A DNA stretch of 64,000 nucleotides from Methanopyrus sp. SNP6 (GTDB lineage Archaea; JAADCQ01; Methanopyri; Methanopyrales; Methanopyraceae). How positions within the stretch are numbered: position 1 is the first letter of the stretch; every line of letters begins with the position of its first letter. The stretch spans positions 1 through 64,000 of the forward strand of contig NZ_CP019436.1 of assembly GCF_002201895.1 (NCBI RefSeq), given 5' to 3'. The translations under genes were made by a program, and so were the position numbers. The notes under the pieces are model-generated. The model searched no databases, was not told the origin of the DNA, and saw only the letters and a list, made by a program, of their open reading frames with translations. Below, piece by piece: positions 1-64,000 of this stretch.

Positions 1-12
1 CTGGCTTGCTTA

Positions 13-549
13 ATGTTACTAGAACGCTTACCAAGGCTTGAGGAACCACCCGAGTTCAGACTCGATCCCGAGGTGATTATGGATTATACTAAGCGAGCGA
101 TTTACGCTGTCATAATATTCAGATTATCGTCAGTAGAGTACTATGTAGCGGATTGGGTTTCGAAATTATTGGCTTGGGTTTGGTTGGGTGATGATAAGCT
201 AGCTTCTAATGTTTGGGATGATGTGAGTGCGGGGGTTGGCGCTCCAGTGATTGAAGAACCGTTAAAACGCTTGGCTAGCGAGCTCACTGGGTTATCTAGG
301 TTACTAATTGGAGTATTGCACGGATTCCTCGAATGGGTCTACTACAAGGAAGCTCCGAATGACTTACAAGTCTTATCACTTAGGTTGTCATTGCACGTAT
401 CTTATACTGTGATACCACTACCAGTGGGGATGTTACTCCACTCACTCTACAATTCAGAGACGTCACTGGATGATTGGACCAGCTTACTAACACCAATACT
501 ATCCATAATAGAAGGACTCATAATAAACGCGATAACCGGGGTGTGGTAA
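13..549 (+). CDS. CPBP-like intramembrane protein (putative)
   Basis: A 178-residue, largely hydrophobic protein. It carries a pattern resembling the CPBP (CAAX protease/bacteriocin-processing, Abi) family: EEPLKR at residues 81-86 fits EExxxR, His103 follows a hydrophobic helix (LLIGVLHG), and HSLYN at 143-147 fits HxxxN. In that family these residues line a glutamate/histidine active site inside the membrane. Their order and spacing here support the family, but the match is by motif only. The frame is open to the left edge of the window, so the true start may lie upstream. The stop is 3 bases before the next gene, suggesting co-transcription. Base composition is AT-richer than the rest of the window, as in the whole island from 1 to about 2885. 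It could equally be an unrelated membrane orphan. Confidence 0.5.
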   Translation: MLLERLPRLEEPPEFRLDPEVIMDYTKRAIYAVIIFRLSSVEYYVADWVSKLLAWVWLGDDKLASNVWDDVSAGVGAPVIEEPLKRLASELTGLSRLLIGVLHGFLEWVYYKEAPNDLQVLSLRLSLHVSYTVIPLPVGMLLHSLYNSETSLDDWTSLLTPILSIIEGLIINAITGVW

Positions 550-552
550 GCG

Positions 553-1341
553 ATGACTGGTATCATAGTACTAATCGCCTCGCTCTCCTTACTCTCACTC
601 TCGACGTTGGTTAGTGCCGACGAGCTTGATGTTAAGTATTGCATTAACTTGTGTCACACCGTACAGGAGGATGTTAAGAAGTGTAGCGATATGTGTTCCA
701 ACGTGATCAGCTTACTTGATAAAATAAGCGCTAGTAGAAGAGTCGATGTTAGTCATGAGATCCACGATATTAAATTGTGTAAAAGGTACTTATCGGAGTC
801 TTACAAAGTGTTGGACTGGAGTCATTCTAGGTTAGAGGAATTGGACGGTATCATAGATAAGTACGATAGTATTCGTGAGATGTTGCTAGTAGAGGCTATG
901 GATGGGGAGAACGGCCTTTTGTCGGGTCTATCCCTATTGGAAGATATGAGGTGGAACCTTCAGGAGCTATTTGGTAAGTTGAGTAGACTAGAGGCTATAT
1001 GTCGAGATTTCTTGGAAGGAAAGTTGGGTGAAGATGAGTTCATGAGGAAGATGGATGAAGCCGTACCTGACGCTGTTGGATACGCTAGGAGTGTCAGGGA
1101 TTCCTCTTATCACTTCGGATCCGTTGTGAACGCCAGCCTGTGCAGAGTGAAAGAGATCGTAGAGGCTTGGGAAGAGAAGCGTTCGAAGGAGGAAGAGATA
1201 AAACGCACTGAGGCGTCGAGGTTCAAGAAAGCTCTCATGGCATTGGTAGCGGCGCTAATCCTGTCGCTGCTTCCTGGGTGGATCCAGCAGTACATCTCTG
1301 CGATCATAGGTTTAATGACGGCGTTGATGCCGTTTCTGTAA
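553..1341 (+). CDS. Secreted, membrane-anchored helical orphan
   Basis: A 262-residue protein with a clear signal peptide (hydrophobic residues 4-20, ending near VSA). A long helical, charged body follows, with several cysteines in its first third (C30, C34 and later pairs), then a C-terminal hydrophobic segment (about 226-262) after a lysine/arginine-rich stretch. It therefore probably sits outside the cell, held by its C-terminus. I do not recognise the family. It starts 3 bases after the preceding CPBP-like gene, and its 3' end overlaps the convergent coiled-coil gene by about 30 bases. Codon use is AT-richer than in the housekeeping genes further right, consistent with an accessory island. 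Confidence 0.6.
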   Translation: MTGIIVLIASLSLLSLSTLVSADELDVKYCINLCHTVQEDVKKCSDMCSNVISLLDKISASRRVDVSHEIHDIKLCKRYLSESYKVLDWSHSRLEELDGIIDKYDSIREMLLVEAMDGENGLLSGLSLLEDMRWNLQELFGKLSRLEAICRDFLEGKLGEDEFMRKMDEAVPDAVGYARSVRDSSYHFGSVVNASLCRVKEIVEAWEEKRSKEEEIKRTEASRFKKALMALVAALILSLLPGWIQQYISAIIGLMTALMPFL

Positions 1342-2885
1342 GCGCCATACTGCTAGTAACCCGCCTAAGACTTCGATTCTACTCACAGTTTCGTGTAGTC
1401 TCTTTACCTCATTGCTGTTATTATTAATGTTTGACAGTGCTGATGCGATCTCGCTGTTCAGCACTTTAATCTTTTCATCGATTTCCTTAATTTTCTTCTC
1501 TATATCCACGATTACCTCACCGTAACTTTTCTCCATACTACCGGTCTTACTTTCTAGCGCCTCGACCCTTTCCTTCAACTTACTAACCTCTTCCGTTACT
1601 TCATTCACCGTGCTTAGTATCTTGTTAAGCTCGCTTTCCATCCGTCTAACTTTATCTCTAATAACGTCCTGATTGCCCCTTAGGTCTGACACGTTCTTGG
1701 TTAGATCTAATACGTAATTATTGACTTCACTGACCTTTTCTCTTAAGGTATTGATACTCTTACTAAGCTTCGCCATGTCCATATTTATACTATTAATGCT
1801 ACTGTGTATTTCCAATACATCCCCCTCGACATTCGATATTCTGCTCTCAATGTTTCTAATATTTTCACTAATTTCATTCAATTTTGAATTCACGTCATCC
1901 ACCCGAACTTTGATATTAGATAGCTCGTCCTTAACCGAAGATATTTCACTCTTTATTGAAGACACTTCGTTACTAAGTTCACTTACATTCGTAGTAACAT
2001 TCAATAGCTTAGATATCGTCCCAATTATCTCGTCTACTGGATCACCTACTCTCAAAGTTTCAATGTATATTTTATTGTCGTTACCTAGCAATGCCAATAC
2101 CAGACCAGCGCTATTAGATCCGCTACTGTTGCCCGATCCTACAACTAACCTGATGTCGATGTTGATACCATCCTACAGTTCACTGCTGTCATATGTTGAC
2201 AGCACTTGAACCCTATTGTATTTATCTCTAAATAATACTCCGTGCACCTTACCGTCGGTAGTGAACACTGCCAGATAGTACTTTCCACCGTCGCTATCCT
2301 CGTAAACAGGTATCACGTATAGATTCGATACGCTCCCATTATAGCGGTAAATAATCACGTTCTGTGCCACTGAACAACCACTGTCTGTTATCTTTATCAG
2401 AGCCGCTTTTATCGCATTCGACGACGCGTCCCTGTACTCTACTACATTACCCACCACACACGGGTCAGTACCTACTCCCAGAGTTAAATTACCTAGGGAA
2501 TCATTAACACCAGTTCTGAGTACTACCACTCTTACCTCAGGGCTGTCACCCGAGTAATCCGTGAATCCTACGATGAGGTATTTATCGTACACCGATATCA
2601 TGGGTTTAGGATGTAAGACGGTATTCCCGTCGATCTTACCTACACTAGGGATTTCGTAGTAACTGTTATCACCAATCTTCCTAACCACCACATTACAAGA
2701 GTCACCGCACCACTTTTCATATGCGACACAGTAATTTCCTAATGAGTCCGAGGTTAACCGTGGGTACGCAGCACTGTCATCTATTTTGGTAGTGCTTCCA
2801 GTACCTACGTCGTACAATACTAAATCACCGTAACTTTCCTTCCTTCTAATATCAACAGCTGCAATGTAATTACCATAGATTAGAC
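1312..2885 (-). pseudogene. Broken beta-propeller/coiled-coil surface protein gene
   Basis: Two open stretches lie in one frame, 2885-2176 and 2172-1312, separated by a single TAG at 2173-2175. Sense continues across it (SSEL, stop, DGINIDIRLVVG). The upstream part resembles TolB-like propeller blades (YGNYIAAVDIRR, then LVLYDVGTG). The downstream part is about 200 residues of heptad coiled coil (repeated SxxIxxIxSxV patterns) with a short hydrophobic, basic tail. There is no signal peptide or proper start: at about 2885 the sequence switches abruptly to GC-rich DNA belonging to another gene. I read this as the 3' portion of a large surface-protein gene, truncated by recombination and carrying a nonsense codon. 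The downstream piece could still be made from an internal start at 2097. Confidence 0.6.
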
Positions 2886-3229
2886 ACCACCGCCTCATCG
2901 GGAACGACCGCCTCCAGGTAATCCGTAACGCCATCAGCGTCCTCGCCACTGACCCCCTCCACGCGATTCGACCCAAGAACCCTCGATACCGACTCGATCA
3001 CGGACTCCGGATCCGTCCCCGTCAGCAAAACAACTCCCACGTCACCGGTTATCGACTCCAATACGATACTCGAAGACGAGAACTCCACACCCAACAACTC
3101 GTCCACACGATCCTCCAGGAACTGGAGGACTAGGTCCATCACGTACACAGCGTCAGGAGGTACCTCACCGTAAACACCGAGCGCAAACCCATTCTCAGGG
3201 ATCGCCCTAACTAAGAACATCTCGGACAC
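2870..3229 (-). CDS. Orphan acidic protein, probably 3'-truncated
   Basis: A 119-residue acidic protein from a GTG at 3229 (or ATG at 3220). Its body is GC-rich like the core genome and shows a plausible alpha/beta pattern (GFALGVYGEV, then VMDLVLQFLEDRVDELLG, then VGVVLLTGTDPESVI). The last residues (SNLW) are encoded by the AT-rich DNA of the neighbouring propeller remnant. The original C-terminus therefore appears to have been replaced when the island joined at about 2885. A roadblock-like regulator of small GTPases was considered from the size and pattern, but no motif proves it. A shared TATA element lies about 40 bases upstream. Confidence 0.5.
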   Translation of the reverse strand: MSEMFLVRAIPENGFALGVYGEVPPDAVYVMDLVLQFLEDRVDELLGVEFSSSSIVLESITGDVGVVLLTGTDPESVIESVSRVLGSNRVEGVSGEDADGVTDYLEAVVPDEAVVSNLW

Positions 3230-3266
3230 CCACCGATTTTGTCTAGCCGCTTTACCATCCGGAATG

Positions 3267-3276
3267 TATAAATATT
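3267..3276. promoter_or_regulatory. Divergent TATA element
   Basis: The stretch TATAAATATT sits between the minus-strand orphan starting at 3229 and the plus-strand small gene starting at 3326. It is AT-rich in a GC-rich setting and at archaeal box-A distance for both. The reverse complement is also a usable TATA box. Confidence 0.45.
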
Positions 3277-3325
3277 AACCAACATAGGGCTGTGGTATGG
3301 AGCGTGGAACCGGGTCGGTAAATCG

Positions 3326-3620
3326 ATGGATCGCATCGACCTGATCGACACCGTCCTAAGTAGGAACCTCTACGCGTTTAGTGACGACCTCAAGAGACTT
3401 AAAGACTACTTGAAAATAAGGTCTAATATGCTATCTGAAACGGCAGGTTATATGAATAATCCAGAATTCTCATAATTATGGAAAGTTTGTAAAGTTGCTA
3501 TACAGGACTTTAGATCAGTTACTTAAGGGAGCTCTGGACATCCCTAAGGATATGATAATTAAGATGGCCTCGGACGTGCTACTCAAAAGAGATAAAGATA
3601 AGAGCAATAAGTACAACTAG
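3326..3620 (+). pseudogene. Small helical protein gene with a frameshift
   Basis: An ATG at 3326 opens 49 residues of amphipathic helix (for example DDLKRLKDYLKIRSNM) ending at TAA 3473-3475. The +1 frame across that point reads on as coherent helix (KFVKLLYRTLDQLLKGALDI) to TAG at 3618. Read together they give a protein of about 97 residues. Either the gene lost frame at around 3465-3475 or these are two tiny genes. I do not recognise the product. A TATA element lies 50 bases upstream. Confidence 0.35.
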
Positions 3621-3671
3621 TGTGGACTTTGATGTCATGTATGAGTTTTTTCAATGGTCATCTCTAGATTT

Positions 3672-6600
3672 CTACTCGAGTTTTAACTGTCTCTGTATTC
3701 TTTCTATCTCTCCGATCGTCTCATTGTCAGCATTCCAGTAGCCTCGTTCGTGCGCTTCTAGTAGTCTTGAGGCTATCTCGCGCACGGCCGCTGGGTTCAG
3801 TTCTTCCATCCGTTCTCTCGTCTCGTCGTCTAGCAGATATTCTCTCGCTACTCCCTCCCATATCCAGTCTTCCACGGAGTCGGTTGTGGCGGCGAGTCCT
3901 ATCAGGTTCTCCACACGTTTCGCTATCTCCCTGCACCCGTCGTATCCGTGTTTCAGCATGTGTTCTTTCCACTTCTCGTTGAGTAGTCTGGACGCCGTCC
4001 CGGATCTGATCACGGTCTTAAGGTCGTGGACTTCCGGTTCTTTGTTCGAGCACGAGTCGATCACGTACGTTTCCGCGTCTTCGGCGGTGGCCGTTAGTCC
4101 GCCTAGAAACTCGTAGTAGTGGTCCAGGTCGATGATGTCGTAGGGTCTGTGCGACCTGACCTGTACTGTGGCGTCCTGTCGGCTCGTCACCGTCTCGAAC
4201 AGTTCCCGACATTCTTCGCCGTGAACTCCCTCACCGTACGCGTAACCCATGTCGTTGAGGTACGCGTCGATGAACTCCGATTCGTCGTCCCATTGGGACG
4301 ATTCCACCTTCGACCGCATGTTGTCCGCCGCGTACAGGTCGGGTCTCGGACCGAATATTCGGGATTCGGGTCGTTCGTGCCCTTCTTCCCGGAGTTCCCT
4401 TACGTTCTTCTTCACAGGGTTGATCTCCTCCGGTTCGTCGAGCTCCGCTACCTTGCGCACGGCCCGGTCGATCAGTTCGACGATGTTCGGGAAGGTGTCT
4501 CTGAAGATGCCGCACACCGTCACGACGACGTCCACTCGTGGTCGTCCCAGTTCCTCAGCCGGTATCGGTTCGACGTCGATCACGTTACCCGCGTCGTCCC
4601 TAACCGGCTTGACTCCGAGCAGCTCGAGGATCATGGCGACGGTCTCTCCACCGGTCTGCATCGTCTCGAAGGCCCATAGGACGATACCAACGGTCCTCGG
4701 GTATTCACCGTGCTCTTCGAGGTGGCGTTCTAGGAGTTCTTCGACGGCTTTCCTGGCCCGTTTCTCCGCCTCCGGCGTGGGTATCCTCCTAGGGTTCAGT
4801 GACGTCAGGTTGCGACCCGTCGGCACGACTTCGGGGTTCCGTTCTATCTCGCCTCCCGGTGACGGTTCTAGGTACTCGCCTCGGAGCGCCTTTAGGAGTG
4901 ATTCCTGTTCGCGGCGGTACGATTCCACTAGTCCGTCTACGAGTTCCCGGGCGGAGTCCGGGTTGTTGAAGGCGTTCGATAGCTCGTCCTCGCCTTTTTC
5001 GAGGTATTTCAGTACGGTATCGACGGCTCTCTCGCGGTCCGCCTTCAGAGCGTCTCTCGATTCCGCGTAACTCACTACGGTTTCCGCGATCAGTTCTGGG
5101 TCGGGGTTCGCTCCGATTACGTGTAATCCGCACGGGATACGGTCTCTGATGGCCCTCCGGATCATCGATTCTACCGCACCGACGTACGCGTCGTCGTCTT
5201 CGATTTCAATGTCGATTCCCGCCGCTTCAACGATTTCTCGGAGTTCTTCGACGTCCTCTCGACCTTCGCGGACAGCCTCGCACAGTCGCAGTAGTTCTCG
5301 GTATCCATCGAGCTCCGGGTCGGCGAGCGGTGGGTGCAGATGGGAGACGGTGTACGCGTACGTCCTGTGTTTGGCGATCGCGGCCTCCGACGGGTTGTTT
5401 ACGTTGTATAGGTAGACATGTGGGATCGGTGTTATGAGGAGGTCTGGGAAGCACGAGCGTGATAGTGCCTTCTCTTTACCTGGTAGGAACTCCAGGGTCC
5501 CGTGCGTGCCGAAATGTAGTATTACGTCGGCGCCCCACTCCCGTCTTAGCCACTCGTAGAAGCAGGCGTAGTAGTGTGTCGGTGGAGTGTCGTCGTGGTA
5601 CGATTCTTCGGATTCGTGCAATCCCCTGGTGGGTTGGAACCCGACGAACACGTCCCCGAGATCGAGACCGAAGATTCGGAACGACCCGTCGACGAGTAGC
5701 GGGTCGTCTTCCGGGTCGCCCCACGCTTCGAGTATACGTTCTCTGGACTCATCCGGTAGTTCTCCTAGCCATTCCAGGTAACGGTCTACCGGGACCTCGT
5801 CGGCCGCCGGCACGTCTTCCGGTCGTTTATGCTTCAAGTCTGGGTTGCCGAGTCGTCGGAGCGTGTCGTCGGTGACTTTGTCCAGGTCGACTTTCAGACT
5901 CATTTCGTCCTCCAAGAGCTCTAACACGTTACGTAGGCTCGAGAACGTGTCAAGGTACGCCGCTTCACCTACGTTCTCTTCGCCGGGTGGGTAGTTGAAC
6001 AGGATGATCGCGATTTTCCTCGGGCCATGACGTCGCAGCTCGATCCATTTGTACACGAGCTCCGCCGCGCGTTCGATGTTCTCTGGTATCGGTTCCATGG
6101 CGTGCAATGGGACGTTCCCGAATCTGCCCACTTCCGACTGGCAGGCTACGGGCGGTAGGAAGATCGCGGAGTCGAGTTCCGGGAGTGACACGTTGATGAT
6201 CAGGCTCAGCGGGTCCATCCCGAACTCGCTCTCTTCCCACTCTTCCCGGTCCATGTACCAGAGTTGAGGAGCTACGAAGTACAGGGTATTCCAGTCCCTG
6301 AGTAACTCCACCCCACGCTCGACCTCGCCACCCATCGGACCGCCGACGATCCTGAAACAGGTTAGTGCCACCACCGAGTCAGGGCGCTCGTCGGCGAAGA
6401 ACCGGGTCAGGGATCCGTACGCGTCTACCGAGCAGTAGCAACCCACCGCGCCGATGCTCTCTTCCCGTAATGCCTCTATGACCGCGTCTACGTGTTCCGT
6501 GTTCCCGTTCGTGTAGAAGAACTTGTAGAACGTGACCGGCACGAGAGTCCCGTACTCTTCGCGGAGTTCTCTCAGGTAATCCGCGTCGACGATACCGTCC

Positions 6601-7193
6601 TTCGGATCGTACAGGGCGCGACTAGGTACCTCCTTCGGTGGATCGGGTTCACGGACGTCAGCGTCTGCTAGCTCCCTCGCGAGGTACAGGAGCATGTTTT
6701 CAGCGTTATCGGGCCCGCCGTAATCCCAGTATCGGAACGCCCTCATCGCGATCTTCAACCTCCTGAGCGGTCCGAACCATCCCATTTTCTCCGCGAACTT
6801 GGCCCCACGTTCCAACGCCTCGTCCATTCGGACTCCGGACAGGTTGTCCTTACGACGCTCCATCGTTCGGCGGAAGAGTCGGAAGAGTCGGCTCTTCTCG
6901 ATCCCGAGGCTCTTGAACGACGCTCGTATGACCTCGAAGCAGGAGTTAACGGCAACGAACGGGGTCTCTTGCCCTATCCCGTCCAGGTCGGCGGCCTTAG
7001 CGATGGCGGAGTCCATGACGTTCAAGACGGCGAAGTCCGCCTTCCTCGCGGCCCTCTCGAACTCGCTAGGTCGCTCGCGTAGGTCCCACATGTAAAACAT
7101 CTCGACGTCAATTTCACCCTTGAGCCGTTCCGCCGCCTTCGCGACGCTGAGCGAGTACGGCTGGTGACCAACTACTACGACCGCCTTGACCAC
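3672..7193 (-). CDS. cobN: Cobaltochelatase large subunit CobN (Mg-chelatase H family)
   Basis: A cytoplasmic protein of about 1173 residues that inserts cobalt (or another divalent metal) into a tetrapyrrole during cobamide synthesis. Family landmarks seen: VVVVGHQPYS at the start, the metal-site motif HFGTHG near residue 560 followed by LEFLPGKE, GLHVIG near 690, VPTGRN near 790, and a C-terminal DHYYEFLGGL. No signal peptide is present. I start at GTG 7193 because a longer reading frame to 7277 lacks family similarity and a run of G on the coding strand just precedes this GTG, although the spacing to it is unusually short. No chlD/chlI-type ATPase subunit is adjacent. The window holds cbiF, cbiG, cbiH and cbiP elsewhere, and a second, exported CobN-like protein at 49.8-55.6 kb. 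Confidence 0.93.
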   Translation of the reverse strand: MVKAVVVVGHQPYSLSVAKAAERLKGEIDVEMFYMWDLRERPSEFERAARKADFAVLNVMDSAIAKAADLDGIGQETPFVAVNSCFEVIRASFKSLGIEKSRLFRLFRRTMERRKDNLSGVRMDEALERGAKFAEKMGWFGPLRRLKIAMRAFRYWDYGGPDNAENMLLYLARELADADVREPDPPKEVPSRALYDPKDGIVDADYLRELREEYGTLVPVTFYKFFYTNGNTEHVDAVIEALREESIGAVGCYCSVDAYGSLTRFFADERPDSVVALTCFRIVGGPMGGEVERGVELLRDWNTLYFVAPQLWYMDREEWEESEFGMDPLSLIINVSLPELDSAIFLPPVACQSEVGRFGNVPLHAMEPIPENIERAAELVYKWIELRRHGPRKIAIILFNYPPGEENVGEAAYLDTFSSLRNVLELLEDEMSLKVDLDKVTDDTLRRLGNPDLKHKRPEDVPAADEVPVDRYLEWLGELPDESRERILEAWGDPEDDPLLVDGSFRIFGLDLGDVFVGFQPTRGLHESEESYHDDTPPTHYYACFYEWLRREWGADVILHFGTHGTLEFLPGKEKALSRSCFPDLLITPIPHVYLYNVNNPSEAAIAKHRTYAYTVSHLHPPLADPELDGYRELLRLCEAVREGREDVEELREIVEAAGIDIEIEDDDAYVGAVESMIRRAIRDRIPCGLHVIGANPDPELIAETVVSYAESRDALKADRERAVDTVLKYLEKGEDELSNAFNNPDSARELVDGLVESYRREQESLLKALRGEYLEPSPGGEIERNPEVVPTGRNLTSLNPRRIPTPEAEKRARKAVEELLERHLEEHGEYPRTVGIVLWAFETMQTGGETVAMILELLGVKPVRDDAGNVIDVEPIPAEELGRPRVDVVVTVCGIFRDTFPNIVELIDRAVRKVAELDEPEEINPVKKNVRELREEGHERPESRIFGPRPDLYAADNMRSKVESSQWDDESEFIDAYLNDMGYAYGEGVHGEECRELFETVTSRQDATVQVRSHRPYDIIDLDHYYEFLGGLTATAEDAETYVIDSCSNKEPEVHDLKTVIRSGTASRLLNEKWKEHMLKHGYDGCREIAKRVENLIGLAATTDSVEDWIWEGVAREYLLDDETRERMEELNPAAVREIASRLLEAHERGYWNADNETIGEIERIQRQLKLE

Positions 7194-7380
7194 CCCCCCC
7201 CGGCGGTGTGAGTTCCTCAGGGTATTTAGTACTACCTCACACTGACTATTGGAGATGTACGATAAAGGGGACGTCACGGTGGCCCTGGAGCGGCTCTTAT
7301 CGTTCCGTGATGTATTTCAAGGTTCAACCCACTCCCAGGGAACGCTCCGAGAGCGCCGAACTCCGTCGGGGGTGGTGTAT

Positions 7381-7947
7381 GTGGTCATTCCGGTGGGAGG
7401 TGAGATCGCGTTGGTCGCGATATCCTTGTCCATCGTGGCGATCGTGCCGACGATCGTGGCTGCCTTGGTCGGTGATTTGTTCGGTAAGATAATGGGATAC
7501 TTAACCATGTTCTTCCTCGTAATGATAGTCGCACCCCTTACTTACCTCAAAGTGAAGAGCTTCGGATTCTGGGAGTTGCTAACGCTGGATCTCACGGCAT
7601 CGAGTTGCTCCCTCGCGATCCTAAGGATATCGACCTCCGGGCTCGGGTTCGACGTCGGGTCCATCGTGGCGATTTCGAATTTATCGTTCGGTGTCGCGCT
7701 CCTGGTCGCCGCGATCATGGGTGGATGGAAATCGTTCAAGGCCGCACTCCACTCGAAGATATGGTTCCGTCTGATGATGATCTCCGGGATCGGGTCGGTC
7801 ATGGCGTACTGGTCGTACCTCGCTATCTTGGACTTTATAGATTGGCTACACGGTAGGAAAGCGGATCCGAGGGACTTAGAGGCTGCAGAGGCCCTCCTCC
7901 GGGGTGTTCGTGATTGCGAGAGACTGCTGAAAGAGGTTTCTGGGTAG
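7381..7947 (+). CDS. Orphan multi-pass membrane protein
   Basis: About 188 residues with four or five hydrophobic helices (starting IALVAISLSIVAIVPTIVAAL, later MGYLTMFFLVMIVAPL and a segment around MISGIGSVMAYWSYLAIL). It ends in a charged cytoplasmic tail rich in Asp, Arg and Glu. The reading frame is open to 7249, but a GGGGGTG ribosome-binding stretch 6 bases before GTG 7381 favours this start (GTG 7372 is the alternative). No family recognised. It is the first of three consecutive plus-strand orphans. Confidence 0.55.
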   Translation: MVIPVGGEIALVAISLSIVAIVPTIVAALVGDLFGKIMGYLTMFFLVMIVAPLTYLKVKSFGFWELLTLDLTASSCSLAILRISTSGLGFDVGSIVAISNLSFGVALLVAAIMGGWKSFKAALHSKIWFRLMMISGIGSVMAYWSYLAILDFIDWLHGRKADPRDLEAAEALLRGVRDCERLLKEVSG

Positions 7948-8178
7948 GGGGCGGGTTCCTCTACCTGGCCTCCAAGATATCGTCCGATCGAAACGGTAAG
8001 TCGAAGGCCTACGCGTTGGCCACTTTTGGTTCATCGTTACAGACCATTTCCGTGGGGATCGCGTCCGCGCTGGGCGGGAGGGTCGAAGAGAGTCACGTAG
8101 GGGGTCACAGGACGTGCCGTCCAGTCTTTCGATATCGACCCCCCGTTCGACCGAGAAACGTACTTGCTAGGTCTGAGA

Positions 8179-8787
8179 ATGGTTCATAATAACGTTCATG
8201 GTGCTTATAGTGCCATGTACCGAGCTCTCTCCGATGATTCAAGGAACGCGTTCGCTGCGCTTCAAAGGATGCTTGAGGAAGATCCCAACGTGTTCTCAGG
8301 TGTCGTTAACTACCTACACAAAGAGATCAAGAGACAGGCTGAGAGGTCTCCAGCTCTATCGGAGTTCGTCCGCGAGACTACCGGAGACGTGACTCTCAAA
8401 CAACCAGAGTCCGACACTACCACTGTGGACGTTTTCCAACGAGCGTTGAGTTGGCTGCGAGGGGAAGACGAAGAAGGGGAAACTATGTCACACGTGGGTA
8501 CGGCCACCCCGAGTTCACGATCTTACTCAGATGGACCTTCGACCCGTAGTCGAAAGACGATACCCAGGGCGCAGGGTCGGACCGTTACCAACCGTAAGCT
8601 CGAGTACCCACGTCAGCGTCGAACGTCGAGGACGCCCGAAGCTTTCAACGGTCCGGACAGTTCGGAACGATCCTTCGATCTCGTGGCCGCCTTCTGGGAG
8701 ATGATAAGGGGATTGCACGAAGGGCTGTTCTCCTGGAGTTCAGGGCACCGCAGGTACGGTCGAGACGATGACAGGTCTTCTAGGTAG
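8179..8787 (+). CDS. Orphan protein with disordered tail; upstream frame disturbed
   Basis: About 202 residues. The first 110 look helical and folded (ALSDDSRNAFAALQRMLEE). The second half is Ser/Arg/Thr-rich and probably disordered, ending in a short helix (FDLVAAFWEMIRGLHEG). Coherent coding potential continues upstream of ATG 8179 without a good start (SFDIDPPFDRETYLLGLRM in the same frame back to about 8107). A different frame before that, 7914 to about 8090, also looks coding (FLYLASKISSDRNGKSKAYA). The gene may therefore begin at 7914 and carry a frameshift near 8090-8105, or two genes may meet there. No function is apparent. Confidence 0.45.
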   Translation: MVHNNVHGAYSAMYRALSDDSRNAFAALQRMLEEDPNVFSGVVNYLHKEIKRQAERSPALSEFVRETTGDVTLKQPESDTTTVDVFQRALSWLRGEDEEGETMSHVGTATPSSRSYSDGPSTRSRKTIPRAQGRTVTNRKLEYPRQRRTSRTPEAFNGPDSSERSFDLVAAFWEMIRGLHEGLFSWSSGHRRYGRDDDRSSR

Positions 8788-8801
8788 TCCCGTTCTGGGG
8801 T

Positions 8802-9515
8802 GTGCTGTTGCTAGAACTACTGGTTCTCACCTATCTAATCACGTTGTGCGAGGACCACCGCCTATTCGACCTTCTACTGGATTATTCGGGCGCGTCGGAT
8901 GCTAAAGTCTACGGGATAAGGTCGGCGAAAAGGTTGGCCGAGGAAGCCAGCAACAAGTTGTCTAGAATAGGTAAGATGTTAAAATCTCGGGAGATACGCA
9001 AACGTCCCGAGTACGGGAAGCTTGTGCCCGTGTACTGGAAGGTTTCGCGGTACCACCGTACGGTTCTCAGCTTGGGCATGCTACTGCTCCTGTCGTTCTT
9101 AGTGCTGGCCTCAGCGATGATGATATCCTCATCACTTTTCGGTAAGGAAAGTACGGTGACACGCACTCTAGCTGTGGCGACATTGTGTATAGCGCTATCG
9201 TCGTTGTTCTGCACCATCGCGGACGTCGCAGTGATAAAATTCGCGGACGCTATCCTGCGCGGAGAAGGAACCCACAAAGCTGTTGAGGATTTTCGACAGT
9301 CGATGCTCGAGCTTTCGATCGTTGTAACGGCTTACATAGGGTTCGTGGTTGGTGTGATGATATACTCGGCGTACCTTGTGAAAGTGGAGGGGCGTGATTT
9401 AGTAACGATGGCGCCAGCACTCACTTCGATTAATAATAGGATTGTACTTGATATCTTTAGGATTCCAATTAACTGGGTGAGACTTGGAACCGTTTCCGAC
9501 CGACATCCCTCCTAG
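8802..9515 (+). CDS. Orphan four-helix membrane protein
   Basis: About 237 residues from GTG 8802 (TTG 8808 also possible). Hydrophobic helices are near the N-terminus (LLLELLVLTYLITL), about 90-112, 122-145 and 168-192. A basic cytoplasmic region lies between the first and second (SNKLSRIGKMLKSREIRKRP). No signature I recognise. Its spacing from the gene before it (14 bases) suggests a shared transcript. Confidence 0.5.
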   Translation: MLLLELLVLTYLITLCEDHRLFDLLLDYSGASDAKVYGIRSAKRLAEEASNKLSRIGKMLKSREIRKRPEYGKLVPVYWKVSRYHRTVLSLGMLLLLSFLVLASAMMISSSLFGKESTVTRTLAVATLCIALSSLFCTIADVAVIKFADAILRGEGTHKAVEDFRQSMLELSIVVTAYIGFVVGVMIYSAYLVKVEGRDLVTMAPALTSINNRIVLDIFRIPINWVRLGTVSDRHPS

Positions 9516-9534
9516 GTGCTGTTACCCTTAGGAT

Positions 9535-10167
9535 GTGGACCTGCCGGATAATGGTGTGATTCCGTTGAATTCCATAGATTTGGTGGCTGTAGGGGTAGCG
9601 TCGGGTGTCGGTGGCGGACTAGCACCCGGCCCCCTGCAGGCGTTGATAGTCGCTGAAACGCTTAAAAACGGTCTCAAGGCCGGGCTTTCCGCCGCCGTGG
9701 TTCCGGTAATCACTGACATTCCACTCATAGTGATTGCTAGTATGATAGCGACTCGCCTTCCGGATCTAGTGCTCAAGCTCCTAGGAATGGTTGGATCTGC
9801 CGTCCTGGCTTATATGGGCTTGTCTATGATCGTAGGTGCAGGTTCCGTGGAAAGTGTCGAATCCGAGAACACCGTTCACACTCACACTCTCCGACGTGCT
9901 GTCGTTGTCAACCTGCTGAACCCTCACCCCTACGTGTTCTGGTTTACCGTTGGAAGTTCCGTGATGGGATCGGCACGTTCGACCTGGAGTTCGATGATGT
10001 TCCCGCTGGGTTTCTTCCTAGGGATAGTGAGCGTACAGACCATCATATCACTGGCCGTCCACTGGACGTCATCCATCTCTCCAATGGAACGATCCGTCGC
10101 CCGGAGGTTGTCTGGTATCTTACTAATAGGGGCCGCAGCCTACCTCGCCTATACTTCCGTTAAGTGA
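9535..10167 (+). CDS. LysE/RhtB-type amino acid exporter
   Basis: A 210-residue membrane protein with the LysE family layout: an N-terminal helix running into GGGLAPGPLQALIVAETLKNG, the family's conserved PGP region. A helix pair follows, then LLNPHPYVFWFTVGSS, matching the family's NPK(x)xxFF-type second repeat. Six helices can be placed. The family exports amino acids or small metabolites across the cytoplasmic membrane by proton exchange; the substrate here cannot be read from sequence. It starts 19 bases after the preceding orphan. Confidence 0.75.
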   Translation: MDLPDNGVIPLNSIDLVAVGVASGVGGGLAPGPLQALIVAETLKNGLKAGLSAAVVPVITDIPLIVIASMIATRLPDLVLKLLGMVGSAVLAYMGLSMIVGAGSVESVESENTVHTHTLRRAVVVNLLNPHPYVFWFTVGSSVMGSARSTWSSMMFPLGFFLGIVSVQTIISLAVHWTSSISPMERSVARRLSGILLIGAAAYLAYTSVK

Positions 10168-10594
10168 AGTAGTCCCGACTCCCACATTTTCTCCAACGGC
10201 GCGATGTGTCCCTTCACCCGTACGGATTTCGACTTAGGGTGGTCCGTACTCTCCGAAGCGTCGGGCTGTCGGTACTCTCGAAGTAGAGAGATAGTAGCGG
10301 CGGTGGTAACTAGGGACCTCACCGACCGTCGAGAAGTTCACGTGATCGGGATCAGTACCGGGGTTAATCCTCATCCAGCTCGGACGTCCGCCACCTTCAT
10401 CACTTCCCGGATGCGGTCAACTCAAAGATGGGCGAGCCCGCATTCCCGTTCTGGGTCGGTGATCCAAGTGGCGTAATATAACTAACCTTACCATGAGATC
10501 CTCGACTTGGCGTATAGTGATGGTACTCTCGTGAACACTGTCGTGGGATGAGGAAGCGGGAGATCGCCGAGTCGATGATGTCACCCAGGGGCAC
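10149..10594 (-). pseudogene. Decayed gene, possibly of CBS-domain type
   Basis: This otherwise gene-free stretch holds a minus-strand reading frame with clear sense but several breaks. It opens at GTG 10594 (PLGDIIDSAISRFL). After a frame change near 10410 it continues VDRIREVMKVADVRAG, then TGA, GLTPVLIPIT, then TGA. It ends with RSLVTTAATISLLREYRQP and HIAPLEKMWESGLLH, stopping at 10149 inside the 3' end of the LysE gene. The REVMK and TPVLIPIT pieces resemble a CBS domain, but this is a weak judgement. No SECIS-like hairpin was noticed that would make the TGA codons selenocysteine. The last 57 codons (from GTG 10322) could survive as a small gene. Confidence 0.35.
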
Positions 10595-10640
10595 CGACCT
10601 ACTTGGTCGTCTGGCGTTTCGCGCAGCTACTCCTCACTCA

Positions 10641-10650
10641 GTTTAATTAA
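10641..10650 (+). promoter_or_regulatory. AT-rich promoter element before leuS
   Basis: GTTTAATTAA stands out in GC-rich sequence about 105 bases before the chosen leuS start. It would place transcription start near 10670-10680. This leaves a leader of about 80 bases, or supports a longer N-terminus for LeuRS. Confidence 0.35.
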
Positions 10651-10754
10651 CTTTACGAAAATCAATGTCGAGAGTTTCTAACAGTCTGACCCGACACCGC
10701 CGGAGGTCTCCGCGAGTACGCTTTAAACGGGATGACCTGTCCCAGCCGGGGGCA

Positions 10755-13592
10755 GTGAAGTTGGCCGAGCGTCCCGAGAAGCTCCAGTGGAAGGAGTGGG
10801 AAGAAGCGGGCCTCTTCGAGGCGGACCCGGACGACCGTGAGTCGGTTTACATCACGGTCGCGTACCCGTACCCGTCCGGTTCGATGCACGTGGGTCACGC
10901 GCGGACGTATCTAGTCCCGGACATCTACGCTAGGTTCAAGCGGATGCAGGGCTATAACGTCCTGTTCCCGATGGCCTTCCACGTGACGGGTACTCCCGTG
11001 GTCGGCATCGCGGAACGGATCAAGGAGGGAGACGAGGACACGATAAGGCTTTACCGCGACCTTTACGGGGTCCCTGAGGAAGAGCTCGAGGAGTTCACGA
11101 AACCTGAAGCGATCGTGGAGTACTTCGCGCGCGAGTACGAGGAGAACATGAAACGCATGGGTTACTCGATCGACTGGCGTCGGAAGTTCACGACGGTTGA
11201 TCCTGAGTACCGATCGTTCATCACATGGCAGTACCTGAGACTCAAGGAGAAGGGACTCGTCGACAAAGGCGAGCACCCGGTCCGGTACTGCCCGTACTGC
11301 GAGAATCCGGTGGGTGACCATGACCTCCTGGAAGGTGAGGACGCGACGATCGAGGAGCTCACCCTCGTGAAGTTCCCGGTAGACGGTGACGACATGATAC
11401 TCGTAGCAGCCACGTTCCGCCCGGAGACGCTGTACGGAGCGACGAACGTGTGGGTGAAACCGGACGAGGAGTATCTGATCGTGGAGGTAGACGGCGAGCG
11501 GTGGGTGGTTTCGGAGGAAGCTTACCGGAATCTCAAGCACCAGAAGGTCGGTGTCGAGAAGGTGGGTAAGGTGCGGGGTGAGGAGCTGATCGGTGAGAAG
11601 GTCGTGAACCCGATCACGGGGGAGGCGCTGCCGGTCCTGCCGGCGGAGTTCATCGACCCGAAGTTCGGAACTGGTGTTGTTTACTCGGTGCCCGCGCATG
11701 CTCCGGCGGACGCGGCCGCGCTCGAAGACTTGAGGGGGGACCCGTCGGTACTCGAGGAGTACGGCGTGGACCCGTCGGTCGTGGAGGAGCTCGAACCGGT
11801 ACAAGTCATCGAAGTGGAAGGGTACGGGGAGTTCCCGGCGTACGAAGCGTTGGAAGAGTACGGGATCGAGTCGCAAACGGACCCGGAGCTCGAGAAAGCG
11901 ACCCAAGAAGTCTACCGGGCGGAGTTGCATAAGGGTGTGATGGTCGTCGACGAGTTCGAGGGCACGTCGGTGCGGGAAGCGCGGGAGCGGATTAAATCGC
12001 GCCTCATCGATGCGGGCGAAGCGGACGTCATGTACGACTTCTCGGAAAAGCCGGTGATCTGTCGATGCGGTACCGAGTGCGTGGTCAAGATCCTGGAGGA
12101 CCAGTGGTTCCTGAAGTACTCAGACGGAGAGTGGAAGGAGAGAGCTGAAGAGTTACTCGAACGCATGGAGATAATCCCGAAGGAGGTGCGCACGAACTTC
12201 GAGGATACGATAGAATGGCTAGACGACTGGGCGTGCGCGCGTAGGGTCGGTTTGGGTACCCCGTTACCGTGGGACCAGGACTGGATCGTCGAGCCGCTGA
12301 GCGACTCAACGGTGTACATGTCGTACTACACGATCGCGCACCGACTGAAGGGCAAGGGCGAGCTACCACCTGAGGTGTTCGACTACGTCTTCCTTGGCGA
12401 AGGCGATCCGGAGAGGATCGCCGAGGAGACCGGGCTGGACCCGGAGGAGCTCGAGGCGATGCGCGAGGAGTTCGAGTATTGGTACCCGCTGGACTGGCGG
12501 CTGTCGGCTAAGGATCTGGTTACGAACCACCTGACGTTCTTCATCTTCCACCACGCGGCACTGTTCCCGGAGGACAAGTGGCCGAAGGGTATTGTCGTGT
12601 TCGGCATGGGACTTCTCGAAGGTCAGAAGATGAGCTCGTCCAAGGGTAACGTGGTCCTACTGTCCGAGGCGCTCGACGAGTACGGTCCGGACGTGGTGCG
12701 ACTGTTCCTCGCGACCTCGGCGGAGCCCTGGCAGGACTTCGACTGGAGGGACGAGCACGTCCGTGGCGTCCAGCGGCATCTGGAGCGGTTCGAGACCCTG
12801 ATTCGAGACCACGCCGACGAGTCGTTGGACGGTAAGGACGCGGTAGACAGGTGGCTCCTGCATGAGTTCCGTGAGATCATCGAGGAAACTACGGAGGCCC
12901 TCGAGGGGTTCCAGATCCGGCGGGCGTACAACCGGGCTTTTTACGGGGTCATGAAGCTACTCCGTGAGTACGAGACCATGAAGGGACACGTGAAGATACT
13001 GGGTGAGATCACCGAGGATTGGTTGAAGCTCCTCCATCCGGTAATTCCATTCGCGACCGACCGTTTATGGCGTGAGGTACTGGGTGAGGACTCGTTCCTG
13101 ATGGAAGAGAGGTGGCCCGACCCGTCGAAGTACCCGGAGGAACCCGAGCTCTCCGTCGCTAAGGAAGTCCTCGACCGGCTGATCGAGGACGTCCGAGACG
13201 TGGAGAAGGTAATCGGTGCGGAACCCGGGTACACGCTGCACGTGTACCTGGCGCCGGAGTGGCAGTGGCGGGCGCTGGAGTTGGTCGCGGAGGGTAAGGA
13301 GTTCGGGGAGGTCATGTCGGAGTTGATGAAAGACGAGGGGCTGAGGAATAAAGGGGACGAAGTTGCTAAGGTCGTGCGGGAGTTGGTGAAAGAGGATCTA
13401 CCGGAAGGTGTCGACGCGGGCGCGCTCAGGGAGGCCCTCGCCGAGTTTCTGGAGGACGCGGGACGGGTCCTCACGAACAAGACGGGTGCTTCGGAGGTGG
13501 TGGTCCACACGGACCCGGAGGAGGCACCGGGACCGACGGATAGGAAAGCAGGGGCTCGGCCGCTCAGGCCGGGCATCTGGCTGGAAGAATAA
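10755..13592 (+). CDS. leuS: Leucyl-tRNA synthetase
   Basis: A class I aminoacyl-tRNA synthetase of about 945 residues charging tRNA-Leu. The HIGH motif is HVGH at residues 45-48 (in [16 protein letters not shown]) and the KMSKS motif is KMSSS at about 625-629. A CP1 editing domain lies between ([15 protein letters not shown]) and a zinc-binding knuckle is visible ([11 protein letters not shown] and later CRCGTEC). The archaeal-type anticodon-binding and C-terminal domains follow. The frame is open to ATG 10665, but similarity begins at about [18 protein letters not shown] therefore start at GTG 10755 after GGGGG; TTG 10761 has the better spacing and is an alternative. It converges with the Hmd-like gene 8 bases downstream. 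Confidence 0.95.
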
Positions 13593-13600
13593 CTCTGGTT

Positions 13601-14590
13601 CTACTTATTATAGTTCTTCCTATACAAATCCATCCACGCCCTCATCCTCACCGTCTTCCAGCCTCGCTCTCCAACCAGCTCGATAACGGCTTCCCGCGTC
13701 GCCTCGCCCGGCAGCACGACGAACCTCTCGACCGGTTCTCCCTCGAGTTCGGGTTCCTCCACGCCGTCGAGGAACGGCTCCATGTTCGAGTACGATACCT
13801 CTATTGCTTCTTCATCGAGTGTCTTCAGCAACCCGCCAATTCCGCCTTCCTCGATAAGGGCCGCGAGTGTCGCGAGGACCATCATAGCCTGTCGGTCGAT
13901 CATTTTCTGCGGTGCTCCGAGTTCCCTCACCGCACAGAACTCTTTTAGCGCCTCGATCACGCGCCTCAACAGGACGACGCTGAGGTCACCGATCACCGAT
14001 ACCAGCTCCACGTGCGGTAGCTCGAATACTTCCTTGCCCGTGGAGGACAACACCTCTTTGACTAACTCCGCCTGCTCTTCCGTGGCGAGGACGGTCCCGT
14101 TGCCCGTACCCCGCGCGGTGATGTAAGCACGATGGTTCTCGGTGCCTGGGATACCCGCCGGGTGCGCGAGTGTCACGCCAACGGCCTCGGGTACTTCCAT
14201 TCCTGCCTCGTATAGGCTCTCCTGGATTTCGAAAGCGGAAGACGTACAGGTAGGACAGACGACAGCCCCTTCCTCCAGATGTGGTGCCATCTCGCGGACG
14301 ATGCCACCGGTAGCGCCGAACGGTGTGAACAGTACGACCATCTCTGCCCCTTCGACGGCCTGAGCGTCGTCCTCGGTCAACTCGACACCGGCGTCGACGA
14401 CCCGGTCCACGTGCTCGGGGTCCTGTTCACTCAGGTTCGGATCAGCTAGTACGACGTCGTGACCTGCCTCCGCGAACTCAATCGCCATAGCCGCACCGCC
14501 GAAGGGTGGCTCCCCACCCAGCTTCTCGGCGGCGCCGATCCTCTCGTACAGGCGCTGGTTGCCGAAACCGAGGACGGCCACGGTGGCCAA
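13601..14590 (-). CDS. H2-forming methylene-H4MPT dehydrogenase-related protein (COG4007)
   Basis: A 329-residue Rossmann-fold protein (VAVLGFGNQ at the start) of the Hmd paralogue family typified by Mj1338; it shares the GGEPP(F/Y)GG and AIEFAEAGHDVVLAxPN signatures. The cysteine that ligates the iron-guanylylpyridinol cofactor in Hmd appears kept (VVCPTCTSS), as does the following HP motif (LAHPAG). The catalytic His14 region of true Hmd is replaced by NQRLYERIG, so methane-pathway activity is unlikely. Mj1338 was reported to associate with prolyl-tRNA synthetase. Its position here, convergent with leuS and upstream-adjacent to cca, fits a tRNA-linked role, which is inference. A TATA-like TTTATC lies about 30 bases upstream. 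Confidence 0.85.
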   Translation of the reverse strand: MATVAVLGFGNQRLYERIGAAEKLGGEPPFGGAAMAIEFAEAGHDVVLADPNLSEQDPEHVDRVVDAGVELTEDDAQAVEGAEMVVLFTPFGATGGIVREMAPHLEEGAVVCPTCTSSAFEIQESLYEAGMEVPEAVGVTLAHPAGIPGTENHRAYITARGTGNGTVLATEEQAELVKEVLSSTGKEVFELPHVELVSVIGDLSVVLLRRVIEALKEFCAVRELGAPQKMIDRQAMMVLATLAALIEEGGIGGLLKTLDEEAIEVSYSNMEPFLDGVEEPELEGEPVERFVVLPGEATREAVIELVGERGWKTVRMRAWMDLYRKNYNK

Positions 14591-14674
14591 GTGCTGCCCC
14601 TCTAATCACGACCCCAGATAAGGTGATAAATGCTACGGTTTGGAAACGCCCTTCGTCAAAATTGGGGTCGGGGG

Positions 14675-16132
14675 TCACAGTCGGTCCCGCACGAGTTCGG
14701 AGAGCGGGTCGCCACGCATGAATTCGGCTAGGCCCTTACCCAGCTCCGGGTCCCGATCAGCCAGCTCGGCCAGCTCTTCGGAAGAAAGCAATCTTACCTC
14801 ACCTTCGGAAGACCGTGCTAGGTCCTTCCCGAAACCGTGGGACAGGAGCGTCTGGCGGTCGGCTCCCTCCAGGCGCCTCAAGAGGTCCTCGGGACGTACG
14901 AACTTGCGCTCGGCTCGAGTCGCTAACTTTCCGTCGTCTTCCACCCAGAACTTCCCGTGGGCGCGGACGAACCCGCGGACCCTGTCTTCCCGTACCCAAC
15001 CAGCCGGACCCACGCGCCACTCGAGCACTGGCAGTCTTCCGTGCTCGAACTCCAACAGGACGTATCCATGTTCCTCCTCGGAATCCCGCATGACGTACCA
15101 TCGACGCACCTCGAACCCCTCGTTCTCCAGCACCTTGCTAAGGCTCCTGGCCGTCTTCTCCAGCTGCGGCCAGTAAATATCTTCTACCTCGTCCGGCAGC
15201 CTAACCTCGATCGCGACGACGTGGGCGGGGTTCTTCTCGAACCAACCTCTGATCTCCTCTCCACTCGCGGGCTCGAGCTTCCTCTCCCGGAAGAATTCTG
15301 GTGACGGGTCATTCAGGAACGCCCTGGCCGCCAGAATGAAGCGAGTGAGCTGGCGCTTCGAGAGGGCCGCTGCCACGTTGCGTTGGGGATCCACGGGGTC
15401 TAGGACGATCAGTGCCGGGTCCTGATCCTCGAACTTCTCTCTAACCTCTCCGTAGTCTTCGTAAACTTCACCCACGAACCCCTCGAGGTCGATGACGAAA
15501 CCTGGTCTCCAAGTCATCACGGCCTCTCGGAGTACCTCCTTGAAGGACCCGTAGTGGATCACGAGAAGCTCGCAGAGGTAGCCGGAAAATCCCTTAACGC
15601 GGGCCTCCGCACCGTACGCATCGATCGCCTTTACGAAAGCCTTGAGCAGTCTCGCCTCTGCTGTGTTCTCTAAGCGCTCCTTGACGTATCGGTTGTGGTG
15701 CGGCGTGCGATCGACCGGGGTGATTACCTCGCCCGGTTCGGTATCGTAGCACGGTACGACGTCGACTTCGAAGGTCCGACCTCGGTACTCGACCTCTCCT
15801 CCGATGTAAGGGTGATTCGCGTACTCCTCCAGTGCTTCTCCACCAAGTTCCTCGATGGCTTCGCGTCCCACCTCCAGTGTGATTTCAACGATCTCGTCCA
15901 GGTCGCGGTCCTTCGGAAACACGCAGAACACATCGATATCCGAGGCGCCCGGTAGCCAGGTGTCCCTGGCCACCGAACCGATCAGCTCGACCTCGGCGTC
16001 GGGGTCGCGCCCTTTCAGCCTATCCCTAACCTCGCTCAGGACCCTGCGTGCGAAGCCTTCCACCACCTCTCGCTCCTCTGGGTCCGGCGTGACCTTCCGT
16101 CTGACCTCGTCGAGGACCTCCTCGAGGCTCAC
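14675..16132 (-). CDS. cca: Archaeal CCA-adding enzyme
   Basis: A class I tRNA nucleotidyltransferase of 485 residues that adds or repairs the 3' CCA end of tRNAs. The catalytic head carries GSVARDTWLPG followed by the metal-binding pair DID in ASDIDVF (about residues 50-70). The later EVDVVPCYD supplies the third carboxylate. The length and the archaeal tail domain match the family. The start GTG at 16132 follows AGGT. It lies downstream of thpR on the same strand with an 85-base gap, so the two probably share a transcript. The only tRNA in the window encodes its own CCA, leaving repair or other tRNAs as substrates. Confidence 0.93.
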   Translation of the reverse strand: MSLEEVLDEVRRKVTPDPEEREVVEGFARRVLSEVRDRLKGRDPDAEVELIGSVARDTWLPGASDIDVFCVFPKDRDLDEIVEITLEVGREAIEELGGEALEEYANHPYIGGEVEYRGRTFEVDVVPCYDTEPGEVITPVDRTPHHNRYVKERLENTAEARLLKAFVKAIDAYGAEARVKGFSGYLCELLVIHYGSFKEVLREAVMTWRPGFVIDLEGFVGEVYEDYGEVREKFEDQDPALIVLDPVDPQRNVAAALSKRQLTRFILAARAFLNDPSPEFFRERKLEPASGEEIRGWFEKNPAHVVAIEVRLPDEVEDIYWPQLEKTARSLSKVLENEGFEVRRWYVMRDSEEEHGYVLLEFEHGRLPVLEWRVGPAGWVREDRVRGFVRAHGKFWVEDDGKLATRAERKFVRPEDLLRRLEGADRQTLLSHGFGKDLARSSEGEVRLLSSEELAELADRDPELGKGLAEFMRGDPLSELVRDRL

Positions 16133-16217
16133 CTAACCCAGCCCCACCGTGCTACTGTAGCGATTATCGGATCATCCTCTCGTGGTGTGACGACGGCGTC
16201 GCGCTCGGTATATCGGC

Positions 16218-16784
16218 TCAGATCTCGACCTCCTCGACCGTATGGTACTCGGGACCCTGAGGCCTGAGGATACTCTTCTTGAGCCGAATACGGTCGACCT
16301 CCACCTCACCTATTTCCACGTTCGAGAGCTCTCGGATGACCTCTACCAATCGGTCCTTGTTGCGTCCGCTTCTGACCCTGGCCACGGTCACGTGGGGCAC
16401 GAAATCCTTACGCTCCCGTCGGAACCCCATTCGGCCTAGCTCCTGCTCGAGCACCGCGGCCATGGCTTTGGTCTCGTCGGATCCCTCCTCCACGCCGATC
16501 CACACCACGCGCACGTAGTTGGGGTTCGGGAACACCCCGATACCCTTCAGTCGCATGGTGAAGGGCTCGACGGTCTCGACAGCTTTCTTCATCGCGTTGA
16601 CGACGTCGGTGACGCGCGACTCCGGGATGTCACCTAGGAACTTGAGTGTGAGGTGCACGTTCTCCGGCTCCACCAGCTTCAGGTCGGCTCCCGAGGCCTT
16701 CAACCGCTCCTGCACCTCGACGATCCGGTTCACTACCTCCTCTTCCTCTATATCGATCGAGATGAACGCCCTGAACCGCGACAT
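16218..16784 (-). CDS. thpR: RNA 2',3'-cyclic phosphodiesterase (2H family, LigT-like)
   Basis: About 188 residues with the two HxT motifs that define 2H phosphoesterases: HLTLKFLGD near residue 45 and HVTVARVR near 130. The family hydrolyses RNA 2',3'-cyclic phosphates to 2'-phosphates, and in reverse joins tRNA half-molecules in vitro. I choose ATG 16784 (SRFRAFISIDI) because GGGGG sits 9 bases before it; ATG 16793 is immediately after the G run. It precedes cca on the same strand. In a genome whose tRNAs contain introns, a role close to tRNA splicing is plausible but not shown. Confidence 0.88.
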   Translation of the reverse strand: MSRFRAFISIDIEEEEVVNRIVEVQERLKASGADLKLVEPENVHLTLKFLGDIPESRVTDVVNAMKKAVETVEPFTMRLKGIGVFPNPNYVRVVWIGVEEGSDETKAMAAVLEQELGRMGFRRERKDFVPHVTVARVRSGRNKDRLVEVIRELSNVEIGEVEVDRIRLKKSILRPQGPEYHTVEEVEI

Positions 16785-16819
16785 ACGTTCCATCCCCCGG
16801 CGAAGTTAATTACGGGTCC

Positions 16820-17926
16820 GTGGTGGTCTTCACCGAGGAGGCGACCGGGGGGCTTAGTATCCCCGCCGAATCCTGTGATCCGGTTCCGGACGCCAAGCTC
16901 GTCGAGTTAAAACCGTTGGGTTATCCCGTACGGGAGCCGGGGATGAGTAACGAGGTAATCGTGGATTCGCTCGAAGCTTTCAACGCGTACGCTCGTGAGC
17001 AGTGGTTAGGAGAGGTCGTGCGGGAAGGCACGATACTCTTCGACACCGGCGTCGTTCACAGTTACGCCTTCAAGGTCGTGCGCGTCGTGCCCTCCGGGGT
17101 GGGTCGGATAACATCTTCCACTAAGTTCGTTCTTCGTACCCGATTCGATGAGGACCGCATGGAGATACCGAACGTGACGCTCGACGACGTGGTGGGGCAC
17201 GAGGAAGCCAAGCGTGCGTGCTCGCTCCTCGTCGAGTACCTCAAGAACTCGGAGGAGTTCCGGGACTGGGCCCCGAAGACCGTCCTCTTCTACGGGCCAA
17301 CGGGTACCGGTAAGACCCGTACGGCGAGAGCCGTGGCCGGGGAGGCGAAAGTTCCGCTCCTCCACATGAACGCTGCCGAGATCCTCGGCAAGTACGTAGG
17401 TGAGGCTAGCGAGAGGATCCGGAGGGCCTTCGCGCGGGCCCGTAGGGCGGCACCCTGCGTGTTCTTCCTCGACGAGATCGACGCGTTGGCGCTCGACCGA
17501 CGGTACCAGGAGCTCCGGGGCGACGTGGTGGAGAGCGTGAACGCGCTGCTCACGAACCTCGACCGGCTCAAGAACGTGGACGAGGATGTCGTGTTCATTG
17601 CGGCCACCAACCAGCCCGACATGTTGGATCCCGCGGTGAGGAACCGGTTCGAGTACGAGATCGAGTTCACACTACCGGACAAGCGCGAGCGAGAGGAGCT
17701 GGTCCGTTACTACGCGAAGAAGCTACCTATACCGCTCGAAGTCGATCCCGCGTACATCGCGGCCCGTACAGGAGGGATGTCGCACAGGGAGATCAAGGAG
17801 AGGGTGCTCAAACGCGCGCTCCTCGAGGCGTTACGTGAAGGAGCAGAGAGAATCGAACGGAAGCACGTCCAGAAGGTCCTGAATCAGGAACGGGAGCGCA
17901 GGGCGGTCCGCATATACCACAGGTAG
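16820..17926 (+). CDS. AAA+ ATPase of the PAN/Cdc48-like group
   Basis: A single-AAA-domain protein of 368 residues. After a 110-residue N-terminal region (beta-rich, unassigned) come Walker A GPTGTGKT (about 157-164), Walker B VFFLDEIDAL, sensor 1 AATNQ, the arginine finger region AVRNRFEYEIEF and a small C-terminal helical domain. Archaeal members resemble proteasome-activating ATPases but lack the coiled coil and the HbYX tail; this one ends RIYHR, so proteasome docking is not supported. It probably remodels or unfolds a protein substrate. It is divergent from thpR and convergent with selD, whose SECIS hairpin begins 25 bases past this stop. Confidence 0.8.
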   Translation: MVVFTEEATGGLSIPAESCDPVPDAKLVELKPLGYPVREPGMSNEVIVDSLEAFNAYAREQWLGEVVREGTILFDTGVVHSYAFKVVRVVPSGVGRITSSTKFVLRTRFDEDRMEIPNVTLDDVVGHEEAKRACSLLVEYLKNSEEFRDWAPKTVLFYGPTGTGKTRTARAVAGEAKVPLLHMNAAEILGKYVGEASERIRRAFARARRAAPCVFFLDEIDALALDRRYQELRGDVVESVNALLTNLDRLKNVDEDVVFIAATNQPDMLDPAVRNRFEYEIEFTLPDKREREELVRYYAKKLPIPLEVDPAYIAARTGGMSHREIKERVLKRALLEALREGAERIERKHVQKVLNQERERRAVRIYHR

Positions 17927-17950
17927 TAGCCCGCCGCGTGGCGGGCCCTT

Positions 17951-17990
17951 CCCCGCCGGGTCCCCATACCTACGGGGTTCCCCGGCGGGG
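17951..17990 (-). promoter_or_regulatory. SECIS element of selD
   Basis: On the minus strand a hairpin begins immediately after the selD stop: a 10-bp stem (CCCCGCCGGG with CCCGGCGGGG), an internal loop of GAA opposite a single A, a second stem CCCC/GGGG, and an 8-base loop. GAA facing A between two GC stems in the 3' untranslated region is the archaeal SECIS signature. It directs selenocysteine insertion at the UGA at codon 16 of selD. Confidence 0.88.
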
Positions 17991-18995
17991 TCACGGGTAA
18001 TCCTCCACTTCTTCCACGTTCCCACGGATTTTCACGCCCGAACCCTCCTCGACGCGGCCGATCCGTCGGTACCAGACATCGCGTCGCTCGAACGCATCTT
18101 CCAGGTCCTCGGCGCGTTCCTCCGGCACCGCGACCATTAGCCCCCCAGCCGTCTCCGCTGACTCACCCCGCTCCAGACCGTACCCGAGCGCCCGGGAGAG
18201 TTTCGTCGTCCCCGGGATCACCGGCAGTCGCTCGATGACTACACGGACACCGCTAGCCTCCGCCATCTCACCCGCGTGTCCCCTAAGCCCAAATCCTGTG
18301 ACGTCCGTCATCGCGTGAACCCCGACCTCGAGCGCTGCCTCCGCCGCGTCCCTAAGGGGCTCCGTCATTACCTCAACGGCCAAGTCTACGACTTCCTCCA
18401 GCTCGGAGTCCGTCAGGAACTGCCTTCGGACGTCCTCGGGCATCCTCAAGGCGGCCATCGCCGGCTGCGTACCGAGCGGTTTCGTGAGGTACAGAACGTC
18501 CCCGGGCTCGGCCCCACCGACCGTTACGTACTGCTCGGCGAACCCGGTGACGCAGCCGCCGAGGATGGGCCACGGGTTCATGATCGTATGTCCGCCGACG
18601 ACCGGAGCGTCCACTTCACGACACTGGTCCGCGAATCCCTGCAACATCTCGCGCGCGTCTTCCTCCGTGAGCTCCCTGTTGAACCCCGAGACCACCAGTA
18701 CCGAGAGCACCTCGGTGGCTCCCATCGCGAAGACGTCGTTGATGGAGTTGTTCGCGGCGATTCGTCCTTGGATGTACGGGTCCGGGTGTATCGGGGTGAA
18801 GAAGTCCACAGACTGAATCAAGTAGCCCCCGTCCACGCGGATCACCGCGGCGTCGTCGCCGACACCGACCTCCACGCGCTCGCCTTTCTCCGGTAGCTCG
18901 ACACCCTCTATCAGGTCTTCTAGGTCTCCTTGTGGAAGTTTACAGGCTCATCCGTGAAGATCCACCATCTCAACGAGGCTCTTCTTCCTGCCCAT
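17991..18995 (-). CDS. selD: Selenophosphate synthetase, a selenocysteine protein (UGA at codon 16)
   Basis: Makes selenophosphate from selenide and ATP for selenocysteine (and selenouridine) synthesis. The obvious open frame starts at 18875, but sense extends upstream through an in-frame TGA at 18948-18950. ATG 18995 (RBS GGGGGAT) gives [14 protein letters not shown], then U16, then [12 protein letters not shown]. This matches the SelD N-terminus where Cys or Sec lies in a GxxCK loop. The ATP-binding part follows ([31 protein letters not shown]). The protein is 334 residues including Sec. The archaeal SECIS hairpin lies directly after the stop codon. So SelD needs the pathway it serves, a known autogenous arrangement in some methanogens. 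Confidence 0.93.
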
Positions 18996-19181
18996 GTTTC
19001 GGATATCCCCCGTCTCACCCGATAGGCGGCGCGACTTAAGACGTGCCCGGGGGTCGCGCCGATGGCTATGAAGTGCGTCGATACCGTACCGAATGGGAAA
19101 CGACAGTAGGACCGAGTGCCGATGAGGAGGATGGGTTGAAGCCAGGCAGAACTAGCCGCTGAAGATCCCAGTCGGAATTCT

Positions 19182-19811
19182 TCAGGGTAAGACCGAGAGG
19201 TCCTCCTCGTAAACGTGCGCGTTGGCGGCGTACACCGTCAACGTCGTAGGCTTCAGTCCAGCCCGCTCCGCCACGTGCTCCTGGAACCTCCTCAAGGCGA
19301 TCATGTTAGCGACCAGAGCTTTCCCTACGTCCCACGAGCGGTAGAACGCGTGGAGCTCGAGACCATGATCACCGTCGGACTGCAGCTGGAGTGCGGTGAG
19401 GCAAGGTACCTCCTCCTCGTCGAGATCCCGGCGTGGATCCCAAGTTACGGCGACGGCGCGTCGGGTGTTTCGGGACGTGCTCAATCGTTCCGAGATCTTT
19501 TCGACCTGATCTAGGCCGAAATACCGCCTGAGCCGATTACCGTAAGTGTATTCGAAACCCCGCGGTTCGGGGTCGAGCAGCTGATCCTCGTACGCCCGCA
19601 CGGAGTGCTCGTCGAGCGGATAATCGTCCGGGATATCGAAGGATTCCGGTCCGGAAGGCTCGAGGTGTGCTATTAAGCCGCGTACTTCCTTGACAGGACC
19701 CCGCTCCCTCTTCACCTTCTCACCGTGGATCTTGATACCGGTGACAGCCTGCCGCCACACCTGCTCCAGAGTACGCCCGCGTACGACCAACGGTCTGTCT
19801 TTGCCTAGCAC
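19182..19811 (-). CDS. thyA: Archaeal-type thymidylate synthase
   Basis: About 209 residues, shorter than bacterial ThyA, matching the archaeal branch thought to use a tetrahydromethanopterin-linked cofactor. The catalytic cysteine is in EVPCLTALQLQ. Further family signs are RNTRRAVAVTWDP (arginines for phosphate) and LHAFYRSWDVGKALVANMIAL, the counterpart of the RSxDxxxGxPFNI region. It would methylate dUMP to dTMP. The assignment rests on these motifs. It stands alone between selD and pdxS on the same strand. Confidence 0.75.
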   Translation of the reverse strand: MLGKDRPLVVRGRTLEQVWRQAVTGIKIHGEKVKRERGPVKEVRGLIAHLEPSGPESFDIPDDYPLDEHSVRAYEDQLLDPEPRGFEYTYGNRLRRYFGLDQVEKISERLSTSRNTRRAVAVTWDPRRDLDEEEVPCLTALQLQSDGDHGLELHAFYRSWDVGKALVANMIALRRFQEHVAERAGLKPTTLTVYAANAHVYEEDLSVLP

Positions 19812-19907
19812 GTCGGTACCCCGGTCGGACGCTGGGGCGGTCAGTTAAATGAACGGTCAGCGCCGCGTCATACCCGGACTGGAACTCGCGCTTCAGAGGG
19901 AGAGAGG

Positions 19908-20795
19908 CTACTCACCGCGCAGCTGCATCTTTTCCTCCTCCGGGATTTCCGAGATCTCAAGCCCCCGCATTGCAACCTCGTCGCCAAGGTTCTTCGACAC
20001 CTCCGCTACGACCTCCGGATCATCGTAGTATGCCGTCGCTTCGACGATGGCTTCTGCCATCTCCCGCGGTCTGTCCGACTTGAAGATGCCCGATCCCACG
20101 AAGATCCCGTCAGCACCGAGCTGCATCATCAGGGCGGCGTCGGCCGGCGTCGCGATACCACCAGCGGCGAAGTTCACCACCGGCAGCCTGCCCAAGCTCG
20201 CGACCTCCGCGACGAGATCGAACGGTACCCCGTACTCTTTCGCCTTTCCGTAGAGTTCTTCCTTGTCCAGTCGGGTTAGCTCCGAGATCTCGCGCCTGAT
20301 GATCCTCATGTGCCTGACGGCCTCGGCCACGTTACCCGTACCCGCCTCGCCTTTCGTTCGGATCATCGCGGCGCCCTCGGCGATCCTACGTAACGCCTCA
20401 CCCAGGTTCCTCGCACCGCAGACGAACGGCACCTCGAACTCCCACTTGTTAATATGGTGCTCCTCGTCCGCCGGCGTGAGGACTTCCGACTCGTCGATCA
20501 TGTCAACGCCGATCGCTTCCAGAACCTGCGCCTCGGCGACGTGTCCGATCCTGCACTTAGCCATCACGGGGATGGTCACGTGGTCCATTATTTCCTCGAT
20601 CTTGGCGGGGTCGCACATGCGGGCGACGCCACCCGCAGCTCGGATGTCCGCGGGAACTTTCTCCAACACCATCACAGCGACCGCGCCGGCATCTTCCGCG
20701 ATCTGAGCCTGTTCGACGTTAGTCACATCCATTACGACGCCTCCCTTCAGCATGCGTGCAAACCCGGTTTTCACACGCCACGTACCGGTCTTCAT
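19908..20795 (-). CDS. pdxS: Pyridoxal 5'-phosphate synthase, PdxS subunit
   Basis: A 295-residue (beta/alpha)8-barrel protein that builds PLP from ribose 5-phosphate, glyceraldehyde 3-phosphate and PdxT-derived ammonia. Strongly conserved stretches: [35 protein letters not shown] (a catalytic lysine region), [15 protein letters not shown], and [17 protein letters not shown]. The partner glutaminase pdxT is not in the window. The start is close to a TATA element at 20827-20834 that is usable in both directions, so its transcript would have almost no leader. Confidence 0.95.
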
Positions 20796-20826
20796 CCGAA
20801 TCCCCCCGATTAACCTGCTGTGAGCA

Positions 20827-20834
20827 TTTATATA
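20827..20834. promoter_or_regulatory. TATA element between pdxS and the GTPase gene
   Basis: TTTATATA lies 38 bases before ATG 20865 on the plus strand and about 32 bases before the pdxS start on the minus strand. It is the only AT-rich block in this divergent gap. Confidence 0.5.
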
Positions 20835-20864
20835 GCACCGTTACGGGTGCTGAGGGGGGTCCTG

Positions 20865-21413
20865 ATGATTTCGGAAGGTAACGACGATGACAGTCGGAAG
20901 GTCAAGATAGCCGTGATCGGACCGGAGGACGCTGGCAAGACTACCGTGGTCCGGCAGTTATCCGACAAGTTCACTACGGTATCGCCCCGTGGAAAGACCG
21001 TAGGGATCGACTTCGGGAAGTGCAAGTACTACGAGGACGTATACATGTTTGGCGTCCCAGGGCACCTTAGATTCAAGTTCGTGATGCGTCTCGGGGCGCG
21101 GAACGCCGACGGCATGATCTTGGTGATAGACTCGGCCGACCCGCGTATAGACACGGCGGTCAAAATATACAACGTTGTGAAGGGTGTCGTGAAAAACCCA
21201 CACCGCGTCGTGGTATTCGCGAACAAGCAGGACCTCCACGACGCCCTGTCGCCTGAGCAAGTCGAAGAACTCGTCGAGAGGGCACTTGGTATCTCTCCAC
21301 CCGTGATCGGAACCGTTGCGATTAAAGGGAAGGGGTTACGGGAAGGCCTTGACATCCTGCTATTCCAGTCCAACACCTACGATGAAACTATCGAGATCAA
21401 CGGGATTCGCTAA
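20865..21413 (+). CDS. MglA/Arf-like small GTPase (COG2229 type)
   Basis: About 182 residues from ATG 20865, which follows a GAGGGGGG ribosome site (the frame is open to 20820). The G1 motif is GPEDAGKTT (about 19-27). In place of the usual DxxG there is a FGVPGH segment like the FGTPGQ of archaeal/bacterial MglA-like GTPases. The G4 motif is ANKQDLHDAL. The family acts as a nucleotide-dependent switch at the membrane or cell pole, usually with a Roadblock partner; none is recognisable here. Two unknown genes follow at 21 and 19 base spacings, so they may form a cassette with it. Confidence 0.8.
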   Translation: MISEGNDDDSRKVKIAVIGPEDAGKTTVVRQLSDKFTTVSPRGKTVGIDFGKCKYYEDVYMFGVPGHLRFKFVMRLGARNADGMILVIDSADPRIDTAVKIYNVVKGVVKNPHRVVVFANKQDLHDALSPEQVEELVERALGISPPVIGTVAIKGKGLREGLDILLFQSNTYDETIEINGIR

Positions 21414-21434
21414 CCCCTTGCAGGGGTTCCGACG

Positions 21435-22376
21435 TTGCCCGTCTCAGTCAAGAACAGAGCCACCATCGCCCAACTGATGTTATCTTATGGGATCACGGTA
21501 TGTGTAGACGAGGATGTCCTTCGGGCCATCAACGAGATGACGTTCGGGCAACTGCCTATGGTACTGGATGAGTCCGTCGACGTTCCCTTAGAGTATGAGG
21601 AGAACATCATGGACGCAGAAGTGGCGTCACTGTTGAAGTTCGGTGAGGATGTTGTATCCTCACTCCTCGACATGATCGTGGTCGTGAGGGTGAACGCTGT
21701 TAACGGTGTTGAAGGTACCGGCACACCGTGGGAGCTGTTAAACACCATCCTGCTAGCCGACAACCCGGGAAAGGTAAAGTTGAGCAGTTCTCACTTTTCC
21801 ATTTTCGCTATCGACGAGAGACGGATCGTATACACATCGAGCAGCGGGAGACGTCGGATACCGTACACTGACCTCACCTACATGAGAGACATATCGGAAT
21901 GGGTGAATGCGCGCGACATCACATCCCCTAATTACGCGTATATATATGACGAGAGTGCACTCAACATTACGAAAGACGTGCTAAAGAAAAGACACAGAGC
22001 AAGTATCAAAGGATTATCAGAGCTACTTAATAGACCTAAACACTGGGTGCGAATCGACACTACTATCACGGAAAAAAAGGACGGTATACTGATTAGAGAT
22101 AGACTTCTTGATTGGATGGAACCGTTAGAATTTACTAAGATAACAGTAAGATGTGATGTGGATGAGCCTGCTATCGAGGCGATTACTGGCGAGTCAAAAG
22201 TGAACAAAGTGTATGCACTCAGGGTATTTAGAGAGATCAAACCCGGATTCAAAACGTATCGTGAACTTGTGGAGCGGGTTCAGTTACCGGATTCTATAGT
22301 GAAGTCAACTTTAGCACTGTTCACAAGGTTCAGCTTCCTTATGTATTCATTCAAGTACACTCCTCCGATAATTTAG
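21435..22376 (+). CDS. Unknown protein downstream of the MglA-like GTPase
   Basis: A 313-residue protein starting at TTG 21435 (PVSVKNRATIAQLML). I do not recognise a domain. The first half is acidic and GC-rich; the second half becomes clearly AT-richer and basic (KDVLKKRHRASIKGL), suggesting a different evolutionary history for the C-terminal part. Charge and secondary-structure pattern suggest a soluble mixed alpha/beta protein. Its position 21 bases after the GTPase suggests an effector or regulator of it, which is inference only. Confidence 0.5.
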   Translation: MPVSVKNRATIAQLMLSYGITVCVDEDVLRAINEMTFGQLPMVLDESVDVPLEYEENIMDAEVASLLKFGEDVVSSLLDMIVVVRVNAVNGVEGTGTPWELLNTILLADNPGKVKLSSSHFSIFAIDERRIVYTSSSGRRRIPYTDLTYMRDISEWVNARDITSPNYAYIYDESALNITKDVLKKRHRASIKGLSELLNRPKHWVRIDTTITEKKDGILIRDRLLDWMEPLEFTKITVRCDVDEPAIEAITGESKVNKVYALRVFREIKPGFKTYRELVERVQLPDSIVKSTLALFTRFSFLMYSFKYTPPII

Positions 22377-22395
22377 CTCCGAGGGGGAACGTGAA

Positions 22396-22863
22396 ATGAC
22401 TTCTGAGGTATTCACTGGGAAGTGTACTCAAGTAATACTCAAAGTACCTGTGTATAGGAGTGCAGGTGTGGAATACAAACCGTCACTGTACGTGATTCCG
22501 ATGTGTTTTCAGGGCGATCTGATAGCGGGAGAGCTGGCCGTCGCCACCCTACTTTTCGTAATAATCGTAGGCTCTCTCTCGTTGATCTCCCTCCGGAACG
22601 CCATTCACGCCAGGGATAAGGGACGGGTCGTACTCCACATCGGGATGCTGACGTTCCTGGCGTCGTTCACGTACGCCGCGTTCCGAATGGTCCAGTCGTC
22701 CCTTTTCGTGCCAGCGGGACCACCGTCACCAAAGGCGGTCGCAGTACCCCCGACGATCGTGGGCGGCAGCGAGATCAACATGGTTTTCGTGGCGTCGTTG
22801 ATCGGCCTCGGTTTGGTCGTGGTCGGGGCTATCGCGTCGATGACACGGCGCATTCGCGTGTAG
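22396..22863 (+). CDS. Small membrane protein of the GTPase cassette
   Basis: 155 residues with three hydrophobic helices: about 48-68 (LAVATLLFVIIVGSLSLISL), 80-97 and 125-147 (MVFVASLIGLGLVVVGAIA). A Pro-rich extracellular or cytoplasmic loop lies before the last one (VPAGPPSPKAVAVPP). The N-terminal 40 residues are soluble and AT-rich in coding. No family recognised. It could tether the upstream GTPase system to the membrane. Confidence 0.5.
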   Translation: MTSEVFTGKCTQVILKVPVYRSAGVEYKPSLYVIPMCFQGDLIAGELAVATLLFVIIVGSLSLISLRNAIHARDKGRVVLHIGMLTFLASFTYAAFRMVQSSLFVPAGPPSPKAVAVPPTIVGGSEINMVFVASLIGLGLVVVGAIASMTRRIRV

Positions 22864-22916
22864 TTCCCTCCCCCTCGCCCATCGTTAAGACTGACGTAAC
22901 GTTAGGAGGGATGCCA

Positions 22917-23669
22917 ATGACGAAGGTTTACTTCGTCGGCGCCGGTCCGGGCGACCCCGAGCTGATGACGTTGAAGGGTTTACGGGTGCTCCGACGTGCT
23001 GACCTCGTGATATACCCCGGTTCGCTAATTCCCCGTGAGTCCGTGGAAGAGTGGTGCCCGAACGCCGAGCTCGTTGACAGCCACGGCAAGACACTGGAGG
23101 AGCTGGTGGAGACTATGGTCGAAGCCGTGGAGGACGACCGTACCGTGGTACGGCTGGTTTCTGGGGACCCGTTCATCTACAGCTCACTGTACGAACAAGT
23201 CCTCGAACTCAGACGACGGGGAGTGAATTACGAGGTGATCCCCGGCGTGAGCTCCGTCAACGCCGCCGCGGCGGCGCTAGGCGAGGAGTTGACGAAACCT
23301 GGGATCAGCCAGACGGTGATACTCACCCGCCCGGCTGGGAGGACCGGGAAACCCGAAGGTGAGTCACTCTCAGAGCTCGCGAAGCACGGTTGCACGATGG
23401 TGATCTTCCTAGGAGCCGCTTACCTGGAGCGCATCGTGAAGTCGCTGCTCGAAGGCGAGTACGACGAAGATACTCCAGCTGCCGTCGTGTATAAGGCGTC
23501 CACACCCGAGGAGAAGGTGATCCTGGGTACGCTGGGAGACATCGCTGAGAAGGCGCGTGAAGAGGGTATTGACAGGACCGCCTTGATCATCGTGGGTGAC
23601 GTCTTGAAGGAGGAAGGTGGGAGATCCCATCTGTACTCGGAAGAATACGCGAGGAGGGTGCGGGGATGA
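22917..23669 (+). CDS. cbiF: Cobalt-precorrin-4 C11-methyltransferase
   Basis: A 250-residue SAM-dependent tetrapyrrole methylase: FVGAGPGDPELMTLKG at the N-terminus, YPGSLIP, RLVSGDPFIYSS and VIPGVSSVNAAAAALG. The combination with YPGSLIP and a LTRPAGRT stretch is typical of CbiF/CobM, which methylates C11 of cobalt-precorrin-4. I take the second ATG (22917) because GGAGGG lies 7 bases before it. The stop overlaps the cbiG start by four bases, and cbiH follows, so this is an anaerobic corrin-ring operon. Confidence 0.92.
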   Translation: MTKVYFVGAGPGDPELMTLKGLRVLRRADLVIYPGSLIPRESVEEWCPNAELVDSHGKTLEELVETMVEAVEDDRTVVRLVSGDPFIYSSLYEQVLELRRRGVNYEVIPGVSSVNAAAAALGEELTKPGISQTVILTRPAGRTGKPEGESLSELAKHGCTMVIFLGAAYLERIVKSLLEGEYDEDTPAAVVYKASTPEEKVILGTLGDIAEKAREEGIDRTALIIVGDVLKEEGGRSHLYSEEYARRVRG

Positions 23670-24328
23670 CTGGGCTGGGATTCTCGCCGAAACGTCGTCT
23701 GGACCGAGTCGTGGTCTACGAGTTTCGAGATCTCCCGATGCTCGACGACGTTCTGGAGTTCTTCGAGATCTTGGATGTCGAGGTTGACGTCGAGAACAGG
23801 TTGGGGTTCGATTCCGACGCGGACGCGCTGGTGTACGTGTGTTCACCCGGGATCGCAGCCAGGGCGTTGAGACTGCGGGAGAAGGGTGAAGACCCAGTGG
23901 TAATGGTCGTGACGCCCACCAAAGAGGTGATGTGCCTCTCCGGCCACCACTGGGGCGGGGACGAGCTCTCCATAGCGCTGGCGGGATGGTTGGGCGGCCG
24001 TCGATCTGGTCTCACCACCGCGGAGGCGGAGTCCCGACCGTCGGCCGAGGACGTGCTGGACGTTATTGGGGTGGACCCACGCCGACACCGGGACGAGATC
24101 GTGGAAATCGTAGAGGCGTTAGAGCGTGGCGTCTGGATCGAGAAGTCGCCTCATCCGGGACTCGTCCGGTACCTGAAACTGCTGGGGGTCAAGGCGTGGA
24201 GCAGAGAAAAAGCGGGGCTCGTGGTGGACCCCGAGCGCGGTGAAATCGTGGAGTTACGGGGTGGTGATCGTGGGCAAGCTGTACGTGGTCGGTACGGGAC
24301 CCGGAGATCCGGACCTGATGACGGTTAA
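23666..24328 (+). CDS. cbiG: Cobalt-precorrin-5A hydrolase CbiG, short form
   Basis: 220 residues. The CbiG signature is seen as VMCLSGHHWGGDELSIALAGWLGG (the family's LLGGHHGGAN region), preceded by VYVCSPGIAARAL. The enzyme opens the delta-lactone and releases the C20 fragment as acetaldehyde. The usual CbiG C-terminal domain of about 120 residues is absent or reduced: the frame ends at 24328, running 59 bases into cbiH. Either the short form suffices or the C-terminal domain is encoded elsewhere. Confidence 0.8.
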   Translation: MTGLGFSPKRRLDRVVVYEFRDLPMLDDVLEFFEILDVEVDVENRLGFDSDADALVYVCSPGIAARALRLREKGEDPVVMVVTPTKEVMCLSGHHWGGDELSIALAGWLGGRRSGLTTAEAESRPSAEDVLDVIGVDPRRHRDEIVEIVEALERGVWIEKSPHPGLVRYLKLLGVKAWSREKAGLVVDPERGEIVELRGGDRGQAVRGRYGTRRSGPDDG

Positions 24329-25028
24329 GGCACGGAAAGTGCTACGGAACGTGGACGTGGTCGTGGGGTACCGGACGTACGTCGACCTCGTCGAGGAGAT
24401 ACTACCGGAAGACGTCGAGGTAAGGCGGTACGGCATGCGGGAGGAACTCGACCGGGCGCGGGAGGCCGTACGGCTGGCGGCCGATGGGTTCGAGGTGGCC
24501 CTCGTCAGCGGTGGGGACCCGGGCGTCTACGGGATGGCCGGCGTCGTCCTCCCGATCGCGGTCGAGGAAGGCGTCGAGGTCGAGGTCGTGCCCGGGGTCA
24601 CGGCGGCCTGTGCGGCCTCCTCGCTACTCGGCGCGCCGCTCATGTTGGACTTCGCGGTCGTGAGCTTGAGCGACCACCTCGTACCGCTAGAGGAGATACT
24701 GGAGAGAGTCCGAGCGGCCCTCGAGGCCGACTTCGTTCTGATCGTGTATAACCCGAGCAGCTCCGAGCGTAGGCACGTCTTCGACGCGTTCGTCGACGTC
24801 CTAGAGGAGATAGTGGAGGGAGACAGGCCGGTAGGGGTAGTTCGAGACGCCTATCGCGAGGGACAGAGCGTTGATGTCGTACGAGTTCGCGAGCTGCGCG
24901 GTCTGGCCAACAGGATTGATATGCGGTCCATCCTGATCGTGGGGAGCTCTCGGACCCGGGTGATGGGAGATTGGTTGGTAACGGAGCGTGGTTATCCCTC
25001 GCGCACTGGTCGGAACTCCAGCGAGTAG
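24270..25028 (+). CDS. cbiH: Cobalt-precorrin-3 C17-methyltransferase
   Basis: About 252 residues of the tetrapyrrole methylase fold: VVGTGPGDPDLMTVKA, VVVGYRTYVDLV, ALVSGGDPGVYGMAG, VEVVPGVTAACAASSLLGAPL and LIVYNPSSSER. These define CbiH/CobJ, which methylates C17 with ring contraction. I start at GTG 24270 after GGGGTGGT, although the frame extends to 24240. The gene overlaps cbiG by 59 bases at its 5' end and the convergent DUF35 gene by 37 bases at its 3' end. Confidence 0.92.
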   Translation: MGKLYVVGTGPGDPDLMTVKARKVLRNVDVVVGYRTYVDLVEEILPEDVEVRRYGMREELDRAREAVRLAADGFEVALVSGGDPGVYGMAGVVLPIAVEEGVEVEVVPGVTAACAASSLLGAPLMLDFAVVSLSDHLVPLEEILERVRAALEADFVLIVYNPSSSERRHVFDAFVDVLEEIVEGDRPVGVVRDAYREGQSVDVVRVRELRGLANRIDMRSILIVGSSRTRVMGDWLVTERGYPSRTGRNSSE

Positions 25029-25396
25029 TAAATCACACCGTCCTCACCGTCCTCACTGATACGGCGGAACACGGCTTCCACCGGCGTGCCTACGTCGATT
25101 TCACCGGGCTCGCAGTCCACGATCATCGCCGTGACCAGCGGCCCCTCTTCTAGTTTCACGACAGCCACGACGTAGGGTGCCTTGTCCTCGAAACCCTCAG
25201 GAGGTACGCGCACCACCGAGTACGTGTATACCTCGCCACGACCCGAGAGTTGTACCTCTTCCATCTCACCGTCGCTGCGGCAGTTGGGACAGACCACACG
25301 CGGTGGGAAGAACACCTCGCCGCAGTTCTTGCACCTCGTCCCGATCAACCGGTACCTGTTGTCGATGCTCCGCCAGAAGCGAGGTACGCCACCCAT
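24992..25396 (-). CDS. DUF35 zinc-ribbon/OB-fold protein of the thiolase complex
   Basis: 134 residues. A rubredoxin-like zinc ribbon (CKNCGEVFFPPRVVCPNC) is followed by an OB-fold (GRGEVYTYSVVRVPPEGFED, PYVVAVVKLEEG). In archaea such proteins bridge acetoacetyl-CoA thiolase and HMG-CoA synthase and channel acetoacetyl-CoA between them. Both enzymes lie directly upstream on the same strand here, so that role is very likely. It is the last gene of the operon and overlaps cbiH at its 3' end. Confidence 0.9.
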   Translation of the reverse strand: MGGVPRFWRSIDNRYRLIGTRCKNCGEVFFPPRVVCPNCRSDGEMEEVQLSGRGEVYTYSVVRVPPEGFEDKAPYVVAVVKLEEGPLVTAMIVDCEPGEIDVGTPVEAVFRRISEDGEDGVIYYSLEFRPVREG

Positions 25397-25408
25397 GACG
25401 GATTCCCC

Positions 25409-27643
<2,235 letters not shown>

Positions 27644-27647
<4 letters not shown>

Positions 27648-28375
27648 CCACGATCCCCCGACTGAACTTCGGTAAGTTCCTTAAGCCTTTTCGAGATCTT
27701 CGAAATGGACTCAGTAGTGGTGGCGAGGTTGATACCTTCCACCTCCGCGATCTTGATACCGATGTCATCCACCTCGCTTTTATCAATACCATGTAGTATC
27801 ACCGCGCTCGGTTTCACCCCAGCAGCCTTTATGGCCACCATCGGGGAGCGCCCTCGGTCGATCCTCGTGAACACCAACACCCTGTTCGGGCACTCCCCGT
27901 ACACCCGAATTAGGGACCGTGCTGGGACCTCCAGTATCGTCTTCACGCTGTCGATCACGGTATACCCGAACACATCCACGTTACCGTGGTGGACCACGGG
28001 CTCCGCCTCGATCGCTTCATAGACCTCTTCGAGTTTTCTCGGGTAGGGGAACTCACCGATGCCGACTAAGGTGACCAGTAACTCTTCGCTGAACAGAACG
28101 TTCTCGAGCGCGGAAACGATGTTACCGCCACGCTCCTCATCGATCTCTATAAGTGATTCCACGAACTTTCGCACTGTATCGACCCGAGGGGATTTAGTCT
28201 TCCCAGTTTCGTACTCGCTGATAACCGAAGGCGACACACCCATCCGCCTAGCGACCTCGACCTGTGAAGCGTGGAACACCTTTCGCCACTTCCTCATCAC
28301 CTTCCCCGGGTGTTCCGACGCGGCGATGTCGCCGACGATCCTTTTTAGCACGAGGTTCCTCGGCAACGGGATCAC
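27644..28375 (-). CDS. HTH transcriptional regulator of the mevalonate operon (COG1395 type)
   Basis: A 243-residue archaeal regulator. A Cro/XRE helix-turn-helix occupies about residues 30-65 ([20 protein letters not shown], then [11 protein letters not shown]). An alpha/beta C-terminal domain of unknown ligand follows ([35 protein letters not shown]). Being first in the operon and overlapping HMG-CoA synthase, it likely senses pathway state and controls the three genes behind it, including itself. The ligand is not evident. Confidence 0.82.
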
Positions 28376-28394
28376 TCCCCGTGGGTGATTTCAA

Positions 28395-30062
28395 GTGCTC
28401 GACGGAGGGATGACGCTGTTAGTGCTCATCGCCATGGCACTGTTCAAGGAGAGGAAGAAGCGGCCGCAAAAGGTCTCTGTGGTGATCCCGGCGTACAACG
28501 AAGAGAAGACGGTAGCCCGAGTCGTTCGGGCTGCGAAGGAATGCGATCTGGTCAACGAGGTAATAGTTGTAGATGACGGTAGTGAGGATAGGACCGCGGA
28601 AGAAGCCGAAGCCGCCGGTGCCATCGTGATCTCGCACTCGGTAAACCGTGGCAAGGGAGAAGCCATGAAAACCGGGTTAAAACATGCTTCCGGGGAGATC
28701 GTGGCCTTCGTGGACGCCGACATCAAGAACATTCGACCCGAAATGATCGAGAAAATGATCCGGCCAGTACTCGAGGGGGAGGCGGACCTCGTCAAGACCA
28801 AGTTCAAGCGCAAGGCAGGCAGGGTCACGCTCCTAACCGCTAAACCATTGCTGAGGTTCTTCTTCCCAGAGATCGCGCACTTAGAGCAACCGCTCAGCGG
28901 GCAGATCTGCGCCCGTAGGAAGCTACTCGAGCGCGTCGACTTCGAGCCGGATTACGGTGTGGATATCGGCATAATCCTCGACGCCGTAGCTCTCGGTGCT
29001 AGGATTGAGGAGGTGGACATAGGTGAGATCAAGCACGAGATGCAACCCTTAGAACGACTCCATCGGATGGCCTTACAGGTCGTCCGGACGATCCTGGATC
29101 GGGCCCACAAGTACGGTCGTGTGGTCCTCAGATGGAACGTCGGTAAAGCGCTCAACCGCGTGAACTTGGGCGTGTCCCTACTCGCCCTAGCCCTCGCCAC
29201 CCTGTTCTACACGGAGCTCCCGTTAGCGAGCGTACTGGCGCTGGGGATCCTAGGGATGGGAATCGCGCTATTCTCCCTGGCCCAACTCGTCTACGAGCTC
29301 CTCCGCGTCGAGGGTAAGAAGCGGCGTGTCCTCCGCCCGTTCCTCCACATGCACGCTTCCGTTATCATGTCATTGTCGGTCGTCGCCGTGCTCGTCGGTG
29401 CGATGTTCTCGTCGATACAGATCGCCCACGACCGTGTCGAGGTCAACCCACTACCCAGGAAGGTCGTCTGGGGAGAACGGGAGGTTAAAGCCGAAGGTCC
29501 GTACGTGGTGCAGTACGGTCGTGAACTGAAGATGGGGAGAAACGTCCTCAAGGTGCTGGACCTGAAGCCCGACGATGTCCTCGTTTACCAACGCGGGGAG
29601 TACAGAGTCGAGAGCGCGGATCGTGATAACCTCCTCATGATCCCGACGGAACTGGCCCGACAGCTCGGAATCAAGCCGGGGAACGCCACAGATTCAGAGA
29701 TACGGTTGGCGTTCCGGAACATCACGGTCAAGCGTAAGGTGGAGGGCCCTGACGTCAACATTCGAGTGACCGCGGTTCTGTCCGCGACCCCAGACCACGC
29801 CGAGGCCTTGGCGGTGTACGTGGACGGTAGGAAGGAGGCGTGGATTCCGGTGGCGACCAGGGGTGGATCCGTCTACGTGTACGTCTCTGGATACGGGCTG
29901 ATAAAGTTGGAAAATCGGAGTATCGTCTATGTGAGCAACAGGGAAATCCTCCTGAAGCTCGAGGATACCGACACCGAGACGCTCCTTCTAGCCCCGGCTG
30001 AGCCGACACCCTTCGCGGTCATCGAGCTCAAGGTTCCGTCTGTTAGGGCAGTGGTCGAATGA
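28395..30062 (+). CDS. GT2 glycosyltransferase with membrane helices and a C-terminal beta domain
   Basis: A 555-residue protein. Residues 25-250 form a GT-A glycosyltransferase resembling glucosyl-3-phosphoglycerate synthases: VVIPAYNEEKTVARVVRAAK, VVDDGSEDRT, AFVDADIKN (the DxD), and GVDIGIILDAV. Three or so transmembrane helices follow (about 250-340: LGVSLLALALATLF, LALGILGMGIALFSLAQLVY, VIMSLSVVAVLVGAMFSS). A 210-residue extracytoplasmic beta-rich domain of unknown role ends the protein. It may transfer sugars at the membrane for an envelope polymer or lipid. GTG 28395 is used; ATG 28410 is possible. The stop overlaps the next start (ATGA). Confidence 0.75.
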   Translation: MLDGGMTLLVLIAMALFKERKKRPQKVSVVIPAYNEEKTVARVVRAAKECDLVNEVIVVDDGSEDRTAEEAEAAGAIVISHSVNRGKGEAMKTGLKHASGEIVAFVDADIKNIRPEMIEKMIRPVLEGEADLVKTKFKRKAGRVTLLTAKPLLRFFFPEIAHLEQPLSGQICARRKLLERVDFEPDYGVDIGIILDAVALGARIEEVDIGEIKHEMQPLERLHRMALQVVRTILDRAHKYGRVVLRWNVGKALNRVNLGVSLLALALATLFYTELPLASVLALGILGMGIALFSLAQLVYELLRVEGKKRRVLRPFLHMHASVIMSLSVVAVLVGAMFSSIQIAHDRVEVNPLPRKVVWGEREVKAEGPYVVQYGRELKMGRNVLKVLDLKPDDVLVYQRGEYRVESADRDNLLMIPTELARQLGIKPGNATDSEIRLAFRNITVKRKVEGPDVNIRVTAVLSATPDHAEALAVYVDGRKEAWIPVATRGGSVYVYVSGYGLIKLENRSIVYVSNREILLKLEDTDTETLLLAPAEPTPFAVIELKVPSVRAVVE

Positions 30063-31603
30063 AGGAGCTTCTCGCCGTCGAGCCGAGCCAGGACGCCGAC
30101 CTCCGCGTGTGTCTCACGTACCCGAATGAGTACCGTGGTATGGCTTCCAACCTCGGATTTCACATCGTACACAAGATACTTGCCGGGATTCCCGGGGTTT
30201 CCGTGGAGCGTTCGTACGTGCCGACGGACGCTTACGAATCCATCGGCCCGAACCGCACCTTGGTGAGCCTGGAGACGGGTTCCCCACTGTCCGAGTTCGA
30301 CGTTGTCGGTTTCTCGTTGCAGTTCGAGCTCGATTACCCCCACATGCTCGAAGCCCTGATCATGGGTGGGATTCCCCTCAGGCGCGAGGACCGAGATGAA
30401 AACGACCCGCTGGTGCTCGCCGGCGGTCCCTGTACGGTGAACCCTAGACCGCTGGAACCGTACGTCGACGTGTTCTACGTTGGGGAGGCGGAAGCAGGCC
30501 TGAAAGAGGGTATTGAAGCCATCCTGACAGCCCGCGATCGTCGCGACGCCCTGGAAGATGTGGCCGACCTCCCTGGTTTCTACGTTCCGGAGTACCCCGG
30601 CACCGTCGATCGAATGACGGTGAACGATCTCGGCGAAACAGATCCTCCGAAGATCACCTTCGCCCCGGAAGACACCGACCACGCCGGTCTCCGCGCGTAC
30701 CCAGTGGAGTTGGGGAGGGGTTGTCCCTACCGATGCACGTTTTGCCTTGGAGGTTTCACCGCGGGACACATGCGCTACCGCCCAGTCGAGCAGATCCTAG
30801 AAGTACTCGAGGACGCCGAGAAGTCTCCCTACGACCGTGTGGCTATGATCTCCACTTCCCCGACGCTACATCCCGAGTTCGAGGAAATACTGGAAGAGTG
30901 CTTAGAGCGAAGATTCGAGATTTCACTACCGTCCACCAGAATCAACGATCTGGATCCCGAGCTACTACCCGAACTTAGGGAAGCGGGGGTCAGAACACTC
31001 ACGTTGGCTCCGGAATCGGGTTCTGAGAACGTCCTCAAGTTCCTGAACAAGCCCCTGGACCTGGATCACCTCCTCGAACTCGTGGAGAACGCTGGAAGAC
31101 TAGGTATACGGGTGAAGCTATACTTCATCGTTGGGATTCCTGGGTTCTCCCCCGAAGAGGACACCGTGGCATCGGCTCGGCTGGCCCGCGAGTGCGCGAA
31201 ACTCGCCGACGTCCGTGTTAGCGTCAACCCATTGATCCCCAAAGCCTACACACCGCTTCAATACTCTGAGATGCTGCCCGTACGGGAGATCAACCGCCGA
31301 TATCGACTGTTCGAGCGGGAATTCGGAGGACGCGTATCGTTCGAGGATCCCGAGTTAGCTCGCGCACAGTGCCTGTTGTCCAGAGGGGACGTGGACGTCT
31401 CCCGGATCTTAGAGGAGGTACTGTGGAACGCCAGGAGTTCCGGGACGTGGGCACGAGCGATGAAAGCTCATCGTGTCTCGATATCGCCCGACCGACCACC
31501 CGGCGGTCCCGAAGACGTCCCCTACGACTTCGTCCGAGCGGGACCTGACCATGAGGAGTTATATCGGCTCTTCACGTCACTTCAGTGCGCTCCCATGAAA
31601 TGA
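30059..31603 (+). CDS. Radical SAM protein with B12-binding-type N-terminal domain
   Basis: 514 residues. The first 180 resemble a cobalamin-binding Rossmann region, including VVGFSLQFELDYPHMLEALI and LVLAGGPCTVNPRPLEPYVD. The radical SAM core then carries the 4Fe-4S motif CPYRCTFC (about 222-229), preceded by ELGRG. This architecture is found in a family widespread in methanogens and clostridia (TIGR03960-like), of unsettled function. It overlaps the glycosyltransferase by four bases, so a modification linked to that pathway is possible. No typical B12 histidine motif (DxHxxG) was seen. Confidence 0.8.
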   Translation: MKELLAVEPSQDADLRVCLTYPNEYRGMASNLGFHIVHKILAGIPGVSVERSYVPTDAYESIGPNRTLVSLETGSPLSEFDVVGFSLQFELDYPHMLEALIMGGIPLRREDRDENDPLVLAGGPCTVNPRPLEPYVDVFYVGEAEAGLKEGIEAILTARDRRDALEDVADLPGFYVPEYPGTVDRMTVNDLGETDPPKITFAPEDTDHAGLRAYPVELGRGCPYRCTFCLGGFTAGHMRYRPVEQILEVLEDAEKSPYDRVAMISTSPTLHPEFEEILEECLERRFEISLPSTRINDLDPELLPELREAGVRTLTLAPESGSENVLKFLNKPLDLDHLLELVENAGRLGIRVKLYFIVGIPGFSPEEDTVASARLARECAKLADVRVSVNPLIPKAYTPLQYSEMLPVREINRRYRLFEREFGGRVSFEDPELARAQCLLSRGDVDVSRILEEVLWNARSSGTWARAMKAHRVSISPDRPPGGPEDVPYDFVRAGPDHEELYRLFTSLQCAPMK

Positions 31604-32160
31604 GTCACGAGACCTACCAGCCCTCCGATGGCAGCTGTCTCGCACCCGCGCAGGATGAGGTCCTTACCCCTCTCCTCACAGAGTCGACCTAGGTAAACCC
31701 CCAGTAGGAACAGGAAGGCTCCGGAAACGCATGTGCAGGCGATCACGCTCCACTTCTGGTCCTTGAGTATCAGCACCGGGAGGATCGGCACCATGGAGGA
31801 TACGAAGCTGGATCCTCCATGGGAGACCACGCTAGTGTAGATCCGGATCCTGGCCAGGTCGTGCACGCGGGTGTGCTCCAGACCACCTCGTCTCATTATC
31901 ATTTGACGTTCGAGTTCCCTGATCTCGCGCAGTTCCTCAATCTTTTCACCTAAATAAGACCCGAACCCATTGGAGAGGGCGAGTGCCACCGCCACGCTGA
32001 GCCCGGCGCTAGCTGCATCTTGTGCTGAACCACCACGGGCCACTACGCTGAGCACGGCACCCATACTCGCTAGTACACCGTCCATGGATCCTAACGCCAT
32101 ATAGCGCCCCGTCGCCAGGGCCTCCTTGAGTACCCTCTTCAACAACTCCTTCCTGTTCAA
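31582..32160 (-). CDS. VIT1/CCC1-like membrane protein (TIGR00267 family)
   Basis: A 192-residue membrane protein. GRYMALGSMDGVLASMGAVL begins a helix pair and resembles the start of vacuolar iron/manganese transporters. An EKIEELREIRELERQM cytoplasmic helix and further membrane spans (MVPILPVLILKDQKW, ACTCVSGAFLFLLGVYLG) follow. Relatives carry Fe2+ or Mn2+ across membranes; the substrate here is not defined. It overlaps the radical SAM gene tail to tail by 22 bases and is followed by a DUF211 gene upstream on the same strand. Confidence 0.75.
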   Translation of the reverse strand: MNRKELLKRVLKEALATGRYMALGSMDGVLASMGAVLSVVARGGSAQDAASAGLSVAVALALSNGFGSYLGEKIEELREIRELERQMIMRRGGLEHTRVHDLARIRIYTSVVSHGGSSFVSSMVPILPVLILKDQKWSVIACTCVSGAFLFLLGVYLGRLCEERGKDLILRGCETAAIGGLVGLVTHFMGAH

Positions 32161-32173
32161 CGGTGACTAGCCC

Positions 32174-32464
32174 TTAATCGTCTTGTGGGGTTTTTACCTC
32201 CTCGACGATCCGAGAGCCGGCTACTACCTCATCTATGCTGTGGATTGCGCCTCCCATGTCCTCGATCAGGTCCTTTATCCGCTCGAAGTCCAAATCCGGT
32301 CCCTCCACCGTAACCTTCACGTTCTCGACGTCGCGATCCACCTCGACCAGAACTATGTTAACGCCATCGACCCCCTCCAGTTTCGCCAGCGAGCGCGCCA
32401 GCTCCGTGGTATCGGGTTCCATCGGTTTCATAACGTCCAGTACCAACCTCCGGATCTTCGCCAT
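32174..32464 (-). CDS. DUF211 protein
   Basis: A 96-residue ferredoxin-like alpha/beta protein typical of archaeal DUF211 (start AKIRRLVLDVMKPMEP, later VDGVNIVLVEVDRDVENVKV). The family forms oligomers and may bind metal ions; no function is established. ATG 32464 follows GGGGGTC. It is divergent from cfbD with about 30 bases between the starts. Confidence 0.88.
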   Translation of the reverse strand: MAKIRRLVLDVMKPMEPDTTELARSLAKLEGVDGVNIVLVEVDRDVENVKVTVEGPDLDFERIKDLIEDMGGAIHSIDEVVAGSRIVEEVKTPQDD

Positions 32465-32494
32465 GGGAGACCCCCTTCGGAAGGGTGATGGAGT

Positions 32495-33544
32495 TTGAGC
32501 ACGTGGCACCCACGACCCGGACCCATCCCGGCAGCCATGTACACGCTTCGGGATCTTCTCGCAGATGCCGTGGTGCTCCACGGACCTAAAGGATGTTGCT
32601 TCCGGACCGCGCGACTGCTCGAGAAGGACGGCGTCCGGGTGTTCGTGACTGGGATGGAGGAGGACGACTTCGTGTTCGGAGCCCTGGAGAAGCTCGTCGA
32701 GCTCCTCGAGTACGTGGAGAAGCGTCTCGAACCGGAGCTGATCGGAGTCGTCGGAACGTGCGTCTCGTCCATCATCGGAGAGGACCTCGAGGCCGCCGTC
32801 GATGAGGCGAACACCGATGCGACTGTCGTCACCGTCGAGGTACACAACGGCATGGGGCCTAACACCGAAGGGGTCATTAGGACATTAGAGCGGGCCGCGG
32901 AGGCGGGGGTAATCCCAAAAGGGGAAGTGGAACGCCAGAAGAGACTGATGAGGGCGGCGGCCGAGCTCGAGCGTAAGCGTGGGATGGCCAGCCGGAAGTA
33001 CCTCAAACCGTGGTCCGGACACGATCCGTCCGAGGTCGCCCGGGTGCTGCTATCCTACGAGGACGTACTCGCCATCCTCAACGCGAAGAAGGAGACCGCC
33101 TACATCTTCGCGGACCCTATCCTCGAACTCGGTAAACGTGGGGCTTGGGTCCTGGCCAACCTGTCCCCTGAAAGCGGTCTCCCTAAGGTACGGCGGGACG
33201 CGGAGGTTATCGGATCAATTTTTCGGGAGGAAGGGATCGAGTTCGAAGTCACCGGTTCCCTGGACGAATACGCGGTCACCGGCGAGCTCCTGGCCAAGAA
33301 GATCGAGGAGTTCGACCCCGATTCCGTGCTGATCACCGGGATACCCCACGCCGTCGCACCGGAGGAGCTCGACGTCGACGCCACGTTCGTCGCCGTCACC
33401 GACGGGCTTCGCGAAGCCTCCGCCCTACGAGAGCTGGGGTATGATTACGTCGTCGTCGAGGAGGAAGCCCACGCCCGGGTGCTGGGGCGGCGCGAGATCG
33501 TGCCGTCAGACCTCGGGGAGGCCATACGTCAGCTCAGCGCATAG
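32495..33544 (+). CDS. cfbD: Ni-sirohydrochlorin a,c-diamide reductive cyclase, NifD-like subunit
   Basis: 349 residues of the nitrogenase-like catalytic component that, with CfbC (NifH-like), reduces and cyclises Ni-sirohydrochlorin a,c-diamide on the way to coenzyme F430 of methyl-CoM reductase. Diagnostic opening: HPRPGPIPAAMYTLRDL followed by HGPKGCCFRTARLL with the cluster cysteines. Another cysteine is in GVVGTCVSSIIGED. It starts at TTG 32495 after GGTGATGGAG. cfbC and the other F430 genes are not in this window. The presence of this gene makes the organism a methanogen (or a close anaerobic methane-cycling archaeon). Confidence 0.92.
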   Translation: MSTWHPRPGPIPAAMYTLRDLLADAVVLHGPKGCCFRTARLLEKDGVRVFVTGMEEDDFVFGALEKLVELLEYVEKRLEPELIGVVGTCVSSIIGEDLEAAVDEANTDATVVTVEVHNGMGPNTEGVIRTLERAAEAGVIPKGEVERQKRLMRAAAELERKRGMASRKYLKPWSGHDPSEVARVLLSYEDVLAILNAKKETAYIFADPILELGKRGAWVLANLSPESGLPKVRRDAEVIGSIFREEGIEFEVTGSLDEYAVTGELLAKKIEEFDPDSVLITGIPHAVAPEELDVDATFVAVTDGLREASALRELGYDYVVVEEEAHARVLGRREIVPSDLGEAIRQLSA

Positions 33545-34449
33545 TGTGACAGAGTCCCCAACATCAGGCATGAGCACTGTAGCACAGCGTAGTCGCGGAG
33601 AACACCGTGGCTCCCCACGGCCCTCAGCGCTATCAGGTTGGCCACAGAGGCTACCGGCGTCCCGTAGCCACCGACTGTCACACCGTGGAGCAGGTCCCTC
33701 CAGTCATACGTCATGGGTGTCACCAGCACGGTAGCCGGTACGTTGCTCACGACCTGAGACAGCAACACGGACCACACGAATGGATCGTCTATCCGCGGGT
33801 TCCAACTCAACGGCCCGATCACGCTCGGAACCAAGACCCCGACCGTCAGCATGCCGATCACGACCCAATCCACCTGCCGGACGGCATGCGGGCGGAGAAC
33901 GGCGTAGCATCCGAAGACCGCGGGGAACCATAGGTACACCGGGACGTGGGCCAGTAGACAACCGGCCGCCGCGATCACCACCGTCACGTCCAGGACGTCC
34001 GGAGCCGGCCCGGAGCCCGACTCGATCCGCTCACCGTGGGCCCACGCGTACAGAAGACCGGGTATAAGGAGTGCCGCGCATACCGGCAGCTGCGTGACGA
34101 AGAAGTCCACGGGATCTATGTGATAATGCGAGTAGACGATGGCGTTCTGAGGGTTCCCGAGCGGCGTCAGGGCGCCGACCGAGTTGGCCGAGACCAAGCA
34201 TGGCAGGACCACACGGTGAGGTCGGCTGGCACCCGGAGCCAGCAGCGACAGGACGGTGATGAGCGCGGCATCGTTCGTGAGCAACATGGACAACATCCCA
34301 GTAACTAGCATCACCCGCACGGTACCCGCTCTTTCCCCGAGTACCGCCCTCCTGACCCGATGGATCGCCCCCGTCCTGATCCACTCCGCGGTGACTGCCG
34401 ACTGGACCGCTACGAACCCGACAGCGTTCAGATCCACCCACACCGACAT
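33529..34449 (-). CDS. ArsB/NhaD-superfamily permease
   Basis: About 306 residues with roughly ten hydrophobic helices. Typical family pieces are LVTGMLSMLLTNDAALITVLSLL and the GALTPLGNPQN loop, which in ion-transporter (IT) superfamily members lines the substrate site. VVSNVPATVLVTP is the second-half counterpart. Members extrude arsenite or sodium or carry dicarboxylates; the substrate cannot be assigned. I start at ATG 34449 (GGGGGCGAGG upstream) rather than 34533, which would run into the tRNA gene. The 3' end overlaps cfbD tail to tail by 16 bases. Confidence 0.82.
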   Translation of the reverse strand: MSVWVDLNAVGFVAVQSAVTAEWIRTGAIHRVRRAVLGERAGTVRVMLVTGMLSMLLTNDAALITVLSLLAPGASRPHRVVLPCLVSANSVGALTPLGNPQNAIVYSHYHIDPVDFFVTQLPVCAALLIPGLLYAWAHGERIESGSGPAPDVLDVTVVIAAAGCLLAHVPVYLWFPAVFGCYAVLRPHAVRQVDWVVIGMLTVGVLVPSVIGPLSWNPRIDDPFVWSVLLSQVVSNVPATVLVTPMTYDWRDLLHGVTVGGYGTPVASVANLIALRAVGSHGVLRDYAVLQCSCLMLGTLSHYALS

Positions 34450-34462
34450 GTCCTCGCCCCCG

Positions 34463-34476
34463 AAAATTTTAAGTAA
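34463..34476. promoter_or_regulatory. TATA element for tRNA-Glu (and perhaps the permease)
   Basis: AAAATTTTAAGTAA is an AT-rich block in GC-rich DNA about 40 bases before the tRNA 5' end. On the other strand it is 15-27 bases before the permease ATG. It could drive both. Confidence 0.45.
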
Positions 34477-34532
34477 CGAGGGTTCGGGCGCGGCCGTGGA
34501 CGAAGAGACGCCCCGGCGGTGTAGCCCGGTCA

Positions 34533-34563
34533 AGGGCCCGTGGGTGACCGCGGGCCCGCCGAT
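34533..34563 (+). other. D-loop intron of tRNA-Glu (non-canonical position)
   Basis: 31 bases. The splice structure is exon CGGT (34527-34530) paired with intron GCCG as the 4-bp central helix. The flanking bulges are CAA and ATA, and the internal stem is GGGCCCG/CGGGCCC. Cutting within the bulges (CA|A and AT|A) rejoins the D loop as AGCCCGGTCAA. The bulge-helix-bulge is exact, so removal by the archaeal splicing endonuclease is expected. Confidence 0.88.
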
Positions 34564-34580
34564 ATCATGCGGGACTTTCG

Positions 34581-34601
34581 AGGCCCGTCCGGGCCGGAGA
34601 C
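34581..34601 (+). other. Anticodon-loop intron of tRNA-Glu (position 37/38)
   Basis: 21 bases at the canonical site. The central helix is CTTT with GGAG, the bulges are CGA and ACA, and the intron hairpin is GGCCC/GGGCC closed by a 4-base loop. The outer helix is GGGA/TCCC of the anticodon stem. A textbook archaeal splicing motif. Confidence 0.92.
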
Positions 34602-34683
34602 ATCCCGCGACCCGGGTTCAAATCCCGGCCGGGGCACCAAACCCTAAATCGTTACGAGAAAACTAACGATCGGGGAGCGCTCC

Positions 34684-35667
34684 TTGGAGAGATCTCTTCA
34701 CATCAAAACCGTCCTCGGAGCCGTCGCTGGGGCGATATCGCTTTACATCACCTTGTTCCACCTAGCGGACGTAAACGGAGTCCTCAGAACCCTCCAACGG
34801 GCCGACGTTGCTTGGATCCTGACGGCGGGTGCGTGCGAGGTACTGTGGTTCGCGGCGTGCGTGGGGGGATGGAAGAAAACCTTCGAGCCGTTGGGAAGCA
34901 GCCCGCCTAGAAGACAACTCTTTCTTATATACTGCGTCAAACTGATGGTCAACAACCTGGTCTCCCTCGCCAGGGTACTCGGCGACGCCGTTCGGGTGTA
35001 CTACGGAGTTCGGCTCGGATGGTCGGCCGCCACCGTCATCCCAACTATCGTGGCCGACATCGTGCTGGGCAACGCGGGCTACTTAGCGGTGATCCTGCTA
35101 GGATGCGTCGTAATATGGTGTTGCACCGAGGTTTCCCCGTACCTGATCGCGGCGAACGGTGTCGGAGCTGCGGCCGTGGTGGGGCTCTGGGCGCTGTTCG
35201 CGTCCGAACGCACGTGCCGCGAGGCCTACGAGAGCGTACGCGACCTCGTCGAAGCGCTCGTACGCCGCGTAGGGTACTCCGTGGGAACGGTCGATGAGCT
35301 CGTGGATTCCACGGTGCGGCTGTTTCGGTCCAAGGAAGCGCGATCGGCCCTAGTTCAGTACACCGTGGGATGGGCCGCCAGGGTGCTCCGGTTGTACTGC
35401 GTCACCTGGGCGGTCTGGCCCACGGCGTCCCCGTTGATACCGTTGGTCATGTCCATCGCGATCCGAGGGTCTGCCGTCGTTTCGGTCTCGCCGGGAGGGC
35501 TCGGTATCGTGGAGGGATTGACTACCGGAGTCCTTACCGTGTTGGGGGCGGACCCGAACCGGGTGATGGCGGCTCTACTCCTGGACCGGCTCTACTCGTT
35601 CGTGATACCCGTAACTTTGGGGGCTGTCAGCGTGCCCGTACTGGAAAGGCATGTCTGTCGGGGGTAA
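34684..35667 (+). CDS. UPF0104 flippase-like membrane protein (LPG synthase TM family)
   Basis: 327 residues with about eight transmembrane helices. The C-terminal part carries the family hallmarks: RGSAVVSVSPGGLGIVEGLT, then LDRLYSFVIPV, corresponding to the PGGlG.rE...l.....R pattern. Relatives form the membrane module of lysylphosphatidylglycerol synthases or act as putative lipid flippases. No aminoacyltransferase domain is attached here. It starts at TTG 34684, 45 bases after the tRNA, and is followed at 5 bases by the phosphoesterase. Confidence 0.8.
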   Translation: MERSLHIKTVLGAVAGAISLYITLFHLADVNGVLRTLQRADVAWILTAGACEVLWFAACVGGWKKTFEPLGSSPPRRQLFLIYCVKLMVNNLVSLARVLGDAVRVYYGVRLGWSAATVIPTIVADIVLGNAGYLAVILLGCVVIWCCTEVSPYLIAANGVGAAAVVGLWALFASERTCREAYESVRDLVEALVRRVGYSVGTVDELVDSTVRLFRSKEARSALVQYTVGWAARVLRLYCVTWAVWPTASPLIPLVMSIAIRGSAVVSVSPGGLGIVEGLTTGVLTVLGADPNRVMAALLLDRLYSFVIPVTLGAVSVPVLERHVCRG

Positions 35668-35672
35668 GATGG

Positions 35673-36368
35673 GTGGAACTCTACCACGAGGTGATCATGT
35701 TCAAGGATATCGCGGCGTTGGCTGACGTGCACGTGGGTGTGGAGATCGAGCTTCGTAAGCGTGGAATACGGGCCGTGAACCGTACAAAAGACCGCGTCGA
35801 GAAGCTTCGAAAGTACCTAGAGGTGTTGGACCCCTCGATCCTAGTGATAGTGGGTGACCTCAAGCACAACGTACCGTCCGCCAGTCGTATCGAGTTCCGG
35901 GGCGTCCCGAAAATCGTGGACGCCGCGCTCGAGATCGTGGACGAGGTAATCGTGGTCAAGGGGAACCACGACGGCCTGGTGGAAGAGCTCCTCCGAGATC
36001 AGCGTGGGGTTCGAGTGGTGGGCACCAGTGGGATACTTATCGACGGGTTCTACTTCCTCCACGGGCACGCGGAACCTGATCACGAGCTGCTCCCACGGTC
36101 CAACGTCCTGGTGTTCGGTCACGAACACCCGGTATCGGACGCTGTTCCCGGCGTATCTGTGAAAGTACTCGTCGAGCTGGAGCTCGACCTCGATGGACTC
36201 ACTCGGGGTGAGGTCTCTGGACGGGCCCCGGGGTTCGTACTACCGGCGTTCGACGACCTGGTTGGTGGTACCGAGGTGACATCGGATGACCGGTTACTCC
36301 TCGCCCACCGGCGCGATGCTGTGATCGACGAGTCGTACCTCCCCATTCTGGAAGCCGAACCGTTCTGA
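35673..36368 (+). CDS. Calcineurin-like metallophosphoesterase
   Basis: About 231 residues with the complete two-metal phosphoesterase motif set: ALADVHVG (DxH), VGDLKHNV (GDxxH-like), KGNHDG (GNHD), LHGHAEPD and FGHEHP. It resembles the archaeal SbcD-related single-domain phosphoesterases, sometimes genomically tied to DNA metabolism; the substrate is unknown. The frame is open far upstream through the preceding gene. GTG 35673 after GGGGGTAAGAT is the best start, ATG 35697 an alternative. Confidence 0.82.
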   Translation: MELYHEVIMFKDIAALADVHVGVEIELRKRGIRAVNRTKDRVEKLRKYLEVLDPSILVIVGDLKHNVPSASRIEFRGVPKIVDAALEIVDEVIVVKGNHDGLVEELLRDQRGVRVVGTSGILIDGFYFLHGHAEPDHELLPRSNVLVFGHEHPVSDAVPGVSVKVLVELELDLDGLTRGEVSGRAPGFVLPAFDDLVGGTEVTSDDRLLLAHRRDAVIDESYLPILEAEPF

Positions 36369-36455
36369 GGGCTCACCCCAGGAAGTTCTCCTCATCGGCG
36401 TAGCCCTCGGGAGAGGGCGCGGACGATCACGGCCCGGTCGGCCCGGCTGCGGTCC

Positions 36456-36463
36456 TTTTTTAA
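36456..36463 (+). promoter_or_regulatory. Probable promoter of asd
   Basis: TTTTTTAA occurs about 35 bases before the TTG start of asd and directly after a GC-rich stretch. It could also act as a T-run terminator for the preceding phosphoesterase gene. Confidence 0.35.
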
Positions 36464-36497
36464 CGGTGTTCACGGTCCGCGACGGGGGTCGCGAAGA

Positions 36498-37562
36498 TTG
36501 GCGAGGGTCCGGGTCGGAGTCCTGGGTGCCACTGGCATTGTAGGCCAGCGGTTCATCAGCTTGCTGGCCGACCATCCGTGGTTCGAGCTCGAGGCCGTGA
36601 CGGCGTCGCCACGTTCCGCCGGGAAGACTTACGCAGAAGCCGCTAAGTGGTACTTGGAAGAGCCGATGCCGGAGGACGTGGCGGAGCTCACCGTATTGGA
36701 GACCGACCCGGAGGAGGTGGAGCGCGAAGCGGACGTAGACCTGGTGTTCTCCGCGTTACCGTCGGACGTGGCGCGCAACGTCGAGCCGGCGTTCGCGGAG
36801 GTGGGCTTCGCCGTCGCCAGTAACGCCAGCGCGTACCGCATGGAAGAGGACGTCCCCCTGGTGGTACCCGAGGTCAACCCTGATCACCTGGAACTCATCG
36901 ACGTGCAGCAGGATGAGCGTGGTTGGAACGGCTTCATCGTGACGAACCCTAACTGTTCGACTATTCAGATGGTCCTGACCCTCAAGCCGCTGATGGACGA
37001 GTACGGGATCGAGAGCGTGGTAGTCTCAACGATGCAGGCGGTCTCCGGCGCCGGTTACGCGGGCGTACCGTCCATGGCCATCATCGACAACGTGATCCCA
37101 TATATCGAGGGCGAGGAGGAGAAAATGGAAACCGAGACCCTTAAGATTCTGGGCGAGCTGGACGGAGACCGCGTCGAATTCGCGGATATCAAGGTCTCCG
37201 CGTCGTGTCACCGAGTGCCCGTGTTGGACGGTCACACCGAGGCTATCTTCGTAGCGACCGAAGAAGAGTCTGACCCGGAAGAGGCTGCGGAGATTCTGGC
37301 AGGGTTCCTGGGAGTCCCGCAGAAGAAGGATCTACCTAGCGCACCGGAGCGTCCCGTCGTGGTCATGGAGGAAGAAGACAGACCGCAGCCGAGATTCGAC
37401 CGTGACGTCTACGGCGGTATGGCCGTGGTCGTCGGTAGGATCCGTAAGGACCCGGTATTCGGCGGCCTGAAGTACGTGTGCGTTAGTCACAACGCGGTGA
37501 GGGGCGCTGCTGGCGCTTCCGTGCTGAACGCCGAGCTCCTCGTCGAAGAAGGTTATCTGTAA
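36498..37562 (+). CDS. asd: Aspartate-semialdehyde dehydrogenase
   Basis: 354 residues, NADP-dependent reduction of aspartyl phosphate on the path to lysine, threonine and methionine. In archaea its product also feeds the ADTH route to aromatics, whose aroA'/aroB' genes are at 58-60 kb. The Rossmann motif [15 protein letters not shown] opens the protein. The active-site cysteine is in [10 protein letters not shown] (about 155), and the catalytic histidine region is [13 protein letters not shown]. It starts at TTG 36498. The stop overlaps the convergent LOG-like gene by 10 bases. Confidence 0.94.
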
Positions 37563-38022
37563 CCGACCAGACGCTCCGCTTTCTTCACGGCTTCCTTGGG
37601 TGATCCCGCCCCCTCGATCTCACCTCGCCTCGCTAGCTCCTCGGCCCACCCTCCCGATAACGTCAGGCCCACAACCGGCTTCCCCATCTTCTTGGCCAGG
37701 GAGATCTCGGAGAGCGTCCCCCATCCGCCCGCGACGGCGATTACGGCGTCTCCCGCCCTGACCACCAGAGCGTTCCGTGCCTCTCCCAGACCCGTCGGGA
37801 TGACGTCGACGTATGGGTTGGCCTCGTCCCGCATCTCACCCGGTAAGATACCTACGGTGATACCCCCTCCTCCCGCGCTCCTCTGCATGCCGCCTCCATC
37901 ACGCCTCCTCTTCCACCGCAGACCAGGACGTGGTTTCGTCGGGCGATCTCGCGGCCAAGTTCCTCAGCGAGATTCAGGACGTCCTCCGAGGCCCTTCCGC
38001 TACCGATCACCGAGATCTGCAA
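37553..38022 (-). pseudogene. LOG-like (TIGR00725) gene with a -1 frameshift in a G5 tract
   Basis: From TTG 38022 (QISVIGSGRASEDVLNLAEELG) the frame reads the typical nucleotide-binding start VCGGRGGVMEAACRGAREEG. It then hits a stop just after a run of five G (coding strand; C at 37863-37867). Slipping back one base there restores GITVGILPGEM, EANPYVDVIPTGLGEARN and AGGWGTLSEISLAKKMGKP to the stop at 37553, a complete protein of about 156 residues. Relatives are phosphoribohydrolases acting on nucleoside monophosphates (LOG/lysine decarboxylase-like). The break is one base: a recent mutation, a sequencing error in a homopolymer, or programmed slippage. Confidence 0.8.
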
Positions 38023-38059
38023 CGAGGTCTTCCCCCGCGAAGGAGTTTTTGCGATGATG

Positions 38060-38130
38060 ACGACCTCAGCTGGCGTAACAATCCACATCGGGGGCAGCCT
38101 CCGGCCAACCGGGTGTTCGTCATCAGTCGT
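38060..38130 (-). ncRNA. Candidate C/D box small RNA
   Basis: On the minus strand between the LOG-like gene and trpC: ACGAC, then TGATGA (C box), and 50 bases on CTGA (D box), then G and GTCGT, which pairs with ACGAC as a terminal stem. An internal CGATGTG could be a C' box. The 12 bases before the D box contain TTGTTACG, complementary to CGTAACAA near the conserved 3' end of 16S rRNA. A clear D' box is missing, so this is a candidate only. Confidence 0.4.
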
Positions 38131-38133
38131 GGA

Positions 38134-38155
38134 GTCCCGGGATCGGTCCCGGGAC
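38134..38155. other. Perfect 9-bp inverted repeat
   Basis: GTCCCGGGA, loop TCGG, TCCCGGGAC. A perfect hairpin on either strand, adjacent to the candidate C/D RNA and in the 255-base gap before trpC. It could be a terminator, an RNA processing signal or an operator. No T-run follows it on either strand. Confidence 0.5.
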
Positions 38156-38277
38156 CCCAAGTCATCCGTACGATCTCCTATCATCCGTTTCATCATCTCC
38201 CTGGCTCGGTCGGGGCGCAGCCACCCCATCCGGACGTCGGACCAAGCCGATATCGTCATCGCCGGGGGTGTTCCGAG

Positions 38278-39045
38278 CTGCTGGACGAGATCCTGGAGCG
38301 CGTGAGGGAAAGGGTAGAGGAGATCCGTGACCGCACGTTCACGCCGAGGGCGGGAGGAAGATCGCTGCGGAAGGCCCTTTCGGGCCCCGGTGTGGCAGTG
38401 ATCGCCGAGGTGAAACCCGCCTCCCCCTCCCAGGGCAGGCTACGCGACGTGGACACGGAGGATGTCGTCGAGAGGGCACGTGCGTACGAGCGAGGTGGTG
38501 CGGCAGGTATCTCCGTGTTAACCGAGCCCGAGTTCTTCGACGGTCGGCCTAAGTACGTCGAGGTCGTCCGGGAAGTCGTGGATGTTCCGGTGCTTCGCAA
38601 GGACTTCATAATCGACCCGGTGCAGGTAGAGGAGAGCGCGCACTACGGGGCCGATGCCGTACTGATCATCGCCGCGGCCGTAGGTGGAGAGGCCCCTGAA
38701 CTGATCGACCTTTCACACGAGCACGGTATGGAGGTTCTACTGGAGATCGACCGTCGGGAGCACTTCGAACTGCTAAGCGAGTGCGATCCCGACGTCGTAG
38801 GGGTGAACAACCGGGACCTCCGCACGCTCGAGGTGGATCTTAGTCGAACCTTCGACCTGGGTCCCGAGATTAAGGACCTCACGAACGCCCCCCTCGTCGC
38901 CGAATCCGGCGTTTCCGGACCTGAGGATGTCGTCCGGCTGGGCGAAGTAGTCGACGCGGTGTTGGTCGGTACGTACCTGATGCGGGCGTCCGACCCGAGT
39001 GAAGCGGTAAGAGAGCTCGTGGAAGCGGGGCGGTCGACGGAGTGA
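38278..39045 (+). CDS. trpC: Indole-3-glycerol phosphate synthase
   Basis: A (beta/alpha)8 enzyme of tryptophan synthesis, about 255 residues: VIAEVKPASPSQG (catalytic Glu/Lys), VLRKDFIIDPVQV, VVGVNNRDLRTLEVDL, and SGVSGPEDV near the end. Similarity already begins at LLDEILERVRERVEEI, but no ATG, GTG or TTG is present there. GGGGGTG is 8 bases before two CTG codons at 38278/38281, so a CTG start is possible. GTG 38302 is the first standard start but would cut off the first helix. The stop overlaps the next start (GTGA). No other trp genes are nearby. Confidence 0.9.
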   Translation: MLDEILERVRERVEEIRDRTFTPRAGGRSLRKALSGPGVAVIAEVKPASPSQGRLRDVDTEDVVERARAYERGGAAGISVLTEPEFFDGRPKYVEVVREVVDVPVLRKDFIIDPVQVEESAHYGADAVLIIAAAVGGEAPELIDLSHEHGMEVLLEIDRREHFELLSECDPDVVGVNNRDLRTLEVDLSRTFDLGPEIKDLTNAPLVAESGVSGPEDVVRLGEVVDAVLVGTYLMRASDPSEAVRELVEAGRSTE

Positions 39046-39863
39046 TCGATCCGCACAAGCTGGCATGGTCGGTGGTTTTCGGTATCTCCAGAGGCCTCTA
39101 CGTGTTCGCGGGGTCGTTCATCGCGGCGGCCCTGTACCGGTACGTTGCGGAGGAGCGGATAACGATGACAACGGCCATGTTCGTGGGACTCATCACCGCG
39201 GGATTCGCGTCGGGTCCGCAGAAGTTGGCCGCGCTGGCCATCAGCCAGCCTAACGTCGAGGTGCTCTCCTGGACGGTCGCGGCCCTGTTCGCGATACCCG
39301 CCAGGACCTACGGAGACGCACTGGGTAAGCGACTACTAGAGGCGCGGTTGTCCTCGATGAAACCCACGACCAAAGTGTACCGGCTTCCCGAGGATCCAGA
39401 CAATATCGAAGACGTCCCTGGGGAACCTCCAGCGCCTCGAGAGGTGAAGAAGCGGATCGCGGGACGTGAGTACGAGTTTCCGCGGGGAACCTCCCGGGAG
39501 GACGTGGAGCGGGTGATCAAGCGGGACTTAGAGGAAGAGGGGGGCGTGGGACGAGCGGTGGTGCGTGTCGACGGTGACGAGGTCAAGGTGAGGCTCGCCG
39601 GCGCGAAGCCACCAGTCTCGCACACCCTTCCCCCGGATAAGGTCGCCGTCTCGGTAAAACCCAAGGGTGGGTCGGCTCACATCGGTGAGGGGGACAAAGT
39701 GATAGTGTACGCCGACGGTCAAATGATCTGCGAGGCGGAGGTCTGGAAGCGGTCCAAGAGTGGCGTCGTCTTGGTCGTGGATCGGGATCACGCGGACGAG
39801 CTCATGCGCCTAGTTACCAAGGGTAAGGACGTGTCCCTTGTGGTGGAACCGACTGAGGAATGA
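39042..39863 (+). CDS. Membrane protein with charged C-terminal domain
   Basis: 273 residues. Two or three N-terminal helices (about 8-30 and 42-62, starting LAWSVVFGISRGLYVFAGSF) are followed by a cytoplasmic region. That region has a proline-rich linker (VPGEPPAPREVKKR) and a beta-rich C-terminal module (GEGDKVIVYADGQMICEAEV, GVVLVVDRDHADELM) vaguely like RCK-C/TrkA-C ligand-binding domains. I do not recognise the family. GTG 39042 overlaps the trpC stop by four bases, so it is probably co-translated. Confidence 0.5.
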   Translation: MIDPHKLAWSVVFGISRGLYVFAGSFIAAALYRYVAEERITMTTAMFVGLITAGFASGPQKLAALAISQPNVEVLSWTVAALFAIPARTYGDALGKRLLEARLSSMKPTTKVYRLPEDPDNIEDVPGEPPAPREVKKRIAGREYEFPRGTSREDVERVIKRDLEEEGGVGRAVVRVDGDEVKVRLAGAKPPVSHTLPPDKVAVSVKPKGGSAHIGEGDKVIVYADGQMICEAEVWKRSKSGVVLVVDRDHADELMRLVTKGKDVSLVVEPTEE

Positions 39864-39867
39864 CTGT

Positions 39868-39944
39868 GCCCCGTGGTTAGCCAGACCGGTCATCCGTCGC
39901 CTTCCGGTCGTCACCCGTCCCGGTCCCAGCCTCGGCCACGGGGC
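39868..39944 (-). ncRNA. Candidate structured RNA, possibly H/ACA-like
   Basis: In the gap between two convergent genes a perfect 9-bp stem GCCCCGTGG/CCACGGGGC closes 77 bases. Inside it a second perfect stem GACCGG/CCGGTC spans a 14-base loop containing GGCGACGGATGA. On the minus strand ACA follows the closing stem directly, as in H/ACA guide RNAs, and the loop has GA/TGA elements as in a K-loop. The left internal loop is unusually long, so the class is uncertain. A bidirectional terminator is the plain alternative. Confidence 0.35.
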
Positions 39945-40046
39945 TCATCGGCGGCCCCTACTCCCCCTCATCGGGTGTGCCACCCTCAGGTTTTCGGGGC
40001 CGTCCTCTGGCAGAGGCCATGGGCGTTCGAGAGTTAACCCTTTCGA

Positions 40047-40619
40047 TCAGAAGGGTTCCAGATCGGGGTAGTAATCCCTGAACCTCCGGAGGGCCTCCTC
40101 GGTCGCCTCAGGGAAACGTCGACGTAGCTCCTTCACGAACTCTCCGCGTGTTCTTCCAGGGATCAGTCCCAATATCTCGGAGACGACACTCAACGCCCGA
40201 TCCGATGGCTCCCTGGGTACCTCTAGGGTGAGCGTGAGCACGTCCCCGAGGACGCGCTTGTGTTTGCGTGGGACGGAACCTAGGAGTATCCCGGCGCCGA
40301 AGTCGACTAAGCCGGGGACCCCACTACTCCGTCGCTCCGCAGTCAGCTTCCCGTAAGACTCTGGTCGGTAGCAGTGGAACTCCACGTAAGCGTCGAACGG
40401 TCGAAGGTTCTCGACGACCCGTCGCCAACGCGCACCGACTTCGGAACGGTGGAACGACGGATCCACCGTACTCACGTAAGGTCCGTTCTTGAACACCCTA
40501 GAGGTCCGGAATCCATCGGGTAATACCCTGCGAACTACAGGCTCGAGGGCACGACCTTCATCCCCGTGGACCCCGTACACGGCTACTGGTCTGCGGATGG
40601 GGTGATCGTTTGCGCTCAT
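40047..40619 (-). CDS. DUF2119 protein
   Basis: A 190-residue protein of a family found mainly in methanogens. Seen: VAVYGVHGDEGRALEPVVRR, where HGDE resembles the zinc-binding GxHGxE of succinylglutamate desuccinylase/aspartoacylase-like peptidases, and later YVEFHCYRPESYGKL. A metal-dependent amidohydrolase role is possible but unproven. Its ATG (40619) overlaps the divergent priL start (40610) by 10 bases, so the two 5' ends interlock and the promoters must lie within each other's coding sequence, or one start is further in. Confidence 0.65.
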   Translation of the reverse strand: MSANDHPIRRPVAVYGVHGDEGRALEPVVRRVLPDGFRTSRVFKNGPYVSTVDPSFHRSEVGARWRRVVENLRPFDAYVEFHCYRPESYGKLTAERRSSGVPGLVDFGAGILLGSVPRKHKRVLGDVLTLTLEVPREPSDRALSVVSEILGLIPGRTRGEFVKELRRRFPEATEEALRRFRDYYPDLEPF

Positions 40620-41830
40620 GGTTTCCCCACGCCCCGACGGTATCCGTTCCGGAGGTAGGACCGGAGGAGGTTCTGTCGTACCGTGATGAAATCAGGACCA
40701 GGGTCAGGTCCTACGCGTTCGGGCTCGACGACTGGATGGCGAAGGTGAAGACGCGCCGCGCTTACCTGCGCAAGATCAGGGACGAGGATGAGTCGGAGGT
40801 TTTACGCGTGTACGGAGCTCTCCTAACCGTAGCGGCCGCCGGACCGCGCCCAGTCCGTCACCTGATAGCCGAAGGTGAGTCAGCGATGGCCGAGACAGCG
40901 CTCTACGACCTCCGTCGCGAGGACGGGTCCGCCATGTCCTACCCTGAGGAACGTGTCCTCAGTGATCTGTACCTGTGGGACGTACGGGTTCTCGAGCGCG
41001 ACCTGGGCCTCTACGCGGTCCATTTCTCGTTTCCACTCATTCATCGGTCCCCCGAGGGGCAGAAGTTGAAGGTGTTGGTGTGGGAACGCGCCCCGTTGGA
41101 GAAGGTTCTGAAGGAGGTTAGGTCGAACAGGGTCCTCGGTGTGAGAGTCCTCGATCCCGCAGGGTGGAACGACGTCTGGATATGCACGCGATGCGGGGCC
41201 ACGAGGCGGGGAGGAACGGGGGACTTGGAGCAGGATCACGCCCGCAGGTGCTCCAACTGCCGTGGGCGAATGCGGAGACCGGACCCCAACTTACTCGAGA
41301 TGCTCAAGGAACCGGAAGGATACCTGATCATGCATTTCAAGACACTGGCACGGACATTCCGCGAGGATGTCCGCCGGTTAGTGATCTCCGACATCGAATC
41401 TCTGGGTGGCGTAGAGGCCGAGGAGCTGCGGGAATTCTGCCTCAAACTGTTCCCGAAGGTTCGGAAGCGCTTGGAGCGCGTTGAGAAGGGGGAGGGCGGC
41501 CGGTTTCCGCCGTGTATCCGGGAGCTCTTACGGAGGGCTCAAGAAGGGGAGAACTTGCCCCACGAGGCCCGCTTCGCACTGGCTGCCTTCCTAGTCAACG
41601 CGGGGTGGGACGTGGACCGCGTGGTGGAAGTGTTCTCGAACCTTCCGGACTTCGACGAAGAGCGTACCAGATATCAGGTTCGCCACATCGCGGGTGAAGT
41701 GGGTGGAGGCACACGGTATTTACCTCCGAATTGCGAGAAAATGAAGGCGTGGGGACTATGTCCCCGTGGGGATTGCGGTGTGAAGAACCCGCTCACGTAT
41801 TATCGCCGACCTAAGGCCGACGATGGGTGA
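40610..41830 (+). CDS. priL: DNA primase large subunit with an inserted zinc ribbon
   Basis: 406 residues, partner of the catalytic PriS in making RNA/DNA primers. The C-terminal 4Fe-4S domain shows its cysteines in FPPCIRELL (about 303), NCEKMKAWGLC (about 378-388) and GDCGVKNPLTYYRR, ending in the usual YY motif. Unusually, a CxxC...CxxC zinc ribbon (ICTRCG, then RRCSNC, about 188-220) is inserted between the N-terminal helical domain and the Fe-S domain. TTG 40610 is the only usable start. priS is not in the window. Confidence 0.88.
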   Translation: MRSWFPHAPTVSVPEVGPEEVLSYRDEIRTRVRSYAFGLDDWMAKVKTRRAYLRKIRDEDESEVLRVYGALLTVAAAGPRPVRHLIAEGESAMAETALYDLRREDGSAMSYPEERVLSDLYLWDVRVLERDLGLYAVHFSFPLIHRSPEGQKLKVLVWERAPLEKVLKEVRSNRVLGVRVLDPAGWNDVWICTRCGATRRGGTGDLEQDHARRCSNCRGRMRRPDPNLLEMLKEPEGYLIMHFKTLARTFREDVRRLVISDIESLGGVEAEELREFCLKLFPKVRKRLERVEKGEGGRFPPCIRELLRRAQEGENLPHEARFALAAFLVNAGWDVDRVVEVFSNLPDFDEERTRYQVRHIAGEVGGGTRYLPPNCEKMKAWGLCPRGDCGVKNPLTYYRRPKADDG

Positions 41831-42186
41831 ACCGTTATACGAACCGGGGGCACTCCAAGCTCGTCCGCCAACGTTTCGAGATTCTCTTCAACCTCCTTCA
41901 CGCGGCTGCCATCCTTGCCGATCGCCCTGTGATGGTCGTCCACGTACACCGTGGCAGCCAAGTAACCAGTTCCCTTACCCCTGGGTCCTCTCACTATGAC
42001 TTCGGCCACACCGCAATCATCGAATTCTTCCCGTAAGAACCGTCTGGTATACTCCTTCATCCACTTGAGCCTCGTGTCCCTCCTGGGCTTACTCCGGAGT
42101 TTTTTGAACCACTCACACTCCTCACACTCCAACTGATCGAGCGATGGACGAACGGGACCTCCGCACCGTGGACACCTCAGGGACAC
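41800..42186 (-). CDS. Zinc-ribbon plus KH-like RNA-binding protein
   Basis: 128 residues. An N-terminal zinc ribbon (CPRCGGPVRP, then CEECEW) is followed by a helical linker and a domain with RAIGKDGSRVKEVEENL, the GxxG of a KH fold, similar to NusA-like KH modules. It likely binds RNA. It is the last gene of the pncB operon, one base after the membrane protein gene, and overlaps priL tail to tail by 31 bases. Confidence 0.65.
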   Translation of the reverse strand: MSLRCPRCGGPVRPSLDQLECEECEWFKKLRSKPRRDTRLKWMKEYTRRFLREEFDDCGVAEVIVRGPRGKGTGYLAATVYVDDHHRAIGKDGSRVKEVEENLETLADELGVPPVRITVHPSSALGRR

Positions 42187-42187
42187 T

Positions 42188-42760
42188 TCAGTCCCCCTCC
42201 TTTAACTGCTTCCACAGTTTCCTAACCTTCTCTACTTCCTCCTCTTCAGGCTCCGTCTTTCTGAGCTTACGCTCGACTTTTGGCGGCTCCTTCTGGGCCT
42301 TTTCGGCCTTCTGTGCTTTATCACCCATCGACTGCTGGGAGAGCCGTCGCTCGAATTTCACCAATCCGTATCCCATTATGACTGCTATGGTCGCCAGCCC
42401 GACCGCCGTCACCAGCGCGTAGTACCTCAGTTCACGCAGCGATCTAGTAAGTCCCTGCAGACCCGCCTTGTGGGCGTGTTTCCTTTCGGGTTTCTTTTTT
42501 TCCTTCTTCTTGGTTTCTTCGACTTTCTTTCCGGACTCGGCTTCCTGTACCTTACCGGTCGTGGATATGGATCGAGGCTGTGAGACGCCAGCATGACCGC
42601 CGCCCTCGCCGGTTATCGTCGTCGGCCCACTGGGCGTCGTAGACGGCTGGACTGTAGGGGTAGCCTGTCCAGTTCCCGTCGTGGTGCCCCCCTCCTGAGC
42701 TGTGACCGGGGCTATCAAGAGGGACGATATCACCAACACGACGATAACGGGGTGGATCAC
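42188..42760 (-). CDS. Secreted/membrane protein with Thr-rich linker
   Basis: About 190 residues. A signal peptide (VIHPVIVVLVISSLLIAPVTA) is followed by a Thr/Ser/Gly/Pro-rich outer segment (about 25-70), a Lys/Glu-rich stretch and a membrane helix (about 118-138, YYALVTAVGLATIAVIMGYG). A charged helical tail rich in Lys and Glu ends it. With the signal cleaved, the thin Thr-rich part would be outside and the charged tail inside. GTG 42760 overlaps the ribB stop (GTGA) and has GGGGGG upstream. Function unknown. Confidence 0.6.
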   Translation of the reverse strand: MIHPVIVVLVISSLLIAPVTAQEGGTTTGTGQATPTVQPSTTPSGPTTITGEGGGHAGVSQPRSISTTGKVQEAESGKKVEETKKKEKKKPERKHAHKAGLQGLTRSLRELRYYALVTAVGLATIAVIMGYGLVKFERRLSQQSMGDKAQKAEKAQKEPPKVERKLRKTEPEEEEVEKVRKLWKQLKEGD

Positions 42761-43431
42761 CCATCGCCCCCCTTCCACGCTTTCAAGATGTCCTCACCGG
42801 TCAGGAACGGAGCGCCATGCTCTCTCGCGACGTGCTCGGCTTTTTCACGCGGGAGGGCTCCTCCACCAGATTCCAACATCTCACATATGACCGCGACCTT
42901 AGGTTTTAACTCGACTAGTTCGAGTAACGCCGCGGTGAGCTCGGTATGCCCTCGACGCTCCTCTAAAAGCCCGTCGAAAGGGCGCAGCAGGTGCACATGT
43001 CCCGGAGACCTGAACTCCTCACCGAACTCACGTACTGGGTCTTCATGGTCGCGGGTGAAGAACTCCGCCAGCTTCCGTATAGTCAGAGCACGATCCTCGT
43101 CGGTAACCCCTGTAAATGTGTCTCGGTGGTTAACGGTAATCGAGAACGTGGAACGCTCATCGTACGGTATATCGTCGGGCCACGTGGCACGCAGTAGTGG
43201 ATGATCCGACCGCCCGTAAACGTCCACCAGGAAGGGTAAGCGTATTTTCCGGGCGTGTTCCGGGTGTATTACAACGCAGATCAATCCACCCGCGACCTCC
43301 CGGAGTTCCGCGACGTGATCTGGCGTAACCTCAGGAGCCCAAAACACCATATCGGTTTCTCCTTCGCGGTCCTCTGAATCGAAAATGAACACGGGCTTTC
43401 CACGTCTCAACGCCCGCCGGACGGATTGCAA
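42757..43431 (-). CDS. ribB: 3,4-dihydroxy-2-butanone 4-phosphate synthase
   Basis: About 224 residues making the four-carbon unit of riboflavin from ribulose 5-phosphate. Signatures: FDSEDREGETDMVFWAPEVT near the N-terminus (metal-binding Glu and acidic loop), SITVNHRDTFTGVTD, and FRSPGHVHLLR with RRGHTELTAALLEL. Not fused to GTP cyclohydrolase II, as usual in archaea. I prefer TTG 43431 (GGTGAGG upstream); GTG 43470 is possible and would deepen the overlap with ribK from 25 to 64 bases. The flavin genes ribK and ribB are adjacent and overlapping. Confidence 0.92.
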   Translation of the reverse strand: MQSVRRALRRGKPVFIFDSEDREGETDMVFWAPEVTPDHVAELREVAGGLICVVIHPEHARKIRLPFLVDVYGRSDHPLLRATWPDDIPYDERSTFSITVNHRDTFTGVTDEDRALTIRKLAEFFTRDHEDPVREFGEEFRSPGHVHLLRPFDGLLEERRGHTELTAALLELVELKPKVAVICEMLESGGGALPREKAEHVAREHGAPFLTGEDILKAWKGGDG

Positions 43432-43850
43432 GTCAACTTCCTCACCAACTCCCAAATCGACGGTCCCCACACCTCGATCTTTACCGTGTCACCGTGGGTC
43501 ACGTTGATCTCACGTCGTAGTTCAGTCTCGGATATAAACTCCACTTGATCCCGATGCTCCGTTAGGTCCGGAAAGACCAGCCATGCGGGCCTTCCGCCCA
43601 CTAAACAGGGGTAAAGCCAAGCTCCTCCGTACTCACCGTGCGGTTCTATTCTATACCCGTACGAAGAAGCGAGCTCACGGAGCGACTCGCGCTCCTCACG
43701 CTCCACCCGGACGTTGAACGTTCCCGGGAACGGTCGTGTCCCGATCACCCTCTCGATTTCTCTCCGGTAGTACGGGATGCTGACGTAGCGACGGCCTTCA
43801 CCCAACCCCTTCACGTACTCACCCACGACCACAGTCGGTCCCGTAGACAT
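43407..43850 (-). CDS. ribK: CTP-dependent riboflavin kinase
   Basis: 147 residues forming the archaeal six-stranded riboflavin kinase that uses CTP instead of ATP to make FMN. Seen: GEGRRYVSIPYYRREIERVIG, RPFPGTFNVRVE (the PxPGTxNv nucleotide/flavin loop) and VEFISETELRREINVTHGD. It has no N-terminal HTH domain, so it is the free kinase. Its start lies 32 bases inside the RIO kinase gene and its end inside ribB. Confidence 0.9.
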   Translation of the reverse strand: MSTGPTVVVGEYVKGLGEGRRYVSIPYYRREIERVIGTRPFPGTFNVRVEREERESLRELASSYGYRIEPHGEYGGAWLYPCLVGGRPAWLVFPDLTEHRDQVEFISETELRREINVTHGDTVKIEVWGPSIWELVRKLTCNPSGGR

Positions 43851-44742
43851 CTCGCCTCACCCTCTCTACGACCTCGTCTACGTCCGCCGACACTCCGTAT
43901 TTTCGCTCAAAGAACGATACGAGATTCTTCACGTCTCGCTGGAGTGTCTCAAACGCCCCCGGCTCCTTCACTTTCACGGCCTCGGATAAGTCGATGATGT
44001 ACGGCGTACCGTCGTCACCGACTAGGATGTTGAACGCGCTTAGATCACCGTGGACTAACTCGGCGTTCACGGCCAGCCGTACAACCTGGTTCAACAGATC
44101 TTCCAGTACCGACCTCGGATCATCCAGGTCCGGCGCCCGGTGTAGGGGTTCACCCGGGATGTACTCCATCACGATAAGGCCAGGACGTGCGTCGTAAGGC
44201 TCCGGTACCTTTACACCGGCTTCGTACGCGCGCCGCAATCGGGAGAACTCCCTCAGAGCGGCGTCCCCACGTCTGATCCTCCGCACCTCGCCGCCCTCCA
44301 CCCGGTAGATTCTCTCCTCGTACCGCTCCTCGTACCCGGTGTGCGCACGGTACACCTTCAGGGCGACCTTCTCCCCGTCACGCTCCGCTAGCAGGACGTC
44401 CGCTTCCTTCCCCGTCATGATCGTTCCGAGGATACGATCTACTCCGGCGTACTCCGCCAGCGGATCGGGTTCCGGGATTCCACGTTCCTCGGGTTCTAAC
44501 ACCTCAGAAAGCGTGTCCTCGATGACCCCCAGGGTTTCCTCGGAGATTTTCCCCTTCTCCCTCTGTATCCGCAACGCCTCCAAGAATCGATTCGCGTCCT
44601 CTGGACTCACCTCCGCCCCCTCCAATGCCTCTAAGAACGGCTCGGGATCGTCTTTCTGCACCGTTTCTAGCAGTGCGCGTCCCAACTGCTCCAACTCCGT
44701 GGACCCCCTGCGGACGCCGGAGCCACGGAGAGGGGATCTCAC
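43819..44742 (-). CDS. RIO-type serine/threonine kinase
   Basis: 307 residues. About 95 N-terminal helical residues of unknown role precede a RIO kinase domain: ILGTIMTGKEADVLLAERDG, VALKVYRAHTG (catalytic Lys), VMEYIPGEPL (hinge), VHGDLSAFNILV (catalytic HGDLSxxN) and YIIDLSEAV (metal-binding IID). Archaeal Rio1 is tied to 40S/30S ribosome maturation. The insert between strands (RYEERIYRVEGGE) fits Rio1. The stop region overlaps ribK by 32 bases and the start overlaps pncB by four. Confidence 0.88.
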   Translation of the reverse strand: MRSPLRGSGVRRGSTELEQLGRALLETVQKDDPEPFLEALEGAEVSPEDANRFLEALRIQREKGKISEETLGVIEDTLSEVLEPEERGIPEPDPLAEYAGVDRILGTIMTGKEADVLLAERDGEKVALKVYRAHTGYEERYEERIYRVEGGEVRRIRRGDAALREFSRLRRAYEAGVKVPEPYDARPGLIVMEYIPGEPLHRAPDLDDPRSVLEDLLNQVVRLAVNAELVHGDLSAFNILVGDDGTPYIIDLSEAVKVKEPGAFETLQRDVKNLVSFFERKYGVSADVDEVVERVRRDVYGTDCGRG

Positions 44743-45923
44743 TCCGTCAGATCGAGTCCTTCGAGCTCCCCGACGGTCTTTAGCACGTGCCTACGGGCCT
44801 CCTTGGGGGACTTCGGTTCTCGGATCACCTCACCCTCCTCCATGAACTTCCGCAGCAGCGGCTCACGTTCCGACCCGCACTCGGAACATGGGTTTGGTTC
44901 CTCATTCCTGGGGAGCACGACGTCGTCAAGGCAGTTCGGGCACCTCCAGACTTGCTTGGCTCCGGAGAGCTTCCCCCTCTTCGACCTCGGTTCTCCTTCG
45001 ACCTCCACCAGGTCCATCGCAAAGTCCACCGCCGGAGCGTCCGAGATAGCCGTACCCACGCCGAACGCGTCGGCCCCGGCCTCCGCGAGCCGCCGGATCT
45101 CTTCCTCGTCCAGCCCGCCGGACACTACGATCTTAACGTGCTCGTGCCCGCGGAGGTCCAGCTCCCACCTGACCTCTCGTACTATTTCCGCCATGTCACC
45201 ACGGCGAGATGATGGTGTGTCGAGCCTCACCCCGTAGAGCCTATCCCCCAGCTCTTCGACCGCCATCAGCGCCTCCTCTACCTCGTCGTACAGTGTGTCC
45301 ACTAGGGCTATCCTGGGAACGTCCTCAGGTACGTGTTCGTCGAATGCACGCCACGCCTTTCGCTGATCCCCGAACACCAAGATGAAAGCGTGCGGCATAG
45401 TGCCCACGGGTCGCTCTCCGATCAACTCCGCCCCCTTGATCCCAGAAACACCATCGCATCCACCCACGAACGCTGCTCTGTCCACCATCGGGGCTATCGC
45501 AGGGTGCTGCCGACGAATCCCGAAGCTGTACACGGGTTTGCCACCTGCCGCGACCTTGCACCTAGCTGCTTTCGTGGCGATCCCGGTGGCTTTCGCCAAA
45601 CATCCGATCAGTGCAGTTTCAAGCTCACAGAATTCAACGTAAGGCCCTTCGATCCTCATCACCGGCTGCTCGGGTCGAAACAACTCCCCTTCGTCCATCG
45701 CGTACACCGTCACGTCCCGACCCTCAAGTAGCGCCAGCGCTTCCTCGACGCCACACAGGACACCCCACTCCCAACCCTCAGGCAGTGATCGTGTAGAAAT
45801 CTCGGCGACGACCTCGGTATCGTCTAAACCCTCCTCTTCCAGCACCTCCCTGATCCTCCTGAAGTACACGTCCGCGGTCTCGCCACGCCGTATCTCATCC
45901 TCTGCAGCTACGTGGAGACGCAC
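44739..45923 (-). CDS. pncB: Nicotinate phosphoribosyltransferase, archaeal form with zinc ribbon
   Basis: 394 residues; makes nicotinate mononucleotide from nicotinate and PRPP for NAD salvage. Seen: TADVYFRRIREVL at the N-terminus, FGIRRQHPAIAPM, GTMPHAFILVFGD, VSGGLDEEEIRRLAEAGADA and FGVGTAIS (phosphate loop). A C-terminal zinc ribbon (CPNCLDDVVLP, then CSECG) is an addition found in archaeal members. First gene of a six-gene overlapping operon; a TATA element lies about 40 bases upstream. Confidence 0.93.
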   Translation of the reverse strand: MRLHVAAEDEIRRGETADVYFRRIREVLEEEGLDDTEVVAEISTRSLPEGWEWGVLCGVEEALALLEGRDVTVYAMDEGELFRPEQPVMRIEGPYVEFCELETALIGCLAKATGIATKAARCKVAAGGKPVYSFGIRRQHPAIAPMVDRAAFVGGCDGVSGIKGAELIGERPVGTMPHAFILVFGDQRKAWRAFDEHVPEDVPRIALVDTLYDEVEEALMAVEELGDRLYGVRLDTPSSRRGDMAEIVREVRWELDLRGHEHVKIVVSGGLDEEEIRRLAEAGADAFGVGTAISDAPAVDFAMDLVEVEGEPRSKRGKLSGAKQVWRCPNCLDDVVLPRNEEPNPCSECGSEREPLLRKFMEEGEVIREPKSPKEARRHVLKTVGELEGLDLTE

Positions 45924-45960
45924 CTTTCCAACCCCTTCGCGGATCGTTTCATAAGGATCG

Positions 45961-45970
45961 AAAATTTTAT
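45961..45970 (-). promoter_or_regulatory. TATA element of the pncB operon
   Basis: AAAATTTTAT (read ATAAAATTTT on the minus strand) is 38 bases before the pncB start, and serves six overlapping genes if used. It is also 51 bases before the divergent DGC-domain gene. Confidence 0.45.
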
Positions 45971-46020
45971 CCCTACACCGCAGCTGGAGGCCAGTTCCCG
46001 GACGTGCCTATGGTACGATA

Positions 46021-46410
46021 TTGACGTGTATGGGGGCACCCACGGTGTCCAGAAGAGCTCTGATGCCATGCATCGGTATGTCACCTAACGGATTTGTTTC
46101 CCGAGTAGCGGTCGCAGAGCTATCCGAGGAGGAAGGAGTTCCGTCGATCTGTCCGCCAGCTACCGCCGCAGGTAAGAAGAAGTTCCTAGACCTTCTAAAA
46201 CGCGTCGAAGTTTTAGTGATCGCTGGCTGTGACCATAACTGTCCCGAAAAAATATTGAAGGAGAAAGTAGGGAAGAGTCCGTCCGAAACTGTGTTCGTTT
46301 CCGAAGTATCGGAAAAAATTGGGGTGAATGCCGACAGTATGTACGAGCTCACGGAGTCGAACAGGAGACTGGCAGAAGAGGTCAAGAAAAAAGTTAAAGA
46401 ACTCCTTTGA
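46021..46410 (+). CDS. DGC-domain putative zinc-binding protein
   Basis: About 129 residues from TTG 46021 (ATG 46063, giving PCIGMSPNGFVSRVAVAEL, matches the family start better). Conserved cysteines lie in PCIGM, SICPPATAAGKKKF and VIAGCDHNCPEKIL, the last corresponding to the DGCxxxC motif for which the family is named. Members are thought to bind a metal; function unknown, sometimes adjacent to selenium or metal genes. Composition becomes AT-richer towards the 3' end. The following 210 bases contain no gene I can support. Confidence 0.7.
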   Translation: MTCMGAPTVSRRALMPCIGMSPNGFVSRVAVAELSEEEGVPSICPPATAAGKKKFLDLLKRVEVLVIAGCDHNCPEKILKEKVGKSPSETVFVSEVSEKIGVNADSMYELTESNRRLAEEVKKKVKELL

Positions 46411-46624
46411 AGACCTGTCAGAGTAACCAGAACCTCACGACTTTACTCGCTGCCTACGGACGGTATAGTAAGTATGGTACAAACTAACTCCGACTTTAAT
46501 TCCGACAATACCGACTTCTCTTTCAATTAAGAGCACTTCCCATGTGCGTCGGTAATTTTAAGAAAAGATCTAAGTTGGTGATGATCACTCCTTTCACTAA
46601 CCTAGTAACGTGAGTGGAATTTCT

Positions 46625-47383
46625 CTAACGTGCGATTATCTTATCATTCATCCAGTTAATCAACACCCTCTTCTCGTCTTCGCTCAGTTCTTCGAATCTC
46701 TTAACTTCAATGTCTTCGAGGTCTTCGAGATCCTCCAACGGCACCTCTGACCCAGAATCCAAATCGTAGACGCACACTTCTGGGTTCAAGTCTTCACCTT
46801 CAAAGGTCTCAACGAAATTCTCATAGATATCCATCGCTTGATCCGGGTGGTTTTGAACCACACGGACGATAGTTCCTGCACCTAGAAGGACAGTGAACGG
46901 GTACCCGTCCCTCTCAGATCTTACGGCGCGACCAGCCACGACCGTCAAGTCGTACAGGACGCTTTCCAGCGCCTCTAGTCTAAGGGCGTCGAGAGGGTTA
47001 TCGTCGAAGACACCTTTCGGTTCCAGCCGGATTTTGTACAGCATTATAGGGACGATAATCGACCTTTGTGCTGCGTAGTTGGAGAGATACGTCCGACATA
47101 TTATCACGGATTCTATTCCCTGGACGTCGGCTCCGACTAGTCCTTTGAGGATTTCTGCTACTCCTATTCCTCCCCCTGACCCGGCGAACTGCTGCAGATC
47201 CTCGATCTTCTGAATCCAATCTGCATCCCGTAACGCCTCGTGAAGCTTTTTAACGAACGACCTCGACCTGTCCAAGACGAGTACCCTATGGTTTCTAGTG
47301 TCCAGGCCACGTAGCAGCTTTCCGAGCCTCCACGCATCATTCGACTTTATGTACAGTGGGAGCATATAGAACGTTGCTTTCAT
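46625..47383 (-). CDS. XPD-like helicase, second helicase domain as a separate protein
   Basis: 252 residues. It contains what is normally the C-terminal half of an XPD/DinG-family helicase: NHRVLVLDRSRSFVKKLHEAL (motif IV region), QGIESVIICRTYL (motif V region) and VVAGRAVRSERDGYPFTVLL, the (Q)xxGRxxR of motif VI at about 148-160. An acidic tail follows. There is no Walker A. The start overlaps the upstream ATPase-half gene by four bases (ATGA), so equimolar synthesis and assembly into one helicase is likely. AT-richer than neighbouring operon genes. Confidence 0.72.
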   Translation of the reverse strand: MKATFYMLPLYIKSNDAWRLGKLLRGLDTRNHRVLVLDRSRSFVKKLHEALRDADWIQKIEDLQQFAGSGGGIGVAEILKGLVGADVQGIESVIICRTYLSNYAAQRSIIVPIMLYKIRLEPKGVFDDNPLDALRLEALESVLYDLTVVAGRAVRSERDGYPFTVLLGAGTIVRVVQNHPDQAMDIYENFVETFEGEDLNPEVCVYDLDSGSEVPLEDLEDLEDIEVKRFEELSEDEKRVLINWMNDKIIAR

Positions 47384-48651
47384 CGTCCCATTCCCCTCCG
47401 GTTCAAATCACTCAGAGTGGGTCGGTTCTCAGCCACGAGGTATATCGCTGGAAGCTTGAAGTACTCAGGACCCATGAGTAGTTTTAATAGCTGTTCTAAG
47501 TTCTTCACGATAGGTGCGAACGTCAAAGTCGGCTTACCTGACTTGCGTGGACTTTTCACTAACACCCACTCTCTAATCCCAGCTTCATCAGATCTTTCTA
47601 TCAGTTCGTTCAGAAGTGATAAATTCTTTTTAGCATTTAAGTAGTCGGCACGACATTCTTTCTCTACCAGCTCTCGTAGTTCCATTATCCAGTCTTCGAG
47701 CTCGTACGTCAACCGTTCGTATAATTCTCGGAATTTTGTCTTCTCCTCCAGTGCTTTCTTCACTTTTCGGATATCGCGGTCCCAATCAACGACACTCCAC
47801 ATGTGAGATTGGTCTAAGGCTAGGTCGTCTAATTCCCTTTCCAGTGTGCGCGATCCGACGTATACGTACCCTGGGACCTCGACCACGAGCGTCCCGGGTA
47901 GCACGTGTGCGTCGTCCAATATCACCAGAGATCCTTCTAGCGCTTTTTCCCAGTCTTTTTCAGAAATGAAAGGTTCCTTATCCAACGCTTGGCGTGCACG
48001 ACGGTGCGACGCGTACAGGAACGGAACCGACATCAGCTTCCTGAAAGAAATACAGATTATCCTTTTCGGGTCGCATAGCTGGTCGATAATGGGGCAGTCC
48101 CTGCATGAATCCCACGGAGCGAACCCGTTGATGAACGGGTTCCCTTTGTACATGGCTTCACGGACTTTCTCCCGCAACTTCTCGTCGTTTTTAAGCACCC
48201 CCAATAGTGGACCTTCCGTTCTGTAGAACCACGGATAACACTTAGGCTCATCCTGGGCGGAACCCGCGTGCATCATGACATTGATGAGCTCCTCCTGCTC
48301 CAGTTCATCACCCAGGAGCTCCGGCAGCTTGACCTTGCATTCGTCGTAGTCCTCCACCCTGCGCCAAAGGTCGACACTGAGGTCCCATTCCCTGAACTTC
48401 TTGTACTCCCGCTCAGCCAGGTCCGGTGACGGAACGGAATAGAACACCCTTCCCCTGTACTCCCTTGCCACCCTTCGCAGCAACCAGGTTTTACCCGACC
48501 CGGGTCGCGTTGTAAGCACGGCAACGTTATCATGTTCCAACTGATCTCGGACGTCTTCCAACATCTCGTACTGCGGACCTCTCAGATCGTACTCCTCCTC
48601 TACAGCGTCTAGAGCGTCGAACAGGACATCCTTACCACCCTCGCGGCTCAA
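47380..48651 (-). CDS. XPD-like Fe-S helicase, ATPase half as a separate protein
   Basis: 423 residues. RGPQYEMLEDVRDQL (Q-motif region) and Walker A TTRPGSGKT (about 47-55) begin it, then VFYSVPSPDLAEREYKKF (motif Ia). Clustered cysteines at 105, 138, 183, 186, 193 and 200 lie where XPD holds its 4Fe-4S cluster. VILDDAHVL (about 243-251) is a DEAH-box variant with Asp for Glu. A helical arch-like region follows, and the protein ends at about where helicase domain 2 would start. It overlaps the GTPase gene before it and the domain-2 gene after it by four bases each. XPD-type helicases unwind DNA 5' to 3'. Confidence 0.75.
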   Translation of the reverse strand: MSREGGKDVLFDALDAVEEEYDLRGPQYEMLEDVRDQLEHDNVAVLTTRPGSGKTWLLRRVAREYRGRVFYSVPSPDLAEREYKKFREWDLSVDLWRRVEDYDECKVKLPELLGDELEQEELINVMMHAGSAQDEPKCYPWFYRTEGPLLGVLKNDEKLREKVREAMYKGNPFINGFAPWDSCRDCPIIDQLCDPKRIICISFRKLMSVPFLYASHRRARQALDKEPFISEKDWEKALEGSLVILDDAHVLPGTLVVEVPGYVYVGSRTLERELDDLALDQSHMWSVVDWDRDIRKVKKALEEKTKFRELYERLTYELEDWIMELRELVEKECRADYLNAKKNLSLLNELIERSDEAGIREWVLVKSPRKSGKPTLTFAPIVKNLEQLLKLLMGPEYFKLPAIYLVAENRPTLSDLNRRGMGR

Positions 48652-49700
48652 CGCGCCGCCCCCTCCACGACCCCAAGCACCGCCGGTTCGTCGCCCACGG
48701 TCACCAGGAACCGGTCGCCGGGTTCCACAACTACCTCACGGTCCAGCTCCAAGACGACGTGTGCCACGTTGTGACCCTCGGCGTAGGGTCGTATCACTTC
48801 CGTTCCTGCGTGCGTCTCGACTTCCACGAACTCGACGTTCGCGGCCGCTGAGAGCACGTGTACCTTCCCCATCGTCCCGGGCCGAACCTTGGCGCCTATC
48901 GAGAGGACTTCCGCCCTTATCCCGTCGGAGGTCGATAATCCTTCCCCGAGGCACATCCCACGTGTGATCGAGCCCTCCACCTTCAGCCTAGCCTTGAACG
49001 GTGATCCCGGTCTGAATCCGCCCGCCGACTCCACCTCCAACACTTCCGCGTTCAGCCCACCCGGCTGAACTTCGACCCACCCTTCCTCCAGCGTACCTCG
49101 ATCCACTACTCCGAACACATCAACGGTCGTCTCACCCACCCTCCGCGTGGATTCCACCGGAGCCCGCAGCGAGTCCGATTCGGACGGTCGAGGTGGTTCT
49201 TCCAGCTCGGCCAGCGCGTCGAGCAGCTCTTCCGCCCCTTCCCCGGTCTTTGCGGACACCAGGACCGGTTCTCTGACAGTTTCCACCCCGAGCAGCTCCA
49301 AAAGATCCATCACCTCGTCCGCGACCTCGGATACCCGGTTACGGTCCACCAGGTCCACCTTGTTCACGACCGGTAGTACCCTCGCCCCGTAGAATGAGAC
49401 CACGAGCGCGTGGTCGATCGTCCCTGGACACGGTCCCTCGTCGGCCGCGACCACTAGAATCGCGTAGTCCGCGCTCCATGCGGACGTCAGCATGTTACGG
49501 ATGTAGTCGCGGTGACCCGGCACGTCCACGAACGAGATCGTGGTGTCACGGAACTCCAGGAACGCGCGTGCGGGTTCTATTGTGACACCCATTTCCCGCT
49601 CATGGGGCAGCCTATCCAGCCATTCACCGGTCAACGCTTTCACGAGCGTAGTCTTCCCGTGGTTGAAATGTCCGCAGACGACTACGTTGACTACATTCAC
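48648..49700 (-). CDS. EF-Tu/SelB-like translation GTPase
   Basis: About 350 residues from GTG 49700 (GGAGGG seven bases upstream). G1 is CGHFNHGKTTL, switch I EMGVTIEPA, G3 VDVPGHRDYIRNM, G4 NKVDLVD and G5 VSAKTG. Two beta-barrel domains follow, ending in LELDREVVVEPGDRFLVTV. A threonine-containing switch I (GVTI) and the barrels place it with EF-Tu, IF2-gamma and SelB. SelB is attractive because selD and a SECIS are in this window, and the archaeal SelB C-terminus has a similar EVGDRVLIT element. However, it is shorter than typical archaeal SelB and could be another EF-Tu paralogue. It lies inside the operon between the exported CobN-like gene and the split helicase. Confidence 0.65.
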   Translation of the reverse strand: MNVVNVVVCGHFNHGKTTLVKALTGEWLDRLPHEREMGVTIEPARAFLEFRDTTISFVDVPGHRDYIRNMLTSAWSADYAILVVAADEGPCPGTIDHALVVSFYGARVLPVVNKVDLVDRNRVSEVADEVMDLLELLGVETVREPVLVSAKTGEGAEELLDALAELEEPPRPSESDSLRAPVESTRRVGETTVDVFGVVDRGTLEEGWVEVQPGGLNAEVLEVESAGGFRPGSPFKARLKVEGSITRGMCLGEGLSTSDGIRAEVLSIGAKVRPGTMGKVHVLSAAANVEFVEVETHAGTEVIRPYAEGHNVAHVVLELDREVVVEPGDRFLVTVGDEPAVLGVVEGAAR

Positions 49701-49768
49701 ATCGCCACCCTCCAGCCGCTCCGCGCTCGCTTCCGTGCGGTTAGCTCCGGGGATCACCTCCTATTTAT

Positions 49769-52700
49769 TCACCACCCCCTAGGATCCGGTTCGTAACGCT
49801 TCGCCCACCATACGGCTAGGAAGAAGCTCACGAGTAACGTCAGTGCCAGCAACCACCTCGGGAAGTAGGATGTCGGGGTCGCCTGATACTCCCGCGTCAG
49901 CACTCTCCCGCTCATCGCGACGGTCGACCCGACACCCTTTCCGGTTCCGGCGACTTTATCCGCAACACCTTCTAGGGACACTCCTACCCCGGTGTGCCCC
50001 AACGACTTCGGACTTACCCCAGTCCCAGTCGCCATCGCGACACGCGAGACTGTGGCCACAACCTGGGAAATCACAGGTGTCATATGAACCGCAGTTGTCA
50101 CATGGACGGTTGGTCTGAGCACCGGACGCGTCATCGGCGCGGTCCTGGATACCGGGGTAGCAGTCTCTACCGCCATCCTCTCGACGATTCCGGACTGGAA
50201 GGCGCAGAGTTCTGGGCAACAGCAGGCCACTGAAGCGATCCAGGATAACGCCTCTCGCGGGTAGGGGATGCTCAGATCGGTCGAGATTCTGACGAGCGAG
50301 AACGCGGCCGAAGCTAGGGCCGTCGGCACCGACGCTAACCAGTCTGCGTTGGCTTTGACTATGGACCAGACGGTCGGGAGGACAGTTGCGAAGTCGCGCC
50401 GCCCTACCGCGACGTACCCGAGGGTCGCGAACCGCTTGAGCGAGCGCAACAGGTATAGGGCGCCCGAAGCACCGAACCGACGGAGTCCGGTGGTAAAGCT
50501 CCTGTTATACAACGTCCTAAGCAGACTCCGCATGAGATACGCCCGAGTTGTGACCAACGGACCCGAACCACGATCGATCTTCCTCGCCGTCACTCTCAAG
50601 TCGTTCACAGCGCGGAGGAGGGCCTCACTCCACCCGACGAGCCTCGCGAGGCGGCCCGCACCCTTGGCAACGTTCCAGCCAGGTTTGAAGGCGCCGAGGT
50701 CGACCTTCGAGACGTCGAGCGTCCACCCTCTGACGGAATTCTCACGGAGCAGGTAATCCAGGAGCGCCCTCGCCGACGCCTCGAGGTTGACGGTGCAACC
50801 GCAGCAGAAGAGGTTCGAGTAATCGTCGTACGAGTCGAACACCTGCAGGACCGCGTCCGAGGTGACGACAGCCAAGGCTAGTGCGAGCGGACAGTGTAGG
50901 AACGGCTGCCGCATTCCCACGAGCTCCGATCGCACATACGGGAGGACTGTGTACGAGAACCCGACGAGCGTCCGGAGCCCTAGGGACTCTACACTGTCAC
51001 TCGTGTACATGCCGGCCTCGATCATCGGGAGTACCGGCGCTATGAACTCACCCGGACACTGCGTGAAGACCGCGGCGCCTGCCATCACCGGAACGTTATC
51101 CCACGTCAGCTCCCCGAGGAGCCAGTCGGGGAGCCTATCCTTCAACGCCTCCCGTAGGACCAAGTATGAGACGGCCCAGTGCAGGAACGGAGCGTTTCGG
51201 GACGGTAGAATCCACAGGCCGGTACCGATAGCAACCGACCACAGGAGCTCCGCCAGGTTCCACCCGACCAAGTCTCGAAGACCGACGACGACGTAGTCGT
51301 TCAGCTCCTTAAGCCCCTCGTGTAGTTCGTGGAGCGTACCCAGCGGATCGCGCTCCAGCTTCGTCATGACGTCATCGAGGAGCTTCCTGAGGACTTCAGG
51401 GACACACCCCCGATCCCGAAGTCTCTCTTTCACCTCCTCCAACGATCTCTCGAGTGCCTCGAGCACGTCTCTTAGAACATCCCATCGCCCCGCACCGTGA
51501 GGCCTCGCGGTCGGTGAGAGGTACGAGCGTTCACCGATGGCCAGGGCGACCCACGGTTCCGCCGCGACCACGTCCAGCATGCGGCACATGTTGACCAGCG
51601 AGAGCGCGGACGGGCTGATCCCCTGGAACGTCGCCCCCGACACTAGCAATAGGACATCTTTCCTGACCCTGGGTAAATCGAGTACCTCGATTCCCACGAT
51701 CCGGACCGTCCGGAGATCGAACGTCAACTCACCTACAACGACTACTCTCTCTCCGATGCGTAGGTTCACTGGATACCTGAACGTGACGGTGATGCTCGCG
51801 CTCGGATCGTACTCGGATCGGAGGACGATGGTGTGGTCGTTCAGAACCTGCTTCACGATCCCGCTCACGCACGCACTCGTACCTCCGCATACGGTGGGTA
51901 TTGCGACGAGGTCGGCCACGTCTACGACGTCCTCCTCGCTGTACGATATCACGAGGTCCGAGCACAGCAGGCGCACGTTCTCGGCCTCGAAATCTGGGAT
52001 ACCGAGCACGACGAGCTCCTGGCCCACGCTCACCAGGGTTCCTTCCGGGAGCACGATTTCAACGCGGGCCGTGCCATCGTCCACCACGGCCGTTAGTGAC
52101 CTGCCTGAGTACCGGACTTCCGTGACCCGACCGCGAACCAGGAGGGTCTGGACGGGTACGTTCGGGTGTCGGACGTGCACGAGCGGTAGTTCCCAAGGGA
52201 GGACGCCGATTACCTCACCGGTTAGGTTCGTCCTGCATGAGGTCCGACCCGTCGTCGTGGGAGTATAGCTCCTGAAAGAGGTCTTCACAGGCACGTAACC
52301 GAGTAATTCCAGGGCGAGCGCGTACTGGAGGCCGCCAGTGGCTAAATCGGTCGGCCCCATCACCATGATCACACGATCCTCCGTACGCCGGTACAGTTCA
52401 GTCGCGACCACCGACGACACGGAGACGGCAGTTTCGTCAGGGAACCTCCGCGTATCGTAAGCGCAGGTATTCCTCCCGGTCGGGGCGACGTAGACGTATC
52501 GAAGCGGTGAGCCGCCGAATCCCGGGCGTATGTACTCCGCGTGCAGTGCTTTGAGGAGGTTCTCGATCTCGTACTTAGCACTGAGCAGAAACCTTCTGAG
52601 CACTTCGCGGGCCAAGTGTGAGGTCTCGTCGCAGTCCCTCCCTGCCCACACTGCCTCCCAATTTATGCTTATCTTCCTCCACAACGCCCGTCGTAGGGCG

Positions 52701-55603
52701 AGCTCGACCATGCATTCGAGCGAGTGGAACGGGTCCTCAGGGTCGATCGATGGCAGGCCGTACACGTGTAACCCACACATTCCCGATTCTTCCTCGACCT
52801 CCCTTAGGAACTCGTACAATAGACTCGCACACCGGTCAAAGTCCCGCTCGAATTCCTCGAGATCGTTCGCGACTGCCGCGTACAGTCCCGTGGATCGAAC
52901 TAGTTCGAGAATCGCGTCTCGGAGCGCGGGTGACCGTGACTGCAAGTACTTCTCCAGCGTCTCGATCAATCGCTCTACCTCAGGATCGAATCGGACCTCG
53001 TTTCTGGGCGCTGGGAAGTAACCGAGGACGATCGCGCCAAGCCGGCGCCTGGCCGTGACGCAGCCGGTCGGATCCCCCACGTGGTACAAGCAGACGATAG
53101 GGGTACCGTCGGATAGGACTATGGGGAATTCCCAGCCGAGTGGAAGGATCGGTTTCAACGGAGTCCACTCGAGGTTACCGCGGCTTCCGATCCTAATTAC
53201 CGCGTCCGCGTCGAACTTCCGCATGAGGTAGTACCAGAACGCCAGGTAGAGATGAGTGGGCGGGAGCACGACCGTCCGGAGCTCCGCCTCGGACTTCATC
53301 CGCAACAGAGGCGGTTCTGGAAGTACGATAATGTTTCCGAATTTCATTCCTGGTATCGGAAACGCGCGAACCCCATCCACGATCCTCAGGAACGGGGATT
53401 TCTCGGGCGGACCCCACCCGAAGAGCCCGCCCAGCTCGTCCAACCGATCACTCCACTCCTCCCACAACCCGTCCAACTCGCGCAGCACGTCCTCCTTGTC
53501 CAGCTGGCGACCTAACGCGATATCGACGAGCAGGTCTGTCACCTCCGCGAAGACATCCCGTAACCTATCCACCAGAGCCTTTCGGGCCTCATCATCGAGA
53601 TCCAACAGGTTCAGGCACGAGATCGCGGTGTCCATCAGCGCCTTCATCCTTACCCGGAGGAACTCGAGGTGGCGTTTGTCGGGAGGTAATTCCCCGTGGT
53701 CAGCCCGCTCGACGAGATACCTGAGGTATCCTAGTATCCCCCGTTCTACGTACAGTCGAGTGGGTTCGGGGAGAGAGTGATACCACTCGAGGTATTCGTC
53801 GAGGGTAACCTTGTCGAGGAGTAGTAACTCGACCTCGTGCGCCCGACCACTCATTCGCTCGACAAACCGGTTTAGACCGGTGTGGAGGGGCGGGGTCCTC
53901 ACGTACGGGCCCACGTGATAAGCTTTGGACAAGTACTCACGATAGAATTGGTCCGATAGCCCTAGCAGCACATTCATTGCATCACGGAAGATCTCGACTG
54001 CCCGACGGAAATCACCTAGCTCGAGAAGTTCCCACGCCTCTCGGTCCAACTCGACAACCCGGTGTAGCACCTCGTCCCACGGTGTGCGGACCGAGTACCT
54101 ATTCTCGCGCAGCCAAGCCAGGATGTGTAACACGCTCGCGGGCACGTCCAATTGATCAGCTACCGCTACGAAGTCCCGACCGAAGGTGTCGACGCCGTAC
54201 ACCAATGCCACTCTCTTCTCACGGTTGGGAGCCTCACGCAACCGGCGGAGCTTCTCGACTAGGCGGACGACGGCGTCGATCGTTTCCTCGACCGCGCTAC
54301 CGCTGATTCGGAGTACTCCACCTGGGACGTGTCGGGCGAGCCCCGGTGGTAACCTGACAACGCGCGATGTCCCGACGAGGAACGGACCTAGGAAGCCGAG
54401 GTTCTCCGGTACGATCACGTTGAACACCATGTAATGGTCGGCAGCGCGCTCGGACATGTACAGGCATTCCCACTGCAGCTTAGTCATGCCCATGTGGTTG
54501 CTATCCAAGCCGATCACCGGGACGTTCAGCCGCTCGAACAGTCTCACGAGCCGGCTGTCGGGACCGTAGTACCGCATCATACTGTGGTTGACAGCCCACA
54601 TGATACATACAGTATGCTCTTCCTCGATTAGCGGCTCCAGTGCCTTGAGAAGTTCTTCGGGTAGCATGTACAGGATGTCGTAGTGCAGGGCGATGGGCAC
54701 CACGTTGTACCCGCGTTCGTGGAGCTTCCCTGCAAGCACCTTCAACCAGTCGAGGTAGCCGAGGTGTCGGCCCAAGAGGTTGGCCGAGTCGAAGACGACG
54801 AACACTGTCGGGGCTCTCGAGGAGTAGAAACCTTTCGACTCACCCAGTTTCCGGTAGCGGTCGAAGATCTCGTGAAGCCTGGGAAGGACCTCGCCGCGGA
54901 TCAGCTCCACGAACCACCGTGGGTACACGGTGATACCGTGGTAGCTGGATAGTACCTCGCCGTGTGGGAACTCGCGCTGGTACCTCAGGATCACGATCGG
55001 ATCGACGGGATGGTCGTAGGAGACCACGGTATCAGTGAGCGGGTCGTACAGGGACAGCAAACCGTCGAGGTAGAACGCTCTGGGTGGTTCTCCACTTCCC
55101 ACGTACCTGAAGAACTGAACCAGGTTACGCTCGGAGAGCGTAGTTAGGAACATGTAAAGTGGGATCTCGGTGCCCCCTACGTCCACCGTGCGGTCCACCA
55201 GCGGTACCATTTCGGCCTTGGCCGAACCGATCGGGATGTTGATGTCGTTCTGATACACATAGAATGGGACACCGCGCGACAGGGCCTCAGCTAGAGCCGC
55301 GTACTCCGGCGCCGAGTACGGGTCCAACACCGTCAGTCCTGACGATCGATATAGTATCACGGCCGAAGCGTTCCGGATGCGCTCGCAGGTTTCTTCCCTC
55401 ACCTCCTCGAGGTTCGCACCTACGATGAGGGAGTCGTACGAACGCGGGTCGATGGCGAGGAAGTCCACTCCGGACTTCGATAACGGTTCTATGAACTGAC
55501 CGGCGTAACGTGAGATAACTACCACCTCACCGCAAGAAACCGGTACGAACGAAGTAAAGGCTGTGATGAGTAATAGCGAGAGAATTAGGGGGGGACACGG
55601 CAC
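49769..55603 (-). CDS. Exported, membrane-anchored CobN-like protein with OB insertion
   Basis: 1944 residues. A signal peptide (about 1-25) and a C-terminal membrane helix (about 1912-1935, WLLALTLLVSFFLAVWW) put the body outside the cell, after a Thr/Val-rich stalk (about 1780-1900). The body follows the CobN/chelatase H-subunit fold: CGLHVYG near 944, LHAEYIRPGFGG and APTGRNTC near 1040, then LLLVSGATFQGISPSAL. Where the cytoplasmic CobN of this window has HFGTHG, this protein has RIGSRG (about 803), so the metal-site histidines are gone. A beta-rich, OB-like segment (about 1150-1305, for example VLVRGRVTEVRYSGRSL) is inserted in the chelatase domain. Cysteines are numerous near 1600 (FCCGC). 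Start GTG 55603, GAGGGGGG upstream. It sits 14 bases after the toroid gene. Confidence 0.8.
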   Translation of the reverse strand: MPCPPLILSLLLITAFTSFVPVSCGEVVVISRYAGQFIEPLSKSGVDFLAIDPRSYDSLIVGANLEEVREETCERIRNASAVILYRSSGLTVLDPYSAPEYAALAEALSRGVPFYVYQNDINIPIGSAKAEMVPLVDRTVDVGGTEIPLYMFLTTLSERNLVQFFRYVGSGEPPRAFYLDGLLSLYDPLTDTVVSYDHPVDPIVILRYQREFPHGEVLSSYHGITVYPRWFVELIRGEVLPRLHEIFDRYRKLGESKGFYSSRAPTVFVVFDSANLLGRHLGYLDWLKVLAGKLHERGYNVVPIALHYDILYMLPEELLKALEPLIEEEHTVCIMWAVNHSMMRYYGPDSRLVRLFERLNVPVIGLDSNHMGMTKLQWECLYMSERAADHYMVFNVIVPENLGFLGPFLVGTSRVVRLPPGLARHVPGGVLRISGSAVEETIDAVVRLVEKLRRLREAPNREKRVALVYGVDTFGRDFVAVADQLDVPASVLHILAWLRENRYSVRTPWDEVLHRVVELDREAWELLELGDFRRAVEIFRDAMNVLLGLSDQFYREYLSKAYHVGPYVRTPPLHTGLNRFVERMSGRAHEVELLLLDKVTLDEYLEWYHSLPEPTRLYVERGILGYLRYLVERADHGELPPDKRHLEFLRVRMKALMDTAISCLNLLDLDDEARKALVDRLRDVFAEVTDLLVDIALGRQLDKEDVLRELDGLWEEWSDRLDELGGLFGWGPPEKSPFLRIVDGVRAFPIPGMKFGNIIVLPEPPLLRMKSEAELRTVVLPPTHLYLAFWYYLMRKFDADAVIRIGSRGNLEWTPLKPILPLGWEFPIVLSDGTPIVCLYHVGDPTGCVTARRRLGAIVLGYFPAPRNEVRFDPEVERLIETLEKYLQSRSPALRDAILELVRSTGLYAAVANDLEEFERDFDRCASLLYEFLREVEEESGMCGLHVYGLPSIDPEDPFHSLECMVELALRRALWRKISINWEAVWAGRDCDETSHLAREVLRRFLLSAKYEIENLLKALHAEYIRPGFGGSPLRYVYVAPTGRNTCAYDTRRFPDETAVSVSSVVATELYRRTEDRVIMVMGPTDLATGGLQYALALELLGYVPVKTSFRSYTPTTTGRTSCRTNLTGEVIGVLPWELPLVHVRHPNVPVQTLLVRGRVTEVRYSGRSLTAVVDDGTARVEIVLPEGTLVSVGQELVVLGIPDFEAENVRLLCSDLVISYSEEDVVDVADLVAIPTVCGGTSACVSGIVKQVLNDHTIVLRSEYDPSASITVTFRYPVNLRIGERVVVVGELTFDLRTVRIVGIEVLDLPRVRKDVLLLVSGATFQGISPSALSLVNMCRMLDVVAAEPWVALAIGERSYLSPTARPHGAGRWDVLRDVLEALERSLEEVKERLRDRGCVPEVLRKLLDDVMTKLERDPLGTLHELHEGLKELNDYVVVGLRDLVGWNLAELLWSVAIGTGLWILPSRNAPFLHWAVSYLVLREALKDRLPDWLLGELTWDNVPVMAGAAVFTQCPGEFIAPVLPMIEAGMYTSDSVESLGLRTLVGFSYTVLPYVRSELVGMRQPFLHCPLALALAVVTSDAVLQVFDSYDDYSNLFCCGCTVNLEASARALLDYLLRENSVRGWTLDVSKVDLGAFKPGWNVAKGAGRLARLVGWSEALLRAVNDLRVTARKIDRGSGPLVTTRAYLMRSLLRTLYNRSFTTGLRRFGASGALYLLRSLKRFATLGYVAVGRRDFATVLPTVWSIVKANADWLASVPTALASAAFSLVRISTDLSIPYPREALSWIASVACCCPELCAFQSGIVERMAVETATPVSRTAPMTRPVLRPTVHVTTAVHMTPVISQVVATVSRVAMATGTGVSPKSLGHTGVGVSLEGVADKVAGTGKGVGSTVAMSGRVLTREYQATPTSYFPRWLLALTLLVSFFLAVWWAKRYEPDPRGW

Positions 55604-55617
55604 CGGAAGAACCCCCC

Positions 55618-56988
55618 TCAGCGGCGTCGGGTTAGGAGCGACGCTGCGAGGGCCAGTGCCAGGACCCCTGGAGCCACTGGGAAGCGTTTCCGCTCGGTGA
55701 TACCCTTGACGCCCAGTTTCTCGGCCAACGCGAAGGCTGCCAGCGCGTACGAGGTCGCCAGCGTCTGGCTCCGGTAGCGCAGCTCCGGGCTCCAGACGCT
55801 CCGGATGAAATACCAGTAGAACGGTAACCTCAGTCGCTTGGCCCTCAGGTACTGGTCGTGCAGCACCTCAAGTGCTTTCACGATAGCCTCGTGGTTCGGG
55901 TCGATGAGACCCAACTTCGCGCACCTGAGCAGCGCGACCAGCGCGGAGGCCGTGCTACCGTAGTCCGGCGGGTACTCGGTCAGCGGGCCGCGACCCCACA
56001 TGCCGGACTCCTGGTCCCGAAGAGATAGCAGGTAGTCGATAGCTTTCTTGAGCGCGTTCTTCACGCGCTCTACTAATCCCTTCAGCTCGTCTTCCTTGCC
56101 CGCCCGCTGCACGGCTTCGAGCCAATCGCAGAGGGCGATCACAGCACGACAGTGTCCGGTCGTGTACAGCGGGTACGGGCAACCTGTATCCCTCGGGTCG
56201 GTGTAGAAGTTACCCTTCTCGTCCTGGTTGTTCAGGAACCACTCGACGACCTTCAAGACCAGATCGTCGTCCGGAGGCGTTCCGGCCGCCAGCAGCGTCC
56301 GGAAGCAGTACGATGTCACGTCCGTGATACCGTGAGCACCACCCGGACGGTCCGGGTAGTCTATCCAGCAACAGCCCTTATCCTCCTTCTGCAGGTTCGG
56401 ACCCTCACGGAGCCATCTGATCACCTTCTCTAGGAACGGCTTGTACTCGTTCCACTCGTCGTCCGGAACGATGCCCGCCTGTCTGGCCCGGAAGAACGGC
56501 AGTGCGAACTTCGCTGTCAATCCCGCGCTAGGGATTTCTTTACCGTCTTTTATTCTGACCCAGTACGCCCACTTCCCGTTGGGATCTTCCTTGCGCTGGT
56601 ACTTACCCTTCACGTTCCACATATACCGGAGGGCCTTCAGGATCATGTCCTTGTCGATGGGGTACCCGGCCTCGACGGCCGTCAGTAGGGTGTCCATGAC
56701 CACGTACGTGTGCAGGTTCGGCAGGCAGTAGTACGTGACGTCCGACTTGTACGACATCGGGAACGCGCCGACGTCTTCCGGCTTGACCTGGTACGTGGCC
56801 TTCTGTCCGCTCCTATCCTTGTACTCGATGATTTTTCCCACGTCGTCCTCAGTGTACTGCTGCCCCTTCAACCAGTCGTGAGCGGCCCTGGCGCACTCCT
56901 GGATCTGCTCGGCCGTGATGGCGGATCCCGGAGCGGTCGATAGACCAGCAGCGACGAGGGCGAGTACTAACGGCCTAAGGATTCCCAT
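55618..56988 (-). CDS. Exported alpha/alpha-toroid protein (prenyltransferase/squalene cyclase-like repeats)
   Basis: About 456 residues from ATG 56988. A signal peptide (GILRPLVLALVAAGLSTAPG) is followed by repeated helical hairpins of the terpenoid-cyclase/protein-prenyltransferase type: KGCCWIDYPDRPGGAHGITD, TGCPYPLYTTGHCRAVIAL and SGMWGRGPLTEYPPDYGST. The C-terminus is a hydrophobic helix with a basic end (VLALALAASLLTRRR), so it is probably surface-anchored. The DxDD motif of cyclases was not seen, arguing against an enzyme. The same barrel forms the cobalamin-binding domain of intrinsic factor and transcobalamin. Its place between a permease and an exported CobN homologue suggests ligand capture, which is inference. 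Confidence 0.75.
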   Translation of the reverse strand: MGILRPLVLALVAAGLSTAPGSAITAEQIQECARAAHDWLKGQQYTEDDVGKIIEYKDRSGQKATYQVKPEDVGAFPMSYKSDVTYYCLPNLHTYVVMDTLLTAVEAGYPIDKDMILKALRYMWNVKGKYQRKEDPNGKWAYWVRIKDGKEIPSAGLTAKFALPFFRARQAGIVPDDEWNEYKPFLEKVIRWLREGPNLQKEDKGCCWIDYPDRPGGAHGITDVTSYCFRTLLAAGTPPDDDLVLKVVEWFLNNQDEKGNFYTDPRDTGCPYPLYTTGHCRAVIALCDWLEAVQRAGKEDELKGLVERVKNALKKAIDYLLSLRDQESGMWGRGPLTEYPPDYGSTASALVALLRCAKLGLIDPNHEAIVKALEVLHDQYLRAKRLRLPFYWYFIRSVWSPELRYRSQTLATSYALAAFALAEKLGVKGITERKRFPVAPGVLALALAASLLTRRR

Positions 56989-57041
56989 CGCGGTATTACC
57001 CCCGCCCGCCCCCATGTTATTACAAAATAAATTTTGCTGGT

Positions 57042-58025
57042 CTATGTTCTACTTCGTGCTAACCTCCATATGACTCCCACCACTATAAGTGATAGTAGTA
57101 TCACCGCGGGAACGGCGTCCAGGCTCGGGTGACTGGACACCTCGAAGACATCAGCGGGAACTACCGGCACACGTATGGTATCCGCAGCATATCCGGCCGC
57201 GACCGCGCAGAGGGTGATTCCGACCAGGTAAGCCGCGACGATCCTCCATCCCAGGAATCGTAGGATAACGGACAGCGTGGCTACATTGGTCCCAGGGCCG
57301 GCCACGGTGAACGTCAGCATCGAGCCTATGGAGGCTCCCTTCGCCACCAGCGAGGCTGCTATGGGGATCGCGGCGACCGAACACACGTAGAGCGGTAGAC
57401 CTATCAGGGCGGCGAGAATAGACCCGAGGAGACCCTTGAGGTATCGTACCGTCGGACTCGGTACCAACAGTTCCAGCAGGACTGAAGCTACAAGTCCTAT
57501 CAGAAGCCACGGCCCTACGGTGCCCGATAGCTCCAGAAGCTCACGTGGGAAATCCTTGAAGGAACGCCCTCGGCAGCATGGTCCGTGTTCTCCGCACAAT
57601 GGGAGTTCTTCCGCCTCTTCGCTTCGGTCCTTCAGGGCGAGCTCGGCCATATAACCGACCACTACGGCCGCAACTACCGCGGTCAGCACCTTAGCCGCCA
57701 TGAAGTACGGCCCGAGCAGCGCGTAGGCCAACAACAGGGAGTTCACGTCGGTTTGCGGGGTAGCTACGATGAAGGCGATGACTGGGCCTACACCGGCCCC
57801 ACGGTTCTTGGCCGCTATCGCGAGCGGGAGGACCGAACACGAGCAGAGGGGAAGCGGAACTCCGAGAAGCGTTGCAATTATGCAAGCCTTGAGGCCACCA
57901 CGCAGATGACGGGCGAGGTAGTGTTCAGGAACCATAGATTGTAGTGCAGCTCCTAACACGAGACCGATGAGCAGGTACGGAGAAATCTCCGTTAAAAAGC
58001 CCACGAACGCGTTTAGGGGATCCAA
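57042..58025 (-). CDS. ArsP/SO_0444-type permease
   Basis: About 327 residues in two homologous membrane halves, each with about four helices. The first half has GVPLPLCSCSVLPLAIAAKN and ATPQTDVNSLLLAYAL. The second has GLPLYVCSVAAIPIAASLVA and VAGPGTNVATLSVIL. A cysteine/histidine-rich loop joins them (LPLCGEHGPCCRGRSF). Relatives (DUF318/ArsP_1) move organoarsenicals, metals or unknown anions. TTG 58025 (GGGGGA upstream, DPLNAFVGFL) is the better start; the frame runs to 58064, across a TATA element. First gene of the operon leading to the toroid and CobN-like proteins, so its substrate may be a metal or metal complex. Confidence 0.82.
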   Translation of the reverse strand: MDPLNAFVGFLTEISPYLLIGLVLGAALQSMVPEHYLARHLRGGLKACIIATLLGVPLPLCSCSVLPLAIAAKNRGAGVGPVIAFIVATPQTDVNSLLLAYALLGPYFMAAKVLTAVVAAVVVGYMAELALKDRSEEAEELPLCGEHGPCCRGRSFKDFPRELLELSGTVGPWLLIGLVASVLLELLVPSPTVRYLKGLLGSILAALIGLPLYVCSVAAIPIAASLVAKGASIGSMLTFTVAGPGTNVATLSVILRFLGWRIVAAYLVGITLCAVAAGYAADTIRVPVVPADVFEVSSHPSLDAVPAVILLSLIVVGVIWRLARSRT

Positions 58026-58060
58026 GTGCCGTCCCCCGACAGCCAGTGGTTCTGGAGTGC

Positions 58061-58074
58061 ACATATACTAAAAA
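58061..58074 (-). promoter_or_regulatory. TATA element of the permease-toroid-CobN operon
   Basis: Read on the minus strand as TTTTTAGTATATGT, about 36-49 bases before the TTG start at 58025. It is the only AT-rich block upstream of the six-gene operon. Confidence 0.5.
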
Positions 58075-58101
58075 GACGAATGTGGGTGAGGTGTGGGATT
58101 C

Positions 58102-58118
58102 GTTACGATAACTGTAAC
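58102..58118. promoter_or_regulatory. Inverted repeat GTTAC-N7-GTAAC upstream of the operon
   Basis: GTTAC (58102-58106) and GTAAC (58114-58118) are inverted repeats about 30 bases upstream of the TATA element, outside any gene. Size and spacing suit a dimeric regulator's operator. No regulator gene is adjacent. Confidence 0.35.
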
Positions 58119-58140
58119 AATGGCGGGGGCGGGGAGGGGG

Positions 58141-59346
58141 TTACTCCTCCACTATGGTCTCTTCGACCTCCATCCCGAAGTGACGGCCCTTACCTTCTTC
58201 GGTCTCCACGTATGCGAGCACCTTGTCGCCTGGTTTGAGATCGACTACGGATACAGGCTCGCCGTCCTCACGTACCAGGTGAATGGTTTCGGCGTTCTGG
58301 ACTATAGTTTGAATCTCCAAACCTTCGTACTCAGCGCGGATTAGCATTAGCGGTCTCCGTTCGATCTTCAGTCGGCCCACTACCGCGGTCCTTGTACGTC
58401 CCTCCGTGTCGACTATCAGCACCTCATCGCCGGGTCTCAGCTCGGCCAGGTACTTCGTCTTCCCGCCGGGCACACGGATGTAGGCGTGGACCGGACCGGC
58501 GTTCACCCGGAAAGGTCGCGGCTCGACGTACGGGTTCTCGAGGCTCTCGCTGTGGATGAGGAACATCCCGCGAGATGTCGACCCTACGAGCATCCCTTCA
58601 CCCTCGGACATGAGCGAGCAGGTGTCCACGCAAACCCTGTCGCCCTTACCTATCGGTTTGACCTCCTTCACCTCGACCGCGACGAGCTCGAACCGCTCCG
58701 CCGCGGCCCGCTCCGCGATCTCCGCGGTTTTCTTGATCTCTGACGGATCGATCCGCTCCGCGTCGAGCAGGACACCATCCGAACCCACATCGAGCGTCTC
58801 GAAAGCTATACGTGCCTCCTCGGTATCCCGAGCCCCGGCGATGAGCTGTGTCTTCTCACTCTGGAGTTCCGCGATGAGGTTCTCCAGCGGGATGATTTTC
58901 CAATCACGACCGATCGCGATCACGTAGTCGGGTCCCACGTTCTTCGCTATCTCCACGGCGAAGCGCTCATAAGGCTTGTCCATAATCTCTACGTACTCGG
59001 CGACCTCGAACCCGCGATCCCGCGCCTTCTCGATGAGCGCGGCGTCGATGGACTCGGATACGTCGTCCGGCAGGTCGATGGACCCGTCTCCCTCACCACC
59101 TTTGCCAACAATCACCACGTCGGCGTCGATGGCATCCAGCTCCTCGAGAGCTAGGTCGGGGGAACCTGGGTCCGGCATCAGCGGCACCGCGACCTTAACG
59201 TTTCCGAGCTCTTTCACGCGCTCTACGTCCTCGGGAAGGCAAACTATCACGTCAACACCGGCCTCGATCGATTCCGTGACGTAGGGCTTTTTCTCGTCCC
59301 ACTCTCCTTCGAATGCCACCGAGACCCAAACCTGCTTGGTCTGCAT
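58141..59346 (-). CDS. aroB': 3-dehydroquinate synthase II (ADTH route)
   Basis: About 401 residues of the archaeal NAD-dependent enzyme that oxidatively deaminates ADTH to 3-dehydroquinate, replacing DAHP-based AroB. Recognised by [20 protein letters not shown] at the N-terminus and, in the second half, [31 protein letters not shown] and [20 protein letters not shown]. It follows aroA' on the same strand with a 6-base gap, the standard pair for making aromatic amino acids from aspartate semialdehyde. Confidence 0.94.
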
Positions 59347-59352
59347 CTCGAC

Positions 59353-60165
59353 TTACACCCGCTCCAGCTCCTTCATCGCCTCTTCCACTTCCGCGTCTTC
59401 GTGTATGATCCTCGCGATAGCCCGGGTCATCGCCTCGCGCATGCGTGGAGACTTGTGCGCGAAGATGTTACGACCGATGGCCGCACCGGCCGCTCCCGCC
59501 TCGATGGCGCCCTTAACCATCTCGAGGACTTCCTTCGGTGTCTCCGCCTTCGGACCTCCCGCGATCACCACCGGCACCGGACAACCCTTCACGACCTCAC
59601 GGAAGGAGTCCGAGTCGCCCGTGTAGTTGGTTTTCACGATATCCGCACCGAGCTCGGCTCCCACCCTGGCGGCGTGCTTAACGTACTCTACGTCGAACTC
59701 GTCCTCGACCTTCGGACCTCGTGGGTACATCATCGCGACCAGGGGTATACCCCACTCCGAACATCGGGCGGCGATTTCACCCAGCTTCTTGAGCATTTGA
59801 GGTTCGTCCTCTGCACCCACGTTCACGTGCACACTGACGGCGTCCGCACCGAGCTTTATGGCCTCCTCCACCCGGGATACCAGGACCTTGTTGTTCGGGT
59901 CGGGTCCCAGCTCGGTGCTGGCGGACAGGTGAATGATCAGACCGACGTCTCGTCCGTAACCCCGATGACCCGCTTTGACCATACCCTTGTGGAGGAGGAC
60001 AGCGTTAGCTCCACCGCGGGCCACGGCGTCGACGGTCTCTTCCAGATCCTCAAGACCCGTGATCGGACCTAGGGTCACCCCGTGGTCCATCGGTACGATT
60101 AGAGTGCGTCCGGTCTCGCGGTCCATTATTCGCTCCATCCGGATCTGTTTACCGATATGTACCAA
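59353..60165 (-). CDS. aroA': 2-amino-3,7-dideoxy-D-threo-hept-6-ulosonate (ADTH) synthase
   Basis: 270 residues of the DhnA/archaeal FBP-aldolase-like family that joins aspartate semialdehyde to a deoxy-ketose phosphate. Seen: [48 protein letters not shown] (Schiff-base lysine) and [18 protein letters not shown] with GAAIGRNIF (phosphate site). Start near 60165; a small HTH gene ends 6 bases before. Its substrate aspartate semialdehyde comes from asd at 36.5 kb. Confidence 0.93.
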
Positions 60166-60171
60166 TCCGGA

Positions 60172-60489
60172 TCACCCCTCCTCGAGCTTCCGGGCTAAGG
60201 ACTGGTAGCGTTTGGAAATGTCCTCGAACTCTCGATTGAGCTCGGACAAACGTCGGGATATCTCCGAGATGCGCGCGGGAGCGTCCTCGGTGAGTACGGC
60301 CCCCCTCTTCGAGGGGCGTATGATCCCTTCCTCCTCCAACACACGAAGCGAGTACCTAACCTTATGCCATTCCATTCCGGTCACATCCGTTATCCGACCG
60401 ATCCCGATAGGTTGATGCTCGACCACGACCTCCAGGACCCGGACGTGCCGGCGCAGGGTTTCCATAGCTTCCCTGAGCGACCGCAGCAC
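60172..60489 (-). CDS. Winged-helix regulator upstream of the aromatic genes
   Basis: 105 residues with a winged helix (IGIGRITDVTGMEWHKVRYS, then RVLEEEGIIRPSKRGAVLT) and a C-terminal coiled coil (ISRRLSELNREFEDISKRYQ) probably for dimerisation. It is the first gene of an operon with aroA' and aroB', so it may control aromatic synthesis. This is inference; the family (archaeal predicted transcriptional regulators) is mostly uncharacterised. Confidence 0.72.
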   Translation of the reverse strand: MLRSLREAMETLRRHVRVLEVVVEHQPIGIGRITDVTGMEWHKVRYSLRVLEEEGIIRPSKRGAVLTEDAPARISEISRRLSELNREFEDISKRYQSLARKLEEG

Positions 60490-60535
60490 CCGCGGACCAT
60501 CCCCTGCTCTGTGCTATCAAGTGTCATGATCGTGA

Positions 60536-61513
60536 CTACTTAAAATTTCCCGTCGACAATTCAAACGGCTTTATCTCCACCCCCATGCCGGCTTTCTCGG
60601 CACGTTCGTACGCCAACGCCCCGACAGCCACGTCGAGGATAGCGATCCCTGTGGAGTCAAACACGGTCAACTCCGAGGGATCTACCATTATCTCTCCTCT
60701 CACCACGTCCGAGAGTTCGACGAGTTCTTCCGGGTTCAGTTCGTTCCGCTCCACGGGTTGGCTTACGTCCCCTGATTCTACGCACTGCTCGCGGTCATCG
60801 ACCACGACCACTGCGCGCTTCAACAGCTCGGTCTTCACCTCCTGCTTCTCCGGGGCGTCCGATCCTATGGCGTTCACGTGGACGTCTTCCGGAACGTCCT
60901 CAGGGCCTAGGTAAGGCTCGGTGGCTGGAGTGCATGTGCAGACGACGTCGACGTTCAGCTTCGAAAAGTCCGTATCGTCGAGTACCTCGGCGTCGACACC
61001 GAGGTCCCGCTCGGCCCATTCGGCGAGCCTCCGGGCCACCTTACACGCCTTGTCGTACACGAACACCGCCTCCAGGTCAAAGACCTCCGCGTGCGTGAGG
61101 AGCTGGTACCTCCCTTGCACTCCCGCACCGACTATCCCGATAATCCGCACGTCCTCGGCCAAGTACTTCGATGCCACCGCCCCAGCCGCTCCAGTCCTCA
61201 GCGATGTGATCTCCGTCGCGCTGACCAGACAGAGCGGCCTCCCCGTTTCCGGTTCGATCAAGCACATGACAGCCATGACCGTCGGGAGACCGCGATCTGG
61301 ATTGCCGGGATGTGAGTTTACGATTTTGACGCCGGCCACACCTAGCTCCGGTAAGTAGGCGGGCATCGCCCTGAAGTCGCCACCTTCCAGCGGTACGATA
61401 ACCTTCGGTGGCATCTCGCACTCGGGCTTGATCCGAAACGTCTCCTCGACACGCTCGACGACTTCTCTCACGTCGAGGAGTGCTCTGACGTGATCTTCCG
61501 AAAGGAACAGCAT
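60536..61513 (-). CDS. Alanine dehydrogenase/ornithine cyclodeaminase family protein
   Basis: About 325 residues from ATG 61513 (GGGGGTC upstream). Family signs are MPAYLPELGVAGVKIVNSHPGNP, TSLRTGAAGAVASKYLA (lysine/threonine of the active site), GIVGAGVQGRYQLLTHAEV (NAD loop) and VHVNAIGSDAPEKQEV. Archaeal members are alanine dehydrogenases; others are ornithine cyclodeaminase or other imine reductases, and motifs alone do not separate them. Divergent from the K+ channel gene; monocistronic. Confidence 0.85.
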   Translation of the reverse strand: MLFLSEDHVRALLDVREVVERVEETFRIKPECEMPPKVIVPLEGGDFRAMPAYLPELGVAGVKIVNSHPGNPDRGLPTVMAVMCLIEPETGRPLCLVSATEITSLRTGAAGAVASKYLAEDVRIIGIVGAGVQGRYQLLTHAEVFDLEAVFVYDKACKVARRLAEWAERDLGVDAEVLDDTDFSKLNVDVVCTCTPATEPYLGPEDVPEDVHVNAIGSDAPEKQEVKTELLKRAVVVVDDREQCVESGDVSQPVERNELNPEELVELSDVVRGEIMVDPSELTVFDSTGIAILDVAVGALAYERAEKAGMGVEIKPFELSTGNFK

Positions 61514-61656
61514 GATGACCCCCGGCAACGTAAAATTCGACCATATCCGGAAATCGTTTTCCGGAGCGCTTTGTTCGAAAGTTCGCGGTGGTTCGGGGGT
61601 AGCGCTTCATCAGGTCGTCCGACAGCGTTACTGGACTGCGGTGGCTGGTCCTGTAC

Positions 61657-62467
61657 GTGCTCGGTGTGATTGCGACCAGTGCTCTCGTTTACCATCTGAT
61701 AGAGGGGTGGTCACTACTAGACTCCCTGTACTTCACGATCACCTTAATGAGCTCTGGTTACGGTGCCCTCACTCCTCGCACAGAGGCAGGTAAACTGTGG
61801 ACGATGACCGTCACACTGTTGGGCGCCGGCGCTATGGGATGGCTCGTACTCACCGCGGTCGAAATCGGTGTGAGGGGCGGACTCCGTGAGTTCGTACATG
61901 ATATCAACCAAAGGAGGTGGTTACGGGACGTGAGGGATCACGTCGTCGTGTGCGGATTCGGACGTGTGGGGGCTCAGGCCGCCGGGCGGCTCCGCGCCCA
62001 CGGGTTCGACGTGGTCGTGGTCGACCAGCAAGGAGCGCGTGGAACGGGCGAGACGCGAGGGATTCCCTACGGTCGAGGGGAACCTTACAGACCGTCGGAC
62101 GCTGGAGCGTGCGGGTGTGGATAGGGCCAGATTCGTGGTGATCTGTACGGACTCCGACGAGACCAACGTGTACGTGACGCTGTTAGTACGCAAGCTTAAC
62201 CCCGACGCCCGGGTGATCGCCGTAGCCCGAGATCCGGAGAACGCCGATCTCCTCCCGCACGCGGGGGCCGACGAGGTGGTCGACGCCTACCGGGTCGCGG
62301 GCGAGGAGGCCGTGGAGCGTGTGCTGGCCGAACACTCGTTCACGGTGACCGTCAGGCACGATCTCAATGAAGTTGAGAAGGAGTGGCGCGCGATCGTCGA
62401 GAACGGCGGCACGATCTTGGACGTACGTTTCCACGTCCCCGAGTCACCAGAACCAATAGTGAAGTAG
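61657..62467 (+). pseudogene. K+ channel with RCK domain, broken by a +1 frameshift
   Basis: The first frame gives two membrane helices around a pore loop (LYFTITLMSSGYGALTPRT) and the start of an RCK domain (HVVVCGFGRVGAQAAGRL, then HGFDVVVVDQ). At about 62026-62031 sense passes to the +1 frame: KERVERARREGFPTVEGNLT, FVVICTDSDETNVYVTLLVR and so on to TAG 62465. Skipping one base (for example C62029) restores a normal MthK-like two-helix channel subunit. The selectivity filter would be SGYG rather than the common VGYG. No standard start precedes the first helix fully; GTG 61657 is inside it. Either a recent loss, an assembly error, or a programmed shift. Confidence 0.78.
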
Positions 62468-62707
62468 CTCCCGATAGAGTCGCCCGAGGACCTCCAGCGC
62501 CGGAAGGAGCTACTGGAGACCTCGAAGGAGTTCAGGTCGACAGTGGAGGCCCTTCACGAGCTGTGTCGAGGGGTACATTCACATAGGGTGTTCGTCGCGG
62601 ACCCTGGCGATAAAGAGAGGATCGTTAAGGAACTCGAGAAACTAGGGTTCCTGATCGGTGTCGATATGTCTCACAGGGAAGTGCTGGACCGGGCTTTTCG
62701 GAACTAA
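62468..62707 (+). CDS. Coding-like extension after the channel stop codon
   Basis: Immediately after TAG 62465-62467, in the same frame as the channel's C-terminal part, 79 codons stay open with strong coding character. There is an amphipathic helix (SPEDLQRRKELLETSKEF) and KERIVKELEKLGFLIGVDMS. There is no ATG, GTG or TTG before GTG 62543, which would give 54 residues. It may be the original C-terminus of the channel behind an amber codon, or a small gene with a rare start. Ends overlapping the convergent hydrolase gene by four bases. Confidence 0.45.
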   Translation, partial: LPIESPEDLQRRKELLETSKEFRSTVEALHELCRGVHSHRVFVADPGDKERIVKELEKLGFLIGVDMSHREVLDRAFRN

Positions 62708-63213
62708 ATCGGCGGTGCCAGTGCCAGCTCCCGTCTCCTTTTGAACGCACCCAGGAGTTCGAAGACGACGACGCCGAGCGCCGTCGCCAAGCCCACACCG
62801 GACACCAAGAAACCCGTGGGTCCCACCTCCGAGGATCGTGCGATCGGTGCGAACGACCACGAGATTCCCTTCGGACCCAGAAGCACGTAGGCCTCCAGTC
62901 CGTACGATTTTAGCGAGAAAGGGAACATCGCGGGAACGCCGGTCCCTGCCCCTTTCATCCCAGCTAGAGCGTCAGTCACAAGGTGAAATACGTACATAGC
63001 CAGGACGAGTCCCGTCCTCAGTCCGGCCGCGTACGCAGTGGCTACCCCCGCTAGCAACGCGACGGGCGAGTGGAGTATCCAACGGTACCGAAGGAGGTGA
63101 TCGAGGTCGATCGCCACGTTTATTCCGAAGGCGTACACCAGGGACGTGCGGACGGTGTACCCAGCAGCCCGCGCCAGCGCATACGAAGCTGCCACATGGA
63201 ACACCGGGTCCAA
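62704..63213 (-). CDS. DUF457-like membrane-bound metal-dependent hydrolase
   Basis: 169 residues with about four membrane helices. Early motif FHVAASYALARAAG, then INVAIDLDHLLRYR (DxDH) and YVFHLVTDALAG (HxxxD), spaced as in the YdjM/LexA-regulated inner-membrane hydrolase family, where these residues bind metal. Function of the family is unsettled. It is divergent from cbiP with about 25 bases between starts. Confidence 0.65.
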   Translation of the reverse strand: MDPVFHVAASYALARAAGYTVRTSLVYAFGINVAIDLDHLLRYRWILHSPVALLAGVATAYAAGLRTGLVLAMYVFHLVTDALAGMKGAGTGVPAMFPFSLKSYGLEAYVLLGPKGISWSFAPIARSSEVGPTGFLVSGVGLATALGVVVFELLGAFKRRRELALAPPI

Positions 63214-63239
63214 TGGGACTCCCCCGAGGGGTTTGTGAC

Positions 63240-64000
63240 TTGTCGGCGATCATGTTCGTCGGTACGGCCTCGAACTCCGGTAAGTCGTTCTTGGCGGCGG
63301 TTACGTGCGCCTACCTACGCCAGCATGGCGTGGACGTGGCTCCGTTCAAATCCCAGAACATGTCGCTGAACTCGTGTGTGGCAAAGGAAAACGGGGAGAT
63401 CGCCGTCGCCCAGGCGTTCCAGGCCGCGATGGCAGGTCAGGAACCCTCGATCCACCATAATCCCGTGCTCCTTAAACCCAAAGGGGAGCTCCGCTCGGAG
63501 GTCATCGTCCATGGAAAGCCTATCGGGACGATGTCGTATCGCGAGTACCGGGAAATCGTCTTCGAAGATCCCTGGCAAGCCGTCTTGGAATCCGCCGAAA
63601 TCCTCTCGGAGGAGCACGAGGTCATCGTCGCCGAGGGTGCAGGGTCGCCCGCGGAGGTCAACGTCCTTGACACCGATATCGCGAACCTTCGGGTAGCCGA
63701 AGCCCTGGGTGCGGACGTGATCCTGGTCGCGGACATCAGTAGGGGCGGAGCCTTCGCGGCCGTCTACGGCACGATCGAGCTCTTACCGGAGCGATGGCGA
63801 CGGTTGGTAAAGGGTTTCCTGTTCAACAAGTTCCTCGGCGATGAGTCCCTCCTCGAGTCTGGGATCAAGGAGTTGGAGCGCCGCCTAGGCGTACGTTACT
63901 TCGGAACCGTGCGTCACATCGGGGACTTCTGGATGCCTTGGGAAGACTCGGAGGCACTCGACACCCATTCCCCCGGGCGCGGTTCCGTACGGATCGCGGT
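63240..64000 (+). CDS. cbiP: Cobyric acid synthase CbiP/CobQ, partial (runs off the window)
   Basis: The ATP-dependent amidotransferase that adds four amide groups to the corrin ring (b, d, e, g). The window holds about 253 N-terminal residues: IMFVGTASNSGKSFLAAVTC (P-loop of the dethiobiotin-synthetase-like domain), VAPFKSQNMSLNSCVAKENG, VVAEGAGSPAEVNVLDTDIA-type sequence near 135, and ILVADISRGGAFAAVYG. I start at TTG 63240 (GAGGGG 9 bases upstream); ATG 63252 is possible. The glutaminase domain lies beyond the window. Together with cobN and cbiFGH it shows a nearly complete corrinoid pathway spread over several loci. Confidence 0.93.
   Translation, partial: MSAIMFVGTASNSGKSFLAAVTCAYLRQHGVDVAPFKSQNMSLNSCVAKENGEIAVAQAFQAAMAGQEPSIHHNPVLLKPKGELRSEVIVHGKPIGTMSYREYREIVFEDPWQAVLESAEILSEEHEVIVAEGAGSPAEVNVLDTDIANLRVAEALGADVILVADISRGGAFAAVYGTIELLPERWRRLVKGFLFNKFLGDESLLESGIKELERRLGVRYFGTVRHIGDFWMPWEDSEALDTHSPGRGSVRIA

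Follow-up and report, generated by a model that had tools for sequence, protein, structure and literature searches.

The window, a stretch of 64,000 nucleotides at the start of the single contig (NZ_CP019436.1) of the 1,421,521-bp Methanopyrus sp. SNP6 genome (G000), contains a selD gene and an AAA ATPase gene that converge on two closely spaced hairpins. The features of the locus are the following, with positions given within the window.

16820..17926, plus strand: convergent AAA ATPase gene with the Pfam domains PRS2_N (PF23900), AAA and AAA_lid_PRS2_C (PF23902), outside the selenoprotein system
17928..17947, minus strand: second GC hairpin (H2), with seven Watson-Crick pairs, one G-U pair and an ACGC loop, 3 nt after the SECIS stem
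17951..17990, minus strand: archaeal SECIS with a 10-bp stem, GAA / A internal loop, 4-bp upper stem and 8-nt loop
17991..17993, minus strand: terminal TGA of selD, which together with the preceding G (17994) forms GUGA at the base of the SECIS
17991..18995, minus strand: selD coding sequence of 334 codons, ATG through terminal TGA, in which the internal TGA is taken as Sec
18948..18950, minus strand: in-frame TGA (Sec codon) at the catalytic Cys/Sec position, in the context HG-U-ACK

The selD product scored 477.6 bits against the NCBIfam SelD profile NF010705 (cut-off 291) and 253 bits against TIGR00476 (cut-off 125). Near its N-terminus it carries a catalytic Cys/Sec position followed by C-K, in the form HG-U-ACK. 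In alignments to selenide water dikinases of the PDB that span the in-frame TGA, the codon falls on the Cys of 5l16 (KGCSCK) and on the Thr of 3fd5 and 9hjt (KGTGCK; SPS1 chains). Translation and alignment thus confirmed the placement of the TGA at the catalytic position by the initial annotation. Its statement that standard ORF calling drops the first 40 residues was also correct, as the mechanical call covers only 17991-18875 and yields 294 aa from a GTG at 18875, which is 40 residues short of the 334-codon frame. The annotation had further described a frame continuing to ATG 18995 with a good ribosome site. The frame does reach that ATG; the quality of the site was overstated, as GGGTGAG and GGGGG end 18 and 11 nt upstream, respectively, and we regard it as moderate. 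An internal ATG at 18968 (Met10) is also located ahead of the TGA, and this Met is kept in all nine of the SelD-level matches described below. The selD start is either ATG 18995 or ATG 18968. In a second Methanopyrus genome (G001), a stop lies 7 codons upstream of the selD start, and therefore the frame has no further extension there.

SelD was searched for in 61 genomes, consisting of the own genome, members of the same genus and more distant ones, with G000-G004 being the five Methanopyrus genomes. Some SelD match was obtained in 40 of the 61 genomes, and nine of these, the own genome among them, reached SelD level at 235.9-729.8 bits. The best match below that level scored 74.4 bits and was free of internal stops. 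All nine SelD-level matches, which come from four families, contain exactly one in-frame TGA at the Cys-equivalent site, in each case in the context HG-U-[AS]CK. Codon changes were compared among the ten pairs of Methanopyrus genomes. Over the 11-15 codons before the TGA, the third position was the most changed in nine pairs, with a tie in the remaining one (G002-G003), and it led in all ten pairs both in the next 24 codons and in the rest of selD. Constraint before the TGA is moderate, because codons with non-synonymous changes outnumber those with synonymous changes in three of the ten pairs.

A conceivable alternative is that translation starts at GTG 18875, downstream of the TGA, giving a shorter protein and leaving the upstream frame as a relic. 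This is exactly the 294-aa ORF that the ORF caller returns, and constraint ahead of the TGA that is only moderate would suit it. However, such a product would be without the catalytic residue and the HG-U-[AS]CK segment found in 9/9 SelD-level matches, the third position predominates on both sides of the TGA, and the conserved SECIS directly behind selD would be left unexplained. We consider a GTG 18875 start very improbable. The probability that the TGA is a sequencing error for a Cys codon, or that selD is a dead gene, is close to nil; nothing specific was found in favor of either, and against both stand the recurrence of the same TGA in nine genomes of four families, the codon constraint along selD and the conserved SECIS. 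A functional frame that runs through the TGA as a Sec codon is the reading we prefer.

All four machinery parts are present above their cut-offs in G000: tRNA-Sec (65.4 bits), SepSecS (580.6), SelB (325.7) and PSTK (329.3). Across the nine genomes with a TGA-containing SelD, tRNA-Sec (RF01852, cut-off 47) and SepSecS each exceeded the cut-off in eight and SelB in nine, while PSTK exceeded its cut-off (290.5) in four, G000 included, and scored 145-253 bits in the other five. Two genomes without a TGA SelD, G009 and G033, served as negatives, and none of the four parts was over its cut-off in either of them; they gave sub-threshold matches to tRNA-Sec (39.6 and 40.5 bits) and SelB, and 37.6 bits or no match for PSTK. 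Among 14 named control genomes, tRNA-Sec was over the cut-off in five, SelB in two, SepSecS in one (M. jannaschii) and PSTK in one. The 160-contig assembly G026 has a TGA SelD, SelB over the cut-off and a PSTK-like match of 195 bits; neither SepSecS nor tRNA-Sec was over the cut-off in its 160 contigs.

The hairpin at 17951-17990, directly behind the selD stop at 17991-17993, reads CCCCGCCGGG-GAA-CCCC-GTAGGTAT-GGGG-A-CCCGGCGGGG. With 10 bp, GAA / A, 4 bp and 8 nt, it falls within the limits given for methanogenic SECIS elements, namely a lower stem of 3-10 bp, a GAA / A internal loop, an upper stem of 3-6 bp and an apical loop of 3-19 nt (PMC11227280). A GAA/A-type hairpin beginning right after the stop, as had been claimed, is present and is a canonical archaeal GAA_A SECIS. 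The fold of the 79 nt from the stop onward had a z of -4.0, with 0/200 shuffles as stable; with 32 nt of coding sequence added, the same two hairpins formed at z = -2.1, with 6/200 shuffles as stable. All five Methanopyrus genomes have a GAA_A hairpin behind selD in which the GAA / A internal loop is invariant and the apical loop variable, and the G004 copy shows one compensatory C-G to U-A change. A GAA_A hairpin also follows selD in L007 and L008, and L009 has no clear GAA_A. In the fragmented G026 assembly, the TGA-containing selD is followed by an AAA_A-like hairpin, not GAA_A (L006 1193-1223, G026:C124). An AAA/A SECIS variant is described as active yet weaker in M. maripaludis (PMC11881835).

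Covariation within the five selD hairpins alone is weak (1 pair; 92/500 shuffles as good). An alignment of 12 hairpins (9 distinct rows), made up of the five selD hairpins and seven found at other genes by the first covariance model (R1) and thus fitted to the structure tested on it, shows pairing in 123/123 cells and double-sided change in five pairs, with 0-1 of 500 shuffles reaching it on five measures. Pair counts exclude alignments A1, A2, A5, A6, A7 and A9, which were poor or mixed. The initial annotation had suggested a SECIS covariance-model score as a check. Rfam 15 gave nothing above the gathering threshold across the window, and a search around the hairpin returned no SECIS family at E<=10; Rfam may hold no archaeal SECIS model.

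R1 is a GC-rich model built from the five selD hairpins only, and in G000-G004 and G009 it was used to score 150 of 527-1441 first-look candidates per genome. In G000 its matches included a hairpin of 36.5 bits (E 6.5e-4) and another of 29.5 bits (E 0.018), each immediately behind a TGA frame in a selenoprotein-like context. No match at E<=1 came from the two genomes without Sec (in G009, among the 150 scored candidates), nor, GC-rich as it is, did the model find a SECIS at E<=1 in any of four Sec genomes outside the genus. R1 also yields chance-level matches near E 0.6-0.8. One identical sequence, matched at E 0.58-0.82 in four Methanopyrus genomes, was rejected as a SECIS, and we take it to resemble 16S rRNA. 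Within the window, a pattern match CCGAACC..GGAGG at 56382-56400 lies inside a 465-aa ORF, is without a lower stem and was dismissed as chance (26/100 shuffles gave at least one).

A second model, R2, was searched in the five Methanopyrus genomes only, with 150 first-look candidates scored per genome. In G000 it gave at least nine places at E<=10 and at least five at E < 0.01, the latter being at selD and at fruA-like, vhuD-like, vhuU-like and fdhA-like genes, names that were inferred from the residues around the TGA alone. At the fdhA-like gene of G000 and G001, the SECIS ends ~90 nt before the TGA frame opens (L087: 1536 to 1626; L086: 1536 to 1623) and therefore lies ahead of the gene; in G002 and G003 the TGA frame is not closed between SECIS and gene. 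The fdhA SECIS of M. kandleri AV19 is placed in the 5'-UTR (PMC11881835). In predicted folds, the fdhA-like SECIS and the second hairpin beside it are enclosed by long complementary flanks (L071, G000 near 1408394; L072, G001; L055, G003). The M. kandleri fdhA SECIS is described as having no flanking complementary sequences, by which pairing with the coding region is meant (PMC11881835). In G000 (L052, G000:854597) and G001 (L053, G001:589779), the vhuD-like gene contains two in-frame TGAs separated by 51 codons, and in G004 (L078, G004:C1:15778) the site of the second TGA is a Cys codon, a Sec/Cys exchange within the genus. An AT-containing inverted repeat is located behind the vhuD-like SECIS.

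These other genes bear on a further alternative, that the hairpins at 17928-17990 form a transcription terminator between convergent genes and not a SECIS. Both do lie between the converging selD and AAA stops. A terminator nonetheless fits poorly with a GAA / A internal loop that is invariant in five of five genomes, with matching hairpins at other TGA-containing genes, one of them upstream of the fdhA-like start where a terminator would be unexpected, and with the lack of a long T run behind the hairpins. We regard this explanation as extremely improbable and treat the hairpin at 17951-17990 as a SECIS. The initial annotation had remarked on the nearby end of the convergent AAA gene, and the proximity is real, as the AAA stop ends at 17926; no sign was found that it is relevant.

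In 5/5 Methanopyrus genomes, the selD stop codon supplies the UGA of the motif at the SECIS base. Ahead of this stop, G000 and G001 have a G and G002-G004 an A (AUGA in 3/5), the two bases behind the SECIS stem are AA, GA, GA, GA and GC in G000-G004, respectively, and the full motif is present in four of the five. The Methanopyrus selD SECIS has been described as carrying a GUGA_[G/A]A motif at its base (PMC11227280, 2024), and the [A/G]UGA found here is slightly wider than that wording. In two genomes the fruA-like gene also has its stop at the motif; in the other three the stop precedes the hairpin by 17-23 nt, and AUGA is found within 1 nt of the SECIS stem in all five. The motif therefore seems to be kept for itself, doubling as a stop by convenience. 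The TAG stop of L007 likewise abuts the SECIS, and in L008 the SECIS lies further downstream. It had been pointed out that the selD hairpin abuts the stop without a spacer. This is so; the oddity it implied is not, because the UGA stop is part of a described SECIS base motif, and a hairpin set against the stop is thus ordinary. The UGA_GA quartet of an eSECIS with a helix on both sides was not seen. GUGA_AA flanks the G000 stem, and with 32 nt of upstream sequence the centroid fold had no helix below the motif, while the minimum-energy fold had only a weak helix that does not close on the motif.

Taken together, selD is almost certainly an ordinary archaeal selenoprotein gene that encodes a SelD with Sec at its catalytic position under the direction of a GAA_A SECIS. 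The claim that SelD is a selenoprotein here is supported at the sequence level by profile scores, the frame and its conserved TGA, the machinery genes and a SECIS fold with covariation. Homology suggests that Sec is inserted, that the enzyme is active and that the terminal UGA is not recoded. Ribosomes would start at ATG 18995 (or ATG 18968) and reach the UGA after 15 codons (or 6), where SelB and Sec-tRNA-Sec would insert selenocysteine under the control of the GAA_A SECIS, which starts 957 nt further downstream, immediately behind the stop. This would yield a selenophosphate synthetase with a catalytic Sec that produces the selenium donor used in Sec synthesis, including that for its own Sec, and the second UGA, at the SECIS base, would terminate translation.

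The one loose end is the companion hairpin H2 behind the SECIS. In the five selD loci, 39/39 counted cells are paired and three pairs are changed on both sides, each in G004 only (2/500 shuffles as good). A GC hairpin with a loop ending in ACGC (ACGT once) occurs behind the SECIS at selD in 5/5 genomes, at the fruA-like gene in 5/5 and at 4/4 fdhA-like places found, with no fdhA-like place found in G004. The other two of this type in G000 are at G000:C1:1148978-1148993 (-) and G000:C1:1408372-1408387 (-). The hairpin stands behind the gene at selD and the fruA-like gene, and ahead of it at the fdhA-like gene. It was rejected as a feature of every SECIS, with none behind the vhuD-like (0/3 seen) or vhuU-like (0/4 seen) elements, and at two fwuB-like places the GC hairpins carry different loops. 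At selD, H2 is 1 nt from the end of the AAA ATPase gene (17926).

A pattern based on selD and the fruA-like gene, with the fdhA-like place not used, matched (at no more than 2 mismatches) 4 distinct places in G000 and 12 in G001, of which 3 in each genome were beside a SECIS as judged by R2 coordinates. Under a strict rule of 6 perfect G/C pairs and a loop N0-2ACGC, 2 of 3 places in G000 and 1 of 2 in G001 were beside a SECIS. Genome-wide, H2 patterns are barely enriched over the reversed control, with 7 vs 5 in G000 and 14 vs 10 in G001, or 30 vs 23 and 70 vs 46 for a looser pattern. What stands out is the position of these hairpins beside SECIS elements, not their genome-wide frequency. H2 was also rejected as a general element of the window, as none of its 14 perfect Watson-Crick hairpins of at least 8 bp has an ACGC loop (H2 itself, at 7 bp, is outside this list). 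With G-U pairs allowed, nine other window hairpins of 6-9 pairs have ACGC in or near the loop, and such hairpins are therefore not unique.

As a candidate role, we suggest that H2 may accompany the SECIS and not act as a terminator. No mention of a second hairpin was found in the archaeal SECIS literature as searched, which comprised parts of PMC11227280, PMC11881835, PMC2933860 and PMC1242214. Some Methanopyrus genes could carry a composite recoding unit made up of the GAA_A SECIS, the ACGC-loop hairpin and the base UGA, in which the hairpin would stabilize the SECIS at very high temperature or be read by an archaeal SECIS-binding factor. In that case, the selD stop, a UGA at 0 nt from the SECIS, would be a naturally occurring example of a UGA that has to avoid being recoded. 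We put this forward tentatively and think it rather unlikely. If H2 truly belongs to the recoding unit, it would provide a handle on which factor recognizes the archaeal SECIS, a question left open in PMC11881835.

A Sec-containing SelD is already known for the genus Methanopyrus. Selenophosphate synthetase appears in a list of the Sec proteins of archaea (PMC2933860), the SECIS elements of Methanopyrus selD genes have been treated, with an [A/G]UGA motif at the base (PMC11227280), and the GAA_A SECIS has been defined in vivo, with that of M. maripaludis sps the most effective tested (PMC11881835). With Sec-SelD of archaea in print (PMC2933860, PMC11227280), the circular dependence of a SelD that would make its own selenium donor, singled out as notable by the initial annotation, is no surprise. 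The selD case confirms a known rule, and the mechanical ORF caller truncates SelD here. Compared with the kink-turn-like GAA_A SECIS of methanogenic Euryarchaeota, the selD element has the same GAA / A internal loop between two stems, but its stems are longer and all-GC (10 and 4 bp), a UGA stop lies at its base and an ACGC-loop hairpin follows directly behind. With the eSECIS-like element of Asgard archaea/Lokiarchaeia, which has an AUGA_GA core over UGA stops, it shares the [A/G]UGA base overlapping a stop (PMC11227280), whereas it has the GAA_A bulge and no eukaryote-type helix below the motif. According to PMC11227280, these methanogens showed no complete eSECIS-like structure. From the Sec-SelD/SPS of Methanococcales, Methanopyrus and Asgard archaea, which have the same catalytic Sec near the N-terminus, a SECIS outside the coding sequence and the same self-dependence, the gene described here shows no difference of weight, and it is their ortholog in another Methanopyrus genome.

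Follow-up and report, generated by a model that had tools for sequence, protein, structure and literature searches.

The locus studied here raises the question of how, and in what order, editing and splicing could turn an interrupted transcript with C at position 8 into a usable tRNA-Glu(UUC). It lies in the window, by which we mean the whole stretch of DNA that was analysed, namely the first 64 kb of the 1,421,521-base single-contig genome of Methanopyrus sp. SNP6 (G000). We consider it highly probable that the genome has two identical tRNA-Glu(UUC) genes, of which this locus is one, and that their precursor is trimmed, edited at C8 by CDAT8 and freed of both introns by an (alpha-beta)2 splicing endonuclease. 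The gene anatomy, its duplication, its conservation in the genus and the presence of both enzymes rest on the present analysis; the order of the steps and the weak cleavage are taken from reports on M. kandleri AV19.

Anatomy of the gene and its two introns

Removal of insertions of 31 and 21 nt yields a spliced tRNA-Glu(UUC) of 78 nt including CCA, which differs from the intronless tRNA-Glu of genome G009 at only 2 of 78 positions, position 8 (T to C) and the wobble position (C to T). The coordinates of the gene given in the preliminary description proved exact (Table 1), and its two insertions and its C8 of the Methanopyrus type, the latter read directly from the sequence, were confirmed. 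Neither ARAGORN nor Rfam at the gathering threshold reported a tRNA at 34510-34639 or anywhere else in the 64-kb window. A/T-rich stretches like the one listed as a possible promoter were also seen by eye upstream of other tRNA genes.

Table 1. Features of the tRNA-Glu(UUC) locus, with positions counted from the first base of the window.
Feature	Position	Strand	Basis or detail
Candidate archaeal promoter element (box A, TATA), A/T-rich	34463..34473	+	inferred by eye
tRNA-Glu(UUC) gene, CCA encoded	34510..34639	+	exons 34510-34532, 34564-34580, 34602-34639
C at tRNA position 8, U expected after editing	34517	+	direct reading; CDAT8 orthologue in same genome
D-loop intron of 31 nt at 20b/21, with relaxed (HBh') motif	34533..34563	+	helix reading
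Anticodon UUC	34577..34579	+	read directly from spliced sequence
21-nt canonical intron at 37/38, full BHB (hBHBh')	34581..34601	+	helix reading
3'-trailer palindrome CGTTA-N9-TAACG	34650..34668	+	exact match; published Methanopyrus tRNA-downstream motif

Exact 3-4-3 bulge-helix-bulge junctions had been ascribed to both introns, and this held for the anticodon intron but not for the one in the D loop. The former has the complete canonical hBHBh' architecture, with an outer helix of 7 bp, a central helix of 4 bp that includes two G-U pairs, and an inner helix of 5 bp. In the D-loop intron, a 5' bulge of 3 nt (CA^A) is combined with a central helix of 4 bp (CGGU/GCCG), formed by C17a-G18-G19-U20 and GCCG, and with an inner helix of 10 bp. 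Its outer helix, however, is of 0 bp in all eight copies considered below, and the 3' splice site thus lies inside an internal loop. A 5' bulge followed by a 4-bp H and an inner helix with no outer helix is the relaxed archaeal tRNA intron motif, the HBh' category as named in an excerpt of PMC6379350. Sequence alone leaves the splice register in the D loop uncertain by one base; among the four registers compared, 34533-34563 was the sole one to give a 4-bp central helix backed by an inner helix, and a splice site shifted to 21/22 gave 0/4 H pairs. When the letters of the D-loop intron were shuffled, a 4-bp central helix together with 7 bp or more of inner helix arose in 6 of 20000 trials.

The view that such an intron is unusual in a euryarchaeote was borne out. 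Non-canonical introns are described as almost exclusively crenarchaeal in an excerpt of PMC3218864, and part of PMC8450103 adds Thaumarchaeota to their hosts; M. kandleri and Methanothermobacter appear in a section of PMC4033280 among euryarchaea with multi-intron tRNAs. The D-loop intron resembles the crenarchaeal relaxed (HBh') introns in lying away from 37/38 and in being of the kind cut by (alpha-beta)2 endonucleases (PMC6379350, in excerpt), and differs from them in that its host is a euryarchaeote.

The proposed precursor fold of 43 pairs was paired in 258 of 258 cells across six distinct sequences vs. 33-54% when the fold was slid along them, a control that leans towards the proposed structure because the latter was drawn from one of the six. 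Covariation was thin, with 39 of the 43 pairs invariant and a single pair altered at both of its bases, a C-G of the anticodon-intron inner helix that is U-A in genome G004; the observed number of paired cells, number of double changes and covariation score were reached by 95 of 500 shuffles. Energy-based folding of the precursor does not favour the cloverleaf: at 37 C the predicted minimum-energy structure lies at -83.2 kcal/mol vs. -71.9 for the cloverleaf, and the outcome is alike at 85 and 100 C. The cause is pairing of the GC-rich D-loop with the T-arm, and the mature sequence is predicted to misfold in the same way. Energy-based folding was therefore of little use here.

Gene copies in the genome and the genus

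A second copy in the same genome (272738-272869; L052), found with a 132-base query, is identical to the window copy, and the identity extends at least 15 nt beyond CCA. Farther out, the flanks of the two copies look unrelated, with 71 of 132 alignment columns matching over the upstream 120 bases, 31/43 over the first 40 bases downstream and 73/148 over the next 120. The flanks of the window copy instead resemble those of one copy in G001, which we take as AV19 (98/123 upstream; 36/40 and 103/120 downstream), and the second copy resembles the other G001 copy upstream (94/124) and more weakly downstream (26/42 and 89/137). Over the 132-base query the window copy is 99 and 98% identical to the two G001 copies, which differ from each other at one base. 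Within the inner helix of the D-loop intron, it carries U at one position where AV19 has C (U-G instead of C-G); this U is found in both SNP6 copies and C in the six other copies of the genus. An anticodon intron of 26 nt is common to both copies of G002, vs. 21 nt in all others, and the flanks of one of these G002 copies matched none of the others above background. As the SNP6 copies are identical although their farther flanks look unrelated, and as the G002 copies both have the longer intron, the comparison, albeit drawn from few sites, suggests gene conversion between copies.

Across the genus, the query matched over at least 131 bases at eight places in five genomes, two each in G000, G001 and G002 and a single one in G003 and in G004, which are 89 and 94% complete. 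All eight full-length copies, and thus 5/5 genomes, kept C8 and the D-loop intron with its bulges and 4-bp central helix; the 3' sequence of the D-loop intron, CCGAT^A, was likewise the same in 8/8, and the length of this intron was 31 nt, or 34 in G004. Outside the genus, six matching stretches were inspected (L059, L063-L067), of which one was a tRNA-Asp gene and another a partial match resembling Asp, and none of the four tRNA-Glu genes read by eye (G005, G009 twice, G011) had a D-loop intron. Viral contigs scanned for one 24-base intron/exon stretch gave 0 matches.

In total, 34 tRNA genes were located in the SNP6 genome, comprising 31 Rfam matches plus a tRNA-Trp and the two tRNA-Glu genes, all three found by DNA similarity. 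The 31st Rfam match reads as Asp. A candidate intronless tRNA-Glu at 920195-920273 was identified by eye as tRNA-Asp(GUC), and a match at 359166-359216 reads by eye as tRNA-Trp with a long intron. Rfam and DNA similarity searches revealed no tRNA-Glu lacking the D-loop intron among the 34 genes, and reading by eye found no D-loop intron in any of the others. An excerpt of PMC5504354 gives 31 tRNAs for each of the 1.43-Mb strains SNP6 and KOL6, counts that may be undercounts: the published figure equals the number of Rfam matches, vs. the 34 located here, and automatic annotation can miss genes of this kind.

That both gene finders passed over the locus could be explained if it were a tRNA pseudogene or a decaying copy. 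Against this, however, stand its two identical copies, its conservation in the genus, the fact that no other tRNA-Glu was found in the genome, and the reads reported for the AV19 orthologues, edited at position 8 (PMC3695527), and we assign the pseudogene explanation a practically negligible probability. In AV19, the tRNA-Glu genes similarly occur in two copies with a canonical and a D-loop intron and C8. Prediction of the AV19 tRNA-Glu introns is credited to Marck and Grosjean 2003 in part of PMC3695527. The gene layout is therefore real but not new, having already been described and tested in a close relative.

The trailer palindrome is a motif already described downstream of tRNA genes in AV19, where about half of the total show similar patterns according to an excerpt of PMC5217627. 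In SNP6, it follows 33 of 34 tRNA genes with at most 2 mismatches in 10 vs. 73 of 6000 control windows, at an offset of 9-14 for 32 genes and of 23 for one (L018). Allowing at most one mismatch, it occurs at 101 places genome-wide vs. 12 for the reversed pattern; within the 64-kb window alone there was no enrichment, its three matches being equalled by 23 of 100 shuffles. One further occurrence of CGTTA-N9-TAACG lies at 22883-22901, where ARAGORN and Rfam give no tRNA gene. At most, these results extend the published motif.

Candidate enzymes for editing and splicing

C8 is present in 31 of the 34 tRNA genes, i.e., in most of them, as in the CDAT8 system; the script alone gave 30/34, and the register of the initiator Met, which it had placed 5 nt late, was corrected by eye. 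The candidate for CDAT8 is a 284-aa ORF whose frame spans the deaminase and THUMP matches at 1154044-1154817 and which aligns to 3G8Q with an E of 1.5e-168. We take 3G8Q, listed as a predicted THUMP RNA-binding protein, to be CDAT8. The ORF is thus predicted to encode a deaminase plus THUMP protein orthologous to it, and the genome would share with known CDAT8-dependent C8-to-U8 editing both the C8 tRNA genes and the enzyme. Another THUMP match, at 1182502, was dismissed as CDAT8 when its ORF was read by eye as a THUMP methyltransferase. ORFs aligning with CDAT8 were found in the other four genomes at 94 (G001), 68, 68 and 71% identity; in G003, where the PF00383 model for the deaminase found nothing at its threshold, CDAT8 is identified by a THUMP match, an ORF and the alignment. 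A scan of GTDB-based contigs with two short patterns, which may omit near records so that absence elsewhere is not proven, confirmed three relatives (one Methanopyri archaeon and two Euryarchaeota archaeon). The count of C8 genes, 31 of 34, differs from the 30 of 34 reported for AV19 (PMC3695527). Searches of the literature found no RNA data for SNP6, and C8 might conceivably stay unedited in this organism; however, given that its CDAT8 orthologue shares 94% identity with the G001 protein and that 31/34 of the tRNA genes located have C8 (one register by eye), we regard the lack of editing as extremely unlikely.

Two PF01974 endonuclease genes are present in each of the five genomes, and those of SNP6 match the two halves of chain 5X89 (E 7.5e-118 and 1.4e-112). 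One subunit has Y, H and K at the positions of the presumed catalytic triad, its H and K aligning with those of the crenarchaeal enzyme, and the other is without H and K. From its genes, the enzyme is predicted to be of the (alpha-beta)2 type, with one catalytic and one structural subunit encoded separately. For M. kandleri, an excerpt of PMC12397907 reports no more than limited activity on BHL-type pre-tRNAs, and an excerpt of PMC6379350 only slight cleavage in vitro of the relaxed intron in pre-tRNA-Glu(UUC); the M. kandleri enzyme reportedly does not have the crenarchaea-specific loop and is weak on relaxed introns (same excerpts).

Order of editing and splicing

The preliminary description treated the order of editing and splicing as an untouched question, but RNA-seq of AV19 already addresses it (PMC3695527): 3' processing is followed by 5' processing, then by modification and C-to-U editing, and finally by intron removal, the D-loop intron appearing to be removed later than the canonical one. 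For the two AV19 tRNA-Glu genes, 114 and 294 edited (U8) reads still contained the D-loop intron (PMC3695527), and editing can therefore precede its removal. Indeed, for each of the checks that had been proposed, on RNA, on endonuclease cleavage and on position 8, results of some form on the orthologue have already been reported.

The reads that retain the D-loop insertion (PMC3695527), the slight cleavage in vitro (PMC6379350, in excerpt) and the finding of no intronless tRNA-Glu among the 34 genes located by Rfam and DNA similarity could also be accommodated if the insertion were a retained expansion segment of a functional tRNA-Glu. We consider this very unlikely, as none of the eight copies departs from the others in its 5' bulge, its 4-bp H or its 3' CCGAT^A, and as removal of the insertion gives the exact D-loop of an intronless archaeal tRNA-Glu. 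Taking the insertion as an intron, and by analogy with AV19, we infer that the same step order and weak cleavage would apply in SNP6. The ends of the precursor would be trimmed, and CDAT8 would convert C8 to U8 by deamination; after that, the (alpha-beta)2 endonuclease would excise the canonical intron of the anticodon loop and, at a lower rate, the relaxed-motif intron of the D loop.

In mature tRNA, G18 and G19 contact the T-loop. Because the central helix occupies both residues, a precursor that retains the D-loop intron should form neither these contacts nor a normal elbow. Pairing of U8 with A14 would stay possible in such a precursor, which fits editing before splicing. It could further be imagined that the relaxed intron is kept genus-wide as a last-step gate, tying up G18 and G19 so that the elbow and charging or late modification await editing and canonical splicing, with a helper or prior modification enabling cleavage, but we think this unlikely and put it forward as speculation.

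A second Methanopyrus genome and three more assemblies from the genus thus show the gene layout of a tRNA needing editing and two splicing events. Since no intron-free tRNA-Glu was found, the cell appears to depend on the removal of an intron for which only slight cleavage in vitro is reported with the endonuclease of a relative.

Follow-up and report, generated by a model that had tools for sequence, protein, structure and literature searches.

The locus

The window analysed here comprises the first 64 kb of the one-contig genome of Methanopyrus sp. SNP6 (1,421,521 bases), labelled G000 among the five genomes of this genus (G000 to G004) compared below. Methanopyrus is a methane-making archaeon that lives at very high temperature. 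Two consecutive genes on the minus strand, the products of which are called chain A and chain B, carry strings resembling the motifs of XPD/DinG-type helicases, distributed between the chains as listed in Table 1. Both open reading frames, noticed in an earlier sequence-only reading of this DNA, are present on that strand, as is the ATGA by which they overlap.

Table 1. Features of the chain A/chain B locus (positions in the window)
Feature	Position	Strand	Remarks
Chain A, XPD/DinG-like motor domain 1	47380..48651	-	423 aa, TTG start; Cys-rich insertion and arch-sized insertion
Chain B, putative motor domain 2	46625..47383	-	252 aa, ATG start
ATGA, stop of A shared with start of B	47380..47383	-	
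GGAGGGG, Shine-Dalgarno-like site for B, within the 3' end of A	47393..47399	-	
Motif I (Walker A) TRPGSGKT, chain A residues 48-55	48487..48510	-	sequence
Cysteine region of A: C105, C138, C183, C186	48094..48339	-	invariant in 6/6 rows
Motif II DDAH, chain A residues 246-249	47905..47916	-	
NRPTL at the motif III place, chain A residues 409-413; split directly after	47413..47427	-	
Motif V-like GLVGADVQG, chain B residues 81-89	47117..47143	-	
Motif VI-like VAGRAVR, chain B residues 149-155	46919..46939	-	

The Walker A string and the DDAH box are both found in the gene for chain A, as had been claimed. The cysteine cluster attributed to this chain holds for four invariant residues, C105, C138, C183 and C186, whereas cysteines 193 and 199 are not invariant. 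The first chain had also been said to stop before helicase domain 2. Chain A ends 14 residues past the start of 'RPTL' at the motif III position and thus does not contain that domain. The second gene does contain the two strings assigned to it, one like motif V and one like the GRxxR of motif VI, separated by 67 residues.

Relationship of chain A to XPD and DinG

The profile search of both halves that the sequence-only reading had proposed identified chain A as XPD/DinG-like and did not identify chain B by itself. In a single hhalign comparison, the chain A profile (6 rows) matched an alignment of 30 archaeal XPDs, namely the sequences with loci out of 80 DEAD_2 matches, with a probability of 97.7 and an E-value of 2.5e-12 over 193 columns. 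The aligned stretch begins at the Q-like region and extends through Walker A, motif Ia and the cysteines to the DEAH box. The score of this alignment is 99.1, while the best of 60 column shuffles reached 25.3. Profiles of unrelated P-loop families used as controls gave probabilities of 70 and 93 against chain A, which are below the XPD value; these control groups are not clean helicase families, one consisting of AAA proteins and one mostly of another P-loop family. The best PADLOC match of chain A is typeIV_DinG (E 8.1e-5), and the same is true for chain A of G004 (E 1.1e-4). Pfam returned P-loop matches for chain A of the window, all of them below threshold, and ResIII above the cut-off for chain A of G004; in all five genomes, chain A is without a DEAD_2 match.

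An AlphaFold model of chain A (5 rows) has a pLDDT of 66 and a pTM of 0.64. Its top match in the PDB is CasDinG (7xf0), with an E-value of 0.015 that is not significant alone. In BFVD, one of the three matches with E below 0.001 is a viral (phage) 'DinG Rad3-related' protein (E 2.1e-4). VIA-align found general SF2 or AAA folds with Z-scores of up to 6.8, which are not decisive, and aligned 284 residues (Z 5.8) with chain 7, presumably XPD, of the TFIID holo-PIC structure 7egb. Chain A is a divergent motor domain 1 of the XPD/DinG type.

The four invariant cysteines lie between motifs Ia and II in all six rows of the family alignment. The XPDs have four columns in which each of the 30 sequences carries a cysteine, and the spacing in chain A differs from theirs. 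C105 and C138 correspond to XPD cysteines one and three, the fourth XPD cysteine is placed close to C183/C186, the second is without a counterpart, and C183 is extra. As four cysteines remain, an iron-sulfur cluster on chain A is possible, and the insertion that contains them is a likely binding site for a [4Fe-4S] cluster.

Conservation of the split in the genus

Among 61 genomes searched, both halves were found as separate genes in all five genomes of the genus. The split falls at an identical site in each, just past motif III. The recurrence of both halves throughout the genus shows that the pair is not a chance arrangement. The search for the same split in related genomes, which had been suggested as a check, therefore finds it at the same domain border in 5/5. 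Relative to the window proteins, chain A is 82% identical in G001, 58% in G003, 57% in G002 and 59% in G004, and the corresponding values for chain B are 78%, 59%, 62% and 57%. The dN/dS ratios of the split orthologues are 0.09-0.42 for chain A and 0.07-0.31 for chain B, calculated for the 16 of 20 pairs with unsaturated dS; the four saturated pairs were left out of these ranges. Purifying selection acts on both halves.

Both halves are open in four of the five genomes. Compared with G003, the G002 copy (L068:8629-10678) is interrupted by a frame-breaking gap of 1 nt in A and another of 2 nt in B, and the two genes next to it have a single 9-nt, in-frame gap in the same comparison. The G002 frame breaks may represent either decay or an assembly error. 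Because of them, the G002 sequence is included only in part in the family alignments A1 and A2, its pieces having been left unjoined.

A four-base overlap of stop and start is present in three genomes (ATGA in G000, GTGA in G001 and TTGA in G004). There is no overlap in G002, which has a gap of 25 nt between stop and start, or in G003, where the gap is 6 nt and both genes are in the same frame. The sequence-only reading had argued from the clean four-base overlap that a two-subunit enzyme is being maintained rather than decaying. The maintenance is supported by the genus-wide split and by purifying selection, but the overlap argument itself is weak, since the overlap is not kept in two of the five genomes.

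Pattern searches of genome contigs, viral contigs and phage records found no relatives of chains A and B outside the genus; one such search gave three loci, every one of which came from same-genus genomes already counted. A profile search of 394 genomes gave no more than weak matches outside the genus, mostly in the Walker A region, and one extra match to the chain B profile. The weak matches inspected included AAA or other P-loop frames and what appears to be a methionyl-tRNA-synthetase-like frame. No description of the pair was found in the literature, as judged by titles and the openings of abstracts.

A one-frame paralogue and the assignment of chain B

G001 has a second, distant copy of the pair in a single open frame of 723 aa. 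Counted from the methionine beside the Walker motif, this fused paralogue (L031:8576-10492, minus strand) is 639 aa long and spans chain A from the Walker motif onward, followed by chain B, with identities of 30% to A and 34% to B. GKS, DDAH and all four cysteines are retained, but motif VI is altered to GRTAQ, in which the GR is kept and the second arginine is lost, and the protein is short at its N-terminus. No significant Pfam assignment was obtained for it, and it was not found in the other four genomes of the genus. The existence of a paralogue of A plus B in one frame shows that both halves correspond to one protein.

Chain B belongs to no family in Pfam or NCBIfam, and Helicase_C_2 does not match at its locus. 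Helicase_C_2 does match in all five genomes, each time below the cut-off and at another locus; in the window genome this match sits in a 959-aa frame, which presumably encodes an Lhr-type helicase. An hhalign comparison of chain B with XPD domain 2 gave a p-value of 0.0042 over 21 columns around motif VI, which is not significant: two of 400 shuffles equalled the score, and chain A, used as the negative control, scored higher. The structure model of chain B has a pLDDT of 34 and no usable fold.

The distances between motifs were compared with those of 19 of the 30 XPDs, the other 11 being without one of the strict motif strings. The interval between motifs II and III is 163-167 residues in the split rows and 152-174 in the XPDs, and that between V and VI is 65-67 and 58-60, respectively. 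The I-II interval (194-222 as against 160-189) and the III-V interval (about 97 in the window as against 125-139) fit less well. When A and B are joined and the profile alignment is forced from end to end, motifs V and VI of XPD land on those of chain B. G151 and R152 of motif VI are invariant. Chain B is thus regarded as a putative motor domain 2 on account of its fusion to A in the paralogue, its XPD-like motif spacing and its GRxxR, and not of a profile match.

Translation of the pair

The Shine-Dalgarno-like pairing upstream of B was evaluated by duplex energies calculated with an assumed anti-Shine-Dalgarno sequence. In the window it amounts to -10.6 kcal/mol, and 3.0% of background 20-mers are as strong or stronger. 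The strongest pairing is that of G004 (-14.8 kcal/mol), which no background 20-mer equals; in G001, G002 and G003 the pairing is not distinct from background. Coupling of the translation of B to that of A is likely.

Alternative explanations

The two frames might be joined into one fused chain by recoding, that is, by frameshifting or by read-through of TGA. Methanopyrus uses selenocysteine, TGA is the stop codon of A in all five genomes, three of them have the four-base overlap, the two genes of G003 are in the same frame with a TGA between them, and a fused paralogue exists. Against this, the relative frame of the two genes varies (offsets of 2, 2, 1, 0 and 2 in the five genomes), the stretch that separates the halves shows no conservation, and read-through of the TGA in the window meets another stop after 10 codons. 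Chain B also has a Shine-Dalgarno-like site of its own, which pairs strongly in G004 and well in the window, if not above background in G003. Joining by selenocysteine insertion or other read-through was rejected because of the differing frames, and recoding as a whole is very improbable. There is even less reason to believe that the gene is broken and decaying, the split being due to a nonsense or frameshift mutation that became fixed and the halves being remnants of the gene. The frame breaks of G002, which affect both halves, would agree with such a history, but the split lies at one domain border throughout the genus, both halves are open in the other four genomes, their dN/dS ratios are well below 1, and both retain 57-82% identity to the window proteins.

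It is also conceivable, albeit unlikely, that chain A is an XPD-like domain 1 with a lost or changed motor function, for instance a DNA-binding iron-sulfur ATPase, and that its co-evolved partner, chain B, is not a true RecA-like domain. In favour of this, chain B yielded neither a significant profile match nor a fold, and motifs III and V are altered. This explanation does not readily accommodate the GRxxR of chain B at XPD-like spacing, the invariance of G151 and R152, the register of B with motifs V and VI of XPD in the forced alignment of the joined chains, or the fusion of B to A in the paralogue.

A possible two-chain XPD-like helicase

Canonical XPD, recognized by DEAD_2, was sought in the five Methanopyrus genomes and found in none of them. 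DEAD_2 is present in 68 of the 101 genomes searched, which include these five, and 79 of its 80 matches lie in single open frames of at least 559 aa. In a 2006 survey, the table entry for M. kandleri contains phr, XPB, XPF and FEN-1 but no XPD, and the same table is also without XPD for M. jannaschii and Sulfolobus species (PMC1590041). The pair is regarded as a probable two-chain XPD-like ATPase or helicase. It may represent the XPD missed by earlier surveys of this lineage and can be put forward as a candidate for that absent protein.

It is probable that the pair constitutes a strongly diverged iron-sulfur SF2 helicase of the XPD/DinG type, with each of its two RecA-like motor domains produced as a chain of its own. 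Of these, chain A would carry motor domain 1 with motifs I, Ia and II and the motif III-like NRPTL, as well as the putative [4Fe-4S] four-cysteine insertion and an arch-sized insertion, and chain B would carry motor domain 2 with motifs IV-VI. The two proteins would probably be made from one message, the translation of B being coupled to that of A or closely following it. They are then expected to form an obligate heterodimer with ATP bound at the chain interface, where the motif VI arginine of B would complete the ATP site located on A. The assembled enzyme would work like XPD or DinG, hydrolysing ATP in a DNA-dependent manner as it travels along DNA and opens it, and may stand in for the XPD that Methanopyrus otherwise lacks, which would give it a role in repair. 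A more specific proposal is tentative, at somewhat worse than an even chance: the pair would be the XPD of Methanopyrus, hitherto unrecognised as such and an obligate heterodimer, with the ATP site of this iron-sulfur helicase formed between separate chains. If this is true, control could be exerted through motor assembly itself, and a one-frame sister protein is available for comparison in one species. The pair would be a natural two-chain iron-sulfur helicase split between its motor domains, so that the contribution of each domain could be tested by mixing.

Comparison with related systems

Motifs I, II, III, V and VI follow one another in the pair as they do in archaeal XPD (Rad3), at roughly similar distances, and chain A shares with that protein the cysteine insertion between motifs Ia and II and an insertion the size of the arch between II and III. 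Unlike archaeal XPD, the pair consists of two chains, its cysteines are differently spaced, it has NRPTL in place of SAT and GAD in place of EGxD, and its scores are too low for DEAD_2 or Helicase_C_2. DinG, and in particular CasDinG of type IV-A CRISPR systems, is the best PADLOC match and the best PDB fold match (E 0.015) of chain A. The pair differs from these proteins in having two chains and no repeat array nearby: a search for a CRISPR array found no direct-repeat families at window positions 36000-58000.

The Large helicase-related protein is an SF2 protein. In Nanoarchaeota this helicase is encoded in two genes (PMC3655853, Table 1); it belongs to another family than A and B, and the locus numbers given there, NEQ 003-409, suggest that the split genes are far apart and not overlapping, unlike those of the present pair. 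Reverse gyrase of M. kandleri, a helicase-containing enzyme, is likewise described as made of two polypeptides (PMC8185306). It comes from the same genus as A and B but is of another family, and according to that description its split is not at a domain border, unlike that of A and B. With the precedents described in these two sources, split archaeal helicases are already known, and A/B would be another such case. The pair adds to the split DNA-handling enzymes of the genus, of which reverse gyrase is one.

Genomic neighbourhood

In the window and in G001, genes for a SelB-like GTPase and a giant CobN-like protein precede the pair. Directly after the pair, G002 and G003 have QRPTase and RIO-kinase genes, and the best match to the GTPase lies about 96 kb from the pair on the same contig in G002 and on a different contig in G003. 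In G004, a Helicase_C protein is encoded upstream of A. The genes 3' of B are the more stable neighbours, which makes the CobN operon a local arrangement. The position of the pair at the end of that operon had been called unexplained in the sequence-only reading; this puzzle dissolves, as the GTPase and CobN neighbours are common only to the window and its closest relative, G001.

Several features of the neighbouring genes were observed in passing. The SelB-like GTPase (48648-49757, minus strand; also L093) has 369 aa, which is short for SelB. It is matched in all five genomes and adjoins the pair only in G000 and G001, and its best match in G004 contains one in-frame TGA. The CobN-like protein of 1944 aa (49769-55603, minus strand) has a weak match to the OB-fold PF01336, below the cut-off, at residues 1156-1206, in or beside the chelatase region. 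On the other side of the pair, B and the QRPTase gene of the window are separated by a DGC-domain gene (46021-46410), which is encoded on the opposite (plus) strand.

Follow-up and report, generated by a model that had tools for sequence, protein, structure and literature searches.

In the genome of the heat-loving methanogen Methanopyrus sp. SNP6, the conserved unit at the locus described here consists of an exported-type CobN homologue and an adjoining toroid protein, and does not include the permease encoded next to them. With a probability of roughly 0.5, this pair, one of five in the genome, is a surface module that captures a metal-tetrapyrrole or a metal complex, in which the copy present in the window (the whole 64,000-nucleotide stretch that was analysed) would more likely be non-catalytic and the paralogues B, D and E could de-metallate their ligand.

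Recurrence of the CobN-toroid pairs

The genome analysed (G000) consists of one contig of 1,421,521 bp and was compared with four relatives that were treated as Methanopyrus (G001-G004). The CobN homologue of the window belongs to orthogroup A and is called CobN-A; its neighbour is called toroid A. The following features were located:

49769..55603, minus strand: CobN homologue (CobN-A), predicted to be exported and C-terminally anchored, 1944 aa, orthogroup A (open reading frame and PF02514)
49796..49855, minus strand: predicted C-terminal transmembrane anchor of CobN-A, residues about 1917-1936 (from the sequence; the layout is that of all exported paralogues)
50204..50224, minus strand: CCCPELC, residues 1794-1800, C-terminal Cys cluster of CobN-A (alignment)
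51674..52141, minus strand: insertion of ~155 residues in CobN-A (about 1155-1310), probably two OB-like domains (alignment boundaries)
53177..53194, minus strand: RIGSRG, residues 804-809 of CobN-A, where the superfamily has HxGxHG (alignment and motif scan)
55532..55603, minus strand: signal-peptide-like N-terminus of CobN-A, residues 1-24, MPCPPLILSLLLITAFTSFVPVSCG (read from the sequence)
55618..57015, minus strand: alpha/alpha-toroid protein (toroid A), predicted to be exported, 465 aa from the upstream-most start (toroid profile, orthologues and AF2)
55621..55683, minus strand: C-terminal tail of toroid A, FPVAPGVLALALAASLLTRRR, with P-x-x-P, a hydrophobic stretch and RRR (pattern in most toroids)
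57042..58064, minus strand: ArsP_1 permease, SO_0444-like (PF03773)

The three minus-strand open reading frames of the initial annotation were confirmed, and its gaps of 53 and 14 bases match when orthologue-supported starts are used. Comparison with orthologues placed the likely true start of toroid A at 56988, and the G001 orthologue that of the ArsP gene at 58025. Syntenic orthologues of the locus A genes are present in G001 (85-92% identity, dN/dS 0.10-0.19).

PF02514 matches were found at seven places in the G000 genome. The standard CobN annotated at 3.7 kb is indeed complete and of the cytoplasmic type (1002 bits across the whole Pfam model), and a split CobN is located at 885-888 kb. 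Five large CobN homologues are of the exported type, namely A in the window, B at 164 kb, C at 434-439 kb, D at 739-742 kb and E at 1253-1258 kb. When the same genome was searched with a toroid profile, exactly five toroid genes were identified, one adjoining each exported CobN; the chance that five randomly placed toroids would each have an exported CobN no more than 2 kb away is ~4e-8 by a rough estimate (the fifth power of about 47 kb/1421 kb). Each of the five pairs is also present in G001 and G002, pair E being interrupted in the G001 record, while G003 keeps pair D and G004 keeps pairs B and C, the remaining pairs there being cut by contig ends. Counting loci with the toroid side assembled, the toroid was present at 18 of 18 assessable Methanopyrus loci. 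Extra toroids without a CobN neighbour, or that could not be placed, were observed in G001, G004 and on short contigs of G002. For the other pairs, dN/dS between G000 and G001 was 0.14-0.19, similar to the locus A genes, and all genes of the pairs as well as ArsP are under purifying selection.

The permease follows a different pattern. ArsP_1 genes adjoin pair A in G000 and G001, and G004 has one elsewhere. No ArsP_1 gene was found anywhere in G002, though CobN-A and toroid A are kept there, and none is present at the other four CobN-toroid pairs. Since it is missing from G002 despite the kept pair, ArsP is regarded as an optional neighbour. The co-occurrence proposed for all three genes therefore holds for the CobN-toroid pair and its five paralogous versions, but not for the permease.

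Outside Methanopyrus, 60 genomes from a neighbouring archaeal phylum (probably Methanobacteriota, judging by content) and a 197-genome archaeal sample were used. PF02514 was detected in 55 of the 60 genomes, and almost all of the about 40 loci read in this phylum encode CobN forms that appear exported and C-terminally anchored; a toroid adjoined the exported CobN at none of them. The toroid search gave no match in seven neighbouring-phylum genomes or in the other archaea of the 197-genome sample, except for two weak matches in G187 and G200. As these two genomes are without any CobN, the matches are considered unrelated and were rejected as relatives of the system. A narrower toroid alignment scan of named genomes returned only one MAG contig, and no matches were found in the viral contigs scanned. 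Altogether, the pairing was not found outside Methanopyrus among about 200 archaeal genomes, and a search of the open literature (subscription papers lay outside it) found no published CobN-toroid link.

The exported CobN forms of the Methanobacteria type resemble CobN-A in having a signal peptide, a C-terminal anchor, a C-terminal Cys/His cluster and multiple paralogues per genome. Unlike the Methanopyrus pairs, they have no toroid neighbour at the loci read and are often linked to DUF2162-ExbB-DUF2149: at 15 neighbouring-phylum loci, at least one gene of DUF2162-MotA/ExbB-DUF2149 was located beside the exported CobN. A similar arrangement is described for hmu operons, in which the CobN gene is followed by hypothetical, MotA/TolQ/ExbB and DUF2149 genes (PMC10434189). 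For the C-terminal half of a methanogen exported CobN, the best solved match was HmuS (E 5.5e-52). A by-eye likeness (PYHGSYDPHW) of exE (L025) to CbiX-type chelatases was rejected, as exE had no match in Pfam or PDB.

Architecture and metal-ligand site of CobN-A

CobN-A matched PF02514 (CobN-Mg_chel) with an E-value of 2.2e-81, far over the Pfam cut-off. A profile of orthogroups A and C aligned with other CobN-like proteins from residue 223 to about 1110, which covers the N-terminal part and domain III (prob 100, E 2e-87), and a separate profile alignment was obtained for the C-terminal half (prob 96%, E 3e-9). By these alignments CobN-A carries the full class-I chelatase (PF02514) body, whose solved relatives are CobN, ChlH and HmuS. 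It shares with CobN and ChlH the homology in domain III and the C-terminal half; unlike them it is predicted to be exported, lies far under the NCBIfam equivalog cut-offs (152.9 bits against TIGR02257, the CobN cobaltochelatase, with a curated cut-off of 822) and has lost the metal-ligand His.

The signal peptide and C-terminal anchor noted earlier for this protein are both readable, and hydrophobic N-termini and C-terminal anchors recur in its orthologues and paralogues. The anchor, WLLALTLLVSFFLAVWW-AKRYEPDPRGW, reads as a hydrophobic helix followed by basic residues, and the linker preceding it contains 31% Ser/Thr/Pro. CobN-A is accordingly listed here as a predicted exported protein with a membrane anchor. 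The initial annotation stated that chelatase large subunits are normally cytoplasmic, which overlooks the broad class of exported archaeal CobN forms and HmuS/BtuS of Bacteroidota, the exported and membrane-anchored CobN-like heme de-chelatase (PMC12583661, PMC6460266).

Between the two profile-aligned regions lies the insertion, which is confined to orthogroups A and C (alignment A3). Its first OB domain, scanned as an isolated fragment, reached 27.4 bits against PF01336 (cut-off 27), and internal resemblance to the first indicates that a second OB-like domain is probably present. An AF2 model of residues 730-1870 built from three sequences had a pLDDT of 37. A C-terminal Cys or Cys/His cluster is common, in varied form, to all exported CobN-like proteins aligned and is absent from cytoplasmic CobN in the same alignment. 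It reads CCCPELC in A, CCCPGVC in C, TCHHTSPNP in B and E, CCHHTC or CCDCSC in others and, more weakly, CGC in D; C...C of HmuS aligned with it. CobN-A bears a further Cys cluster, FCCGC.

The orthologue of CobN-A in G001 is 85% identical. With a dN/dS of 0.165 and a full-length open reading frame, CobN-A is therefore a functional gene, and its interpretation as a pseudogene was ruled out. In the G002 assembly it is read in two frames (a frameshift, by decay or assembly error), and it was not found in G003 or G004, assemblies in which loci are cut by contig ends.

In HmuS, His-538 of HFG(T/A)HG and His-1209 of LSLDHxxEFMGG lie opposite each other on the two sides of the cavity; the first of these is described as kept throughout the superfamily (PMC12583661). 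In CobN-A the His-538 position is occupied by Arg808, HxGxHG being changed to RxGxRG (alignment A3 and motif scan), and Arg is also found in the G001 orthologue (RVGGRG) and the G002 frame (VVRVGGRG). Paralogues B, C, D and E and every other CobN-like protein aligned keep the His, so that Arg occurs in orthogroup A only. The second site, LDHxxEFMGG with His-1209 and Glu-1212, is not present in CobN-A, which reads YDDYSNLFCCGC; cytoplasmic CobN has LDHYYEFLGG at this place, and the aligned exported archaeal forms have Asp for His. Because of the Arg at the His-538 place and the altered second site, de-chelation of the HmuS type is unlikely for CobN-A, and a role as a receptor or carrier without catalysis is more likely than one as a metal-inserting or metal-removing enzyme. 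This lowers the probability that CobN-A is a HmuS, not that its ligand resembles that of HmuS. The metal-ligand His is kept in paralogues B, D and E, which may be catalytically active in de-metallation. Of the proposed capture or processing at the surface, the predicted location thus agrees with the sequence, but processing by metallation or de-metallation is unlikely with Arg in place of the active-site His.

CobN-A resembles HmuS/BtuS in its class-I chelatase body, predicted export and membrane anchorage. It differs from them in being without the two axial His and in having the tandem OB-like insertion and a toroid partner; its head region is too diverged for a safe alignment with the HmuS heme ligands Met-79/His-254 (head and neck). 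The window locus also has no hemophore, TonB receptor or linked hmuTUV, and hmuTUV-type genes (ExbB, DUF2149) were not linked to CobN-A there. As for the hmu module, ExbB-DUF2149 genes exist in the Methanopyrus genome; one copy of the DUF2162-ExbB-DUF2149 triad is located, unlinked, about 310 kb from the window locus. Exported CobN-like proteins are already known, and new are the one-to-one toroid pairing, the tandem OB-like insertion and the loss of a superfamily-invariant His in A.

The toroid protein and the permease

Toroid A matched the toroid profile with an E-value of 4.5e-111, and its orthologues are 92% and 78% identical (dN/dS between G000 and G001 0.102). The paralogues have diverged to 20-30% identity, yet each is conserved. 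Scanned alone, toroid A gave a weak match to SQHop_cyclase_C under the cut-off (E 0.0016), and its paralogues matched at E 5e-12. In the PDB, the all-toroid profile matched squalene-hopene cyclases, pectate lyases and proteins with a thioester domain. An AF2 model from three sequences (pLDDT 75, pTM 0.80) is an all-helical barrel with few strands. Foldseek searches with it returned (alpha/alpha) barrels, headed by GH105/GH88 hydrolases and sugar epimerases (TM about 0.5), with transcobalamin at rank 37 (TM 0.34-0.38). The model thus assigns toroid A an alpha/alpha toroid fold, one that is common to many unrelated families and leaves room for a ligand pocket without pointing to a particular ligand.

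The fold had been equated with that of transcobalamin and intrinsic factor. Toroid A shares with these proteins the fold class and, by prediction, export, but unlike transcobalamin relatives, neither toroid A nor its paralogues matched a transcobalamin or cobalamin-binding family in Pfam, and the PDB profile search gave none to E 0.1. The toroid as a transcobalamin relative is unsupported by this search and by the fold ranking.

The pattern of the C-terminal tail (P-x-x-P, hydrophobic stretch, RRR) is common to most toroids, and a gene of the Exosortase/archaeosortase family was found in all five Methanopyrus genomes. It is possible that the tail is an archaeosortase-type sorting signal recognized by this enzyme.

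The permease passed the ArsP_1 (PF03773) cut-off (E 4.4e-41, 141.4 bits vs 32.3) and shows a dN/dS of 0.185 between G000 and G001. Like the SO_0444/ArsP_1 permeases it has two repeats; unlike SO_0444 itself, it stays under the 300-bit cut-off of NF033936 (SO_0444 Cu/Zn efflux), which with 225.7 bits was the closest curated family. It bears the Cys/His cluster CGEHGPCC, and from its family likeness it is probably a metal or metalloid effluxer. The suggestion that cargo captured at the surface is passed to the permease is doubtful, because ArsP is absent from G002 and from the other four pairs and its nearest families are effluxers.

Possible function of the pairs

In the best reading, the module is receptor-like and derived from an HmuS-like de-chelatase, and binds a metal-tetrapyrrole or a metal. 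The chelatase body of CobN-A would be held outside the membrane by its C-terminal anchor, as in HmuS/BtuS, and the toroid would be secreted, its own tail probably serving as an anchor. Together they would capture their ligand at the cell surface; its nature, the contact between the partners and the direction of movement are what we infer here. In a methanogen, Ni- or Co-related cargo would be favoured. Paralogues B, D and E could de-metallate and copy A would more likely carry or receive without catalysis. The energy for all five pairs may come from the single unlinked triad, which is related to the hmu module. ArsP would be an optional neighbour that probably effluxes metal or metalloid.

Several observations weigh against this surface capture. 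The pairing is confined to Methanopyrus and exported CobNs elsewhere manage without a toroid; CobN-A is broken or missing in the assemblies named above; and a BtuS double mutant was still able to free porphyrin from heme (PMC6460266), so that even the role in Bacteroidota is debated. Moreover, the toroid fold is generic and sugar-acting alpha/alpha barrels match it better than transcobalamin does. These barrels would suit an envelope protein, in which an old chelatase body serves as a structural or glycan-binding surface protein and the toroid acts on envelope polysaccharide, as would the anchored surface layout, the His loss and the added OB-like domains of CobN-A. We consider this rather unlikely: by sequence the toroid is related to repeats of terpene cyclases and pectate lyases, hydrolase catalytic residues were not identified in it, and the metal-ligand motif kept in B, D and E speaks for a family that continues to handle metal or tetrapyrrole.

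A surface defence against metals or metalloids appears improbable. ArsP would here export a thiophilic metal (Cu/Zn-type) or an organoarsenical, and the Cys-bearing CobN-A and the toroid would sequester it outside, with no tetrapyrroles involved. The efflux-type resemblance and Cys/His cluster of ArsP and both Cys clusters of CobN-A fit this, and a vent bacterium responds to Cd/Cu by inducing an SO_0444 transporter (PMC10092412), but the pair persists without ArsP in G002 and at four further loci, and the C-terminal Cys cluster is common to paralogues that lack an ArsP neighbour. Similarly improbable is an active, HmuS-like surface de-chelatase that strips Ni, Co or Fe from tetrapyrroles, window copy included; the body, export and anchor are those of HmuS, but both metal-ligand sites are altered in CobN-A and no hmu genes are linked. 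That the toroid binds no ligand itself and simply helps each surface CobN to mature or fold at very high temperature is very improbable, despite the strict one-to-one pairing and the distribution limited to Methanopyrus, as toroids that diverge so far while each stays conserved fit specificity for a ligand as well as for a partner.

Within the surface-capture reading, a tentative extension is that the five pairs are parallel modules, each dedicated to its own metal or metallo-tetrapyrrole (cobamides, F430, heme or breakdown products), that some of them strip the metal outside the cell, and that A is a non-catalytic receptor for a tetrapyrrole or metal with added OB-like domains. If true, this would be a way of acquiring nutrients that has not been described in archaea. 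Exported CobN-like proteins are widespread in methanogens, and according to the HmuS study their use in archaea is unclear (PMC12583661). A constant small partner for each exported CobN, and one copy that is naturally without the His, provide a testable handle and a natural comparison of active and inactive forms. Should a Ni or Co tetrapyrrole be the ligand, the pairs would salvage scarce methanogenesis cofactors at the cell surface.

In M. barkeri, a response to the iron/sulfur source is described for BtuS homologues (PMC10846266). In Methanothermobacter, a CobN1, whose export status is unstated, is present at a high level only under Ni limitation (PMC12350162), and in one sampled operon (L109) a CbiM gene lies beside a pair of exported CobN genes; these two observations point to, rather than prove, a role in Ni/Co nutrition.

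Exported proteins and their C-terminal tails

Pairs B, D and E, which belong to the five pairs of an exported CobN paralogue and an exported alpha/alpha-toroid protein (toroid) in the SNP6 genome, are each adjoined by one more exported protein that is conserved and belongs to no known family. A hydrophobic, Arg-rich C-terminal tail with a P-x-x-P motif is common to exported Methanopyrus proteins and was identified in these three proteins and in toroids:

window 55621-55683, minus strand: tail of toroid A
L022, L023, L025 (SNP6 loci outside the window): toroids with the tail
L021:97-1848, L023:8518-9828, L025:13985-15511: the additional exported proteins beside pairs B, D and E, with the tail

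An exosortase/archaeosortase family gene is present in all five Methanopyrus genomes (at about 667 kb in SNP6). The tail is possibly an undescribed sorting signal.

Window neighbours of CobN-A and the permease

A short SelB-like GTPase (48648-49757, 369 aa; 150.9 bits vs a cut-off of 242) starts 11 bases past the CobN-A stop, and is retained as its neighbour in G001 and G002, two related genomes. On the permease side lies 3-dehydroquinate synthase II (58141-59346), the C-terminal part of which weakly matched a Hint module, below the cut-off (E 7e-4).

Related genes outside the window

A split CobN-like gene with divergently oriented halves, covering Pfam positions 2-507 on the plus and 676-1085 on the minus strand, was observed at 885139-888203 of SNP6 contig C1 (L024:5140-8477). 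The same arrangement was found in G001, G002 and G003, and at least the first half is present in G004. The single DUF2149 - MotA/ExbB - DUF2162 operon of SNP6 (L085:6709-8902, about 364.7-366.9 kb), kin to the HmuS-linked hmu module of Bacteroidota, is remote from every CobN gene. In the methanogen genome G054, the genes for an exported protein with an FmdE domain, for CbiM, for a pair of exported CobN-like proteins and for DUF2162-ExbB-DUF2149 follow one another (L109:1-16208) and form a possible Ni/Co uptake operon.
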